DNA of 64,000 bases from Apostichopus japonicus (taxonomy: Eukaryota > Echinodermata > Holothuroidea > Aspidochirotida > Stichopodidae), in assembly GCF_037975245.1 (NCBI RefSeq), contig NC_092568.1, positions 6,238,501 to 6,302,500 on the forward strand. Direction: 5' to 3'. A program made the translations under genes and the position numbers. Below, in pieces: positions 1-64,000 of the stretch (the first letter of the stretch is position 1; each line of letters starts with the position of its first letter). The notes beneath the pieces were generated by a model that saw only the letters and a program-made list of their open reading frames with translations, ran no database searches and was not told where the DNA came from.

Positions 1-870
1 CTGTAATCAAGAAACCAGAAAAGGTGAAGTATGGGATAGGAGCAGGAATATGAAGAGAAGACCCTGCACAGATCATGCAACAAAGCCACCAGAAAGTTAA
101 GCCCTTTAAAGAGTTCTTCAAATCCTGCAAATTATATACATCTGTAGCCAGGTCACTGACATGGGGGGCAGTGAGTGTTACAGTTGATAGTTATGTGAGG
201 AACAAAATTAGATGCAGGTGTCATGTGTATATGTCAATTATTACTGTTGGTATATGGTCACACATTAATGGGAATCTTTAGATCCACATATTTCACATAC
301 CAAACTTATTCATTAAAAGCTATTAAAATCTAACACCACTTTTTAGTAATCATGAATACAGTTCAGCTTTGTCATATTGTAAGATAAGACACTCAGTAAC
401 AGCTATGTAGAATTAAAATGAAGAGGATGGACTATACAAGCTGCACAAGTCCTATTTGTCAGCTATAAAGGATGAGTCCAAGCACATTTTAATTGCCATT
501 ACAGTGCTTAACTCATGTGGATGAAGTTACTACAACTTTCAGGGATAAGGTTAGGATCACTGATTAAAGCATAAAACACTCATCACTGAATACAACTGGT
601 TTTAAGGTCCATTGGAAATCATACTGACATTTCATTGAGAACAAGAATGACAATGAAGCTGTATTAGTGACAACAAGCTAGATACCTTTCAAATATTAAG
701 GTAAAAACTTGGTATAGCTGCAGATACTGAACAACATAGGAAGGAATGTGATGGAAAAGTCTTGACAATTTGTAAACATGCTAAGAAAGATAGAATAAAG
801 TGCTAACCACTGGCCTAAATTTCATGCAAGAGTCCATGCATGAGATGAGACCACTAAATATTGCCCTCTA
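1..870. other. non-coding, FEZ intron or downstream DNA
   Basis: I see no exon, RNA gene or recognisable transposon here. The short open frame near the left edge has no supporting similarity. Confidence 0.6.
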
Positions 871-875
871 TTTGG

Positions 876-1445
876 CACCTACAGTACATAGCACTTACTG
901 TACAACAACGTCTAACGTACAGTAGCACCTACAGTACATAGCACCCAAAGTAGCACTTACAATAGCATCTATAGTAGTGCCTACATAGCACCTACAGTAG
1001 CACTTACAAGTTACAATAACATCTACAGTACCACTACATAGGACCTACATACCACTCACATTAGCATCTACAATAGCACCAACATCACTTACAATAGAAC
1101 CTACAGAGCATCTACAGTAGCACCTACACAGCACTTACAATAGCACCTACAGAGCACTTAAAGTAGCACCTACAAAACACCCAAAGTAACACGTACAATA
1201 TCATCTATAGTAGTGCCTACATATCACCTAAAGTAGCATCTAAAGTAGCACTTACTTAGCATCTATATAGTGCCCCTACATACCATCTACATACCACTCA
1301 CATTAGCATCTACAGCAGTACCTAAACAGCACTTACAATAGCACCTACAGAGCACCTTAAGTAGCACCTGCAATAGCACCTACATACTGTACCTCAGCAC
1401 TTATAGTAGTGCCTAAATAGCACTTACAATAGCACCTACAGTAAC
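876..1445. repeat. degenerate short tandem repeat, CACCTACAGTAG type
   Basis: About 570 bases are built of variants of a 12-base unit like AGCACCTACAGT, alternating with AGCACTTACAAT, so a 22-24-base higher-order unit is visible in places. It is heavily mutated, hence old. Confidence 0.85.
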
Positions 1446-3477
1446 AGCTATTCTAAGGCCATTACAGATTGGACAACCTCCCTTTGGTCAGCAAATCAGA
1501 GGAATGTTCAACAGCATCTACATATTCACGAGCAAACTGCATTTAGATTAAATCCAGTAATCTGTATGTCTCATTAGTCAATCGACTTGCAAATGTATGT
1601 ATGAAGAAAGAAAATGATGGGTGCAAGACAAACAGAGAGAAATCATCAAAAATAAAAAGGTGAAATGTATACCTGGAGTTCCTGCCATGCAGCATAAACA
1701 ACAAAGGTAAATCAAATTAAATCAAAATCATACAGAAAGAGAAAAGAATAATACAAATACACAAATAAACGGATGATATTAGAGAATATACAGTAATATT
1801 GACAACACAACTCCATCATAGGGAAGTAAGGGCCAATGAAAAAGGGTTATTTGACATTACTCTACAATAGCCTGTGACTGAAGAAGTAATGTAATACACC
1901 TCTGAAATATCTTTTAAACAGTGTGAATGTTCAAGGGTTTCCCAGTGGGCTGAATGTTTCATCGGACAACGAAGCATCATTGACCAGCCAAGAAGACAAA
2001 CAGTATTAAAAGCCTTAAGGTACACTGACCTTAATATCAAAATAATCATCTTTGCTGTTGAGACATACAGTAAAGCTGTACACAGAGTCCAGATTATACA
2101 GTCTTTGCATGATTAGATAAGACTACTCTATCAGATTTGTTATCACTTTTCATCTATTCTGATAGGTTCATCAAACTGACTGTATTTAGAGAACAAACCT
2201 GTTAAGAACTGTGTATTCAAATTTAATGACTTGCTGAAGTGTTGTACTGTAAAACGAAAAGCTTCTTCAGGTATAACACCAGCTCACTAGCTGGACTAGA
2301 GTTTCACAATATTATCTTCTGCTAACATATATGCAAGAGTTTCAACATTCTACTAGTTAAAATCCTATTTTCACTGGCATTTTCCTACAGTACTATAGAT
2401 TACCACACATACAGTATCCTTACTGTACAGGCTTTTGATTGCAGTGTGATAATATTTGCTTGTAATAAGCAGTAAAAGAAGCTTATCTTACAGTAGGTTG
2501 GGAAATGTTGGGAATTCTTTGAACTGGCAAAATAACTGAATAATATGTATATGTAGATGTTCTTAATGCCTACTGGCAGAAATATGCCATTTTGTTTGTT
2601 TTAACTGGCAAATGGTAAGTTAATTACCATAGTTACAGTGTACCTATTTGAATTACAGTATTGCTAGGCTCAGATGCAATGTGTTTGAAGAGTGTACATG
2701 ATTCTCAGAGAGATCTCATCTGAGGATGTTTGATTCAGAGCTGTCAAATGCAAATGAGATTGAGTGAGGCTGGTTTGGGTAGGAATACCTCTACACATTC
2801 AAATTCAAACACTCAATGAATCTCTAGGGTTCTACATGAGAACAACCCTACATCACTGACATACGGAAAGATACATTAACAATTCAACAGCTCATATAAG
2901 TCACCTTTTCCAAGGAAGGTTAGGAAACTTCACTAAAACTCTGTATTTTTAAGGATTAATTACTCTAGGAGCCTATTGGAGGTCTATGTTACAAACGCAC
3001 AGCTGCCAAGAAAAAATAGTTATTCCATTTGAATGACTACTCTTGAACACCACAGACAACGGAAGATGATGATCCTTACTTATTCAATGAATAAATTCAA
3101 CACACCAAACATACAGGCAGGAGTCAGTGACAGCTTTCCATATATAGCGGGGTTTTAGTTCTTACTAATAGCAATCATGAATAAGCAGAGTTAATCATAG
3201 CATGCCACAGATTGGAGCGAGGATTTTATTATTGCTCAGATGCTTGATTAGTACTGACACTGATGCGTGTGATACTACAAATTACTAGCATTGTCAGTCA
3301 GAATATCTATACATCCATGTGTGATGAGTGTACTGCTGATCTGTGTGATGTATTAGGTATTACTATAGCAATGAAATGTCATTACATATACACACATGCT
3401 CGATGAATACTGAATATGTGATAATGTATATTACTAGCAATGCACAGTAACTAGACTATTAGCTCATAGGCCAGTTT
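1446..3477. other. non-coding, no feature seen
   Basis: AT-rich unique-looking DNA. The minus-strand open frame near 1816-2049 has no recognisable similarity or splice context. Confidence 0.55.
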
Positions 3478-4019
3478 GATGAAACTGCTGCTGTGTGTTA
3501 TAATATTACATATTAAAGTACTAACAATGTAATTGAATAACATACATGTTTGATGTGTTCTGATGCTGTGTGTCATAATATTACATATTAAAGTACTAAC
3601 AATGTAATTGAATAACATACATGTTTGATGTGTTCTGATGCTGTGTGTCATAATATTACATATTAAAGTACTAACAATGTAATTGAATAACATACATGTT
3701 TGATGTGTTCTGATGCTGTGTGTCATAATATTACATATTAAAGTACTAACAATGTAATTGAATAACATACATGTTTGATGTGTTCTGATGCTGTGTGTCA
3801 TAATATTACATATTAAAGTACTAACAATGTAATTGAATAACATACATGTTTGATGCGTTCTGATGCTGTGTGTCATAATCATACATATTAAAGTACTAAC
3901 AATGTTATTGAATAACATACATGTTTGATGTGTTCTGATGCTGTGTGTCATAATCATACATATTAAAGTACTAACAATGTAATTGAATAACATACATGTT
4001 TGATGCGTTCTGATGCTGA
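3478..4019. repeat. 75-bp minisatellite, about 7 units
   Basis: The unit is 75 bases (for example TGATGCTGTG recurs at 3561 and 3636) and the inner units are nearly identical. Because 75 is a multiple of 3 and one minus-strand frame lacks stops, a 180-codon open frame with a 25-residue repeat arises; nothing suggests that it is translated. Confidence 0.95.
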
Positions 4020-6520
4020 TTTGTGTGATATTACATTATCTGCTTTTCAACTATGAACTTGTAGAGTGTTTATGCAATAGTTTGTCTTGAAATTCACATT
4101 AAAGTGATTTTTACTCCTTGCCCAAGTTCCTTACCCTTTTTAAATTGTAGGCGAGTTTCTCCAAGATGTACCAGTTATCTTACATGATACATATCCCTAT
4201 TAAACTGCTACATGTTTTTAACATTTTCTTCCATTACACTTCTAGTCTAATGAAGTAATATATCTGAGTGTCAGAGACTACACAGGCAAAGTTACATTGG
4301 GCCTCCAACCCTTAAAAAGCAACTTCAAGATGTTACTTACACACTGCATATGCTGATGGCTGAATAGTTCTACTGAACATTGCTTGCAACTGCCAAAATG
4401 TGAACACAGTCCAATTAATTATTTTGCAAATGCAAAAGGCCCTGTAGAGGGCAACAACTACTATTGTCCAGTGTGTTAGTATTTAACACATTTATAGGGA
4501 CAACAAAGTAACCAGTTGTGAGAAGACAGGTTAGCCAGGAAGCCAAGTAGCTTTACAAATTTATAAACAAAGCTTGTAAAAGAAAGGAAAATTAATCAAT
4601 CTCTCAGCTTCAAGCTTTTTCTGTTGTTGAGACACAAACTATTGCAATTAACTCACATTATTTGTGTGATTACATTGGATATATCTTCCAATTAATCACC
4701 CATGAACTCCGCCAATAACTGCTTTTGTTTTACTTTAAACTGAAATGATTGTGTAACCATGGCAAGTAGTTCAACTGTGTAACAGGATGTTATTAATTAA
4801 TATCATCAACAATAGTGATTTCAAAGTTCAGAGTGCAGTCTGATCAGTAATGAACATTAAGAAACAAAGACAGGTTGAGTATTACCCATGTATGACATCA
4901 CAAATTCTTGCACAATAAACTTATTCCAACCAGGAAGCCAAATGCCTCAGTGAATCCTTGCCAATTATTAAGAATTAGCCACAAGATACAAGAATTTTGA
5001 GAGTTTTGAATGTTCTTATTACTAAAACTGATCAGCAAGAGTCTTTCACCTACTAACGGTATCTACACAGCAAGTATGAACTGCAAGCAAGGTGTGCCGA
5101 AGAATAAGACTAAGTATCATACTACTGACCAATGTTGACACAAAATGACCTTTGACCTCCACAGCAACGTCTACATTAGCTAAAATATGCAGCAAAAAAT
5201 GACTAATCTTAACCTGATATTTGTATTAAAAAAACATTTATAAAATAGTTTGAAACATATTTTGGAGAATAAAACATGAAAGGAAGCTACATATCTGGGT
5301 TTGCATTTTATTGACATTACTTTCAGAAGACTCTGTCATTAGGTAAAATACAACCCATTTCTTTTTCACCCATTCACGTCTTCCTTCTTACAGTATTTAA
5401 ATTTATTGCAGTAGTATAGTTATTTGTCATGAAAAACCTCTTGACAACTTTTCAATGAGCGGCTCAGCGTGGTGGCAAACTTGAAAAGTAATGAAAGCTA
5501 TTCACTAGTGTTGCTTTAAGTGCTGTTCAGCGTCTGTTGACTCTAATCTTATGAATATGTGACAATATTTCAAGTTCTGTAATAACTTAGAGAGATGTAC
5601 ACAGTACACAGTGTACTGCCTCTTCTCTATAGTATGCCACAACCGCATCATGTCTGTACAACATCCTCCTTTGGATCCAAAATGAAATTAAAGACACATT
5701 GCAGGTGTCTGTAATTAAATTTAAAGGAGATCCTGGAAACATTTTGCTCTCTGCCCGAAACAGGGAATGAAGTTCTTATCACTCATTCTCTTCAGTTTCC
5801 AAACATGAGTTCCCCAAGGATAATAACATTCATTCTGATCATTAAATAGTGCAGACCAGAGTAATTAAGGAATGATGGAGCCATGGCATAATTCTCTCTG
5901 GAAATTCAAGCCTTGAAATCTTCCAATTATTCTAAGAAGTTGCAATTCTAGGTCAAAAATTTGGTTCATATTTACGACTCTTTTAAGTCTGAATAAAGAT
6001 TTATATGGGTGAACTTTTAGTTCTTGAAAACAGTAGACCCATACATCAGCCTGACAGAAGATCTTATAGATTCCTACACACATATAATCATCTTCACTTC
6101 TAATGCTTTGCCTCACTTGATACACACCTGCCACAAACAAGAGCTTAGAAGAAGTCACTCATCAATTTTTGTAAATACTCTCAACTTGACAGCCCTACAT
6201 TTGACTTTATTAGTTGCAGACAACAGCAAATTGAAGACTGACTGACTGAGACAAGAAGTATGGAAGTGTGGTGGTAATACTTCTACGAGACAATCATGGA
6301 AGATATGTTACAAAGGGTACTTATCTAAGTAGTTTAGCGTTCCATATATTCAATAGGATAACCCACAGAAAACTCACACTTCTGTAAACAATGCCTAATG
6401 AATGGCCCACAGAGGATCAAACTCAGTTGTAAAACAAGAAACCAAAACTACTCACAGTCCTGAGAATCCAACAGGGAACCACAGCTACCTAGGTGACCAA
6501 TATAACAGAGCCACCCACTG
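4020..6520. other. non-coding, no feature seen
   Basis: AT-rich sequence. I looked for the next FEZ exon (coiled-coil SELNEILEEIE-like or KNSFI-like) on the minus strand and did not find it. Short overlapping open frames on both strands near 5865-6245 are not supported. Confidence 0.5.
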
Positions 6521-6529
6521 AGGAAAATA

Positions 6530-7140
6530 TTAACCCACCTCTGGGAAGAAGACCACCAAGGACCAAACCCACCCCTGGAAGCAGTATGACAGGAAGACCA
6601 CCCAGTACCAAACCCACTTCTGGTTAAGACAACAGAATGACCCACCAAGCACCAAACCCACCAAGGACCAAACCCACCTCTCGAGGCAGGACAACAGAAT
6701 GACCCACCAAGGACCAGACCCACCTCTGGAGGCAGGACAACAGAATGACCCACCAAGGATCAGACCCACCTCTGGAGGCAGGACAACAGAATGACCCACC
6801 AAGGACCAGACCCACCTCTGGAGGCAGGACAACAGAATGACCCACCAAGGATCAGACCCACCTCTGGAGGCAGTACAACAGAATGACCCACCAAGGATCA
6901 AACCCACCCCTGGAAGCAGGACAACAGAAAGACCCACCAAGGATCTGATCCACCTCTTAGGCAGGACAACAGAATGACCCACCAAGGATCAGACCCACCT
7001 CTGGAGGCAGTACAACAGAATGACCCACCAAGGACCAAACCCACCCTGGAAGCAGGACAACAGAATGACCCACCAAGTACCAAACCCACCTCTGGAGGCA
7101 GGACAACAGAATGACCCACTAAGGATCAGACCCACATCTG
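6530..7140. repeat. 46-bp minisatellite, about 13 units, downstream of FEZ exon 3
   Basis: The period is 46 bases (CTCTGG recurs at 6724 and 6770), with short indels. In the sense of FEZ transcription each unit carries a pyrimidine tract ending CCTCCAG closely followed by AGGTGGGT, so it resembles a splice acceptor almost touching a donor. Because 46 is not a multiple of 3, long overlapping open frames appear on the minus strand and are artefacts. Confidence 0.95.
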
Positions 7141-7183
7141 GAAGCATAACCAATAGTATTGTCCCAAATAACATGTAAGTTAC

Positions 7184-7310
7184 CTTGTCCTACGTTGCCT
7201 TCTTCATAGTTTCCAGTTGCTAGTGATCTCTCCCTTAATGCCTGTAACTCTCTAGACATGCTAGACAATCTGTCCTCATCATCTGGGGGCTCGTCAGGGG
7301 AAGTTTCACA
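7184..7310 (-). CDS. FEZ: FEZ coding exon 3
   Basis: The exon has 42 codons plus one base. It begins after a pyrimidine-rich acceptor (TTTCTTCTTTCAG) and ends at CAAG|GTAACT. It encodes SPDEPPDDEDRLSSMSRELQ and then NYEEG, matching the SPDPEDDE, DRLSMLSQEIQ and SYEE series of FEZ2. The next expected block (SVSELNEILEEIE-like) was not found in the 7.2 kb to the left. The donor lies about 45 bases from a 46-bp minisatellite. Confidence 0.88.
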
Positions 7311-10300
7311 CTGAAAGAAGAAACAAATAACAATAAAATCATTAAACATGTGCCATAGGATTTATGTTTCACACCTAAAATAGTCATAACATCACTATTA
7401 GTATCAGAGGACTCCTTCAATAAAGACTGTTTGCATAGAAAACCAAATATCTTACCTATCTTATAAAAGTGCAAAACATCAACAGACTATGATAATTTCT
7501 GTGACATCTATTTCTGGAATAGGCACAAGGTAAATATATAAATGTTAGTTTTAAAAGTTAATTTAGTTGTTAATATAAGTTAGTTAAATAAAAGTTAGTG
7601 AAATATACAAATTAGTCAACTATAAGTTAACTACTTGTTCAATTTTCATGAAGTGACCAAGAATAAAAATTATACAAAACCCTCTGGAATATTATTAAGA
7701 TTTTCTTTCTTTATTCAATAATAGTTTAGTGGTAGATTTAAAATGTTACCGTAAAATGCAATATACTTTGAATATGCTAATCAGCACATCTAAAACAGAC
7801 TAAAAATATATGCCATCAGCAAAATTGGAATAGCAAGATTTATAGTCACAAGAGTTATGAACCCTAACAACCCATAAGCAATACACATTATTGCCCATAT
7901 AAAGCCATTATTGTTACGCAAAGAACATCTAGTCAAATCTGATGTTAATATGAGCATGACCTACTTTCAGTCCCAATGACTATACATGTATCTAATGAAC
8001 CAACATAACAATAATGCTTTCATGACACTGTCTACAGTAGTATGCAATCTCCATACACTTGTTTGTACACAAAACTATATGTGTCCATGGGAGAGATGGG
8101 CTATAGTATGTGCTTGTAGTATATCAGTGCATTACTGTGTCTATGTCAATACTGTATACTTGTAGTTCTGTGGTTATATTATTGTATGTACTTGTAGTTC
8201 TATGGTTATATTACTGTATGTACTTGTAGTTCTGTGGTTATATTATTGTATGTACTTGTAGTTCTATGGTTATATTACTGTATGTACTTGTAGTTCTGTG
8301 GTTATATTATTGTATGTTCTTGTAGTTCTGTGGTTATATTATTGTATGTACTTGTAGTTCTGTGGTTATATTATTGTATGTACTTGTAGTTCTGTGGTTA
8401 TATGATTGTATGTACTTGTAGTTCTATGGTTATATGATTGTATGTACTTGTAGTTCTGTGGTTACATTACTGTATGTACTTGTAGTTCTGTGGTTACATT
8501 ATTGTATGTACTTGTAGTTCTATGGTTATATTACTGTATGTACTTGTAGTTCTGTGGTTATATTATTGTATGTAGTTGTAGTTCTATGGTTATATTATTG
8601 TATGTACTTGTAGTTCTGTGGTTATATTATTGTATGTACTTGTAGTTCTATGGTTATATTATTGTATGTAGTTGTAGTTCTATGGTTATATTATTGTATG
8701 TACTTGTAGTTCTGTGGTTATATTATTGTATGTACTTGTAGTTCTATGGTTATATTATTGAATGTACTTGTAGTTCTGTGGTTATATTATTGTATGTACT
8801 TGTAGTTCTATGGTTATATTACTGTATGTACTTGTAGTTCTGTGGTTATATTATTGTATGCACTTGTAGTTCTATGGTTATATTACTGTATGTACTTGTA
8901 GTTCTATGGTTATATTATTGTATGTACTTGTAGTTCTATGGTTATATTACTGTATATACTTGTAGTTCTATGGTTATATTATTGTATGTACTTGTAGTTC
9001 TATGGTTATTTTACTGTATGTGCTTGTAGTTCTATTGTTATATCAGGGAGTAGCAGAGGTGGAAGAGAGAGAGAAGAGTAGTGGTGGAAGAGCAGAGAGA
9101 AAGAGAAGGGAAAGAGAGAGTGGTTGATCGCTGGGGAGTCGAAAGAACAAACAAGGGACAATGTACACAATACCCTACAGGTGCTACATGGTTTAGCTTG
9201 GTTTATAGTAAACCTAAACCCTGTAGAACTTTTAGGGTGTTTTTCATATTGTCCCTCATATGCTCTTCCGACTCTCCTACTATCAGCCAATTGTCGAGGC
9301 ACACAAAAAGCATCTGAGAAAGGACACCACTGCCCCTGCCACTTTGGTGACTACTCAAGGAGATGTAGACAAGCCAAACTTTAGTGCCTTGAACTGGAAA
9401 TCCTTTGTACTGGAAGGCTAGATATCATCAGTGTTTTTGGTGCATGGGTATGTGTAAGTAGACATCTACATGTCCTTTCTGTGTTATTGGATGAGGTTTC
9501 CATATGGAAGTGTCTTGGTAAATTTTATCGAGGGGTTTGTAATTTCGAATGGGTTGCCAAGATCCATCCCACTTTTTAGTGATAAATAATGAGGATCTGA
9601 AGAGCCTTTCCCAATACAGTACCTCTATGACTGCCTGTTTATCAACACCAAAATCTCCCCCTCTAGCACTACCTTTTGAACAGGATCAGTGGGTGTTGGT
9701 GCAACTCTTCCCCCATCCCTGAAAGGCAGACCAGAGGTAAACTCTATTCTGTATCCCACAGATACTTGCCAATACGTGCACAATACTGATGGGCAAACCA
9801 TCTTAATCAACACATTTGCTCCTAACAAGAAGACCGACGTGAAGTTCATGCCCCAGCGGGCCGCTACGTCATCGACTAGCATCTCTTCCAACTTTCTTTG
9901 CTCTGGGTCTCTGAACTGACAAGATGAAGAACCCTGCGCCACATGCAGCTTCTCGCTTGCCTCCTGGGGAACCGCAAGACACCTGAATAAACTTTTCCGT
10001 GCGACCTATGGAACCTGAATTGCCCTGTCTGCTTTTGCTGGAAAGGATGTCCATCTCTTTTCCCTGCAATGGCTTCGGACTTGTCATATTGATGCATCCA
10101 CCGCCAGCTCCAGAGGCAACGCCACTCCCCCTATGGGGGGGGGCTCCTCCTTCTCCACACTTCTGGGAGTATACTCTTCTGACACTCTTTTGAAACTGAA
10201 TGGGTTGTCTAGTTCGTCCTCCGAGTCTGAGAGCAGGACCGATGCTCTACAGTGCAGGACATCTCCCTCATCAGCCAGGGTCTCTACCTGCTCTGGCTTC

Positions 10301-13300
10301 ACTACCTTGAATATTCAGGGTTTACAGTTTATTGCTCTCAGTGTGTTTTAGTTTGCTAAGCAGATCCAGAAAGACAAATCTGAAACTAGAGGACTCAATA
10401 ATGATATACGAGCACAGAGTAAGTATGTAAACAGACCTCAAGAAAAGCTCTTGAAACTACTCCCCATTTGTCAAGTGTGAAGTAATTCACTCACTTCTGA
10501 TAATGTGAGATTTTAGTCTTCATACAGTTATAGAGATTCAATGTTTATGGAGTACAGAGCCTAAGACAATTCTGACTTACACATGTCACTGTGTAATGTA
10601 CCTAAGTAAATGATCTTTCTTGGCATACTCAAGTTAAACTTAAGCAATCTAAAGCAAGGGAAGTACCAAGTCAAATCCTGTGACAGAATCATGACCATGA
10701 TGACTAAACATAGTTTGTCTCAAACAATTCAAAGACTCCCATTGTCATAGAATGGCGATGCAGGTAGCATGGTTCTATAAAAATCACTGTTGTACCAAGC
10801 TACAGTACAGCAGATCTAAAACATCAACGACAAACTTTAATTTTTTCGATTGGGCAAGGAATTGTAAATACGCATCAAATTTTTATGACTAAGCTTATTT
10901 CATCACATATTATTATATAGGGCTCATCTTGAAACCATTCCCAGCTATATATGGCAACATAAGAAATTTTAAATGCTTTCGATAAAGAGATTCAAACAGA
11001 TAAATGTAGTTAATCAATTCAGACTGGAAGCTATGAAACATATTTATAACATGAAATCAGTACCTTTGTTCATTGTTGAAGTTTGAAAGGCAAAAACAGT
11101 ATTTGTACAGTAACTTATTATTAATGCAAGCAACTTAACCTGACATTAGACCAGCTAGAGCTACAGTGTGAAGGTACTGTACATTTTCATGAAAACCTAG
11201 TTATGCCGTCACTTACTTTGAGAAATCTATTACCTTCTTTGCCAATTCACATTAATGAGAGTAAACAGCAACTACTTCCCAGAGGGAGGAATGTTTGCAA
11301 TGACAGACTTTGCATTCCAGTGTAGGCCAGTGAAGGTAATGAAAAACTGAGGTTTCACTAGCTCTTCTAAATGTCGAACAAAGTGCATTTTCAAGTCTCC
11401 AAAGGCAAATTCTACCCGCCTATAGCGAGGGCATTTATCGAGGCCTAGTAGTTAAATGCTAAAAAGGGGAAATGAACTGTTAGATCTCACAGAAGACAAC
11501 TGCATGGTTGCTACGTGTCAGGTATACTAGTCGTTTCTAAGAGTGGGATTGGATACAACAAGTTGCTGTCTCAAATGAATCTTTGGGAGTCTTTTATTCT
11601 GACAAAAGAAACGAACTGGTTCTCTGGAATGGGTGAGAAGTTAACTTACTTGGAAACAGGAAGCCAGAAGGTAAATGATAAACGTCCAAGAGAAAAGGCT
11701 GAGAATGTAACTGTTAGGTTAAAGTAACTTGGAATTTAACCAAAACTTCAGAATAGAAGACACTGCTACCAAACAAATTGTGTGTAATTATAAGCAACAC
11801 ACTTCTAGAAAGAAATAATTTGACTATTGCTGAATTAACCAACGTCCAAATTTATAATTTACAGTCATTAGGATGAAACTACAGTATAAGCCAATAATGG
11901 AAACCTAAACCAATGGAACGTACATGTTAATGAGCTACTAGAAGAACTGTGACAGAGTTGGACAGAAAACAGCTAGTGTTTAACTTTTGAAATTATTTAC
12001 CTTTAAATGGTTCCCAAGAGTAAAACTAATTCATATTCCATGACAGAGCCTGATTCAATTTTTATGGTTTGTTTAAAACAAGAATTCAAACAATCCAGGG
12101 GCATCACCGATTCACCTTACATTCACCAGATACAAAATGCTCCGACTGTTAACCGATCAAAGCAGATAGGAACTGCCTCGCAGGCCCAGACTCCATCCCA
12201 GTAGGCTTACATGAGGTACTCAAGATATAGTACATTGCCAGATACAAAATGCTCCTGTTAACTGATCTTAGCCGATAGGAACTGCCTCGCAGGCCCAGAC
12301 TCCATCCTAGTAGGCTTACATGAGGTACTCAAGATGTACAATACATTGCCAGATACAAAATGCTCCTGTTAACTGATCATAGCAGATAGGAACTGCCTCG
12401 TAGGCCCAGACTCCATCCTAGAAGGCTTACATGAGGTACTCAAGATGTACAATACATTGCCAGATACAAAATGCTCCTGTTAACTGATCATAGCAGATAG
12501 GAACTGCCTCGCAGGCCCAGACCCCATCCTAGTAGGCTTACATGAGGTACTCAAGATATAGTACATTGCCAGATACAAAATGCTCCTGTTAATATAGCAG
12601 ATATGAACTGCCTCGCAGGCCCAGACTCCATCCCAGCAGGCTAACATGAGGTACTCAAGATGTACAATACATTGCCAGATACAAAATGCTCCTGTTAAAC
12701 TGATCATAGCAGATAGGATCTGCCTCCCAGGCCCAGACTAAAGTCGCCATCTAAGTAGGTTTACATGAGTTACTCAAGATGTACAGTACATTGCCAGTCC
12801 TGTAGTACTGCACATATTACACAAATCAAACACACAAAATATTGTATGGGATGGAAATATTATGACAAGCTTTTGTAATCAGGTAAGGTTTAGAGACTTA
12901 GAATGTACAAGAGGTATGTAATGCCTTGAGTGGCTCTCATACTCACTAAAATATTCTAAGTTCTCTACAGCATGTTTATTATAGACGATATCGTTTTGCA
13001 TTCAGTTCCATTAGTTTCTTAGTGTTTTGTTATGACCTACTTGTGCTCTAACATATATCTGTAAACAGATGTAAAGTTGAGGATATCCAGCCAGAAAGAT
13101 TCCCTCTGCTATTAGGGATGATGATGGTAATGATGACTTTCTACATCGATAGAGAGGAATGTTCAGAGAGATTGACTTTGTACATGGATAGAGAGGAACA
13201 GAGAGATCAGACTGTGTCATGCATACTGTATTCCCAACAACGACTCTTTATATAAAGATGTGAAGACGTCATCACACACTGCCATATAGTTCTCCCTCAG

Positions 13301-16300
13301 GTATAATGGAGAATGTGTATAACATTCTTGAATGAAGTATGTCCAGACAAAAACTAAGTGGATTGGGGGAGCAAAAAATTCAGGGAAAAGAGAAACGACC
13401 CATTTATAAGATACCATATGATGTAAAAAAAATCATACCTTCCTCTTCATAGTCTCATGAAGATGAAGTTCAAAAAATGTGTGAACCTGCAGACAAACTT
13501 AACTGCTTGACCTGACATAGGATGTTCGTAACTAATATCAGAAACTTGAGACATAGAGATATGCACAATGTTGAAAAAATGCTAATAAAGAGAAGTCAAA
13601 CTGATTATTAATGTTATAAAATAAGACAAACCAGTATAAGAATTAGGACATACTACCAGATCATGTTTAAACAATACCCTTAATAAAACAGCTATCATAG
13701 ACGTCATCAAAGGCAAAAGAAAATAACCCTCACCTCATTAGTTTAGACTTTCACACATTTTGACAGGCAATTCTTTGGATCGTCAAAAAAATTTCATTTC
13801 TTTTAAATTTGCACTGTATTTGACAAATTCCTTTGCTTTGGTAATATGACAGAGACATATTGCAAGGACATTAATCTAGGTTAAACACATCATGCCTTTG
13901 GTGTAGTGCATAGCTGGCAGCTCCAACTGTACTTTTTTATAGTCCTGTTTCTTTGTGTGTTTCTCCTGGTAGTACATATTATTATACATGATTGTCTCTT
14001 TCCCGTCCAGGTCACCAGTGCTCCCTGTAACATATCGTCTACGTACGTACGTGGTCTGTAGATTTATATCCTTAGGATCTCAGATTTGTCTGCTTTTAGT
14101 TAATGTGAAGAGAAGTCTGTCATCCCATAACAGGATTGCACATGAATGTCTGCTATGTACAGCAGAATCCAATTCATTTATGCTTCAAAGGCCCACAGGA
14201 ACAGATCAATTCCAACATAATGGAAAATATAATCCCAAATCTGGTAGAGACAGCAAGGGGGGGAACAAAACATGAAACAGCTGACAGTAAATCAAATTAT
14301 ACCAGAAACTTATCAATTGGAAAACACTGAGCTATCGGTGAAGAACATCAAATGAAAAATTGGACATGAAATAGGAAATTGGACAAGAATGGGGGGAACT
14401 GTGCATTTACAGAGATGATCTGACGCTGAGAAATTAAAAGCAGGACACAGTCTACCAATCAAGTCTGTTGCATTTAACAGTCCAAGAGGCGATAGTTAGC
14501 GAGACATGATGAGAAAGACCATACAGTACAAAGAGAAAGAATGCAGGCAAAATCCTGAATCATAAATTAATCTGCACTCTTAATATATAATGAAAGTACA
14601 CACAAAATGCAGAGATAGGTGAGCAGAACAGTTTTGTAGATATTGAGTAATATTTCCTTCTTATGACATAATTCTCTGACAACTCTAGCATTTAAATTGC
14701 ATCAATCAGTGAATGTAATTGTTACAAGTGTGATTAAGTTTGAGCACGTAAGAAAACAATTTATAACTTGAGACTGCTTTTATGACATGAAGCTTTCTAT
14801 ATCAGTGATATTTTCTAATGACAAGAACCATCACCGGTAAGTAATTTGTTGATATTACCGTCTCTCTCACGTTTCCGGCTCAGTTTCTCAAAATGAAACC
14901 TAAGAGTTGTTGGGAGAAACTTGAAAAGCCTTAAGTAAGCAATTCACTTACATTGGCATGTAATTAAAGTAGGATCTATGTTGTGAGGTGGCTGAGCTAC
15001 ACAAACTAAGAGCACAGCTCATTTAAATGACTCACACCACTCACAGAGAGAGAGAGAGAGAGATAGAATCACATCGGCAACAAGAAACAGGAGCAATACA
15101 GCCATTAATATTGTCACTGTTGCTCTTGTGTTACTCACCACAGTTGTGTCCTACAAAGCATCAATCACATTGGATGACGCTCACGCAACTTTGGATTGCA
15201 CGTCACAATAATATATACACAACACAGTATCAAATCAGCTTTAATATCTGCAGACACTTCACAAGAATGAGCCTTGTTTGTAGTGGCTGACTAAACATAA
15301 CAACAGCGACAGAAATACTGCCAAGACACAAACAACCCTCAAAATTAGAATCCGGTCACTTTACACAAGATGCTTTCTTTCAGCTGGAAATATCTTCCCA
15401 GTTTCTAATTACAAACCTCTAATAACAAGACTTTTAATAAGCTAGATCAAATTAAAACAAAATTTTGTGGCATACAGACTACAAAGACTAACAAAAAAGA
15501 AAGACAAAAAATCTTTTTGACCTCACGAAAAGATATGAGCTGATGTCACCTTCCATTCTAATGTTGGAGATCCTAATATGAATGTTTTGATAACAAAAGA
15601 ATATTGTATCTCTGGGTCTACTCACACCCCAAAAGTATCTTGACCCTCACAAACTATCCAGCCCCTCTCTATAAGCATTGATATAGTACTGTATGTACCT
15701 ATATCACTGCATAATATACTGTTAATCTGTAAATCTCACCAAAACTGGTAACAGAGTATGCCACTTTGACAATCAAAGGACCACTACTGTATAGTCTGTA
15801 TGTACCTAAGCATCAAATATTCAAGTACGAGTCAGTGTTTATTTTGGACCTGCAAGCCATTATGAAGTTGCTGTGAATCAATCACATATTACGATTAATG
15901 CCTGATCAAGATAATGGCATAAACTTTTCAAATCTTGCAAACTTATTAGCTTGACTTTTTAGTAATCAATGTATATTCACCGCTGACATGGTCAGACACA
16001 AATGTAACCTAACCTTAACGAACCTAACCCTAACGAACCTGACAAGAGGTAATTTGACCACTTGTACGTCTGAATTAAAACCTTTTGCCAACTTTAACGA
16101 TTGACAATTTCTCTTTCTTTCCTTTGTGGGGTTGGACAAGCAATGTTGTCTGTGCATAAAGTGTCCTCCAAATCCATACTGTGGATGTATTCCACGTATA
16201 TGGTTCTTCACTGCAGAGATTGATTACACATGTACCGTTCTGTGTTTACTAATTAATACTACTTCAAGGGTTCAATAGTGTTTTGCAGTACTTGCTTCCT

Positions 16301-19300
16301 GCTCATTAGCTGTTTTGTAATGCTCTGAATTATGCAGTAGACTACTGGAAATTGGGTGTAAATATTTCAATAAGAAAAGGCCACTGGACAGAAACCTGTC
16401 ATTCATGTTTCTTCAGGCAATTACTTGCTAATTAGTGAATATATGTGCATGAGAAACTGGACATACAGTAGTAGTACTTACTGACAGAGTAGTGAATGAA
16501 TGGCAGAAATTTCCCTGATAGTGTAAAACACAGTGTTTGAGACTTCAAACTCTGAATCATTCTTTAAACTGAAAGGACTACTCCTGAGTAGCCTGGCATA
16601 CTATAATCATACGTATCACACCAGGTTTGCCACACCAGGGGAGGGGCGGGGGAGATTACATAAAAGTGCGAGATGATGATGGTGTTCATGAGTTTATGGG
16701 TGTGATGCAGAGTTCAGGAGGATGTTATCATCAGGTGTCTGACCAGGTGTGATGTGTGTGTGACAACAACGGAGGGGGGGTGGGGGGAGGGAGATTACAT
16801 AAGAGTGAAGGGTGTGAGATGATGAGGGTGTTTGTGAGTTTATGGGTATGATGCAGAGTTCAGACGGGTGATATCATCAGGTAACTAGCCAGGTGTGATG
16901 TGTGTGTTCAACAGAACAGGGGTACCACCATAGTGATGAGCCTGTCATCATGGGGGTGTTTGGTGAATAGTAAAAAGTTTATGCTTACTTGGAACATTTC
17001 ATCTAACTCTTCAATGACTTGCTCTGCTGTAACTACTGGATAATCTTCATTGTCATCTTCATCAACGGGGGTAGTGGTGGACCCTGAGAGGACCATGGAA
17101 TGCATGTCAAGGCTCTGTGCCAGATCATCATCCTCTGGAAGATCAAGGGAATCACCTTCCACCTGAGAATAAATAAAACAACAAGATCTTCATCTAACTA
17201 ATGCCAAAGTAATCTTTGAAGCTAGAGGATTATCTTCAAGAAATTTAACTTTTGAAGGATTAAGCTCATTCCTGATGAACTTAGTTAGATTAGGTGTGAT
17301 GTCAAAGGTCATTTGAGATAACACATTCAGAAAAAGGCTTGTATTTTACCTATTCATCGAAAAAGAAAAGACAACACAGGTTACAGTAGGACTATTTTAG
17401 AAGGATTCTCTACTAATCCAGAATATAAGGAAATGTAATTTCAATATTTTATTACTCAGAAGAGTTTTAGTCTGAGACCTTGTACAGTAACACTCTGACA
17501 CTAGTGTAGGGTAGTAATGTATACAGGATAACATATTTCACTTTCAGCATGCACACTTGCGGCATCAAATGAATGATTGAGAAGCTTACCAAATGAAAAT
17601 ATTAAACAGTAGGCAGACTTTGTTCAAGAGAGTAATACAGTCTGCAAGTGGACGCTATTTTGCTGCCGATCTTTTGCCTTCCAGGATTAATCAACATCAC
17701 AAACATTTCAAGCTGGATGGTGAGTTCTTAGAATGGGATTGCAATGAATAATCCTAGAAATGAAACTAGCTGAACAATGATAGGGTCTTTTCTTTGCTTC
17801 AACAGATATTCTGACAAACATGAACAGCTTCTTTTCCACACGTGAAATAGTAAATTATAAAACACAATAGGTCATTGTCTCTTTGTTTGTTTCTTTATTT
17901 TGTAACTAGATTAAATGATTTAACAACTTTTCTCACAGGATTATGAGCAAATGGACTGACGGACTGATTTGACAGTGCAAATAACGGTATTTAAGACAAG
18001 CATTTTAGTAATGTACATTGCAGTATAATTTGAGGTTTTTTACTGCTACATTTGTTTTATTTTTATATTTCATAGGGTCCTTGATTCATCACGACTGGTG
18101 CCCCTCCTGATTGTATTATACTGTACCAATTGTAGGTCAAGGCATACAGCACTTCTAACAATAGATATTACAAACTTTACTACTGCATTTGCTAAATTCA
18201 TTTCATCCCAGTTTACAAACTAAAGTATAATAGTAATAGTTTATTTTTGTCCCACACCACATGCTACATATATAATACAGTCTCAATTTATATATAATGA
18301 AGGCATATATAACATGGTGTGAAGGAAGTAAACTAAAAACCCCTTGAGGGCATGTCGAGAGCTTACTGTACTCCCTGACAATAAACAGACACAAACAGAA
18401 GAAAGACAAACAGACATTAGTCATTTAAATTAGAAGCACTGAAGCTGATAATACCCATGTCCTAGTTTTGCCCCACTCCCCCCGCCCCCACTCCACTCCA
18501 CTCCAATTTTACTGACACATCACTTACATATGTAGTACGTTCATGCAATCACCTAATGTGTAATTACGTCAATGACATCACTAAAAAACAAGGAGATTAA
18601 AACAGTAAGACTAGTACATGCTGATATAATGCTTTGTAAAATTATTCCTAAAAAATTGTAAACTTGGCTTGCAAATCAAAGAGTTACCAAACATTTACAG
18701 CCCGGTAACGTTATGAACTTTGTGAGAAACGTGAGAGGGTGACAAGGATCCACACAATATGAGCATGTCGGGTACCATTTTTGTGTATGAAACTATTTTG
18801 CTTGAAGAAATGAGAATAGTTACTCACAGGAACATGACAGGAACCAGACAAAATTAATGAGCAATAGTTTAAGTGAGGATAAATTAAAGTAAGATATATA
18901 TCATTTCTAATATACATTCTTAGGGTTAATATACTTCAGTAATGCCAATAATACCAACGACCATTGCAACTTGTGAAGAAATATACGATGTGTAATTAAC
19001 CCAACTTTAATAGTTTCGAGTCAATGATGGCACCTAAGAATTTAGTTTATTGACTTGTCGAAGTCATTGACCATTTACAGATATATTGAAATCGTTATCT
19101 GTAAGGTAGGCAGAATTATTGACTAGGAAATAATTAGTTAATTAGAAGCAAACCAGTCAAGGAAAATTTTGAGTTCATTTATATTTTCCTTGATTTTGGG
19201 AGTATCACAAAGCCTGCCCAGGCTGCAATACTGTGTTGATGTATTTGTGGGGAAGTTTGTTGGAAATATTTCCAGATGATTAACCTTACCTCTGCCTCTC

Positions 19301-22300
19301 CTTCTCCCTGCTGTTATACACATTGCACTTGACAATTGCAGACTTGGTTCATTACCTGTGCTATTTTATATCCAGGTTTTTATTATATCTTATGCTCCAG
19401 TGGTTACCTATCATCTGATTATAATAATGCAATAACTCTCCACATTGACACAATGGTTGATTCTTCTTGTTAATGTTGGCTCAGTCAGGACAGAAGACTA
19501 TCAACTCTGTGTTCTAGTTAGTCATTTTACAGACTATTGTCAGATACAGTAGGGTCATGATTGTTACACAGTTTCAAGATTATGAATATAATGCAAAGTT
19601 ATTAGTTTGTGTATTATGTTTGTGTAGCTAATAGAGGGTAATGGTCGGGCTTTTATAAATGAAACAGATAGGTCTAAAAGAAATTCATCAACTAAAGCTT
19701 TTGACACCATTGACCACAACATACTCCTTAGTAACTCTCTTACTGTGGTCTCAGAGGTATCTAGCTGGTGTCATAGCTCTACCTGGCACATAGAAAGCAG
19801 TTTACTGCTTTCAATGGTACAAATTCAGATATGAATGGCACTAAGTGTGGGGGGGGGGGTTCTGCAAGGCTCCACATTAGGACCACCTTTCTTCATTATT
19901 TATGTAAATGATCTTCATAATCTCTCTCAGAATGCCTCACTTGTTCTGTTTGCTGACGATATACACACATTTTCTTCTCCAGATGACAATAGTCCACAAA
20001 GACTTGAAATGACTATCTGCCATTAACTGAAATTATTATTGCAAGTGGTACCTTCTTTTTACATAAAGCCTTAATAAAATCTGTAACGTCGGCAAACTTC
20101 ATTGCAGAAGACAAATTTGAAATTGAACCGTTCTAGTTATTAATTAGGAATGTGTGAAAAGTCAAACATAGTGAAAAACATGATTCACTATAATGCAGCA
20201 AAACCAGGTTTCTTATGAAATACATAAGACAGTTTTATAAAATGAATGGAAAATTTTCAAAAAGCTGGCTACTGCCTGAGTTCATACATTTGACACTGTA
20301 AAATGGCTTAGTTTATCGAATGGACCTGAAATTACCTGCAAACACCTGTACAGCGGTTATCAAAAGAAAGGACTAACAATATTCGCTTATGTGTTGTGAA
20401 GTATGTACAGGACATAGTAATATGTCAAACTCAGTCATCAGGCAACACTACACCCTAAGAGAAAGTCTGTTACCAATACTATTTCATAATGGCAAGACCA
20501 TTACTATTAATCAGGAAAACTCTAACAACTCTTTATCTAGTTTCAAAATGAATCCAACTCCTTCCTCTCTTGGAAGAATCCCTCCAGGCATTCTTTAAGT
20601 CTTGAACTCACCTCATTAAGTAAAATGCATTATAATTATGAAGGATGGTTTATAGGAGTAGCATCTTATCGACTGATATACATATAATGGCTGGAAGCAA
20701 CCATCTTCTTACATCTATACAGTATGCATGATGTCAGCAGTAAGCAAGAATGCTGGTATTAACTACGTACTGCACAGACAAGGCATAACTTAGAAAACTA
20801 CAATGCATGACGATGACTGTCAACTTAACACATTTAAAGGTAAATTTAAATCTGAAAATTCCATGAAAGAGGGATGTTTATTAATGGAACTGACCTCTGT
20901 ATGTATGTTACATTTCAACTACTGTACATTTCTAATGTCAGAGAATGGTAATTACTGTACATATACACATGTATATAAATGTTATATTCAGCAACAAATA
21001 ACATGTGATTCAGAGCTTAATGAAGAATGAATCTTAAACTGATGCTAGCTTCATCAATTAAGGAATATATTGCAACCTCAATCGTTATCTCTGTCATGTT
21101 GCTTTACAACTACAAACTGTACATGATGTATGATGTAATCTTACCCTTCTCTGTGATAAGTTTAGCGAGGGAAGATGCAGTTCTCTTGTTTTTGAGGTTT
21201 CCCAGTCTAGTGGCATAACATGCCCCATGTGTTCGGTCATTTCTTTCCATAGTCTGTGGAGAAAAAGTCAGAGTATTAAAGCAAAATTAATACTTTTAGA
21301 GGTTACCATGAGGTCATGTCACTTATTGATCACTGAAGGTACAATACCTACAGTTGTTTCATCATATTATATATGCAGGTGGGAGCATCCATTTAGTGCA
21401 CCGGTGATGTAATGTACTGCTCCAAGGTGCAGTGCTACAGTACTCATCATATTACATATATGCAGGTGGGAGCATCCACTTAGTGCACTGTTGATGCAAT
21501 GTACTGCTCCAAGGTGCAGTGCTACTCATCATATTACATATATGCAGGTGGGAGCATCCATTTAGTGCACTGGTGATGCAATGCACTGCTCCAAGGTGCA
21601 GTGCTACTCATATATATGCAGGTGGGAGCATCAATTTAGTGCACTGTTGATGCAGTGTACTGCTCCAAGGTGCAGTGCTACTCATCATATAATCCACAGG
21701 TCGTTGATCTTTCCATCCATCATCACATATTGAAATATGACCGTGAATATCATAACCATTTTTTTATTGATTGTAGAAAGCCAGGTCATGGCTACCAACA
21801 TTCAATGTAGTCATGAAGACCAAGCAAGAGATTACATGAATTTAGGCAGCACATAATTTATGAATACACTCTATGAATGGGTTGGTGCTTCAAACATTAA
21901 TGATTTATAAGTAATAAAGTTAGTTTACAGTTACTACTGTACTTATCTTGTTATAACATACAAGTACTAGTATACACTATGATGTTATGCTAAAAGGCTA
22001 TTGATAAATGATGAAGCATGGTAGTTCCTTGACTGAGTACAAAATATGAGATTTTACACTACACAGGGGCTAAGATAACCCCAAGGGGCAAGAAGCCTAA
22101 AAAGATCAAATAAGCTCTAGGCATCGATCAATTTCTGAACCATCAAAGATAAAATTAATGAGTTCGCACCTTAGCTGTGAAGATGTACATAAATCAATGG
22201 TGGACTTGCAGGAGATTACCTCTCACACTGCGTATCATGCAGCCTGTACAATGGGACTTTAATATACTGTAGGTATTGACACATATATAACAAGGATATT

Positions 22301-25300
22301 GCATGCCAGTAGCATGGCTACTTAAATTATTCATAGATTCATCATACTAATCAAGAAAGTTGTAATCAGCTTAATTACTGAAGCCTTTGAAGGTTGGCCT
22401 ATTTTCATAAAATTTAACACCCAGGACTCATGAGATAATTTAGTGTCTACAGTTTGCATTGCTATTTTGATGTTTAATGAATTGTTTCATTATAACATTA
22501 TGAAATCAATTTTAAGAAATTATTGAATACGGACTGTATACAAAAATCCAGTGCGGAAAAACGTTGCTGTATGCGATGTAATGGTAGAACTGGTAGGGCG
22601 AGTGGTGATGTCTATGACGGGTCATAAGGACACAGTGCAAGAATGTTAGCAGTGGTTGTAGACAAAGTAGATAGAGTGTATGTGTATGGGAGACAGGTAA
22701 GTAACACTGCACACATTATATATATGTGTGATAGGACAGGCATACCATGCCAACTGTATAATCACAATACATTGGATAACCGAACATCTACAATTGTCAG
22801 GTGATGCTAATATTTACACATCAGTTTGTCTCCTATTGTAGTCTCTTCTACCCTCCTCTCCTCCTACCCCCCCTCCCCCCACGCTCAAACTTCAACCACT
22901 GTATATGTGATATCTTGCAGGTTTTTATTATGTAAATTATACAAATTCTTTGATAGTTTTAATTAAAGCCCTTGTGTGTAATAACTATCAGTCTAGCTGC
23001 AGTTAATATATGCATGTGCTAATTAAGACTTGTTAAGACAAGTTGTCAATGTTGATGAACAATTCCTGTACAAACTGGGATTTCTAATCAGGCATCATTT
23101 TAAGTAAAATTTACCAAACCAAAGAAAACATTCCAGAGAAAAATGTCCCGCCTGATTACCATCTCTGGGATTAATTAAAGAAATGCCAAACATGGCAGCT
23201 GATTATTCAGGTTTTTCTTCTTCTTTATAATTTCAAAAGCAACAAAACTCTTTTACCCATTCTCCCTCTTTCTTCACCAACCTCTAATCCTGACATTCTT
23301 CATCCACTATGGATACATGTGCATTATTTATCCAAACTCTACAATAGTTGCCATTTATAGAATCTTGTTTTCCCAATCCTGACTTATCTTTATTTTCATT
23401 TTTATTTGGAAATCAAAATCGTTTGCGCACAAAGTTAATTTTAAAGCCTCAAGGAGTGTAGTTAATCTAATAGAAGTTGTGCATTTGTGAGCTCAAATCA
23501 ATTTTCCAGGAGAGACCTTTGCATCTGATTCTAAGTTTCCAACAAAAATCCCAGATTAGGTGACGGTAGTCCCATATCCAAGGCATTAAATTTAACTAGT
23601 AACTACTGTACACTAAGCATTTATATGTCAGAGGTAAAAGGTCAGCATAGACTCCATCTTGCAGGGTTTTCCTGGTTACATACAATTACCTTTAACAAAA
23701 AGATTTAAGCATTTAAAGTAGAAAGAACATAGACAATTTATGCAATATGTTTGTTTACTGTAATGAATATCACATGGAATTGATTTTTACCTTGCAATTG
23801 AATAAAACTTACTTTAGGGCAGTAACTTTTGTTGTTCTCCTATGAATGTTTTCACCCTGTTCATGACATGTACAGTAAATACTGCCCCCTCCCACCTCCC
23901 CCCTCTGTTCCTGACATCTGCTATTCATAACAAATCAAGATCTGGTCTACTGACCCAGATCCCAAATTGTGGGTCAAAGACCCATTGAAAGCAATGGGAA
24001 CCAGAAATCTGCTGCAGGTATTAGTTTACTCATATGTACCTTAAAGCAGCATTTTGCGTTTGGTCGCCGTTTTCTACTTCCTTGACATGTCCATCGATTT
24101 TTTTACATATATATCAATCACAAAACAGCAAACTAAGATATTAGCCAAGTTTTTTTCCTGCCAACAACGTTAATTGGCGAGTAATTAAGGATATTTGCAG
24201 ATAATGAGAAGAGTGTCCTCGACAAATTCCACAGTTAAAATTAATCGCATACAGTTCCGCCAAACCCACTATTTTGAATTCAACCAATCAGAGATGCAGG
24301 TTTAGTTATGAGTCGTTGCTAAAAATAGATTCAAGACTTTGCGTTGGTACAACCAGGGAGATGTAATGGAACTCCCTGGTACAACTGCAATATAGACTGT
24401 ACACAAATCAAGCATGGTGTTGTATTGGTCAATGACGTTCGTAGTGTTTAAATACTCATATTATGGGCGAGGTTTATTGGGTTGTAACGGTAAATATCTT
24501 GGAGAAAAACAAAGTTGAAAGTTGCAAATTTTTCGACTTTTATGCCACCATGTGAAGTAAGATTTAAATAGATAAGCTATGTAGTTATGTATGTCGTTAT
24601 GGCATAGTGGAGTCAGTGAGGTTGAGAAAAATCATAGAAAAGGACGCAAAATGCTGCTTTAACGGTCAGCAAAATTCTCTTTGCTTTAAGAAGAATACCA
24701 GCCTGAACAACTGGTAATAGATGTATGACTAGAAGATGAGAGACAACACAAGCTGCCAGAACAAGGTGGCAATGAAGAATGAAATCAATATCAGCTTGTA
24801 CAGTTTCACCATCAGGAAATTACACCACGGGCAATAATATTGTCAGTCCAAGCGCATCTCACAAATGGTAATCTTAATGTCAAACTCCCTGGAATCCATT
24901 ACCTTGCCAGGCCATAAGTGAAGTGTATTTTATGCGGACGGTAAAATGCTTTTCAAACAAAGGGGAACGGCATGGTTGATTTTTGGGCCAAAATAGGGTT
25001 TTAAAGCAACGTACTGTACAGTAGAAAACTTTCAACATAACATTACTCTCTACAACTTGTCCATTTATTCGTCACTGCACTACCCTCATAGAATCTATAG
25101 TTAACCATGTTCCTATTCAACCTAGGTCATTCTAGGCAAAACACATCACATACTGTAGCAAAACTGTACTTTGAAAGTAATGCCAGCAATCGCAGACAAA
25201 TTCTATTTGTCTATTAGATTAGTATCACAGATGGCTGCATAAAACAAATGCCATGTGTCTCATATCAACTTTCATACTGGTTGACAGTAATCTATAGAAG

Positions 25301-28300
25301 AGAGACTTAATTGGTACCAGTGTCTGCTGGAATTATTTTTCACATTGCAGCATAAAAACATCTTGGATCCTCTAAATGTCAATTCAGTTATTTCCCAAAG
25401 CAGGCATATTTAGTTTTTCTCAAGTGCTCAGATACATTGCCATGTTAGTTCTGGAAATAATTTAGTACTTCTTCTTCAATTTTGCATAGCACTTAGAGGT
25501 TTGTCAACTTTGCAAGTATTAATGTATACAAATCCCTACAATTGCTTGATAATATCAAGTTTACAGTAGTTCTACATCTTGCAAGATGGAGCTGTGACAT
25601 TCTGTACAGTGGAATTTTCAAACTGTGGTGAGTGTTGAACATAGTCAGTGTCTCAGAAGCCATTGCTTTAGAAACAAAATAATCCTTTATTCCTGTTAAA
25701 GGTAATGAAAGATGCAGGTAAAATGTCTAAGTTTGATGGATTGCATAAAAGTAATACACAGTAGGTTTGATGACTAACTGCAGAAATAAGAAAGCTGGCA
25801 TCAATGTGAAATATTAAAATATGCTGCAATAAAGGTTTTTAATTTATAGCTCAATTTATTAATGTAAATCACCTTGTTCCAATGTTGTATAGATATGTTG
25901 CTTAAATTACAAACTGTTGGGGATAAGTAGGCCAGTAGGGGGCACTGTGCTGAAATGTTACTAACTTTTGTAAGCAATGTTAGGTTGATTAGAGTGCATA
26001 TGTCGAATGGAGACAGGTAAGAGAGTAGTAAAGTACATACATCTGTAGGACACTTGAGATTAAATGTCTTAATTAACTAATAACACCTAATGTACAAAGT
26101 ACACAACATGGAGAACTACTGTACAGAGAAGAGGAAGAAAGCACAAAGCTGGCTGTAACCAGGAATTTCACCAACATGTAAACACCACCTGTATTCAAGA
26201 AGGGGTGGTAGGAAAGGGGGGGGGCAGGGGGAGAAGAAGCAGTGCTAAAAATATCACCAAGTTTTGTTTTGTTTACAGTAGGTAGACGATGCATATAGTA
26301 TGTTGCATAGATACACACCCGTACAAGAGGAGTGAAATAATTGTTTCAAATTTTGATCTTATGAAAGCAACGTCTATTAGTACTTGAAGCTCATGGATGC
26401 AAACCACACATTATGTCATATTTCCCATTCCTGCCATTAATTTCCACTATATAATATCATATTTCCCTTTCCTGCCATTAATATCCACTATATCTATATT
26501 TTGAATTTTCTCATTCACCATGTGTATTTTGAGTTGAAATTAATAAGAAAACAAATACATTTGTCACTCCTTTATGGTTATAAAATATTATTCTTATGTT
26601 AATATTATTTGCTAATTTGGTGCTGAACCGTGGGTAAAAATAGGCCTGTATAGACACTAATAAGTTGAGACATTTCAATCACCCAATGGTTTGTAATAAT
26701 CAAGAACATTTAGGACAAAGAACCCTGTACTCTCACAAAGTGCTCAATGTTAAAACTAACCACTATTTAGAAAGGTAAATGCTAGATTTCCTTAGGATGT
26801 TTTGCTGCCCTTTCTACCATCAACAGCAGCTTGGCACTTGGAGCTACTGAGCTATTAATGTGAGAGTCAACATCAGGAAAATGTAGTCCCCAGTTATTGA
26901 TATCAATCGTTTTGAAAATACAGTTACCAAACTCTGACAGTCTGAGATAAATTAATTAAAGAGTACAGCAAAATCTATCAGGAAAGGCAATGACAATGAC
27001 GTCTTCATCAAACACGTGATGATAACAATCTAAAATGAAGAATACAGAGTTCTCTTTCTCTCAGGTTCCAGTTTAAAGAACTATTTCACTGAAATTCTAC
27101 CATCGTTCCAGAGTTCCATCGTGCAACTGTTCAGGTTTTTTTTTTTATGGTATTCTTTATTAAAATCAATTTTCATGTTAACTGATCAAGTTCACAGTAC
27201 TGTAAAATGAGTTTCTCTGAAAAAAATGTCAGGGGAAAAAATAACAATTTAATATTAGTATATTACTCACACTGTTACCATAGTTGGCACCAAACTTTGG
27301 ATCAAACTTATAAATAATATATCAAAAGGCCAAGAAGATGAAATGAGGAGAAGAATAGCCAGTCATTTGTCAATGTTAAGTCCAGAAGATGAAAGGCATC
27401 AAAAGGAATCTTTAAGAAGCCAAAATATGAAAGGGATGGAAAGTATCGTTGGCATTCAACTTTGTTCACGATGGCTGCTTAATATGCAGTGATGATGAAT
27501 GGAATCCCTGCAGTATTTGCTATTTAAGTAGTCTGATGCCTAGCTATACTTTCACGCCTTGGATGGGGTTGTCAAATGGTGAACCCAGAAGCAGGTAGTT
27601 GAGCCATAAATGCAATCCTGCCTAGCAATTCTCTAAACACTCAAAGAAAACAGAAGGCTTGTATAAACTACTGTTCATTAAAGATAATTTCATGGGTAGG
27701 GTTTATGAGCTTCTGTAGTCTCCCTAGCCATGGGATTCATTAGAATTAAAACAGTAAAGCCGATATAGTGTGAGGTACTGTATGGAAGGAATAAAACAGT
27801 TAAGCCAATATAGTGTGAGGTATGGAAGGAATAAAACAGTTGAGCTGATATAGTGTGAGGTATGGAAGGAATAAAACAGTTAAGCTGATATAGTGTGAGG
27901 TATGGAAGGAATAAAACAGTAAAGCTAATATAGTGTGAGGTATGGAAGGAATAAAACAGTTTAGCTGATATCGTGTGAGGTATGGAAGGAATAAAACAGT
28001 AAAGCTGATATAGTGTGCGGTATGGAAAGGATTAAAACAGTAAAGCCAATATACTGTGAGGTATGGAAAGGATTAAAACAGTAAGGTTGATATAGTGTGA
28101 GGTATGGAAGGAATAAAACAGTTAAGCTGATATCGTGTGAGGTATGGAAAGGATTAAAACAGTAAAGCCAATATACTGTGAGGTATGGAAAGGATTAAAA
28201 CAGTAAGGTTGATATAGTGTGAGGTATGAGATAATGAGAAGGATTAAAATAGTAAAGCCGATATAGTGTGAGGTACGGAAGGACTAAAACAGTAAAGCTG

Positions 28301-31300
28301 ATATAGTGTGCGGTATGGAAGGGATTAAAACAGTAAAGCCGATATAGTGTGAGGTATGGAAAGGATTAAATCAGTAAAGCCGATATAGTGTGAGGTATGA
28401 GATAATGAGGATTAAAATAGTAAAGCCAATATAGTGTGAGGTATGGGAAGATTAAAACAGTAAAGCTGATAGCGTGCGGTATGGAAGGGGTTAAAACAGT
28501 AAAGCCGATATAGTGTGAGGTATGGAAAGGATTAAATCAGTAAAGCCGATATAGTGTGAGGTACTGTATGGAAGGAATAAAACATTTAAGCCGATATAGT
28601 GTGAGGTATGAGATAATGAGAAGGATTAAAATAGTAAAGCCAATATAGCGTGAGGTATGGGAAGGATTAAAACAGTAAAGCCGATATAGTGTGCGGTATA
28701 GAAAGGAATAAAACAGTAAAGCCGATATAGTGTGAGGTATGGAAAGGACTTCAGTAAGGCAGATTGCGGGAGGTTACTGTACGGTATGGAAAGGATTACT
28801 AGGTATTTTCATGAATGGAAAGAAGAGTTTTGTGTATATAAATTAGATTTTGCATTTCTATCTTCAATAAGTTTTAATCCAATGTTATCACCTTGAAGTT
28901 TGACTTACTTTGCACATTCACTTCAATGGTTCTTGTGCCATACAGCAGTAAGCACTAGAAATGAAAATTCAGCTAGTTTAACATTAGGGCTTGTCAATTG
29001 AACATACATCTATTACAGGTACTCATTTGATTGACATAATATTTCTTTGTGCTAGATATAAAGGTTTGGTATGTATAAAGTTAAAAGTGTAAAGTTCTTG
29101 ATTGTACCGTTCTATCATAACAAATATGTTTTGACGAAGTTTGTATTCTTGCTGATTAGTTTGTTTCAGTTAAAAACATCTCTTGGACTTATGAAAACAC
29201 TGATTAAACTGACCATCTATGCAGCCCACTAAACTTATATGAACTTCTGACTAGGGCAAAATAAATCCAAAAGTATTTGTCATGAATTGTGTTAGCACAC
29301 CCCCAAATGCACAAAGTTTAATAGCATCCAACAAGAGCATTCTCTCCATTCCAGAAACAATGCAGTCACTTCATAAACACTAAATCACAACCTCATTTCT
29401 ACATTTCTTTCAATTTGCATTTTCTTTTGTATTCCACAGAAAACTATTGCAATGATGATTACACTGCTGCCAAATTAATATTCAAAATGCCAGGTAACCT
29501 TTACAATACAGAATATGTTCGTGTTATTTTTCATTCCAAATGAATTAACATGCACCGTTTCACTTAGTAAGTATCTTCTCCCTTCAACCTCTTGTGCCGC
29601 CTCCCCATCTTTCATCATCATGTGAGATGCTACAACTACTACAGATGACTCATCCAAGTACTTGAGCTATAGGCTGGAAAGAACCCACACAGCAGTAGCA
29701 CAGCTCTGCATTAATTATCATACACACAACGTCTGTAGAATGATGTACATAATTACAGCATTTCAGCCTCGCTTGCTGCCACTGCTGCTGATGATACTGC
29801 TGTTGGTGTCAGGCAGTGAGATGCTGAAGGGCACAATTCAAGAGAGAGGAGGAGGAAGAGGCAGATCCCAGAGACAAGTGTCAGCTGTTTACAGTGAGAG
29901 TGTTAGACCAAATGACTTATGGCCAGCTGGATAAGGATTGTTCAGACAGGAAACATCTGTCACAATTTAAAACCAACTAATACATTAGACGTTTGCTGTT
30001 TCCCTGGAATACATGTTGTATTCATATTTATGAGTACTACAATGTACGGAACCATAAAGAATCCAGATAGAGCTACAATGAACATCAAATAGAGCATCAT
30101 CTACCTCCCAGGTTAAAGAGAGCATTACTAGTCTTAAAAGAGTTAAAGTCAGGATTCAGGTAGAGCAACACATGTATGACCACCAGCCTGAAGAATCCAG
30201 ATAGAGCCTCACATGACTTATACAGTACCCTTATGTACTGTAAGCATCATCAATAAGCTTCAAGAATCCTGGTGGAGCATCACCTTACAATATCCAGGTA
30301 CAGCATCACCCGACAAGATCCCGTTGGAGCATCACCTTGATTTCCAGGAAATTCATCACAGGCTTACAGTATCCTGTTAGAGCATCACCTTACAGTATCA
30401 CGGTAAAGCATCACCTTACAGTATCCAGGTAGAGCACTACCTTACAGTATCCAGGTAGATCACGTGTATCTCGGTGAAGCATCACCTTAAAGTATCCTGG
30501 TGGAGCATCACCTTAAAGTATCCTGGTGGAGCATCACCTTAAAGTATCCTGGTGGAGCATCACCTTACAGTATCCGAGTAGAGCATCACCTTACAGCATC
30601 CTGGTGGAGCATGACCTTACAGTATCCAGGTAGAGCACTACTTTACAGTATCCAGGTAGATCATGTGTATCTGGGTGAAGAATCACCTTAAAGTATCCTG
30701 GTGGAGCATCACCTTACAGTATCCGAGTAGAGCATCACCTTACAGCATCCTGGTAGAGAATCACCCTACAGTATCCAGGTAGAGCATCACCTGACAGTAT
30801 CCTGGTAGAGCATCACCTTACAGTATCCAGGTAGAGCATCACCTTTCAGTATCTAGGTAGAGCATCACCTTATAGTATCCACATAGGGAATCACCTTACA
30901 GTATCCAGATAGAGCATCACCCTACAGTATACAGGTAGAGCATCACCTTACAGTATCCAGGTAGAGCATCACCTTACAGTATCCTGGTGGAGCATCACCT
31001 TACAGTATCCTGGTGGAGCAATACCTTACAGTATCCACATAGGGAATCACCTTACAGTATCCAGGTAGAGCATCACCCTACAGTATCCAGGTAGAGCATC
31101 ACCTTTCAGTATCCAGGTGGAGCATCACCTTATAGTATCCACATAGGGAATCACCTTACAGTATCCAGGTGGAGCATCACCCTACAGTATCCAGGTAGAG
31201 CATCACCTTACAGTATCCAGGTAGAGCATCACCTTACAGTATCCAGGTAGAGCAACACCTTACAGTATCCAGGTAGAGCAACACCTTACAGTATCCAGGT

Positions 31301-34300
31301 AGAGCATCACCTTACAGCATCCAGGTGGAGCATCACCTTACAGTATCCAGGTGGAGCATCACCTTACAGTATCCAGGTGGAGCATCACCTTACAGTATCC
31401 AGGTGGAGCATCACCTTACATCATCCAGGTGGAGCATCACCTTACAGCATCCAGGTGGAGCATCACCTTACAGTATCCAGGTGGAGCATCACCTTACAGC
31501 ATCCAGGTGGAGCAACATCTTACAGCATCCAGGTGGAGCATCACCTTACAGTATCCAGGTGGAGCATCACCTTACAGTATCCAGGTGGAGCAACACCTTA
31601 CAGTATCCAGGTGGAGCATCACCTTACAGTATCCAGGTGGAGCATCACCTTACAGTATCCAGGTGGAGCATCACCTTACAGTATCCAGGTGGAGCATCAC
31701 CTTACAGTATCCAGGTGGAGCATCACCTTACAGTATCCAGGTGGAGCATCACCTTACAGCATCCAGGTGGAGCATCACCTTACAGCATCCAGGTGGAGCA
31801 TCACCTTACAGCATCCAGGTGGAGCATCACCTTACAGTATCCAGGTGGAGCATCACCTTACAGGATCCAGGTAGAGCATCACTTTACAGCATCCAGGTAG
31901 AGCATCACTTTACAGCATCCAGGTGGAGCAACACCTTACAGCATCCAGGTAGAGCATCACCTTACAGTACCCAGGTGGAGCATCACCTTACAGTATCCAG
32001 GTAGAGCATCACCTTACAGTATCCAGGTAGAGCATCACCTTACAGTATCCAGGTGGAGCATCACCTTACAGTATCCAGGTGGAGCATCACCTTACAGTAT
32101 CCAGGTGGAGCATCACCTTACAGTACCCAGGTAGAGCATCACCTTACAGTACCCAGGTAGAGCATCACCCTACAGTACCCAGGTAGAGCATCACCTTACA
32201 GTATCCAGGTAGAGCATCACCTTACAGTATCCAGGTAGAGCATCACCTTACAGTATCCTGGTGGAGCATCACCTGGTTCCCAGCCTTACAAATCTAGATG
32301 AAGCATCACCTGCCTTATAGCTTTGCAGAAAGAATTCATATCTATAGACCATACCTTATCTCCATGAATCCATATAGACCATACCTTATCTCCATGAATC
32401 CAGATAGAACATAAACCTTGGTTAAACCTTCATTTACATTATCCATCTAGAACATCACCTGGTTCCAGCCTTAAGAATCCAGGTTATACATACATGTTAT
32501 TACAACAACAACTACAATTTTCCTTGTGAATCCTACCAGCATTTTTTTTTCCTCAATAAGATCTGAAGTGCTTAGCATTATTGGTAAATTCCCACATCAC
32601 TAGTCACCTTCACTAGCCAATAGCCATCCCCTACAAGTCCATCCCCCAAGTAGCATACAATACCTCCACATTAGGAGGCTACCTGAACAGTAGGTCTAGG
32701 TACTGTACATGTATCTGCCGTGGCGGAGCGTCCATACAGTCAGGTGGGGGGGGGGGTTGGATGCCCCCCCTGACGGACTCAAATGGACTGCTGGCTCCCT
32801 TTTTCAGCTTCTGATTTTTGACTTTTTTATTGCGCTCTCATCTACCTATTGACATTTGTCAGATTTGAAGAAAAATGAAGCTCAGATAACACTTTTTGTG
32901 CATGTCAGATGTGAATGCTCCCATGTCTCATGAATGATTGTTCGTTGAGGTATGCTTCTTTTCAATATATAGTAGTATATTTTAGGTATCATAATATCAT
33001 AATATGTCATATTTCTGCCAATATAGGTGTTGGCAAAATTGTCGTCCCCCAGATGTGGTATTGTTGGCATTTACTGTACAGGTCCAGAATACCTAATAGG
33101 CACAACAGGCATTGTGTCAGGGCTACGAAAACACGAGCACTCACAAAGATACCACAGGGATTGTGATGGAGCGCATGTACTTTCAACACCCATATAAACT
33201 TCCAAGTTGTCACAAATGGCGATGACACCTATTTAGTCTTCGTTCATCTGCAAATTAGCAAGGCCCAGAAAGGGTCATTTAAGGCAATCTAGGGAGTATT
33301 TTTAATCAAACAATTTCTGTATGCTCCCCGCCAACCTGTGGTGGCGCTCCACTTAGATAGTGTCGAAAGCACCCCTACAGACCATTCTCGCTCCCCCCCT
33401 GACCAATACCCCTAGCTCCGCCACTGTGTATCTGCAGTGAATGTGTTGTGTAACTAACGCTAAGTCTTTCTTGTGATTTTAAGCTTACACAGTAACTTTT
33501 TCTACTGAAATGCATAATTATAGCTTAATACAAGGTGTTATGTTACAGACCCAAACCATTTCAAGTAAATTAGAGTATGAAAAGAGTGGCACCCGGTGCA
33601 TAGACAGTCTAGATCCCATGAATATATATGGACCCTTCAGGCTTTGTTATTAGTTTACCTGACCATATGTCAATCAATATTCATAAGAAATGCTAGTTCG
33701 TAGGCATTGATATAACACTGTTGCCTGAATATGTCAGTGTATATTAGTATTAGTACATCCTGTAAAACATTGTATGATTGTGTCCATAACACTTGAGTAA
33801 TATGATATTACATACAATACTCTGGCTTCTGGTTAAAATACCAAAAACACACTTTTCAACACAGTTGAACTTTGGTCCAAAAACTAGAACACTTCAATAA
33901 GTAGTATTGACTGACTGGTTTGATTTGAGGGTGACAACTGAGTTGATGACTTGGCTACAGATTGCAGTTAACATTCATTACCAAATTTTACTTCAAATGA
34001 GGTTTACAAATAAACCAATAGACTTCCTGTATACTGTATGTTAAATGCAAAGAAAGGCACCGTAAGCCTTGACTAGCTAAACAAAAACTTCAAGAATAAT
34101 ATTAAATGAGGACAAGCATAATTTTAGTGTTAAAATTAAGGTCCAAAAGAAAAGTTCATTGCAAGACATATTTCAATTCACATAAGAGTTTTCATGACAT
34201 CTGTACTGTACAAATATAAATGGTATACTCTAATGGGAAACTGCTGACAGGCTGGAAGATGACGCAGATCAGGCCTTTAGATAAATACAATGTTTCTGGT

Positions 34301-37300
34301 TAGATGGGACAGTGCAGTAGCAGAGTTGGGAGGTAAGAGTCGTAAGCAGTTATTGCATGTACAGAAGATGTTCTTTTAGTTTCATAGTAAATTGACAGAA
34401 CTCACACAAACATCATTTGCTCTTTAATGTCTTGTTTACAAACATCTTATTTTCCTTTAAACTGATGTTGTGTTTACTTGGTCCGTTTGCTTTGATCAGT
34501 CCATTTATAAACCTTCAATATGTACAGGTATTACTCAGAAACTATGAGTGATATTTGAATAATTTGTCAACTAAAACTGATAGGTGTTTTTGAACACTGA
34601 CATATAGACACCAACAGTAATTTATCTTGTGACCTTTTTTTTCCACACAGGTTATTAAAAGAGGGTCATGTGATATGAATGACTAACAGGACATCAGAGA
34701 CATATGTAAATTGCTCAAATATTAAAAGGGTTGATCAAAATATTTTTTCTAAAATGCCTCAACTTTTTGTATCTAACAATTCATGTAAGAATTACCTTCA
34801 GAAATACTGAGTGTTTAACGACTGGCCGATAAACTAAATTATGCAGAGCTACAGCCATTTCAACAACAAAAAAATAATTATCAAGCCATAATAATATGCC
34901 TGAATAGACTAGACAGACAGAGGCAAATGCAGTATGGCCCTTGGCAATTTGTCTACTGTCCTTTCACAAATAACACTAAACAATTCATTTTAAACCAGAA
35001 CAACAGTATATATAGGATTTTGGTGATAAGCCTGTATTTTTGTGAGAGTACTCAGACATCAATGACTCCAAAGAACTATCTTCATGTAAGATGATCCGTC
35101 TGTTATCCAATCAATAAACTCATCAGAAATGGTGACTCACTCACAAACTGACCGAAAATACTTGCAGAAAACAGTTCATCAATATGCTAGCACTGAAAAC
35201 ATAAATCTATTCTTATAAAGGGCAAGAGAAATCTGCAATATTACTGGGGACCAGTTCACTGACAGTGTGGTACTAATGGATGGATTGATTAATATTTAGT
35301 CTTGGAAATCAAAGATTGAAAGACTGTTAGTTTTGGAGAAGTCTTGCTGAATGGTCAATTTGCCCATTCATCAAATCACAATACTTTCCAGAGCAGTTAG
35401 GTGTAAAACTATTTTAATTTATGTTTCTAGAAAAGTTTTAGTTATTCTAATAAATTTTCTCCGTAAAAAAACAAAACATTAAAAATTTGAAAAAAAATCA
35501 AAATATTTGGATTAAATTACAGGGTTAATTCTTGAGGGTAGTCTAAATGTTTTGTTGGAAAACCAAAGCTAACATATGCTGGATTTCAGTCCAGCTCTAA
35601 AACGGTTTGTCAATAACTTCATCCTCACCTGTTGGATCTACAGTAAGAAAGAATTGTTTTTTTCTTCTTCATAAGATCATGAAAGGAGTTCCCTTTCAAG
35701 CAATTTTGCAAAAGACCATTTACCAGGTGGGAATGGTACTGGTCTTCTACCTAACATCTCAACTTATTACTCAAATGAATATCATACAAATCTACTGCTC
35801 AAACAGTTTAATTACTGAAGCAAGACATTCTCCATCCAGCTACAGTACAGGTCTAATAAATATCTAGGCAATTTAAAGATGAGCTGTTAGTAACATGAAA
35901 AATACTGTATAATATTGACATTATAATGCATAATGCATGGTTGATGCTTGCCAATCTCTCATCTAACTTAGAACTGCTTCTCTTGTGAATGTTTAATTTA
36001 TTGCAAAACTGAAGATCCAGTAACTCTTTTGCATCCTCTAAATATGTTAAAACCAGCCTCATTACCAATTCTATACACATTATTTTTTTAATGTTTACAC
36101 TAATGTGATTCATAGCAGTTGAAAAACTAATTTATTCACAAAGCAGCCAGAAATATTGCAACTTCAGGGCATACACTGACCTTGGTGCCTCAAATGTACC
36201 AACAGACATAGCACACCTGTACATTACTCTAGAAAATTTTACTGCTGCTGAAAAGCACAAAGTTTTGCCCAATTCTTTGTTTAAATGTATTATTCATTTC
36301 TTTTCATTCAGGTAGAGTATCAACCCTACAGTAGGTGGAAATCATTGTCCCACTTGTCCCATTAATTATGGTATTGTTTCATGTAGAGTCTTTCAACAAG
36401 TTGTTAAAGCTGAGAAAACATTGTTTCCTAATGAACAAAAGCCTTTAGGGTATGGATAAGCTTTTTGGCATTTATTGCCTGCCATTTCCTCTTGACTTTC
36501 GGAAAGCTTAAAGATATTCTTGCAGTGCAAACATAGAAACACATGACAGACTGCAAATACCGCACATACCGCAATGCATTATGAGTGGCCATAAACATGG
36601 CAGACAGTATTTCATTGACTTTGAGTGTCTGGCATAATTATGGGATAGAACTGTTTCATTCTAAATTAATGTTATTAAAAAACAGCTGGTTGGAATCAAA
36701 ACAGGGATCTTGAAGTCCCATTCATCGCAGGTTGCCATGTGGGATAGTTGTTTGCTATGGGTAGGGATCGATTTAAGGCTATAGGTTAGATTAGAGTAAG
36801 TTGTTAGAGACCCTAAACCTAGGCTAGTACTAGTATAGTCAGTATTGCGAAGTTCGCCATACTGCGAAGATCGGCCACCCCTAAGAAATACACAATTTCA
36901 CCATGAAAATCTACAGGAAGAGTCAAATTTCACCAAAAAGTACGAAGCTACAGTTATTTTCTCTCCAAAATGACCCGTGTGCAAGAAATTACTTACATAT
37001 TTGTCAATAAAATGACCAAGATCTATGAAGTCTGTTATAATTACTGAAAAAGCAACTGCGCCCCCAATTTTATCACCATCGCCACACTGTGGGTTGCGCG
37101 TCCGAACTTCGCAATACTCTAGCAAGAAATACCAGTTCCACAATCACGAAGAATCTTCTTGGAAAACAAAGTGAAAACAGTTTGCAGGAAAGAAAGTTTG
37201 GCCGTGTATCGTACTATAACAAAATTCTCCCACCATATGAAGTATATTTTCAAATGATTTATACCAGAAGATTTAGTTTTGGGGTGTTTTAAGTCTTAAG

Positions 37301-38292
37301 TGGCCGAACTTTGAAGTCACCATCCCACTGTAATCTTAACCCTCTGTACAGGAAAATCACACCAAAGTGTCTAGGCCTAACAGTGACACTTAGACTTGAT
37401 CCAACTAGAGCAACACTCATTTCATTGCCTGCAGAAGGTATATTGGTCAAATACTTGGTAAATCTGTGGCCCAAATTTATGGACTATTTCTTCGCTGATA
37501 TCAGATTTGGCCTAGGACTACATATAAGTTACAAGGCGTCTTTATAGCTACATTGCTATGTATTTTGACTGACTGTCACCTGTTTTACTTTTACAGGTTG
37601 ACCAGGATTGAGATGTGACAGAAGTCTATTATTGTTGGTCAAGACATGACACAAGATAATTATGTAAACCTACAACCAAATTGAGGAATAACGAACTAAA
37701 AGTTGAAATAGAGACTGAGATTACTGTTCGTTTGCGTTATAATGAGATGTTCTGGTGTAAGAAATAAGATCACAAATCCTAGCGTTACTATGCTGTAGAT
37801 CGTAGACATAACATAGGCTGCTCAACACTACGTACGACCCCACCCTTGCCTCAACGTCGCACGATTGACGTCAAGAACATCTCCCTCTCATAGATACATT
37901 TTCAGTCAAGGGGAAAATGTTCCTGAAAAATAAAAGTATACGCACTTGGAATTTCTCATCAACTCCTCTTTCGTTAAGACTTGAACAGGAGCAAACCTCT
38001 CGGTGTCGTAATCGTAGTTTCTGAAGCAAACTGCTAACTTTTCTTCAAAATTGTTCACCAAGTCCTCTATGGAGGAGGATGTTTTCATCTCGCAAAAATT
38101 GTCCGGTGAAATTTCTTCCTTTGATGATAAAACTGGAAAATTTTCACCATTCGAATTCAACATATCATCCATTGTTGTTGGCGAACGATAGTCAATGAAT
38201 TCTGACGGCCATTCTTCGACATCCGGATCCGAATTTTCCTCGAAAACAGCGATTGGCGCTGCCATGTTGGTAGTTTTCATTGCACCAGGCAT
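7184..38292 (-). CDS. FEZ: FEZ1/FEZ2 (UNC-76) homologue, 5' part, three exons
   Basis: This is the 5' part of a fasciculation-and-elongation protein zeta gene. FEZ proteins are cytosolic coiled-coil adaptors that link kinesin-1 to cargo in axonal transport and outgrowth (established for the family). Three minus-strand exons join in frame: 37942-38292, 16989-17162 and 7184-7310, giving 217 residues plus one base. Family signatures appear in the right order: IEDLVNNFEEKLAVCFRNYD (residues 75-94), LDMHS, then TAEQVIEELDEMFQ in exon 2, and an acidic stretch followed by DRLSSMSRELQAL and NYEE in exon 3. The LDMHS and DRLS/NYEE features resemble vertebrate FEZ2 most. The C-terminal coiled coil and the conserved end of the family were not found and probably lie left of base 1. 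The introns are 20.8 and 9.7 kb. The segment that vertebrates have between exons 1 and 2 may be an undetected small exon. Confidence 0.9.
7311..8147. other. FEZ intron 2, unique part next to exon 3
   Basis: Only the pyrimidine tract and acceptor of exon 3 stand out. The rest is AT-rich with short GTTAGTTAAAT-like repeats around 7540-7620. Confidence 0.55.
8148..9042. repeat. 32-bp minisatellite, about 28 units
   Basis: The period is 32 bases, with units such as TGTATGTACTTGTAGTTC followed by a TATGGTTATATTA-like half. Two alleles alternate (TCTATGG and TCTGTGG), suggesting amplification in blocks of two. It ends against the DIRS-type relic. Confidence 0.97.
9060..10330 (-). pseudogene. decayed DIRS-type retroelement (reverse transcriptase region)
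   Basis: Read on the minus strand in several frames, this gives pieces of a reverse transcriptase of the DIRS type. In order they are an acidic upstream region (SDSEDELDNPFSF, about 10200-10240), GYRIEFTSGLPF and PTPTDPVQKVVL (about 9680-9780), a KKWDGSWQPIRN strand (about 9560), VYLHIPMHQKH (about 9430, motif A region), and CLDNWLIVGES (about 9270-9300, where active copies have YLDDWLI), then a short piece around 9200. Frameshifts and stops separate the pieces, so it is dead. The catalytic DD pair reads DN. No terminal repeats or recombinase were recognised, so the copy is partial. Confidence 0.8.
10331..12090. other. FEZ intron 2, no feature seen
   Basis: AT-rich sequence without recognised elements. 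The 70-codon plus-strand open frame near 11515 shows no similarity that I know. Confidence 0.55.
12095..12795. repeat. about 111-bp tandem repeat, about 6 units
   Basis: GATACAAAATGCTCCTGTTA recurs at about 12241, 12352, 12463 and 12572 (spacings 111, 111 and 109). The units differ by point changes and small indels. Confidence 0.93.
12796..16615. other. FEZ intron 2, mostly featureless
   Basis: It holds a short (AG)n tract at about 15043-15062, a TACGTACGTACG run near 14040 and a small telomere-like stretch (AACCTAACCCTAACGAACC) at about 16015-16040. No exon or transposon was recognised. Confidence 0.5.
16618..16905. repeat. G-rich segment, two copies of about 140 bp
   Basis: Two diverged copies each begin with a G tract (GGGGAGGGGCGGGGGAG-like) and continue GATTACATAA, TTTATGGGT, GATGCAGAGTTCAG and ATCATCAGGT. 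They lie directly downstream of the FEZ exon 2 donor in the direction of transcription. Confidence 0.85.
16989..17162 (-). CDS. FEZ: FEZ coding exon 2
   Basis: The exon has 58 codons and both ends are in phase 0. The acceptor is TTCTCAG and the donor is GTAAGC. It is acidic (DLPEDDD, PVDEDDNED) and carries LDMHSMVL and VVTAEQVIEELDEMFQ, which align with the LDMHS and TADQVIEEIEEMMQ blocks of vertebrate FEZ2. Acidic patches in this part of FEZ proteins are common. Codon use is ordinary and there is no stop. Confidence 0.92.
17163..18228. other. FEZ intron 1, no feature seen
   Basis: AT-rich sequence following the acceptor tract of exon 2; nothing recognised. Confidence 0.5.
18229..19190 (-). 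mobile_element. 5'-truncated LINE relic (CR1/Jockey-like), minus strand
   Basis: The minus strand, across frameshifts, carries the end of a LINE reverse transcriptase: LKIFLDWFASN (about 19140-19170), KFLGAIIDS (about 19030), TLIYPHLNYCSLI (about 18855-18895) and a diverged HAHIVWILV region. These correspond to the DWF..NKL, KFLGVIID and YPHLNYC blocks of CR1/Jockey-like ORF2. The copy ends near 18229 with GACAAAAATAAACTATTACT, a typical A/T-rich LINE 3' end. There are several frame breaks. Confidence 0.75.
19676..20600 (+). mobile_element. LINE relic (CR1/Jockey-like), plus strand
   Basis: KAFDTIDHNILL (from about 19695), then GGVLQGSTLGPPFFIIYVND (19850-19910) and LFADDIHTFSS (19950-19980) are the reverse transcriptase core, with the FADD catalytic box intact. 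A frame break and a poly-G run at 19849-19858 interrupt the frame, and the sequence after about 20030 is full of stops; a weak KWLSLSN-like tail is visible near 20300. It is not functional and lies in opposite orientation to the relic 0.5 kb away. Confidence 0.75.
20601..21355. other. FEZ intron 1, no feature seen
   Basis: AT-rich; no exon or element recognised. Confidence 0.5.
21356..21690. repeat. about 82-bp tandem repeat, 4 units
   Basis: TATGCAGGTGGGAGCATC recurs at about 21375, 21462, 21544 and 21618 (spacings 87, 82 and 74), each followed by a GTACTGCTCCAAGGTGCAGT block. The spacing varies through indels in the TACATATA linker. Confidence 0.93.
21691..24040. other. FEZ intron 1, no feature seen
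   Basis: AT-rich, with a C-rich tract near 22860-22882 and another near 23885-23903. No gene or transposon recognised. Confidence 0.5.
24041..24662. mobile_element. 622-bp non-autonomous TIR element
   Basis: The ends are perfect 19-base inverted repeats: TTAAAGCAGCATTTTGCGT on the left (24041-24059) and its complement on the right (24644-24662). The outer four bases, TTAA, could be the target duplication of a piggyBac-type element, or part of the repeat itself. There is no transposase reading frame inside. Confidence 0.85.
24663..27740. other. FEZ intron 1, no firm feature
   Basis: AT-rich. A short G/C-rich run lies at 26215-26235. A possible 36-base exon at about 27267-27302 is discussed under findings but is not firm. 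Confidence 0.5.
27745..28790. repeat. 40-bp minisatellite, about 25 units
   Basis: The period is 40 bases (GCTGATA recurs at 27844 and 27884), with units such as GGAATAAAACAGTTAAGC and GATATAGTGTGAGGTATG. A few units carry an inserted GAGATAATGAGA block, showing local higher-order amplification. Confidence 0.96.
28791..30085. other. FEZ intron 1, no feature seen
   Basis: AT-rich. Short open frames on both strands around 29475-29934 have no recognisable similarity. Confidence 0.5.
30090..32290. repeat. 26-bp minisatellite, about 75 units
   Basis: The unit is 26 bases: ACAGTATCCAGG followed by TGGAGCATCACCTT. The left part (30090-30500) is diverged and the middle (31320-31860) nearly uniform, so amplification is recent in the centre. 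As 26 is not a multiple of 3 and the unit lacks stops in all plus frames, three overlapping open frames of 165-217 codons arise by chance. Confidence 0.97.
32291..32709. other. FEZ intron 1, short 33-bp duplication, otherwise featureless
   Basis: ATAGACCATACCTTATCTCC is repeated near 32343 and 32377. A poly-T run lies at about 32541-32550. Confidence 0.6.
32718..33426. mobile_element. 709-bp hAT-type MITE
   Basis: The element begins CCGTGGCGGAGC and ends GCTCCGCCACTG, an inverted repeat of 12 bases with one mismatch. It is flanked by a perfect 8-base direct repeat, TGTATCTG, at 32710-32717 and 33427-33434. An 8-base target duplication with CAGTGGCGGA-like ends is the hallmark of the hAT superfamily. 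There is no transposase frame inside. Runs of G and C near the left end can pair with each other. Confidence 0.9.
33435..36830. other. FEZ intron 1, no feature seen
   Basis: AT-rich with no recognised exon or repeat. The 86-codon open frames near 35607 and 35853 lack similarity. Confidence 0.5.
36836..37325 (-). mobile_element. 490-bp AAGTTCGG element, copy 1
   Basis: It matches the element at 41386-41875 in reverse orientation over its whole length with few differences. One end reads TAGTCAGTATTGCGAAGTTC and the other GAACTTTGAAGTCACCAT; AAGTTCGG near both ends forms a loose inverted repeat, and a third copy of ATTGCGAAGTTCGG lies inside. An 81-codon minus-strand frame is shared with copy 2, but the differences include both silent and replacement changes, so there is no sign of coding selection. 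Confidence 0.85.
37326..37941. other. FEZ intron 1, part next to exon 1
   Basis: No feature recognised apart from the exon 1 donor at its right edge. Confidence 0.5.
37942..38292 (-). CDS. FEZ: FEZ coding exon 1
   Basis: The exon gives 117 codons from the first ATG (at 38292) to a GTATAC donor, ending in phase 0. The start MPGAMKTTNMAAP has three in-frame methionines (residues 1, 5 and 10); the third gives an MAAP start like some vertebrate FEZ1 proteins, so the true start is open. The stretch around residues 75-94 (EDLVNNFEEKLAVCFRNYD) is the conserved FEZ N-terminal block. The choice of donor rests on the phase of exon 2; an alternative GTGCGT two bases away would break the frame. Confidence 0.88.
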
Positions 38293-38551
38293 GTAGAAGG
38301 TTAATATGTGCTGTGTGTGTTAGAGAAAAATGATCACAGCTGACGTACACTAAATGTGTGAACTAAGTGTATGCGAAGAATATACACACCGGCAGACAGA
38401 CACTTCCTGTTATTATCATTGATGTGATGGCGCTAGTCAAGTCAGATCTTACAGACAGAGGCTTATATACCGCCCTGCTTGCAGCTCTGCAGAATATACT
38501 GAAGGATGCATGAACTTGTTATACCCAGAGCAGCCCTCATACACCAGTCAA
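38293..38551. other. FEZ 5' flank, probably 5' UTR and promoter
   Basis: This lies directly upstream of the FEZ first coding exon. No TATA box or other core element could be fixed. Transcription must start here, unless non-coding exons lie further right. Confidence 0.4.
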
Positions 38552-38982
38552 CAGTGGCGGCAATCTGGGAGAGGGGGGGCTAGGGGGGTAAGAAATGTAC
38601 TATTTGTCAGAATCGTATAACACTGAAATGGGTGAGGGGCTTAAGGGGATGGGTGTCCTTCTCCCCTTAAGGAATTTTTCTACAAGTAAAATGGCTTGGA
38701 CGCAAAATGGTGCTATCATTTGACAATTTCTCACCTATCTAACCTTCTTAAAATATTGCAATTGTTTGGCGAGCAAGAATATTTTTCCAAAGCTTGACAA
38801 ACTGAGCGCTGGTGGCATTGAGCCAATAAATATGGATTTAGCAGTCGACTTTGGAAGCTGTGTCTAATACAAACGATTAGCCTAGCTCTATGTTGGATGA
38901 GTACCATATTTGGTTGGGGACCACTAGGGGATGTTGGGACACCTGGGGAGGATTCCCCTCATGCCCTGTAACTCCGTCACTG
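38552..38982. mobile_element. 431-bp hAT-type MITE
   Basis: It begins CAGTGGCGGC and ends ACTCCGTCACTG. Eight-base flanks CCAGTCAA (38544-38551) and CTAGTCAA (38983-38990) match at 7 of 8 positions, as expected for an aged hAT target duplication. No coding frame is recognised inside. Confidence 0.75.
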
Positions 38983-39178
38983 CTAGTCAAACGTCGACCA
39001 AATCGCTGGTGTTGTTTCAATACTGCAGCTTAGCATCCATGACAGGTGGGAAGGGTGAAGGTTGGGTAAAAGCGTGGTGGAAAAGATCAGGGTCTCTATT
39101 TGCCAAAGGTACACATCAGCCAACTAAGTAACACCCTCTGTTGCATCAGTTTCAATAGTTAAAAAAGCTATCCCCCTC

Positions 39179-39429
39179 CAGTGGTGTGTTATGTAGGGGG
39201 AGGGGCAGTCAACAAGGTGCCATGCCACAGCCCCCCCCCCCCCAAAAAAAAAATTCCGTTTTTTGTAAATCATTGTGTAATCAGTCCAAAGCTTTGCATC
39301 TAAGCCACCTTTTCCTAAGAAGGGAAGGGTACCCCACCTCTTACACCCCTCCACAATGATGACATCCCCTGCATAGGGTGACAAAGGAGAGATCTTCCCA
39401 GTGTGCCAACAATTCTAGGTACGCCACTG
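39179..39429. mobile_element. possible short hAT-like MITE
   Basis: The left end CAGTGGTGTGTTATGTAGG and the complement of the right end, CAGTGGCGTACCTAG, are similar. No 8-base target duplication is visible, so one end may be wrong or eroded. A C/A homopolymer tract lies at about 39232-39252. Confidence 0.45.
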
Positions 39430-40235
39430 TGCTTCAGACACACACCTTTAGCTTACTAATGATTATGCAGGAGGAAGAAAATTGCCTTATTACCCACAGT
39501 TGAGAGACATTCCACAGTAGCTGTGGATCCATCTATTCCCCAAAGAAGAGGTGCAAGGGTCCAAGAATGGTATGTTACACATATAGTGCTGGCATTACAT
39601 GTCCCAGTTCTTCCTCTGACAGAGGTATACATACTAGTAGGCTCAATGAGTATGAGGTCAGAAGGGTTTACAACCCTGCACCCAAGGTCAATTAGAGGGC
39701 ACAGGAAAATATGGCTTACAAAAATAGTTTGCAGTTTTCATAATATAAACGAAGGCTCCAAGACCCAGTGAAATAACTGTCCCTGAGCCCTGGCTGGCTC
39801 TTGATGCACCTGAATACTTTCATTCACGTTTCAGACTTCTTTTTTTAGAATGGCAAGGATGTTCTTTTAGCACAAAATCCAAAGAATAGGAATGGCTGCC
39901 ACATCACACATCCACTATTTTATTATGGTAGAGAGGTTATCACCACTATACAAAATTTCAAACACAGTAACTCAAAGATTGCAGTGATAGCCAAGTGTGA
40001 TTACAACATGACTCATATTTTCTTTTGACTATGTCACTGCAAATGTTCTTGTACTTCTAGGTTCTACTTGGTCTTCAGAACAGGTTAGGGTTACTGACAG
40101 CCTTTCATGTGTAATGGTGGCAATGTTTTCATCTCAGTGATTTGTAAACTTGAACTACATCTGCTAAAGAGTAAGTCTTAAGGAAAGATACTAGCAAACC
40201 TACACTAACAACAACTGTTGAGAAACGGACATCGG
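39430..40235. other. intergenic, no feature seen
   Basis: Between the hAT-like elements and the small 26-bp repeat; nothing recognised. Confidence 0.5.
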
Positions 40236-40236
40236 T

Positions 40237-40330
40237 AAAGCACTGAACAAGCTCAGTATGGTCCAGCACTGAGCATGCTCAGTATGGTCCAGTACTGAGC
40301 ATGCTCAGTATGGTCCAGCACTGAGCAATA
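40237..40330. repeat. 26-bp tandem repeat, 3 units
   Basis: CTCAGTATGGTCCAG with ACTGAGCATG recurs three times at 26-base spacing; CTGAGCATGCTCAG inside it is a perfect palindrome. Confidence 0.85.
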
Positions 40331-40854
40331 GAGAGTTGCAAACATGATTCACCTGAGCATCTTAGCAATAACTCACTGGTGAACATGAAAGAGAATATGT
40401 GTTGTTATACCAAATAGGATGTAAAGAACAACATCAAGAGAACACAGATGCAAGTACAGTTGAATGATATACATTGTATTTTGAACCCAAATCATGACAA
40501 CAAAGCATTGCAGCCCTGCCAGTTAGCACACTAGTCTGGTATCTACAGTTGATTCTCATAGCAGGCAGAACTACATTAAACCATAGACCACTGTTATCAA
40601 TCACCATGGTGACATCTTGATGTTAAGATATATGATGTTAGCTAAAATGTCTCACCATCAATTCTGTACATACATCCTGTCTGCAATGATCTTGTGTCAT
40701 CCACACAGCAACAAGTATTTGAATACAAGGGTATCACCATCACAAATATAACATTAATTTGAAATAGGATAAGAAAATTGACCCACATACATATCCAGGG
40801 GGAAGCCACAATGCAGATGAACAATTCTCATGAAACTACATTAATGAAAGAGGA

Positions 40855-42495
40855 ATGTCATTGGAGTAATCTGTCTGTACAAGTAGCTAAAGTACTACAT
40901 GTCAATGTTACAGTACTAAATCTCATTTTAACAGACCTGTCATTGGACTAACCTGTCTGTACAAGTAGCTAAAGTACTACATGTCAATGTTACAGTACTA
41001 AATCTCATTTTAACAGACCTGTCATTGGACTAACCTGTCTGTACAAGTAGCTAAAGTACTACATGTCAATGTTACAGTACTAAATCTCATTTTAACAGAC
41101 CTGTCATTGGACTAACCTGTCTGTACAAGTAGCTATAGTACTACATGTCAATGTTACAGTACTAAATCTCATTTTAACAGACCTGTCATTGAACTAACCT
41201 GTCTGTACAAGTAGCTATAGTACTACATGTCAATGTTACAGTACTAAATCTCATTTAACAGACCTGTCATTGGACTAACCTGTTTGTACAAGTAGCTAAA
41301 GTACTACATGTCAATGTTACAGTACTAAATCTCATTTTAACAGACCTGTCATTGGACTAACCTGTCTGTACAAGTAGCTATAGTAGCATGGTGACTTCGA
41401 AGTTCGGACACTTAAGACTTAAAACACCCCAAAACTAAATCTTCTGGTATAAATCATTTGAAAATATACTTCATAAGGTGGGAGAATTTTGTTATAGTAC
41501 GATACACGGCCAAACTTTCTTTCCTGCAAACTGTTTTCACGTTGTTTTCCAAGAAGATTCTTCGTGATTGTGGAACTGGTATTTCTTTGCTAGAGTATTG
41601 CGAAGTTCGGACACGCAACCCACAGTGTGGCGCTGGTGATAAAATTGGTGGCGCAGTTGCTCTTTCAGTAATTATAACAGACTTCATAGATCTTGGTCAT
41701 TTTATTGACAAATATGTAAGTAATTTCTTGCATGCGGGTCATTTTGGAGAGAAAATAACTGTAGCTTCGTACTTTTTGGTGAAATTTGACTCTTCCTGTA
41801 GATTTTCATGGTGAAATCGTGTATTTCTTAGGGTGTCCGAACCTCGCAGTATGCCGAACTTAGCAATACTGACTATACTACATGTCAATGTTACAGTACT
41901 AAATCTCATTTTAACAGACCTGTCATTGGACTAACCTGTCTGTACAAGTAGCTATAGTACTACATGTCAATGTTACAGTACTAAATCTCATTTTAACAGA
42001 CCTGTCATTGAACTAACCTGTCTGTACAAGTAGCTATAGTACTACATGTCAATGTTACAGTACTAAATCTCATTTTAACAGACCTGTCATTGGACTAACC
42101 TGTCTGTACAAGTAGCTATAGTACTACATGTCAATGTTACAGTACTAAATCTCATTTTAGCAGACCTGTTATTGGACTAACCTGTCTGTACAAGTAGCTA
42201 TAGTACTACATGTCAATGTTACAGTACTAAATCTCATTTTAGCAGACCTGTTATTGGACTAACCTGTCTGTACAAGTAGCTATAGTACTACATGTCAATG
42301 TTACAGTACTAAATCTCATTTTAGCAGACCTGTTATTGGACTAACCTGTCTGTACAAGTAGCTATAGTACTACATGTCAATGTTACAGTACTAAATCTCA
42401 TTTTAGCAGACCTGTCATTGGACTAACCTGTCTGTACAAGTAGCTATAGTACTACATGTCAATGTTACAGTACTAAATCTCATTTTAACAGACCT
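40855..42495. repeat. 82-bp minisatellite, about 14 units, split by an insertion
   Basis: The period is 82 bases (CTGTCATTGG recurs at 40937 and 41019). The units are nearly identical; the left ones mainly have AGCTAAAG and the right ones AGCTATAG, and a run near 42150-42400 shares TTAGCAGACCTGTTATTGG. The array is interrupted within a unit at 41386-41875 by the 490-bp element. Confidence 0.97.
41386..41875 (+). mobile_element. 490-bp AAGTTCGG element, copy 2, inside the 82-bp array
   Basis: It is inserted in the sequence AGCTATAGTACTACATG of an array unit: the left flank ends AGCTATAGTA and the array resumes at TACTACATG, so a TA dinucleotide is shared on both sides, compatible with a TA-duplicating element. 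One end reads GCATGGTGACTTCGAAGTTC, the other GCCGAACTTAGCAATACTG. It is an inverted copy of 36836-37325. There is no transposase, so it is non-autonomous. Confidence 0.88.
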
Positions 42496-43315
42496 GACAT
42501 TTTGTTTATACTTTGTAACTCTTTGAATAACCACCTTGATAAGTCAATTTTCTGTATAACCTACCACTACATCGAAAATGAAACTATTCATCGGCACAAC
42601 CGCACAGTAACATTAACAACCTTCCTTCAAGTCAAATGCAATTCCCAATTACTGCAGTAACTGAATATCAATAACAGTTTGCAGGTTTGGTGAAGACTTC
42701 CATTAGTGGTGATACCTTACACTGCATTTGTTCCAGAATACTGTGGTCATTGCAGATTTGAGAAGCCTGGTAACTTACTTATTCACAATTTGACAAAAAA
42801 ATATGAATTTTTAGTCTTTTGATTTACAACCATGGTTAATTCAGGAAATTGAGGTTTACTTACAAGTTAATTGCACATGGCCTTAAGGTTATTTTTAAAT
42901 GTACTTCATTACAACACACGTAAAGTTTCATTCGGACTACAGGAATAAATGGAGCTATTTGGTTAATACAGCTCTTTGATGTTCTTATCAACTAGATCAA
43001 TATTTTTGTTTTTTTCATAGGACAGTTAAATTTATATCAATACATCAATGCAGCTAAGGATACTCGGGTGTTGAACTATAAATGCATACAAAACTTTGAC
43101 CAGTTTTAATCAGTCTTAATATTTCCTCTAAGGGTAAAAACATGACACAAACATGATAACACTTCTGCAAAGAGCTGGCACTATAGCAGCTCAATTCTAT
43201 GAATGACCTTAACTTTAAGAGAAGAATAAATGCCATGAGTCTAAGATATAGTGTAAATTTTTTACTCACTTTAACAAATGTGGATTATCATATGCAGTAT
43301 ATGGTGATTGTAATC
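42496..43315. other. intergenic, no feature seen
   Basis: AT-rich; nothing recognised. Confidence 0.5.
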
Positions 43316-43600
43316 TCATGTGTAGGTGATATGTAGGTGGCATGCAGGTAATGTATATATGTGATGTGTGTATCTGACATGTAGGCGGCATGTAGGTGAT
43401 AAATGTATGTGATGTGTGTATCTGATATGGATGTTGCATGTAGGTGATGTATGTATGTGATGTGTGTATCTGATATGTAGGTTGCATGTAGGTGATGTAT
43501 GCATGTGATGTGATTGTTATGTGTTTATGATGTATATAGGTGATGTATGTTTGTGTGTATGTATGGGTGTATGCAGGGTATATGGGTGTATGTGTGTATG
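43316..43600. repeat. 48-bp TG-rich tandem repeat, about 4 units, with TG-rich tail
   Basis: GATGTGTGTATCTGA recurs at 48-base spacing (43363, 43411 and on), with ATGTAGGTGATGTATG between. A purine/pyrimidine-alternating TGTATG tail runs to about 43600. Confidence 0.85.
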
Positions 43601-45016
43601 TGATATGTGCCAGTGAGAATCAAAGGTCATTTAAAGCAACAATCAGATGTCAGACGTTTGTAACAATAAGGACGATTCATAAAGTACCGTTACTAAGGTA
43701 TATAATTACTTATTGCATACAATACAATGGTTCAGATGTTAAACGTTACTGTTAGATACAATGATAATAAATCATGCTTGTAATATATGACTTTTCTTCA
43801 AAATAACAATGAATTGCCTGAATTAAAGATTCGTAAATTATGAACTAAAAAAGTGTTTCAAGGAGAAACAGACTCTACCTTTATCACTGTCCTCTGTGCA
43901 AGAGGGGCTTCGAATGAATACTTTTAACAAGCAATTAATTGTTGAGGTCCTTCAGATGCAGGCTGGACACTTGAGCAAGTCAGAAAATTACATCACAGAG
44001 CCACTATTGTTTTAATACTTAGTTCATTCTTTCTATATTACTATTTATTTTCTGTGATGGAGTTGGCATCTGAGGTGTTGTCAAAGTACTTCAGGTTTTT
44101 TAAATTCGGTTTTTCTTGAATTAACTTTTCACACATTTTCAGTTGATTCATAATTTGTAGTTATTTATATTTCATTAATTCTGCCAGCAGTGTGCTAATA
44201 GCATGCAGCCATACTGCTTGAACTCTACTCAGTCAGGAAGAGCACAGACAAGTGATCAACAATAAACAAACTCGGATAAGCATTTACAGTATCATACTCG
44301 GTTCAGATTATGATGTTTATCATAAGTTAATGCCTTGATGCAAATCAATGCATGGCACCCTTAATCCATATTGAGACATATCCTACATTTCAAGTGAAGC
44401 TTTGAGGTATATCCCAGATACTACAGACTACTGACAGTTAACTGGCCACCACAAACAACAATGAAGTAAGTCAGACTGAAATTTAAACAGAACCCTATAT
44501 CACAAAACACCATTTGGCTTACTTTAATACACAATGATGGCATGCTCTTATCCAAATCTCATCCATCTATGAGAGTACAAATAGTCTACAGCATGCTACA
44601 TCTTAAAGCACCTCTCATGATCCCCTCATTTATTGGTATCTACTATAGCTATGGTGCAGCAGAAGTACACAAACAGGTATTTATCTTCATAGATTATACT
44701 ATATTATTAGGAAGACCAACATTTGTCCATAGAAACAGAATTAAAACACCCCCACAAATAAAACATTAATAACACAACTCAGGGCAATATTTGCTGGTAC
44801 ACTGATCCCACAAATAGAAATTAATAACAAACATGAGTAACAAATTTATCCCAAACATGAGTAATAAAACAACACACACAAATGCATGAGCATCTGTCAC
44901 CCATGATACACAATTTCCTGTTTAGGTGAAGGTTTACCTCAGCTTCAGACCTAGTGTATATTCCATGCAGCACCTACAAACAAGGTGGATTTAAAATGGC
45001 TTAGCCTTATTATAAA
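43601..45016. other. intergenic; 3' UTR of CLPTM1 at the right
   Basis: The 3' UTR of CLPTM1 must lie left of 45017. One minus-strand AATAAA is visible at about 44629-44634; no nearer canonical signal was noted, so the UTR length is uncertain. Nothing else recognised. Confidence 0.4.
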
Positions 45017-45225
45017 CTAGTCATTCTTCTTATCCTCGGTATCTTTGTCTTTGGTGGTCTCGTCTGGTCCAGCAATTTCTTCCACTGATGTTGTTGTACC
45101 GCCATTAGCTACATCACTCTCGGCTGTACCGGTGTGCATCTCACCAGTAGTCCCAAACTCATTAACACGTTTGTAATCGGTTGGGTAGATGTATCGCTGA
45201 TACAAAAAGATGAGGAAGATCACAT
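45017..45225 (-). CDS. CLPTM1: CLPTM1 exon 14 (stop)
   Basis: The exon encodes residues 563-631 and a TAG stop. DVIFLIFLYQRYIYPTDYKR with VNEFG matches the conserved end of the membrane domain. A variable threonine- and acid-rich tail follows (EETTKD-like runs, ending DKKND), as in other CLPTM1 proteins. Confidence 0.96.
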
Positions 45226-48200
45226 CTGAAGGAAAACAAAAAGTCCACAGTTTATTCTTCAGATTTCAGATTTTTTTTATATTTGTGAATATGCAAAAGT
45301 TGTCTATGTGCAAACAATCTTAATCCCAATTTTAATGGATCAAAGTGTTGAATATTGAAACTTTGTCAACTGTTTTATCGTAGTGAAGTAGTTGTTATTC
45401 ACAAAGAGCTCAAGAATGCTGAAGAGTTTTGTCAACCTTTTTAAATTAACAATTAAATTTTTGATAAATCTATGGGCTGTTATCGGGCGGATAGCGGAAT
45501 ATTGGATATCGGCCAGAACCAATAGTGGCGATATTGGCACAACACTATTTTGCAGTATATTTCTGTTTTGTTCTTGAAGTTAATTTCAGGTGATAAATCA
45601 GTACTAAGACACCAAGGTGTAAACAAATCTTACCGTCTCTCAGACATCCAATTCGATACATAGTTGGCATCCGTATGACAAACGCAAAAATATCATCAAT
45701 GAAGGTATTAAGAGCTTTGTAGGTGAGCATCCTCCATGGCAGATGAGCCACCGATTTCAGTTTGTAGTTAATAAACAGCTGGGGTGTCATCATGATAAAC
45801 CCTGAGAATACAAATATAACAAAATAAATACAAACAATGGGGTGTCATCATGATAAACCCTGAGAATACAAATATAACAAAATAAATACAAACAATGGGG
45901 TGTCATCATGATAAACCCTGAGAATACAAATATAACAAAATAAATACAAACAATGGGGTGTCATCATGATAAACCCTGAGAATACAAATATAACAAAATA
46001 AATACAAACAATGGGGTGTCATCATGATAAACCCTGAGAATACAAATATAACAAAATAAATACAAACAATGGGGTGTCATCATGATAAACTCTGAGAATA
46101 CAAATATAACAAAATAAATACAAACAATGGAGGTGTCATCATGATAAACCCTGAGAATACAAATATAACAATGAGGTGTCATCGTGATAAACCCTGAGAA
46201 TACAAATAGAACAACATAACAACAAACAATGCAGGTGTCATCGTGATAAACCTTGAAAATACAAATATAACAAAATAACTACAAACAATGGAGGTGTCAT
46301 CGTGGTACAACCTTAAGAATACAAATATAACAATATAACTATAAACAATGCGGGTGTCACCATGATAAACCCTGAGAATACAAATATAACAAAATAACTA
46401 CAAACAATGCATGTCATTGTGATAAATCCTGAGAATACAAATATTACAACATAACTAAAACAATGGCAAGTCATCATGATCTAATTAATTCATTTTATTC
46501 CTTTTCATATAAAGGTTGGTTATTCAATGACATTATCAACTACCCATCCTAGAATAATATCTGTGGAAGTGAAGGTTTAACCAGAACATCTCTCTAATAC
46601 ACAATGATGAATAAAATTATCAAAGCACATTCATGCCATGAAGTCAACTTACCAAAAGTTAGAAGAAAACCATAGAGCATATTGAGTACAAATGAATACC
46701 AGCCTTTGTGTTCCTGGTAGAGGAGGGCGTAGACTGCATAACACCCAAGTAAAGGATACAGTAACCAGGAAAGGTACTTGAAAGCTTGCTGCAATATAAA
46801 AACAACATGGCTAACAAGATAATGAAGGGAAATGGACAGGCAGTGCACTGAAAGAGAAACACCTTCACACTGACAACTTAAATTCATTCTGCTAGGATCA
46901 ATCCTGCTAGGATCGAAACGTTACCTCTTACTTATTGAAGGGAAACCAACAGGCAGTGCACTGAAAGATAAAACACCCTTGACACTGACAACTTTAACTC
47001 ATCCTGCTCGGATCGAAGATCCTACTAGGATCGATCCTACTAGGATCGTACTGCTCGGACCGAAACGTCAGGCCCTCTAACTTAATGAAGGGAAACCAAC
47101 AGGCAGTGGACTGAAAGATAAACACCTTCACACTGACAACCACATCCTGCTAAGATTGAAGACCCTACTTGGATCGATCCTGCTAGTATCAAAGATCCTA
47201 CTAGGATCGATCCTGCTAGGATCGAAACGTCAGGCCCTCTGGGAAACCAACAGGCAGTGGACTGAATGATAAACACCTTCATACTGACAACTCATAGCAA
47301 CATAACTCTCAGAAAATGATATCAAAAGTATTTAAAGGTTTCCCAGAAAATTCAAAAGGATGTAATACCCAACATTCTAAAGATTGAAAACTTCCTGGAA
47401 ACCACAATGGGAAGGTAAAGAAAACAGAGGGCAGTATACAACTTACCATATCATACTCTTTAGTAGCACTAGCAGTGTATGATTCTTTGTCTGTGAATGT
47501 CAGTTTTGGTATAAATCCAAATAACATTTCATTTCGATCAAACTGGAAAGGAATGAAAACAGAGACATATTTATTAAATTAACCAACAATTCTATGTATA
47601 AACAAGAGATATATGAATAACCAGTGTGGGGGAACATTTCATTATGACGTGTGTAATTAAGTTCATGATATTAGACGATCTATGTAACAATGTTGTAAAA
47701 TAACACAACACCAATTTATTTATGAGAAATGTTGATTGGATAGGAAATGTATCTATATGGGATAAACTATAGTTGCTCTGGGGAGACTTAAAAGTTTTAA
47801 CCAGATAAGATACTTCCCCTAACAAAGTTACTACCCCTTAAAGGAAATGAAGTTAACCATTAAGGACAAGTGGAGTCTGATTTTGGTACAAAGCAAAGAA
47901 GATTATGACCTATTCTTGAGCAGCACTGGACACCATATCCTCTTAGTCATTCCCAGAACAGACTTACGATGTAATACTACAATAGATCTACACAGAGTAA
48001 CATTGGAATACAGGAAGATGGTTGCACCATGAAACAAACAGTTTACTATAGTTAAATTAGGTTCAACAAAACTAGATAAAAGTTATACCTTAACGGTACA
48101 GACTTTGGTTATCTTCCAGCAATCTATCAGTAGCCCTACAAACACACCAACTTTAACGACAAAATTAGTATCGTTGTCCATAATATAGAGCAGCACCACC

Positions 48201-51200
48201 AGAGACTGGAAAACACCGAAGAACACCGAACGAACTGAAAGACCCTCCAAGGACTTACGATTATTCCAGAATTGAATATCTGAAAAATATGGCCAGATTA
48301 ACAATTAAAATAAGCATTCTAACTGGTCAGAGAGATCATGTCAAAGATGAAATAAATACATTGGGTGTATCATGTTGCTAACTACACTACAAGTCTTATC
48401 AGTTTGTAATCACTTAATTATTCAAGGATGATCTTTTTAGTTTAATATGTCAATGTCCAAGAAAAAAAGGAATATTGAGTGCAAGTAATGTTTCTATGGC
48501 TATTCTGGGTTTTAAGATACTCTCCTTTAAAGTATGCTACATCTCTGAAATGCTAAATTGGCGATGAAATTATTTTTGATGAAATTCATTGTTTTATAAA
48601 TTCTAATAACTGAAGTAAAAAACAGCAAACTTGGATGACTTTAAACACCATTTGTCCTTGACAACAAGTAATGCATTGTAATCATGTCATTTGTGAGGTT
48701 TTAATAGTCTTGGTATCTTTTCCCATTGAGTTTGTGTTGCATCTGAAGAACTAACCTAATGATATTTATATTAGATATATTGTTCATTAACTTTAATTGA
48801 TCATTGTAAGCTATTAAAAGGTTCATTTCTCTAAAATTAAAATGTTTTTAGGAATAAAACCTGACTGATAGCAATGTTTTGCAATGGTCTATCAAAACTA
48901 ACTTTTAATTAAAATTTAATCTTAATGATATTTATTATGATGACCAAATATTTCACATTGGTAAAAGTGCATTCCATTAGTCATAATTCTTACTATGATG
49001 TAATACAGCAATAAAATGGTAAAATAAAAACCATTACACTTAATGGGGATATTTAATCCATAAGGCTTGATTTCACATCTGATAGAAAGACAATTAAGTC
49101 TTTATACTTTGCATGTACCCAGGATAATATTCTTAAGTTAAATGCCCGCCCGCCCCACTCCCTAGTGATTTGACATAGGTGAGACATCTGTTTAATACTG
49201 CTTGCTCATCACTAATCTACAGTTTTCTCTAAAAAAATCGTATGCAACTTTTACTGCACTCACCATTTTTAAAGGCAAGAAACTCAAACACACTGTGGAC
49301 AATTGACACAACAAATGTAAGCCCCAGAAGGTATGGGTTTGTGTCCAACATAGCTCTCTGAAAAGATAAACATTAAAATTGAAATATAACATAGAACTTA
49401 ATAAAATAATATATTGGAGATGAAATTTACACGGGTAATGATCACAAACGCCACATAGTTAGTATTAGTTTTGATAGTTATCAAGTACTGGCTTCTCAGT
49501 ACCATATGGTTGGGGAACATGTACTGATTGTTCATCAGTACTATATATATGGGAGAGTAGCATCTACAGAATATTCATATCAGCCGATCATTTTGAATAA
49601 AGATGGCAGGCCAAAGATTAAAGTTCTCCAGATTTTGATAGTTTTAATTGTTTTCCAAACCCAACCAAGACACTCATCAATTGTAAGCCAAGCCACTGAT
49701 CAGGAAACTGTGTCTAGGATAAACTACAAAACCAGTCTTTGAACCTGTCAGATAACACATTACTACAGTTAACCATGGGTTAAATAATCATGAAGTTACA
49801 AATACTATGGGATTAATAAAGTTCACCAAGAAGTTATACCAATTAACTAGTTCATTAGTACTTAACAAATCCTATCTGACTCAAAATTGATTCCCTACAA
49901 TCCATAATGACCTCTCAACCTTGAGCTGTGTAGTTACCCTATTTCTGTTGATTTTGTCATTAAATGTCCTACCTTAAGGCCATCTTCTTCCTCGTCATCT
50001 CCTTGCCCTCCCGCCTCCCCTAGAAGTGTGCTCCACTGGTTCTTCATAGTCTGAGCAGCATAAAACTGAAGTTTCATCAGAGACATTGGAGTGAATGTCA
50101 ATTCTAATGTCAACTCTCTATGGAATACGAAAAAAATGCTTTGTCTGTCATTCAAACCAACAACAGCAAACATCTCTAAACAGTCTTGAACTTTCACAAG
50201 TTAAATTCAAGCTACATGCAATACAGCAGCTAACTAGAAATTTCTTAATGACATCGAAATATATTTCAATTTTATGTTTTCAAAATTTACAAAAAACAAT
50301 TGGATGTTATAACTTAAGATCACAAAGTACTGAGGTTGCTGTGTGATACAGATCTGCCAAGCATTTGTGGTAATTCCAATAGTGTAGTACTACAGCTATA
50401 ACATAACAGATATTCTATGACACAACCAAAGGAATAGGTTAAAAAATCAACAGAGTCCCTCTGCAATGAACTAGTCTCTGCTACTCTTTTCACATATTTA
50501 ACATTGTATGTCATATATAGTCTATATTCCCTTTAGTATTGTGCTATACCAGTCACAGTAACATTGTTAGTAGTCAGCACTGTCCCTCTGGCATGAACTA
50601 GTCTATAGTTCTCTTTTCACATTTTTTACATTATTAAACAAGCTGATTATTAAACAAGTTTATTGAACTTGATTACCTGATTATTAAACAACATTATTAA
50701 ACAAGTTATTAAACAAGCTGATATTTCTTTCATTTAATTACTCCACCAGTCTTTCAGGAAACACATTCATGTTTACCAAGACCTCATGTTCATTTAATCA
50801 GAACAGCTTTGACATTTGATACTATGATGTTAATCAAGTAAGACAGTACTTACGGAGTTGTTTGATTGATTGGCATGTAATCCGAGTTGAGGTTCCAGTA
50901 ATCATTAACAAAGATGATTGGATAGTAATCTCCATTGTAGAATGTCATCACTTCAAACCAAAACAAACATAATCCACTCTCATAATCCAGAAAAATTAGA
51001 AACATTATCTTTACAAAGTCACAAGCAGACTTATTTCTGTCTGTGAGATGAACCTTGGATAACTTGACAAACAAAAGAATGTCACACCAGTAATTTATTG
51101 TACAGCAATGACACTTTTAATAAAGAAAGTCCCCTTACAGTAAAGTAGTGTACAGCAATGACACTTTGAAGAAAGAAATTCCCCTTACTGTAAAGTTGTG

Positions 51201-54200
51201 TACAGCAATGACACTCTTAATAAAGAAAGTCCCCTTACAGTAAAGTAGTGTACAGCAATGACACTTTGAAGAAAGAAAGTCCCCTTACTGTAAAGTTGTA
51301 TACAGCAATGACACTCTTAATAAAGAAAGTCCCCTTACAGTAAAGTAGTGTACAGCAATGACACTTTTAATAAAGAAAGTCCCCTTACAGTAAAGTAGTG
51401 TACAGCAATGCCACTTTTAATAAAGAAAGTCCCCTTACAGTAAAGTAGTGTACAGCAATGACACTTTTAATAAAGAAAGTCCCCTTACTGTAAAGTTGTG
51501 TACAGCAATGACACTTTTTAGAAAGAAAGTCCGCTTTCATGGAGACTGAAACCATATGATCATGTTCATGTCCCATCAAGTGAGTATCACACATATATAT
51601 GTAACACAACAACACTGGTTCTCCACAGAAACTACCAAATTGCATACCTGAATTGCATACCTGAATTGCTCTGAATTGCATACCACTTCTAGATCAAATT
51701 TCTGTTGTGAGTTTCTCCAATGTCTAGCTTGCCCGTTCCTAAGGGATTTTGCGTAAGTTGCTATGGTAACAATTGAAAGACATTGCTTCCCATAAGTGCA
51801 CAAAATACCCATTGATTATTGTAGCTGTGTTACATTAGAGACAATATTTAGTTACTTACATTTATCTAATGGTTGTGGTACAGAGCCCTCTCTGAACGGT
51901 GTGTGGTCATCCACCAGAGCAATCGTTAGGTTAGGATGCCAATGGGATAAAATTTGTACTGGCCCTTCTGTTTCAGCACTCTGCAACAAACAGGCAATAG
52001 AACAACAATTCAAAATATGAGCATTGAAAAGGATGTTACCTTTCAAAGGATTGGTGAAAATCAGAGTAACTATGAAACATTTGTCCAAAATAACTCAACT
52101 GTATGAGCAATCATGACTCACTGTTTCCAACGTATGATACAAATAGAAGTACAATGAGCCTTGCCCCTGATGTAGACTGATCCCTGTCAAAGATACATAC
52201 TGATCCCTGCCCCTGATGTAGACTGATCCCTGTCAAAGATACATACTGATCCCTGCCCCTGATGTAGACTGATCCCTGTCAAAGATACATACTGATCCCT
52301 GCCCCTGATGTAGACTGATCCCTGCCCATGATGTACAATGATCCCTGTCAAAGATACATACTGATCCCTGCCCCTGATGTAGACTGATCCCTGCCCCTGA
52401 TGTAGACTGATCCCTGTCAAAGATACAGACTGATCCCTGCCCCTGATGTAGACTGATCCCTGCCCCTGATGTAGGCTGATCCCTGCCCATGATGTACAAT
52501 GATCCCTGTCAAAGATACATACTGATCCCTGCCCCTGATGTAGACTGATCCCTGTCAAAGATACATACTGATCCCTGCCCCTGATGTAGACTGATCCCTG
52601 TCAAAGATACATACTGATCCCTGCCCCTGATGTAGACTGATCCCTGCCCATGATGTACAATGATCCCTGTCAAAGATACATACTGATCCCTGCCCCTGAT
52701 GTAGACTGATCCCTGCCCCTGATGTAGACTGATCCCTGTCAAAGATACAGACTGATCCCTGCCCCTGATGTAGACTGATCCCTGTCAAAGATACATACTG
52801 ATCCCTGCCCCTGATGTAGACTGATCCCTGCCCATGATGTACAATGATCCCTGTCAAAGATACATACTGATCCCTGCCCCTGATGTAGACTGATCCCTGT
52901 CAAAGATACATACTGATCCCTGCCCCTGATGTAGACTGATCCCTGTCAAAGATACATACTGATCCCTGCCCCTGATGTAGACTGATCCCTGCCCATGATG
53001 TAGACTGATCCCTGTCAAAGATACATACTGATCCCTGCCCCTGATGTAGACTGATCCCTGCCCCTGATGTAGACTGATCCCTGTCAAAGATACAGACTGA
53101 TCCCTGCCCCTGATGTAGACTGATCCCTGCCCCTGATGTAGACTGATCCCTGCCCATGATGTACAATGATCCCTGTGCAAGATACAGACTGATCCATGCC
53201 CATGATGTAGACTGATCCCTGCCCAAGATACAGACTGATCCCGGTCCAAGTTACAGACTGATCCCTGCCCCTGATGTAGATTGATCCCTGCCCCTGATGT
53301 AGGCTGATCCCTGCCCATGATGTACAATGATCCCTGTGCAAGATACAGACTGATCCATGCCCATGATGTAGACTGATCCCTGCCCAAGATACAGACTGAT
53401 CCCGGTCCAAGATACAGACTGATCCCTGCCCCTGATGTAGACTGATCCCTGCCCCTGATGTAGGCTGATCCCTGCCCATGATGTACAATGATCCCTGTGC
53501 AAGATGCAGACTGATCCATGCCCATGATGTAGACTGATCCCTGCCCAAGATACAGACTGATCCCGGTCCAAGATACAGACTGATCCCTGCCCCTGATGTA
53601 GGCTGATCCCTGCCCCTGATGTACAATGATCCCTGTGCAAGATACAGATTGATCCCTGCCCATGATGTAAACTGATCACTGTCCCTGGTGTAGACTGATC
53701 CCTGCCCCTGATGTCGACTGATCCCTGCCCCTGATGTAGACTTATCCCTGCCCCAGATGATCACTTTCCATGACATAAAGATTCTTCTTTCTTATTACAA
53801 CCACTTCACTATTATGCTACAGATAAGTCAATCATAGTACAAATCTCTCTTCTATGACTAACCTTGATTAAATCAGGACTTGCATCAGTCTCTCCTGTCA
53901 GTAAATTCTTTGTCTTGAGGTATTTCCTCTTCTTGAATTTATTGAGTTCTTTAAAGGTAAAATAAATATGGCATAAATGCATTGTGTGCTGGATACAGTA
54001 CAATGAATTTTAAATGTTGACTGACAAGGCATTGCACAGATTAATGAGAAACACAAAATTAAAGTTAACCAAAGAAGCAGGATTGTGAAATAACCAAGCA
54101 GAAAGACTGTCAAATAACCAAGCAGAGGACTGTCAAATAACCAAGCAAGACTGTGAAATAACCAAGCAGAGGATTGTCAAATAACCAAGCAGAGGACTGT

Positions 54201-57200
54201 CAAGTAACCAAGCAGAAGGACTGTCAAATAACTAAGCAGGACTGTCAAATAACTAAGCAGGACTGTCAAATAACCAAGCAGAGGACTATCAAATAACTAA
54301 GCAGGACTGTCAAATAACTAAGCAGAAGGACTGTCAAGTAACCAAGCAGAAGGACTGTCAAATAACCAAGCAGAAGGACTGTGAAATAACCAAGCAGAGG
54401 ACTGTCAAGTAACCAAGCAGAAGGACTGTGAAATAGCCAAGCAGAAGGACTGTCAAATAACCAAGCAGAAGGACTGTCAAATAACCAAGCAGAAGGACTG
54501 TCAAATAACCAAGCAGAAGACTGTCAAATAACCAAGCAGAGGGACTGTCAAATAAATAACCAAGCAGAAGTACTGTCAAATAACTAAGCAGAGGGAATGT
54601 CAAATAACCAAGCAGAGGACTGTCAAATAACCAAGCAGAGGACTGTCAAATAACCAAGCAGGACTGTCAAATAACCAAGCAGAGGACTGTCAAGTAACCA
54701 AGTAGAAGGACTGTCAAATAACCAAGCAGAAGGACTGTGAAATAACCAAGCAGAGGACTGTCAAGTAACCAAGCAGAAGGACTGTGAAATAGCCAAGCAG
54801 AAGGACTGTCAAATAACCAAGCAGAAGAATGTCAAATAACCAAGCAGAGGGACTGTCAAATAAATAACCAAGCAGAAGTACTGTCAAATAACTAAGCAGA
54901 GGGAATGTCAAATAACCAAGCAGAGGACTGTCAAATAACCAAGCAGAGGACTGTCAAATAACCAAGCAGAAGGACTGTCAAATAACCAAGCAGAAGGACT
55001 GTCAAATAACCAAGCAGAAGGACTGTCAAATAACCAAGCAGAGGACTGTCAAGTAACCAAGCAGAAGGACTGTCAAATAACCAAGCAGAAGGACTGTCAA
55101 ATAACCAAGCAGGACTGTCAAATAACCAAGCAGAAGGACTGTCAAATAGCCAAGCAGAGGACTGTCAAATAACCAAGCAGGACTTGGTTATTTGATATTC
55201 ATGGCCAATTACAATGCCTTCATATGATTGGGATAATATTTACAGTCCTTACAGAATCAAACCACTCCAGAGATGTCATACTCACGTTTTGTTATAGAAA
55301 ATGTGTATTTCTTTGAGTATTTGCCCTTCTTACTTGGATCTGGTGAGTAATTAACCTTTGTGAAGTATACATGTGCATAAATGCTGCCATTGTTCATCAT
55401 AGCCTATGAAAGGAAAGAGAATCAAGTGGTTTTTAGAGTAAACAGAATACATTAACATAATTAGTGAGGAGGAATGCATATTCCACTCTCATGTGACAAC
55501 AAATCTTGGAGATCATACACAAAAATGGTATTTGTCAGGGGATAGAGGACACAGGGCTACATTGATACAAGGTTCACAAAATAACCGTCCTAACTTGGAA
55601 CTTGTTATACCATATCTTAAACTGCATAACAATGTCAGCAAACGTACTGAAAGAGATCAATAGTAATACAAAGTATTAGTATAGCTTAATGATGGCCAAG
55701 GTGAGAGAAATTTACAATGGCTCCATGATAACCCATTCCTGTGATGATCACATATACACACTATATCACATATACAACAAGTATACACACTGGTATAGAT
55801 TAAGTATTCTCTTTTGACCAAGTGTTTAGTAAAGTTCAAGGAAGGCTGTTATCTTTACTGCCATCTGGGCTCCAGTGATGGCCATTTAACAGCCATACCT
55901 GACTGACTAGAGTGTACTGGGGCATCTGAACATAAATACTGAGGGAGGTAAAGAAACCCATCTCAGTATCACTGTACATGTACAGCAACTGTCATGAATA
56001 TATTCTATGCAATCAACAATTAAAAAATTAACCATATTTCTTAATGGACAAACCAGAATAACCCACCCAGATTCTGTATATCCACTGCATAGCAACAGGT
56101 CAACGACATTAACTGACACATACCTCATTAGAAGTCACACATACCTCATTAGAAGTCACACATACCTCATACAATACCTCATCAATACTCACACATAACT
56201 CATTAGAAGTCACACATACCTCTTCAGAAGTCACACATACCTAATTAGAAGTCATACATACCTCATTTGAAGTCATACATACCCCATAATTAGTAGTCAC
56301 ACATACCTTATACAATACCTCATGAGAAGTCACACATACCTCATACAATACCTCATCAATAGTCACACATACCTCATTAGAAGTCACACATACCTCATTA
56401 GAAGTCATACAAACCTCATTAGAAGTCACACATACCTCATACAATACCTCATCAATAGTCACACATACCTCATTAGAAGTCACACATACCTCATTTGAAG
56501 TCACACATACCTCATTAGAAGTCATACAAACCTCATTAGAAGTCACACATACCTAATACAATACCTCATCAATAGTCAAACATCACTCATTGGTAGTCAC
56601 ACATACCTCATTAGTAGTCACACATACCTCAGTGGCTGGAATAACATCAGTGTATGTCACAGACCCATCACCATTAGGACCACTTGTCCAGTCACCATAC
56701 TCAAGGTTGTCATATTCCCAAAAGAGTTTATCTGGATTAGTGAAATCACTGAAAAATTCTTCTTCTGAGATGAAAACTTTCATATCCTGTGAAAATAAAG
56801 AAACAGTAAGAAGTGAGTGCCTACTTAATATTTTTCATACGACCAAGGATTACTTACACATCCTCATAAAAGAGCATTCACAATCGAAAGCATCAAACCC
56901 AATCATCAATTCTGAAATATTTTTGAACATTTTGTGTCTTCACAGGTTCTATATTATTTGGTACTGCAACATGACAAAAAAGAAAATCAGACATGAAAAT
57001 AAGAAAATACTAAACAACAAGTACTTAACCATGAGGTTTTCTCCCAGTACTTCTTACATGAGTTACTTTCTCACAGACTCACAGCAATCTTCAAAGGTTT
57101 TATATTCTCATTGCTTGATAAAGAAAAGTGCATATAGTACAGACCACATTAATGCTATTACTGACCAAAAGTGTTCCTTTATCAAATAAATTCACTCCAA

Positions 57201-58352
57201 CTTTAACATTTGCTGGGGCTTCTCCTTCCTTCCCTGGCTCTGTTGTTGGTGATGTACCTCTTTTGAATAAATTCATGATCATGTAGAAAACAAAAATGCG
57301 AAATGCAACGCTTTTGAGGGTCTGCCACACAGTTTGCTGAGGTTGTTGCTGGGGTTGTGCTGCACCATCTTGGTTTGGCTGATAAAAATAAAGAAAGAAA
57401 GAATGAAGAATAGAAAGAACTAGCTAAAAGATTCCTTTAGTCATAAAAATGAATTGTACTTATTCTTCTAAGAGATAATGATCTTTCTTGCAATGCCATG
57501 AATATTATATTGTTTACAAACCAAACAAACTTTCTATTTTCATTTATAATAATTCTCATCATAATTAGTAATGTAAATACATGTCAGCATTGGAAGATAT
57601 TAAGATCATTTAGAAATAAGTGTTAGTATGAGTGACTTTTATAACAGTGGTAAATACTTTCAAGTAAAATGAATGGATTGGAATGGAGTGAGAATTTAAA
57701 GATTTGGGGAAATAAGAGGTGTGATAGGTCATTACTCCTTAGAAAATATAAGAATGATTAATCTAATATTTTTTCTGCACTTCTTGACTTACTTTGATGA
57801 ACTAAATGTAATAAAATATGCTATAATACAACCCTTCTAGTATTACCCAACATTCATTTCATACAAATCAATATTCTTATATAGCAGGTTCTGTGGTTTA
57901 GCAGTACCCTTCAATAGTTTCACTGTAGCAATTTTGTTTGTTTTGTTGAAGGCTGCGTATAAAGGCCTACCGTAGGACTAAAGTAAACTTGTGTATGTAA
58001 AGGTAGTCATAATTTAACATTCAGTTTCTAATGAAGCTAGACTTGTATTACTCATTAGGCACACTTTAATTTAGGGAACACAAAAAATTAACTGTACTGT
58101 TCTATATTAAATGAAGCCGAGGCCTAGGGCCTATATCAATTATCATGTGCAAAACAATGACCTATGCCTAGGATAAAGTTTCTATGCTGTTGCAGCACGA
58201 TAGGATATGATGTCATGAATTTTAGAAGTTGAAACAAAGCTTCAATAATTTATTGAGCAAGCCCGTTTGCTAGATATCTTTCAAAATACCTGTTCCACTG
58301 CACCGTTTCCATCATCCGGTACAACAATTTGACTTGCCTCAGTACTCGCCAT
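45017..58352 (-). CDS. CLPTM1: CLPTM1 homologue, complete, 14 coding exons
   Basis: This is cleft lip and palate transmembrane protein 1, a multi-pass ER membrane protein. In vertebrates CLPTM1 retains GABA-A receptors in the ER, and its paralogue CLPTM1L is a glycolipid scramblase in GPI-anchor synthesis (family knowledge). Fourteen exons with GT-AG sites join in one frame to 631 residues plus stop; human CLPTM1 is about 669. Hallmarks run in order: an N-terminal membrane segment (FRIFVFYMIMNLF), YGDWTSGPNGDG, YFTKVNYSPDP, LLTGETDASP, LSHWHPNLTIALVDDHTP, GDYYPIIFVNDYWNL, FWNNRKSLEGLSVRSVFFGV, WYSFVLNMLYGFLLTFG, PQLFINYKLKSVAHLPWRML, FIDDIFAFVI and a hydrophilic tail ending in KKND. The length and the WTSG motif favour CLPTM1 over CLPTM1L. 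Introns 3, 4, 5, 6, 11 and 12 contain tandem arrays. The start is the only early in-frame ATG. Confidence 0.97.
45634..45801 (-). CDS. CLPTM1: CLPTM1 exon 13
   Basis: The exon enters in phase 1 and encodes residues 507-562 plus one base: GFIMMTPQLFINYKLKSVAH, LPWRMLTYKALNTFIDDIFA and FVIRMPTMYRIGCLRD. The acceptor is TTCTCAG|GGTTT. Its first 21 bases (45781-45801) are copied with the acceptor in each unit of the adjacent 58-bp array. Confidence 0.97.
45781..46480 (-). repeat. 58-bp array carrying the exon 13 splice acceptor
   Basis: About 12 units of 58 bases run from inside CLPTM1 exon 13 into intron 12. Each unit contains, in the sense direction, an intronic A/T-rich part ending TTTGTATTCTCAG and then a copy of the first 21 bases of exon 13 (GGTTTATCATGATGACAC...). 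The five units nearest the exon (45781-46070) are identical; those further off are increasingly mutated and shortened. The period changes the frame, so a transcript spliced to the nearest decoy would enter exon 13 out of frame. Confidence 0.95.
46653..46788 (-). CDS. CLPTM1: CLPTM1 exon 12
   Basis: The exon encodes residues 462-506 plus one base. It carries FKYLSWLLYPLLGCYAVYAL and LYQEHKGWYSFVLNMLYGFL, two membrane segments of the core. The donor is TTTTG|GTAAGT. The following intron contains the acceptor-bearing 58-bp array. Confidence 0.96.
46824..47295. repeat. composite repeat with nested GATCCTACTAGGATC palindromes
   Basis: This lies in CLPTM1 intron 11. Four copies of a roughly 60-base block (AACCAACAGGCAGTG..ACTGA..GATAAACACCTTCA) are separated by variable runs of 15-base near-palindromes such as GATCCTACTAGGATC and GATCCTGCTAGGATC. 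Confidence 0.85.
47447..47542 (-). CDS. CLPTM1: CLPTM1 exon 11
   Basis: The exon has 32 codons in phase 0 (residues 430-461). It encodes FDRNEMLFGFIPKLTFTDKE followed by SYTASATKEYDM. It corresponds to the loop before the YLSW membrane segment of the family (IFPRLSFKDKSTYIESSTKVYDDMA). Confidence 0.93.
48089..48279 (-). CDS. CLPTM1: CLPTM1 exon 10
   Basis: The exon encodes residues 366-429 and ends in phase 0. It carries IQFWNNRKSLEGLSVRSVFF, GVFQSLVVLLYIMDN (a membrane segment) and VGVFVGLLIDCWKITK (a membrane segment). This is nearly invariant in animals and the strongest evidence for the gene. Confidence 0.97.
49264..49357 (-). CDS. CLPTM1: CLPTM1 exon 9
   Basis: The exon encodes residues 335-365 plus one base. 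It carries DTNPYLLGLTFVVSIVHSVF followed by EFLAFKN, the first hydrophobic segment of the C-terminal membrane core. The acceptor is TTTTCAG and the donor is AATG|GTGAGT. Confidence 0.95.
49973..50117 (-). CDS. CLPTM1: CLPTM1 exon 8
   Basis: The exon enters in phase 2 and ends in phase 0 at residue 334. It encodes ELTLELTFTPMSLMKLQFYA with AAQTMKNQW, then a glycine/acid-rich loop (GGQGDDEEEDGLK). The family has the same order: a beta-rich stretch, LYAAQ, then an acidic loop before the membrane core. Confidence 0.93.
50854..50950 (-). CDS. CLPTM1: CLPTM1 exon 7
   Basis: The exon encodes about residues 254-285 plus two bases. It carries YNGDYYPIIFVNDYWNLNSD and YMPINQTTP; the family has GDYYPIIYFNDYWNL and YYPIN. 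The acceptor (GTTTGAAG|TG) is weaker than the others and was chosen because it keeps the frame; the donor is CTCC|GTAAGT. Confidence 0.92.
51085..51530. repeat. 50-bp minisatellite, about 9 units
   Basis: This lies in CLPTM1 intron 6. TACAGCAATGACAC recurs at 50-base spacing (51151, 51201 and on), each time followed by AAAGAAAGTCCCCTTAC. Units with CAGTAAAGTAG and with CTGTAAAGTTG alternate in part. Confidence 0.95.
51860..51980 (-). CDS. CLPTM1: CLPTM1 exon 6
   Basis: The exon encodes residues 214-253 plus one base, from acceptor TTGTTGCAG to donor AAAT|GTAAGT. It carries ILSHWHPNLTIALVDDHTPF and GSVPQPLDK, among the most conserved stretches of CLPTM1. NLT is a possible N-glycosylation sequon. 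Confidence 0.96.
52150..53765. repeat. 23-bp minisatellite, about 70 units, two-type higher order
   Basis: This fills most of CLPTM1 intron 5. Two 23-base unit types, CTGATCCCTGCCCCTGATGT-AGA and CTGATCCCTGTCAAAGATAC-ATA, alternate in longer blocks that are themselves repeated, with a third type (CCATGATGTACAATG) and diverged CCAAGATACAG units at the right. In the sense direction one type reads TATCTTTGACAG|GG, an acceptor-like motif. The 269-codon open frame here is produced by the repeat. Confidence 0.97.
53863..53948 (-). CDS. CLPTM1: CLPTM1 exon 5
   Basis: The exon encodes residues 185-213, entering in phase 1 and leaving in phase 0. It encodes LNKFKKRKYLKTKNLLTGET followed by DASPDLIK, matching INKYKRRRFQKTKNLLTGET of the family. 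Both flanking introns are almost filled by 23-bp-type arrays. Confidence 0.95.
54085..55190. repeat. variable 18-25-bp minisatellite, about 48 units
   Basis: This fills most of CLPTM1 intron 4. Units are variants of GGACTGTCAAATAACCAAGC followed by AGAA, AGA, AGG or nothing, so the length varies. A block of about 350 bases (54361-54600 region) is repeated with few changes at 54714-54910, showing a higher-order duplication. In the sense direction each unit reads GGTTATTTGACAG|TCC. Confidence 0.96.
55286..55403 (-). CDS. CLPTM1: CLPTM1 exon 4
   Basis: The exon encodes residues 146-184 plus one base, from acceptor CATAG|GCTATG to donor AAAC|GTGAGT. It carries NNGSIYAHVYFTKVNYSPDP, which matches the QNGSIYIHVYFTKSGFHPDP block of vertebrate CLPTM1. 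NGS is a possible glycosylation site in the soluble domain. Confidence 0.95.
56108..56628 (-). repeat. 21-bp array carrying the exon 3 splice donor
   Basis: About 24 units of 21 bases begin at the end of CLPTM1 exon 3. In the sense direction each unit is GAG|GTATGTGTGACT followed by TCTAAT or a variant, so it repeats the donor of exon 3 itself. The unit is seven codons long; the first two copies stay open in frame (VCVTTNE twice) before a TGA, so only one extra donor (exon end at 56607) would be productive. Some units have lost the site (GAGTGATG) or gained insertions (GAGGTATTGTAT). Confidence 0.95.
56628..56786 (-). CDS. CLPTM1: CLPTM1 exon 3
   Basis: The exon encodes residues 93-145, both ends in phase 0. 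It carries KVFISEEEFFSDF and LEYGDWTSGPNGDG, the most recognisable block of the soluble domain. It ends GAG|GTATGTGTGAC. This donor is the first unit of the 21-bp array that fills the start of intron 3: the next unit offers an identical GAG|GTATGTG donor 21 bases on (exon end 56607), which would add seven residues, VCVTTNE, in frame. Confidence 0.93.
57166..57378 (-). CDS. CLPTM1: CLPTM1 exon 2
   Basis: The exon encodes residues 22-92, both ends in phase 0. It begins with a glutamine-rich stretch (QPQQQPQQ), followed by VWQTLKSVAFRIFVFYMIMNLFKRG, the first hydrophobic segment (about residues 43-59), and then VGVNLFDKGTLL at the start of the large soluble domain. The donor is TTTTG|GTCAGT. Confidence 0.95.
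58290..58352 (-). CDS. CLPTM1: CLPTM1 exon 1 (start)
   Basis: The exon has 21 codons, MASTEASQIVVPDDGNGAVEQ, ending in phase 0 at CAG|GTATTT. It is short and hydrophilic, as expected for the cytosolic or lumenal N-terminus before the first membrane segment. No other ATG is in frame before the splice. Confidence 0.9.
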
Positions 58353-58714
58353 ACTAGCGTTACAAGAAGTTTTTCTTGTGAAAACAATCGTCCTGAATAG
58401 CTGAGTAGTATGTTCTGATATGTATAGCTTGTGTGGTGTATGCTGTTCGTAGAGTATAGGCTAGGCACTTATAGTACTTTATACTTGTATAGGCTTTAGT
58501 GTATTTTACATATGATGTCACATGCTGTACACCGCAGGTTTCGACATCGCACATAAGTATCATGCACCGTAAATACCGAGTGTTTCATGAAAACGCAAAC
58601 GACCAGTTTGCTGCCCTCGCTCAGGTGATTACCAAAAACAGAGCTGTATATAACATATGACTGGCCGAAACGTTCTTCAAACCATGGAGCTATATGGCGG
58701 GCCATCAGTTTCAA
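58353..58714. other. CLPTM1 5' flank
   Basis: This contains the probable 5' UTR and promoter of CLPTM1. No TATA box or recognised element could be assigned. Confidence 0.4.
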
Positions 58715-58875
58715 AGTCTCGAATTAAACTGGTATAAGCCAATTTAAATCGACAATTAACCAGTTTAAATTGATGATATGTCAATTTAAATCGGTAGAAG
58801 CCAATTTAAGCTGCTAAAAACTGATATGTGTCGAAGGAAATTAGTATATGTCGAATTAAATCGGTATATGTCGAT
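58715..58875. repeat. degenerate short repeat, AATTTAAATCGGTA type
   Basis: About seven imperfect copies of a 20-22-base unit such as TCAATTTAAATCGGTA with ATATGTCG or AGAAGCC linkers. TTTAAA cores give it partial dyad symmetry. It lies 0.36-0.52 kb upstream of the CLPTM1 start. Confidence 0.75.
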
Positions 58876-60119
58876 TCCCCACGATTTGAGCCATTCCGTA
58901 ATAGTAATTTAGTCACTTTCCAAGGCCGCTAGAGCACAGGCATCTCCTAACCAACATATGGTAGCTGATGGCTTGGGCCGGCTAGTACAGCACATTCAAC
59001 TTTTGCCACCATGAGTGTTTATATTTGAGCTAGAACAGCTCGAAGGTTAGTATCGTGCTCCATAATCCGTCTGCCAGATCTCGCTACGGAATCGTCTTGT
59101 TTCACTCAGGAATGCTTTAAAGGTCTACGGTAAAGACCCCAACTATAGCAAGCTATCGTGGAAAAGTTTGTTGAGATTACTTAATCGACCTGCCTTAGTC
59201 GTAAAATGACCTATTTTAAATAATTAGTCTGCAACGCCTGCCACATATTTTTTTTTTTTATATGAGGGTCTTTGTGTGAACGTGTATGATTAACTACACT
59301 GTAGACATGAACATATTTCCACACAGAGTTACACAAAGAGCTTAATGGTGTTAAGAAGCTATGCAGGTTAATTGTGGAGCCTGGGGTCGATTTACGACCG
59401 TGGCAAGTCGATTACCGTAATCACAAAACTTTCTAGCTATAGCGTGCTATAATTCGAGCCAATAAAGCAGATCTTTAAATCATCTTCATTCAAAAGTTTT
59501 GAACCATCAGTAGTTTATTTCATCCTCTACACACCCAAGAATGAAGAAAATATTATGATGACTAAGGAAATGCCAACAATTCACTGTAATAGATCACTTT
59601 CGATCTATCTTCCCTCCCAGGCGGATGTGCACTACTCTAAGTGCGTTACATAAACGAATAAGTACGTGAACTGATCGGACTGGGCTAAGCCCAACTCCTA
59701 CAGAATTTGGATATTTCTCTTTAGAATTTGGGTTAACGACAACTAGAATTTGGTAACTAAAAATATATATATAGAAAAGGAGTGATGTAATGTAGATAAG
59801 ACGAGCACCTTATCTTACGCGTTGTTTCCTTCCTTTTTTTTCTTGAGATTTTTGGAATGCGAGCAAGGAGACTAATTAATAGGGAGGGGAAGGGCGTGGA
59901 AGGCTGCCCCTTCCCTTGTCGGAAATCTTGGAGAGGATTATTCGCACCCCAGCCGATGACTGTGATGTTTATACTCTACCCACCGGGTTCCTAGAGTCCT
60001 AAAGGTCCTTAGGGGCCACCCGTCACCCACCACCCTCTGTCAGAGCCGAGGCCTCCTTCCACGAAAGAAAGTTTAGTAAATCAAGGCTACTTTAATTCTG
60101 TTGGATTTTAACTTAGAGT
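58876..60119. other. head-to-head intergenic region, no feature seen
   Basis: Contains a T tract at about 59250-59258 and a purine-rich stretch near 59880-59900. Nothing else recognised. Confidence 0.5.
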
Positions 60120-60149
60120 GGGTACTTGTAATAAGATAGTCAAGGAGGA

Positions 60150-60405
60150 GTTTTTTCTTTATCAGGGATCATGAAGTAGATTGTTTTTAAGCAGCTTGGT
60201 GTTAAATTTATGTATAATTATATCAATAATGGATATTTTGACAATTTCATAAAGTTGTTTATTGGTGATGTACCTATTATGGCAGAAGCGGTAAGCATAG
60301 TTATGGATAGTGTTAAGTTTACTGAAGTTTGGGGCACTAAGAAAAGCGAAACTGCCATAATAACGGTTTGAATTTGGCATTTTAAGTCGCATTGATAACA
60401 AGCAC
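60150..60405 (-). pseudogene. possible LINE ORF2 C-terminal fragment
   Basis: A 79-codon minus-strand frame contains YYGSFAFLSAPNFSKLNTIH and ITNKQLYEIVKISIIDIIIH. The order (Y.G...SAP..KL..I.N...R, then a helical tail) resembles the end of some LINE reverse transcriptase proteins. No catalytic part is present, and a poly-C run (60411-60427) precedes it. The assignment is tentative. Confidence 0.35.
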
Positions 60406-60589
60406 CCTGAACACCCCCCCCCCCCCCTATGCCACTTGTTATTCCTTATACTAATGATGTTTCATCCGTTTTCTGATCTGTCCATAGAAATTGAACCTAC
60501 TTCAATTTCTATGGGTCTGTTATATTTCAAAGATATTCCACCTTATAGTTTATACAGCGTTGGATACCTGAGTTTCAAACAACCGCGTG

Positions 60590-60606
60590 CCGCAATGCAT
60601 TCTGGG
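60590..60606. promoter_or_regulatory. candidate ZNF143/THAP11-like promoter site
   Basis: CCGCAATGCATTCTGGG lies 84-100 bases upstream of the first ATG of the lysine-rich protein gene. Its complement, CCCAGAATGCATTGCGG, resembles the right part of the vertebrate ZNF143/THAP11 promoter motif (CCCA..ATGCA). The surrounding 150 bases are richer in CpG than the rest of the window. Function in this organism is inferred. Confidence 0.35.
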
Positions 60607-60689
60607 TTCTAAATTAGAGCTAATGCAAAACGCGTGAACTGCGCAAACAGCAGACGACTCAGAAGGGAAGCAGACGGAATAGTTCCACT

Positions 60690-60753
60690 ATGTCCTCTAC
60701 CAAAAGAAAGCAAGATAAACCCACAAAATCACTGTTCGTTCCTGGATCAGAAG
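60690..60753 (+). CDS. exon 1 of the lysine-rich protein gene
   Basis: The exon has 21 codons plus one base, MSSTKRKQDKPTKSLFVPGS then E, ending CAGAAG|GTAACG. A small basic first exon. Intron 1 is about 1.56 kb. Confidence 0.7.
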
Positions 60754-63369
60754 GTAACGGCGTTAATATGATGAGGCAAACGTTACACTTATGTATATTT
60801 CTGTAGGTAGAAATACCCCAAAAATTGTTCTTGGTTACCGGCAGTACGCCATTACCTTCCTGCTCGTATAATTGTGTAACACATTGTGTTAGTGTAACTC
60901 AGGGGATCGAGCCTGGGCACAGATACATTGATAGGATATTTTCGACGACCTAATGTTAAAAAGGCATTGCGTGAAGACCAAGAGGCACATGTCACGTCCG
61001 AGAGTAGGTTATTTTGTCAGATGATTCCTAAATGAGATCTCCAATAGCAATTACATACTTCATTTAGGAATCAACACAGCATTGTACAGCAGTGTTCTGT
61101 GAAGCCATATAGAACCTATGATGAAAGACTCAGTCCAATGATAAAACAATTGGCGGTTAAGCTTACCGCAAAATTCACATTATTTGCTTACCATCTTGAA
61201 TTTATTCATGTTTCCAAGATGTCAAAAATATGAATAATAATTATTTCAACTTTTGAAGGTATGATAAGGATTAAGTACAGAGAGCACTATGTTTTGCAGT
61301 TAAATTAAGGTGGCATTTATTTGTTACTGCCTAATGTACAGTAGCTTAAATAATGTTCTTTTGTGGCTTGAGGTTCATCTGGTTATGTCAATGTACAGTC
61401 TACGTTAACATTTACTGCATTTTCTGTTATGAAAATTTAAGAACAAAACAGACACAAAATATTTGCACATAAATTTCTCTGAGTTGTTCATCAGTACCAG
61501 GACTGGACGTTTGATACCAAAATCCAGTGTTTTATAAGGTAGTCATTGGCAACCATGTTTGCTCATTTCTGCAATGAATACGATCACACTGTCTTACAAA
61601 TATAATGTTTACATTCTGTAAGGAGGAATTCATGAGATCTTGTCATGTAAAGTGCCATAGACCATTGAGATTGTACCAGGAAGGCTGCAACCAAGCAGTA
61701 AATGGCCTTACTATAGGGAAGCAAAGTGAATTATTGTGATTTATTTCCATAATGAGCCAGACAGGAGAATTACTTTGCACTTTAAAAATCATGCCATGCA
61801 AGTAATCAGGCAACTCTTTTAAAATAATCTAGACAAATCACTTCCATGAAGTAAAATTCAAAAGAACAGAAAATTTGAGCAAGTTTATAGCTTGGGTGTC
61901 AGATTCGAGAATAGTTTCCTTTGAGTGAGAGGACTTATGGTGGCAAATGATGGCATCTGGGTATGATTTGTAAGAAGATAATACGGATTCCTTTCCCATT
62001 AGAATCTTGTTAACTCTACATTTGCTTCTTTTTGTGGTATCTTTTCAAACAGTTGTATCAGTATCAGTATTTGGAAAGTATTGTGGAAACTACATAACTG
62101 GCTAAATTGTAGGTGCATTAATTTTGAAAGTTTGATCTTACCAAATACCAGTCATTAATGCAATCGAAACAAGATCGTTGGTTCATTACACAGTGCACTG
62201 TGAAGTGTAAACAAATTCAAGTGTATATATTTAAGTCAAACCCAGCCAACAGTTTGAATGTTAGAGTCACCTTTCTTCATTAATTAATTTTTTTCTCCTG
62301 CACAAAACTAGAGCCATCATTTAAGTCAAGAGGACCAAAGACTAGGAACCAGGCAAGATCACGACAAACAACACAAGCACGAAGGAGTGGGCGGGTTCCA
62401 AAGAAGAAGGTACCTTTCTCCAATGAAATACCAGTTCCAAAGAAGAGAGTGAAACGTCGGAGTGATGAGGTCATTCTTAGTCCAACGCAGCCCTCTAGTA
62501 ACAGAGCAAAAATTTTGCCAACCAAGAAGGGACAAAGTCAGAAGAGCGTACCTCCCAAAAAGGTAGAGCAGCACCAAATACTGGAGGTTTATACAGAGGC
62601 CACAGAGAGTTCAACTGTAAGTAAAATACAGAGCATGCAAGAATAAATTCACTAATTAAGTTTATCAACCACTTGTCTTGCAAATAGTCTTGTAAATCAA
62701 TTACCAACTTAGCCTTGGATTTATATTATAGTCATTAAATGTGATTAAAATCTTATTGTGAATGCCATCCTATGCATACATTATTTTACGTTAATTCAAT
62801 TATATATTTTGATAAAATGTTTCAGATGGAGCTTCCATCGGATACTGACAGTGATTCATCAGAGATCAAAATAGAAACAGATTCAAATCTTGAATCAGTT
62901 CGGCTGGCATTGAAGGACACTTTGGAAAGCTTACAGACTATGGATGATCCAACCATCAATGTAGAAATACCATATTTTGTGATAAAAAAGAAAAAGAAGA
63001 AGAAGAAGAAGGCCAAGAAAAAGAGTAAATCTGAGAAAAAAGAAGTCACTGACAAGCCTCAGCTGCAGCCAAAATTTGTTAAAGTTGAACCAGATGCTGA
63101 ACTTGAAGATATAAGTAAGGAGAATGTATTAGATATTGATCTGCTGAGGAAACTATCTGCTGATTCGTTGGTCTTGAAGTATGCAGATCATCAAACTGTG
63201 ACAGTTCCTAAAGATAAGGATAATGACATAACCCAGAGTGTGTACACATGTAAGATGCTTCCCAGTCACTGCTTTGAGAAGTTCATGGGCATTGATGAGG
63301 ATACTAAACACCAGATTACCAGACATCTTCTCCGTCATGTGGGAGAGCTCCTAACAATGGCTAATGAAG
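60690..63369 (+). CDS. unrecognised lysine-rich, probably nuclear protein (5' part)
   Basis: Three plus-strand exons join in one frame to 304 codons plus one base and continue beyond the window. The product is not recognised. The N-terminal third is basic, with RRSGR and several PKKK or KKR patches that look like nuclear localisation signals. The middle is acidic and serine-rich (LPSDTDSDSSEIKIETDSN), followed by a run of about nine lysines and KAKKKSKSEKK (encoded by AAG/AAA), then VKVEPDAE, which resembles a sumoylation consensus. The last part (MLPSHCFEKFMGIDEDTKHQ and ITRHLLRHVGELL) looks like a folded helical region. A chromatin or nucleolar protein is plausible from composition only. 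The start has no upstream in-frame ATG nearby and follows a short CpG-richer stretch. Confidence 0.75.
60754..62311 (+). other. intron 1 of the lysine-rich protein gene
   Basis: AT-rich intron between a GTAACG donor and an ACTAG acceptor; no repeat or element was recognised inside. Confidence 0.65.
62312..62616 (+). CDS. exon 2 of the lysine-rich protein gene
   Basis: The exon enters in phase 1 and leaves in phase 0 (102 codons) between an ACTAG acceptor and an ACT|GTAAGT donor. It is rich in K, R, S, Q and P, with QARRSGRVPKKK, PVPKKRVKRRSDE and VPPKKVEQ. The splice phases on both sides fit without any stop, which is the main support. Confidence 0.75.
62826..63369 (+). CDS. exon 3 of the lysine-rich protein gene
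   Basis: The exon has 181 codons plus one base, after a TTTCAG acceptor and before a GAAG|GTAGGA donor. It encodes an acidic serine stretch, a polylysine run near its middle third and a probable helical domain at the end. The first codon is ATG, but the frame links cleanly to exon 2, so it need not be a start. Confidence 0.8.
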
Positions 63370-64000
63370 GTAGGAACAACAAGCCCCCTCCCTTGCCCCT
63401 CTTATAACAGTTAATCTTCATACTATGTAATGAAGCATCTTTATTGAAAGAAAACTTCTCCTTTATAAGTCATGGAGGTAGAAGATTTGTCGCAAGGATA
63501 TACCTTGCACCCCCCCCCCCATTTCCATCAAACATAATTGATCTTGAACATCCATGTGTGCAACAGCATTATTCAAAATTGCTGATGTGCAGAGATGCTG
63601 ATCAGAGTCCTCATGGATGGATATTTCTGAGTTCAAGCATATTGTTTGGTTCACTGGTTGTAAAAATGTTGAATGGTATGCATTCACCTCCTTTGTGATT
63701 AAACTACATTCTTGTCTGTCAAATGAGAAGGATTAATGGGCGGTCTGTTGAGCAGGATTAATGAGTGTGACACTACATTCCTGCCTTGTTATCTCTCAAT
63801 ACCCACTGAAAAGAGAAGGCTTGACATAGGCAGACCACAATCATCACATGGATAGGATTTAAAACTATCTTCTGGCTTCCTTATCCTTGGGATTTACTAC
63901 TACTCAAATGAGAAGTATTTGCTTTGTAACTTACTTGAATTTCTGGATTGGATTTTTAATGGCTAACAATATCCCATTCTATGATGAATAGAATTATGTA
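63370..64000 (+). other. intron 3 of the lysine-rich protein gene, to the window edge
   Basis: It follows the GTAGGA donor. A C tract lies at 63510-63520. No further exon was recognised before the right edge. Confidence 0.55.

Follow-up and report, generated by a model that had tools for sequence, protein, structure and literature searches.

A 58-bp minisatellite in the gene CLPTM1 multiplies a splice acceptor together with the start of the exon that it serves. It is very probably a structure of the kind called a mirage in lancelets, that is, an ordinary minisatellite that grew blindly across a splice site and is tolerated because splicing settles on the copy attached to the body of the exon. 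Arrays that run across exon boundaries were also present at about 7% of the exons that we sampled from the same genome, and this result is more interesting than the CLPTM1 locus alone. Compared with the preliminary description of the locus, what is new is that the array belongs to a described kind, that many others occur in the same genome, and that boundaries are not preferred targets.

A repeated acceptor at CLPTM1 exon 13

Tandem Repeats Finder gave the array a score of 809, with a period of 58 and 12.3 copies (Table 1). The intron part of the unit comprises 37 bases with TATTCTCAG at its end, and the exon part is the first 21 bases of exon 13; this layout across the intron/exon border, as already proposed in the preliminary description, was recovered by repeat finding, by reading frame and by alignment of the copies. 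Twelve acceptor-like AGs were found, 11 decoys upstream and the true one, in agreement with the "about a dozen" reported previously; their last bases lie at 46429, 46372, 46312, 46252, 46194, 46151, 46092, 46034, 45976, 45918, 45860 and 45802 (true). Successive AGs are spaced by 57, 60, 60, 58, 43 and 59 bases and then five times by 58, and the AG is retained in all 11 decoys, displaced by 1 base in two of them. A whole-genome DNA search with the array, of a type that ignores very common words, yielded a single match, namely the array itself.

Table 1. Features in and around the CLPTM1 array, in positions of the window
Feature	Positions	Strand	Remarks
58-bp minisatellite	45780..46480	minus	37 intron-end and 21 exon-start bases; 12 acceptors, one true and 11 decoy
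CLPTM1 exon 13	45634..45801	minus	First 21 bases (45781-45801) within repeat unit
True acceptor AG of exon 13	45802..45803	minus	From exon 12 frame continuity and read-through in the paralogue
Young part of array	45804..46091	minus	Decoy exon starts 45859, 45917, 45975 and 46033 equal the true copy over 58 bases; 46091 has one change
Old, diverged copies	46150..46465	minus	Decoy exon starts 46150, 46193, 46251, 46311, 46371 and 46428
Fragment like the exon part of the unit, possible remnant of one further copy	46466..46480	minus	By eye; inside the Tandem Repeats Finder array
CLPTM1 exon 12, spliced to exon 13	46653..46788	minus	Last base 46653, phase 1
21-bp array that reaches the donor of the second CLPTM1 exon located (borderline)	56116..56631	minus	Last exon base 56628; repeats GAG/GTATGT (slash, exon-intron boundary)

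Placement of the exon start is central to this layout. When the end of exon 12 (46653) is joined to 45801, the CLPTM1 frame runs uninterrupted through the whole of exon 13. The Pfam CLPTM1 model has three matches in this gene, and because none of the matches listed falls at exon 13, we turned to a CLPTM1L-like paralogue on contig C3, which has one open frame across the equivalent point (VNGVYAFGFLLMMPQLFVNYK). Frame continuity and read-through in the paralogue place exon bases within the unit, and the start at 45801, on which the earlier account depended, therefore stands. From the conserved reading frames we infer that splicing would use the true site at exon 13. The name of the gene rests partly, beside the three Pfam matches, on a likeness of its exons to what we take to be CLPTM1. 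Thirteen CLPTM1 exons were located by peptide, and the exon with the array is the twelfth of them; we keep the number 13 from the preliminary description, which fits if one first exon was unseen. Of the 13 exons tested for arrays, exon 13 alone was flagged.

The copies differ in age. Over 58 bases, the six older decoys match the true copy at 74 to 95% identity, with a unit that carries a deletion at the lower end, and across the 11 decoys identity falls with distance from the exon (rho -0.85). The gradient described previously, perfect at the exon, is thus real but uneven, in that identity is as high as 95% in the second most distant decoy, and the five identical units noted at the same time consist of four decoys plus the true copy. 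At its distal edge the array is diverged, and at its exon-side edge the copy is identical to the neighbouring units. A codon difference follows a similar layout: four of the five most distant decoys carry, in exon register, a Thr codon (ACG or ACA) where exon 13 has Met, and ATG is found at this position in exon 13, in its six nearest decoys and in the second most distant one. The paralogue has Leu there, and Thr is presumably the usual residue in other animals; a search of the PDB for a relative of CLPTM1 that would indicate the ancestral residue gave none that was convincing (best E 0.81). With the distal decoys diverged and mostly bearing Thr, and the exon and near decoys bearing ATG, the distal units resemble fossils in which an earlier start of the exon is preserved; the exon's own copy would have changed in concert with the young part of the array. 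Exon-side growth, as the preliminary description suggested, fits this array and is weak or absent in most others: among the five other arrays with at least five decoys, the identity trend was negative in four (p = 0.011 in one) and positive in one. We have dropped it as a general rule.

Other repeats were observed in the same region. The window, i.e., the whole stretch of 64,000 bp that was analysed, is rich in minisatellites throughout, with 78 Tandem Repeats Finder rows, many of them overlapping, and periods of 11 to 220. The 21-bp array at donor 56628 is a donor-side counterpart of the array at exon 13, and was not counted by the automatic test described below because only about 4 exon bases lie inside it. 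Upstream of exon 12, at 46874-47291, about three related stretches noted by eye have similar open frames (VVSVKVFLFQ..., VVVSVKVFIFQ... and VVSMKVFIIQ...) and surround an acceptor-like TTTCTCTTTCAG; they are perhaps another repeat with splice-like sites.

Exon boundaries within arrays across the genome

The genome assembly comprises 671.6 Mb in 35 contigs and looks echinoderm by mitochondrial gene order and code. Contig C35 (16,099 bp) is mitochondrial, with tRNAs called by ARAGORN and proteins named by eye, in the order cox1-R-nad4L-cox2-K-atp8-atp6-cox3-S-nad3-nad4-H-S-nad5-nad6-cob-F-(rRNA gap) followed by E-T-P-Q-N-L-A-W-C-V-M-D-Y-G-L-nad1-I-nad2, which we take to be the arrangement in sea urchins and sea cucumbers. 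Read by eye under the invertebrate code, its cox1 has Lys and Met at positions where we assume Asn and Ile, respectively, to be usual; this is as expected under the echinoderm code, in which AAA encodes Asn and ATA encodes Ile. A small contig (C29:14745-31219) has broken COX1 matches beside the full COX1 of C35, and may be a nuclear copy or else mitochondrial sequence joined in error.

We surveyed conserved exons of three gene families, a non-random sample of exons, for which we counted 70 matches to the myosin head, 126 to kinesin and 57 to CCT/TCP1. Loci were picked by exon density before their repeats were viewed, and 124 of 196 exons were fetched in a first set and 46 of 57 in a second. 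Splice boundaries were placed by a simple score near each exon match, and a boundary was counted when at least 8 bases on each side lay in a tandem repeat or near self-match. In the first set, arrays were present at 3/124 acceptors and 5/124 donors, compared with 1/124 exon midpoints and 1448/18614 non-exon points; in the second, the values were 0/46, 3/46, 0/46 and 1088/5711. Lowering the threshold to at least 5 bases added one donor, in locus L047, for a total of 3 acceptors and 9 donors in 12/170 exons (approximately 7%, or about one in fourteen), with midpoints at 1/124 and 1/46. The exact interval for this fraction is 3.7 to 12.0% if exons are assumed to be independent, which they are not fully. 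The 12 arrays are spread over 9 of 49 loci, and all twelve were inspected by eye.

Boundaries do not attract arrays. They lay in arrays less often (11/340) than non-exon points did (2536/24325), and enrichment at boundaries was therefore rejected; it follows that targeting is not needed and that blind growth suffices. Compared with exon midpoints (1/170), the same boundary count gave a Fisher p value of 0.07. The excess of donors over acceptors was not significant (p = 0.15). Acceptor arrays should be the harder case, because transcription reaches all of the decoys ahead of the true site, and the 3 acceptors against 9 donors point that way at this non-significant level.

The individual arrays are diverse. 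The CCT locus L052 has one exon in which a 46-bp unit, composed of about 30 exon bases and GTATGTTTTTTCAG, is present in 11.8 copies, and another with a 121-bp unit in 7.1 copies. Within the former (L052:3184-3725), AG and GT flank each exon copy, and the stretch resembles a row of micro-exons with 14-base gaps. The acceptor unit of the kinesin exon in L022 is 42 bp long, with 5 copies, and that of the myosin exon in L033 is 124 bp, with 3 copies at 98% identity. In both of these (about 2896 in L022 and about 3740 in L033) the true acceptor boundary reads AG/GT, with GT immediately after it, a layout like that of a recursive splice site. The cases are also of unequal weight. In L047 and L055 the exon share is about 7-8 bases, and splice consensus explains part of the likeness; one of the two cases in L034 is weak; and five cases (two in L011, L031, L042 and the first tandem call of L034) consist of about two copies or one near self-match.

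Mirages and competing explanations

In CLPTM1 the frame is shifted by 6/11 decoys and kept by 5/11, and a stop is met after all 11. The preliminary description, according to which most decoys shift the frame or meet a stop, was right about the stops and loose about the shifts. Across the 12 survey arrays, there was a stop for 62 of the 63 decoys tested and a frame shift in one; this test took the nearest 10 of 42 decoys in L055 and left out one match in L031 and four in L052. Splice-site strength was judged with home-made scores based on general frequencies rather than on those of this species. By these scores, 7/11 CLPTM1 decoys equal or exceed the true acceptor. At least one decoy does so in 9 of the 13 arrays, CLPTM1 included, and site strength alone therefore cannot make the choice there; in the other four (L022, L031, L055 and the L011 donor) the true site outscores all of its decoys, so strength may decide. 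That the last of many acceptors must be picked, a point also raised previously, holds for what are near-identical copies, on the evidence of frame, copy alignment and scores.

Structures of this kind have been described in lancelets. In PMC3087553, "mirages" are minisatellite-like copies of intron-exon boundaries in globin genes and Adh3, with AG/GT signals in many units, either acceptor-side, with the intron 3' end and the exon 5' part (BflGb6), or donor-side (BflGb9), with units of 10-72 bp in Adh3 and 150-160 bp in the globins. According to the same paper, their lengths vary between haplotypes, RT-PCR suggests that splicing is undisturbed, and mirages are proposed as a route to new introns and as maybe general in cephalochordates. 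PMC3902484 adds mirages in PGBD5 and troponin C, and describes those of Adh and TnC as being without aberrant mRNAs. The CLPTM1 array is similar in that its unit spans the boundary of a real gene, keeps the splice signal in many copies and falls within the published size range, and BflGb6 shares its acceptor form. It differs from BflGb6 in having 12 copies of 58 bp rather than 3-6 copies of 150-160 bp, and from lancelet mirages, whose copies are 81-100% identical with the inner units homogenised, in that the exon's own copy is among the identical ones. The lancelet cases were examined for splicing and haplotypes, whereas the CLPTM1 array is known from the sequence of one assembly. Judged by its sequence, the array has the anatomical features of a mirage and is a known kind of structure.

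Human genes offer partial parallels. In PMC2630376, CBS 844_845ins68 is a tandem copy of the intron 7/exon 8 junction in which the more distal of two competing sites is strongly favoured; that text speaks of donor sites, and a title cited in it of 3' splice site selection. It is a two-copy version, with one extra copy of 68 bp carried as a polymorphism, where CLPTM1 has an array. The 31-bp CBS VNTR in the same source, c.1444_1467+7(16_21), has 16-21 copies and coordinates that span the exon-intron border, and by these would multiply a donor rather than an acceptor. In PMC2812944, minisatellite units at intron borders in human segmental duplications are described as able to switch on cryptic splice sites and give rise to new introns; those repeats are in exons or new introns of recent paralogues, unlike the long-lived acceptor array of CLPTM1. 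By analogy, the undisturbed splicing reported for lancelet mirages and the distal-site preference of CBS 844ins68 would count for the mirage reading. We found no report of such arrays in the literature on sea cucumber or echinoderm minisatellites at introns or splice sites, and for any organism the boundary arrays that we found reported were from lancelets and man, in a search of largely open-access literature.

We envisage that the minisatellite began when a stretch that by chance spanned the splice acceptor was duplicated in tandem, probably through slippage during replication or through unequal exchange. The spliceosome would then use the copy attached to the exon 13 body, as it would be favoured by information outside the unit, in the form of exon-body enhancers and the downstream donor (exon definition). 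Occasional decoy use would be cleared by nonsense-mediated decay, and the array would have no function of its own.

A functional role would take the form of a poison-acceptor rheostat, in which the fraction of RNA that is mis-spliced and degraded depends on how many decoys there are, and copy number tunes CLPTM1 output. The universal retention of the AG, the seven decoys that match or outscore the true site and the stops after every decoy are all in its favour, but unrelated genes carry similar arrays, and the stretch added by the nearest decoy contains a stop no more commonly in the real frame (10/13 arrays) than in the other two (19/26). There is therefore no sign of selection for harmless decoys, and the idea that stops were selected to make them so found no support; we regard the rheostat as quite unlikely. 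Stops bear as well on whether the array is coding, with decoy acceptors yielding protein variants with extra repeats: most copies preserve the codons of the exon part of the unit, but the longest open stretch after use of any decoy is 76 codons, and we give this explanation almost no credence.

It is very unlikely, too, that the array is an artefact of assembly and that the real genome has none, or a much shorter one. Five identical copies are a pattern that assemblers can miscount, and one mirage in the lancelet draft appeared to be misassembled, according to PMC3087553, but the remaining seven CLPTM1 copies are diverged and each distinct, and the same genome has many other diverged boundary arrays. 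The length of the array as assembled may be in error.

Significance of splice-site arrays

Beyond the one locus, we lean toward the view that splice-site arrays form a genome-wide, tolerated class that affects several percent of conserved exons (thousands, by extrapolation), in which decoys are often as strong as the true site and the choice is consequently set by the exon body. Because exon bases belong to the unit, turnover of such arrays could also carry codon changes, such as that from Thr to Met (ACG/ACA to ATG) common to exon 13 and its six nearest decoys. Each array amounts to a natural experiment on competition between near-identical splice sites within one transcript, and such arrays separate the effect of the splice site from those of exon body and position. 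Their presence at 12/170 sampled exons in an animal that does not resemble a lancelet suggests that the phenomenon is wider than lancelets, and with so many cases in one genome, the choice of splice sites and the origin of new introns both become testable.
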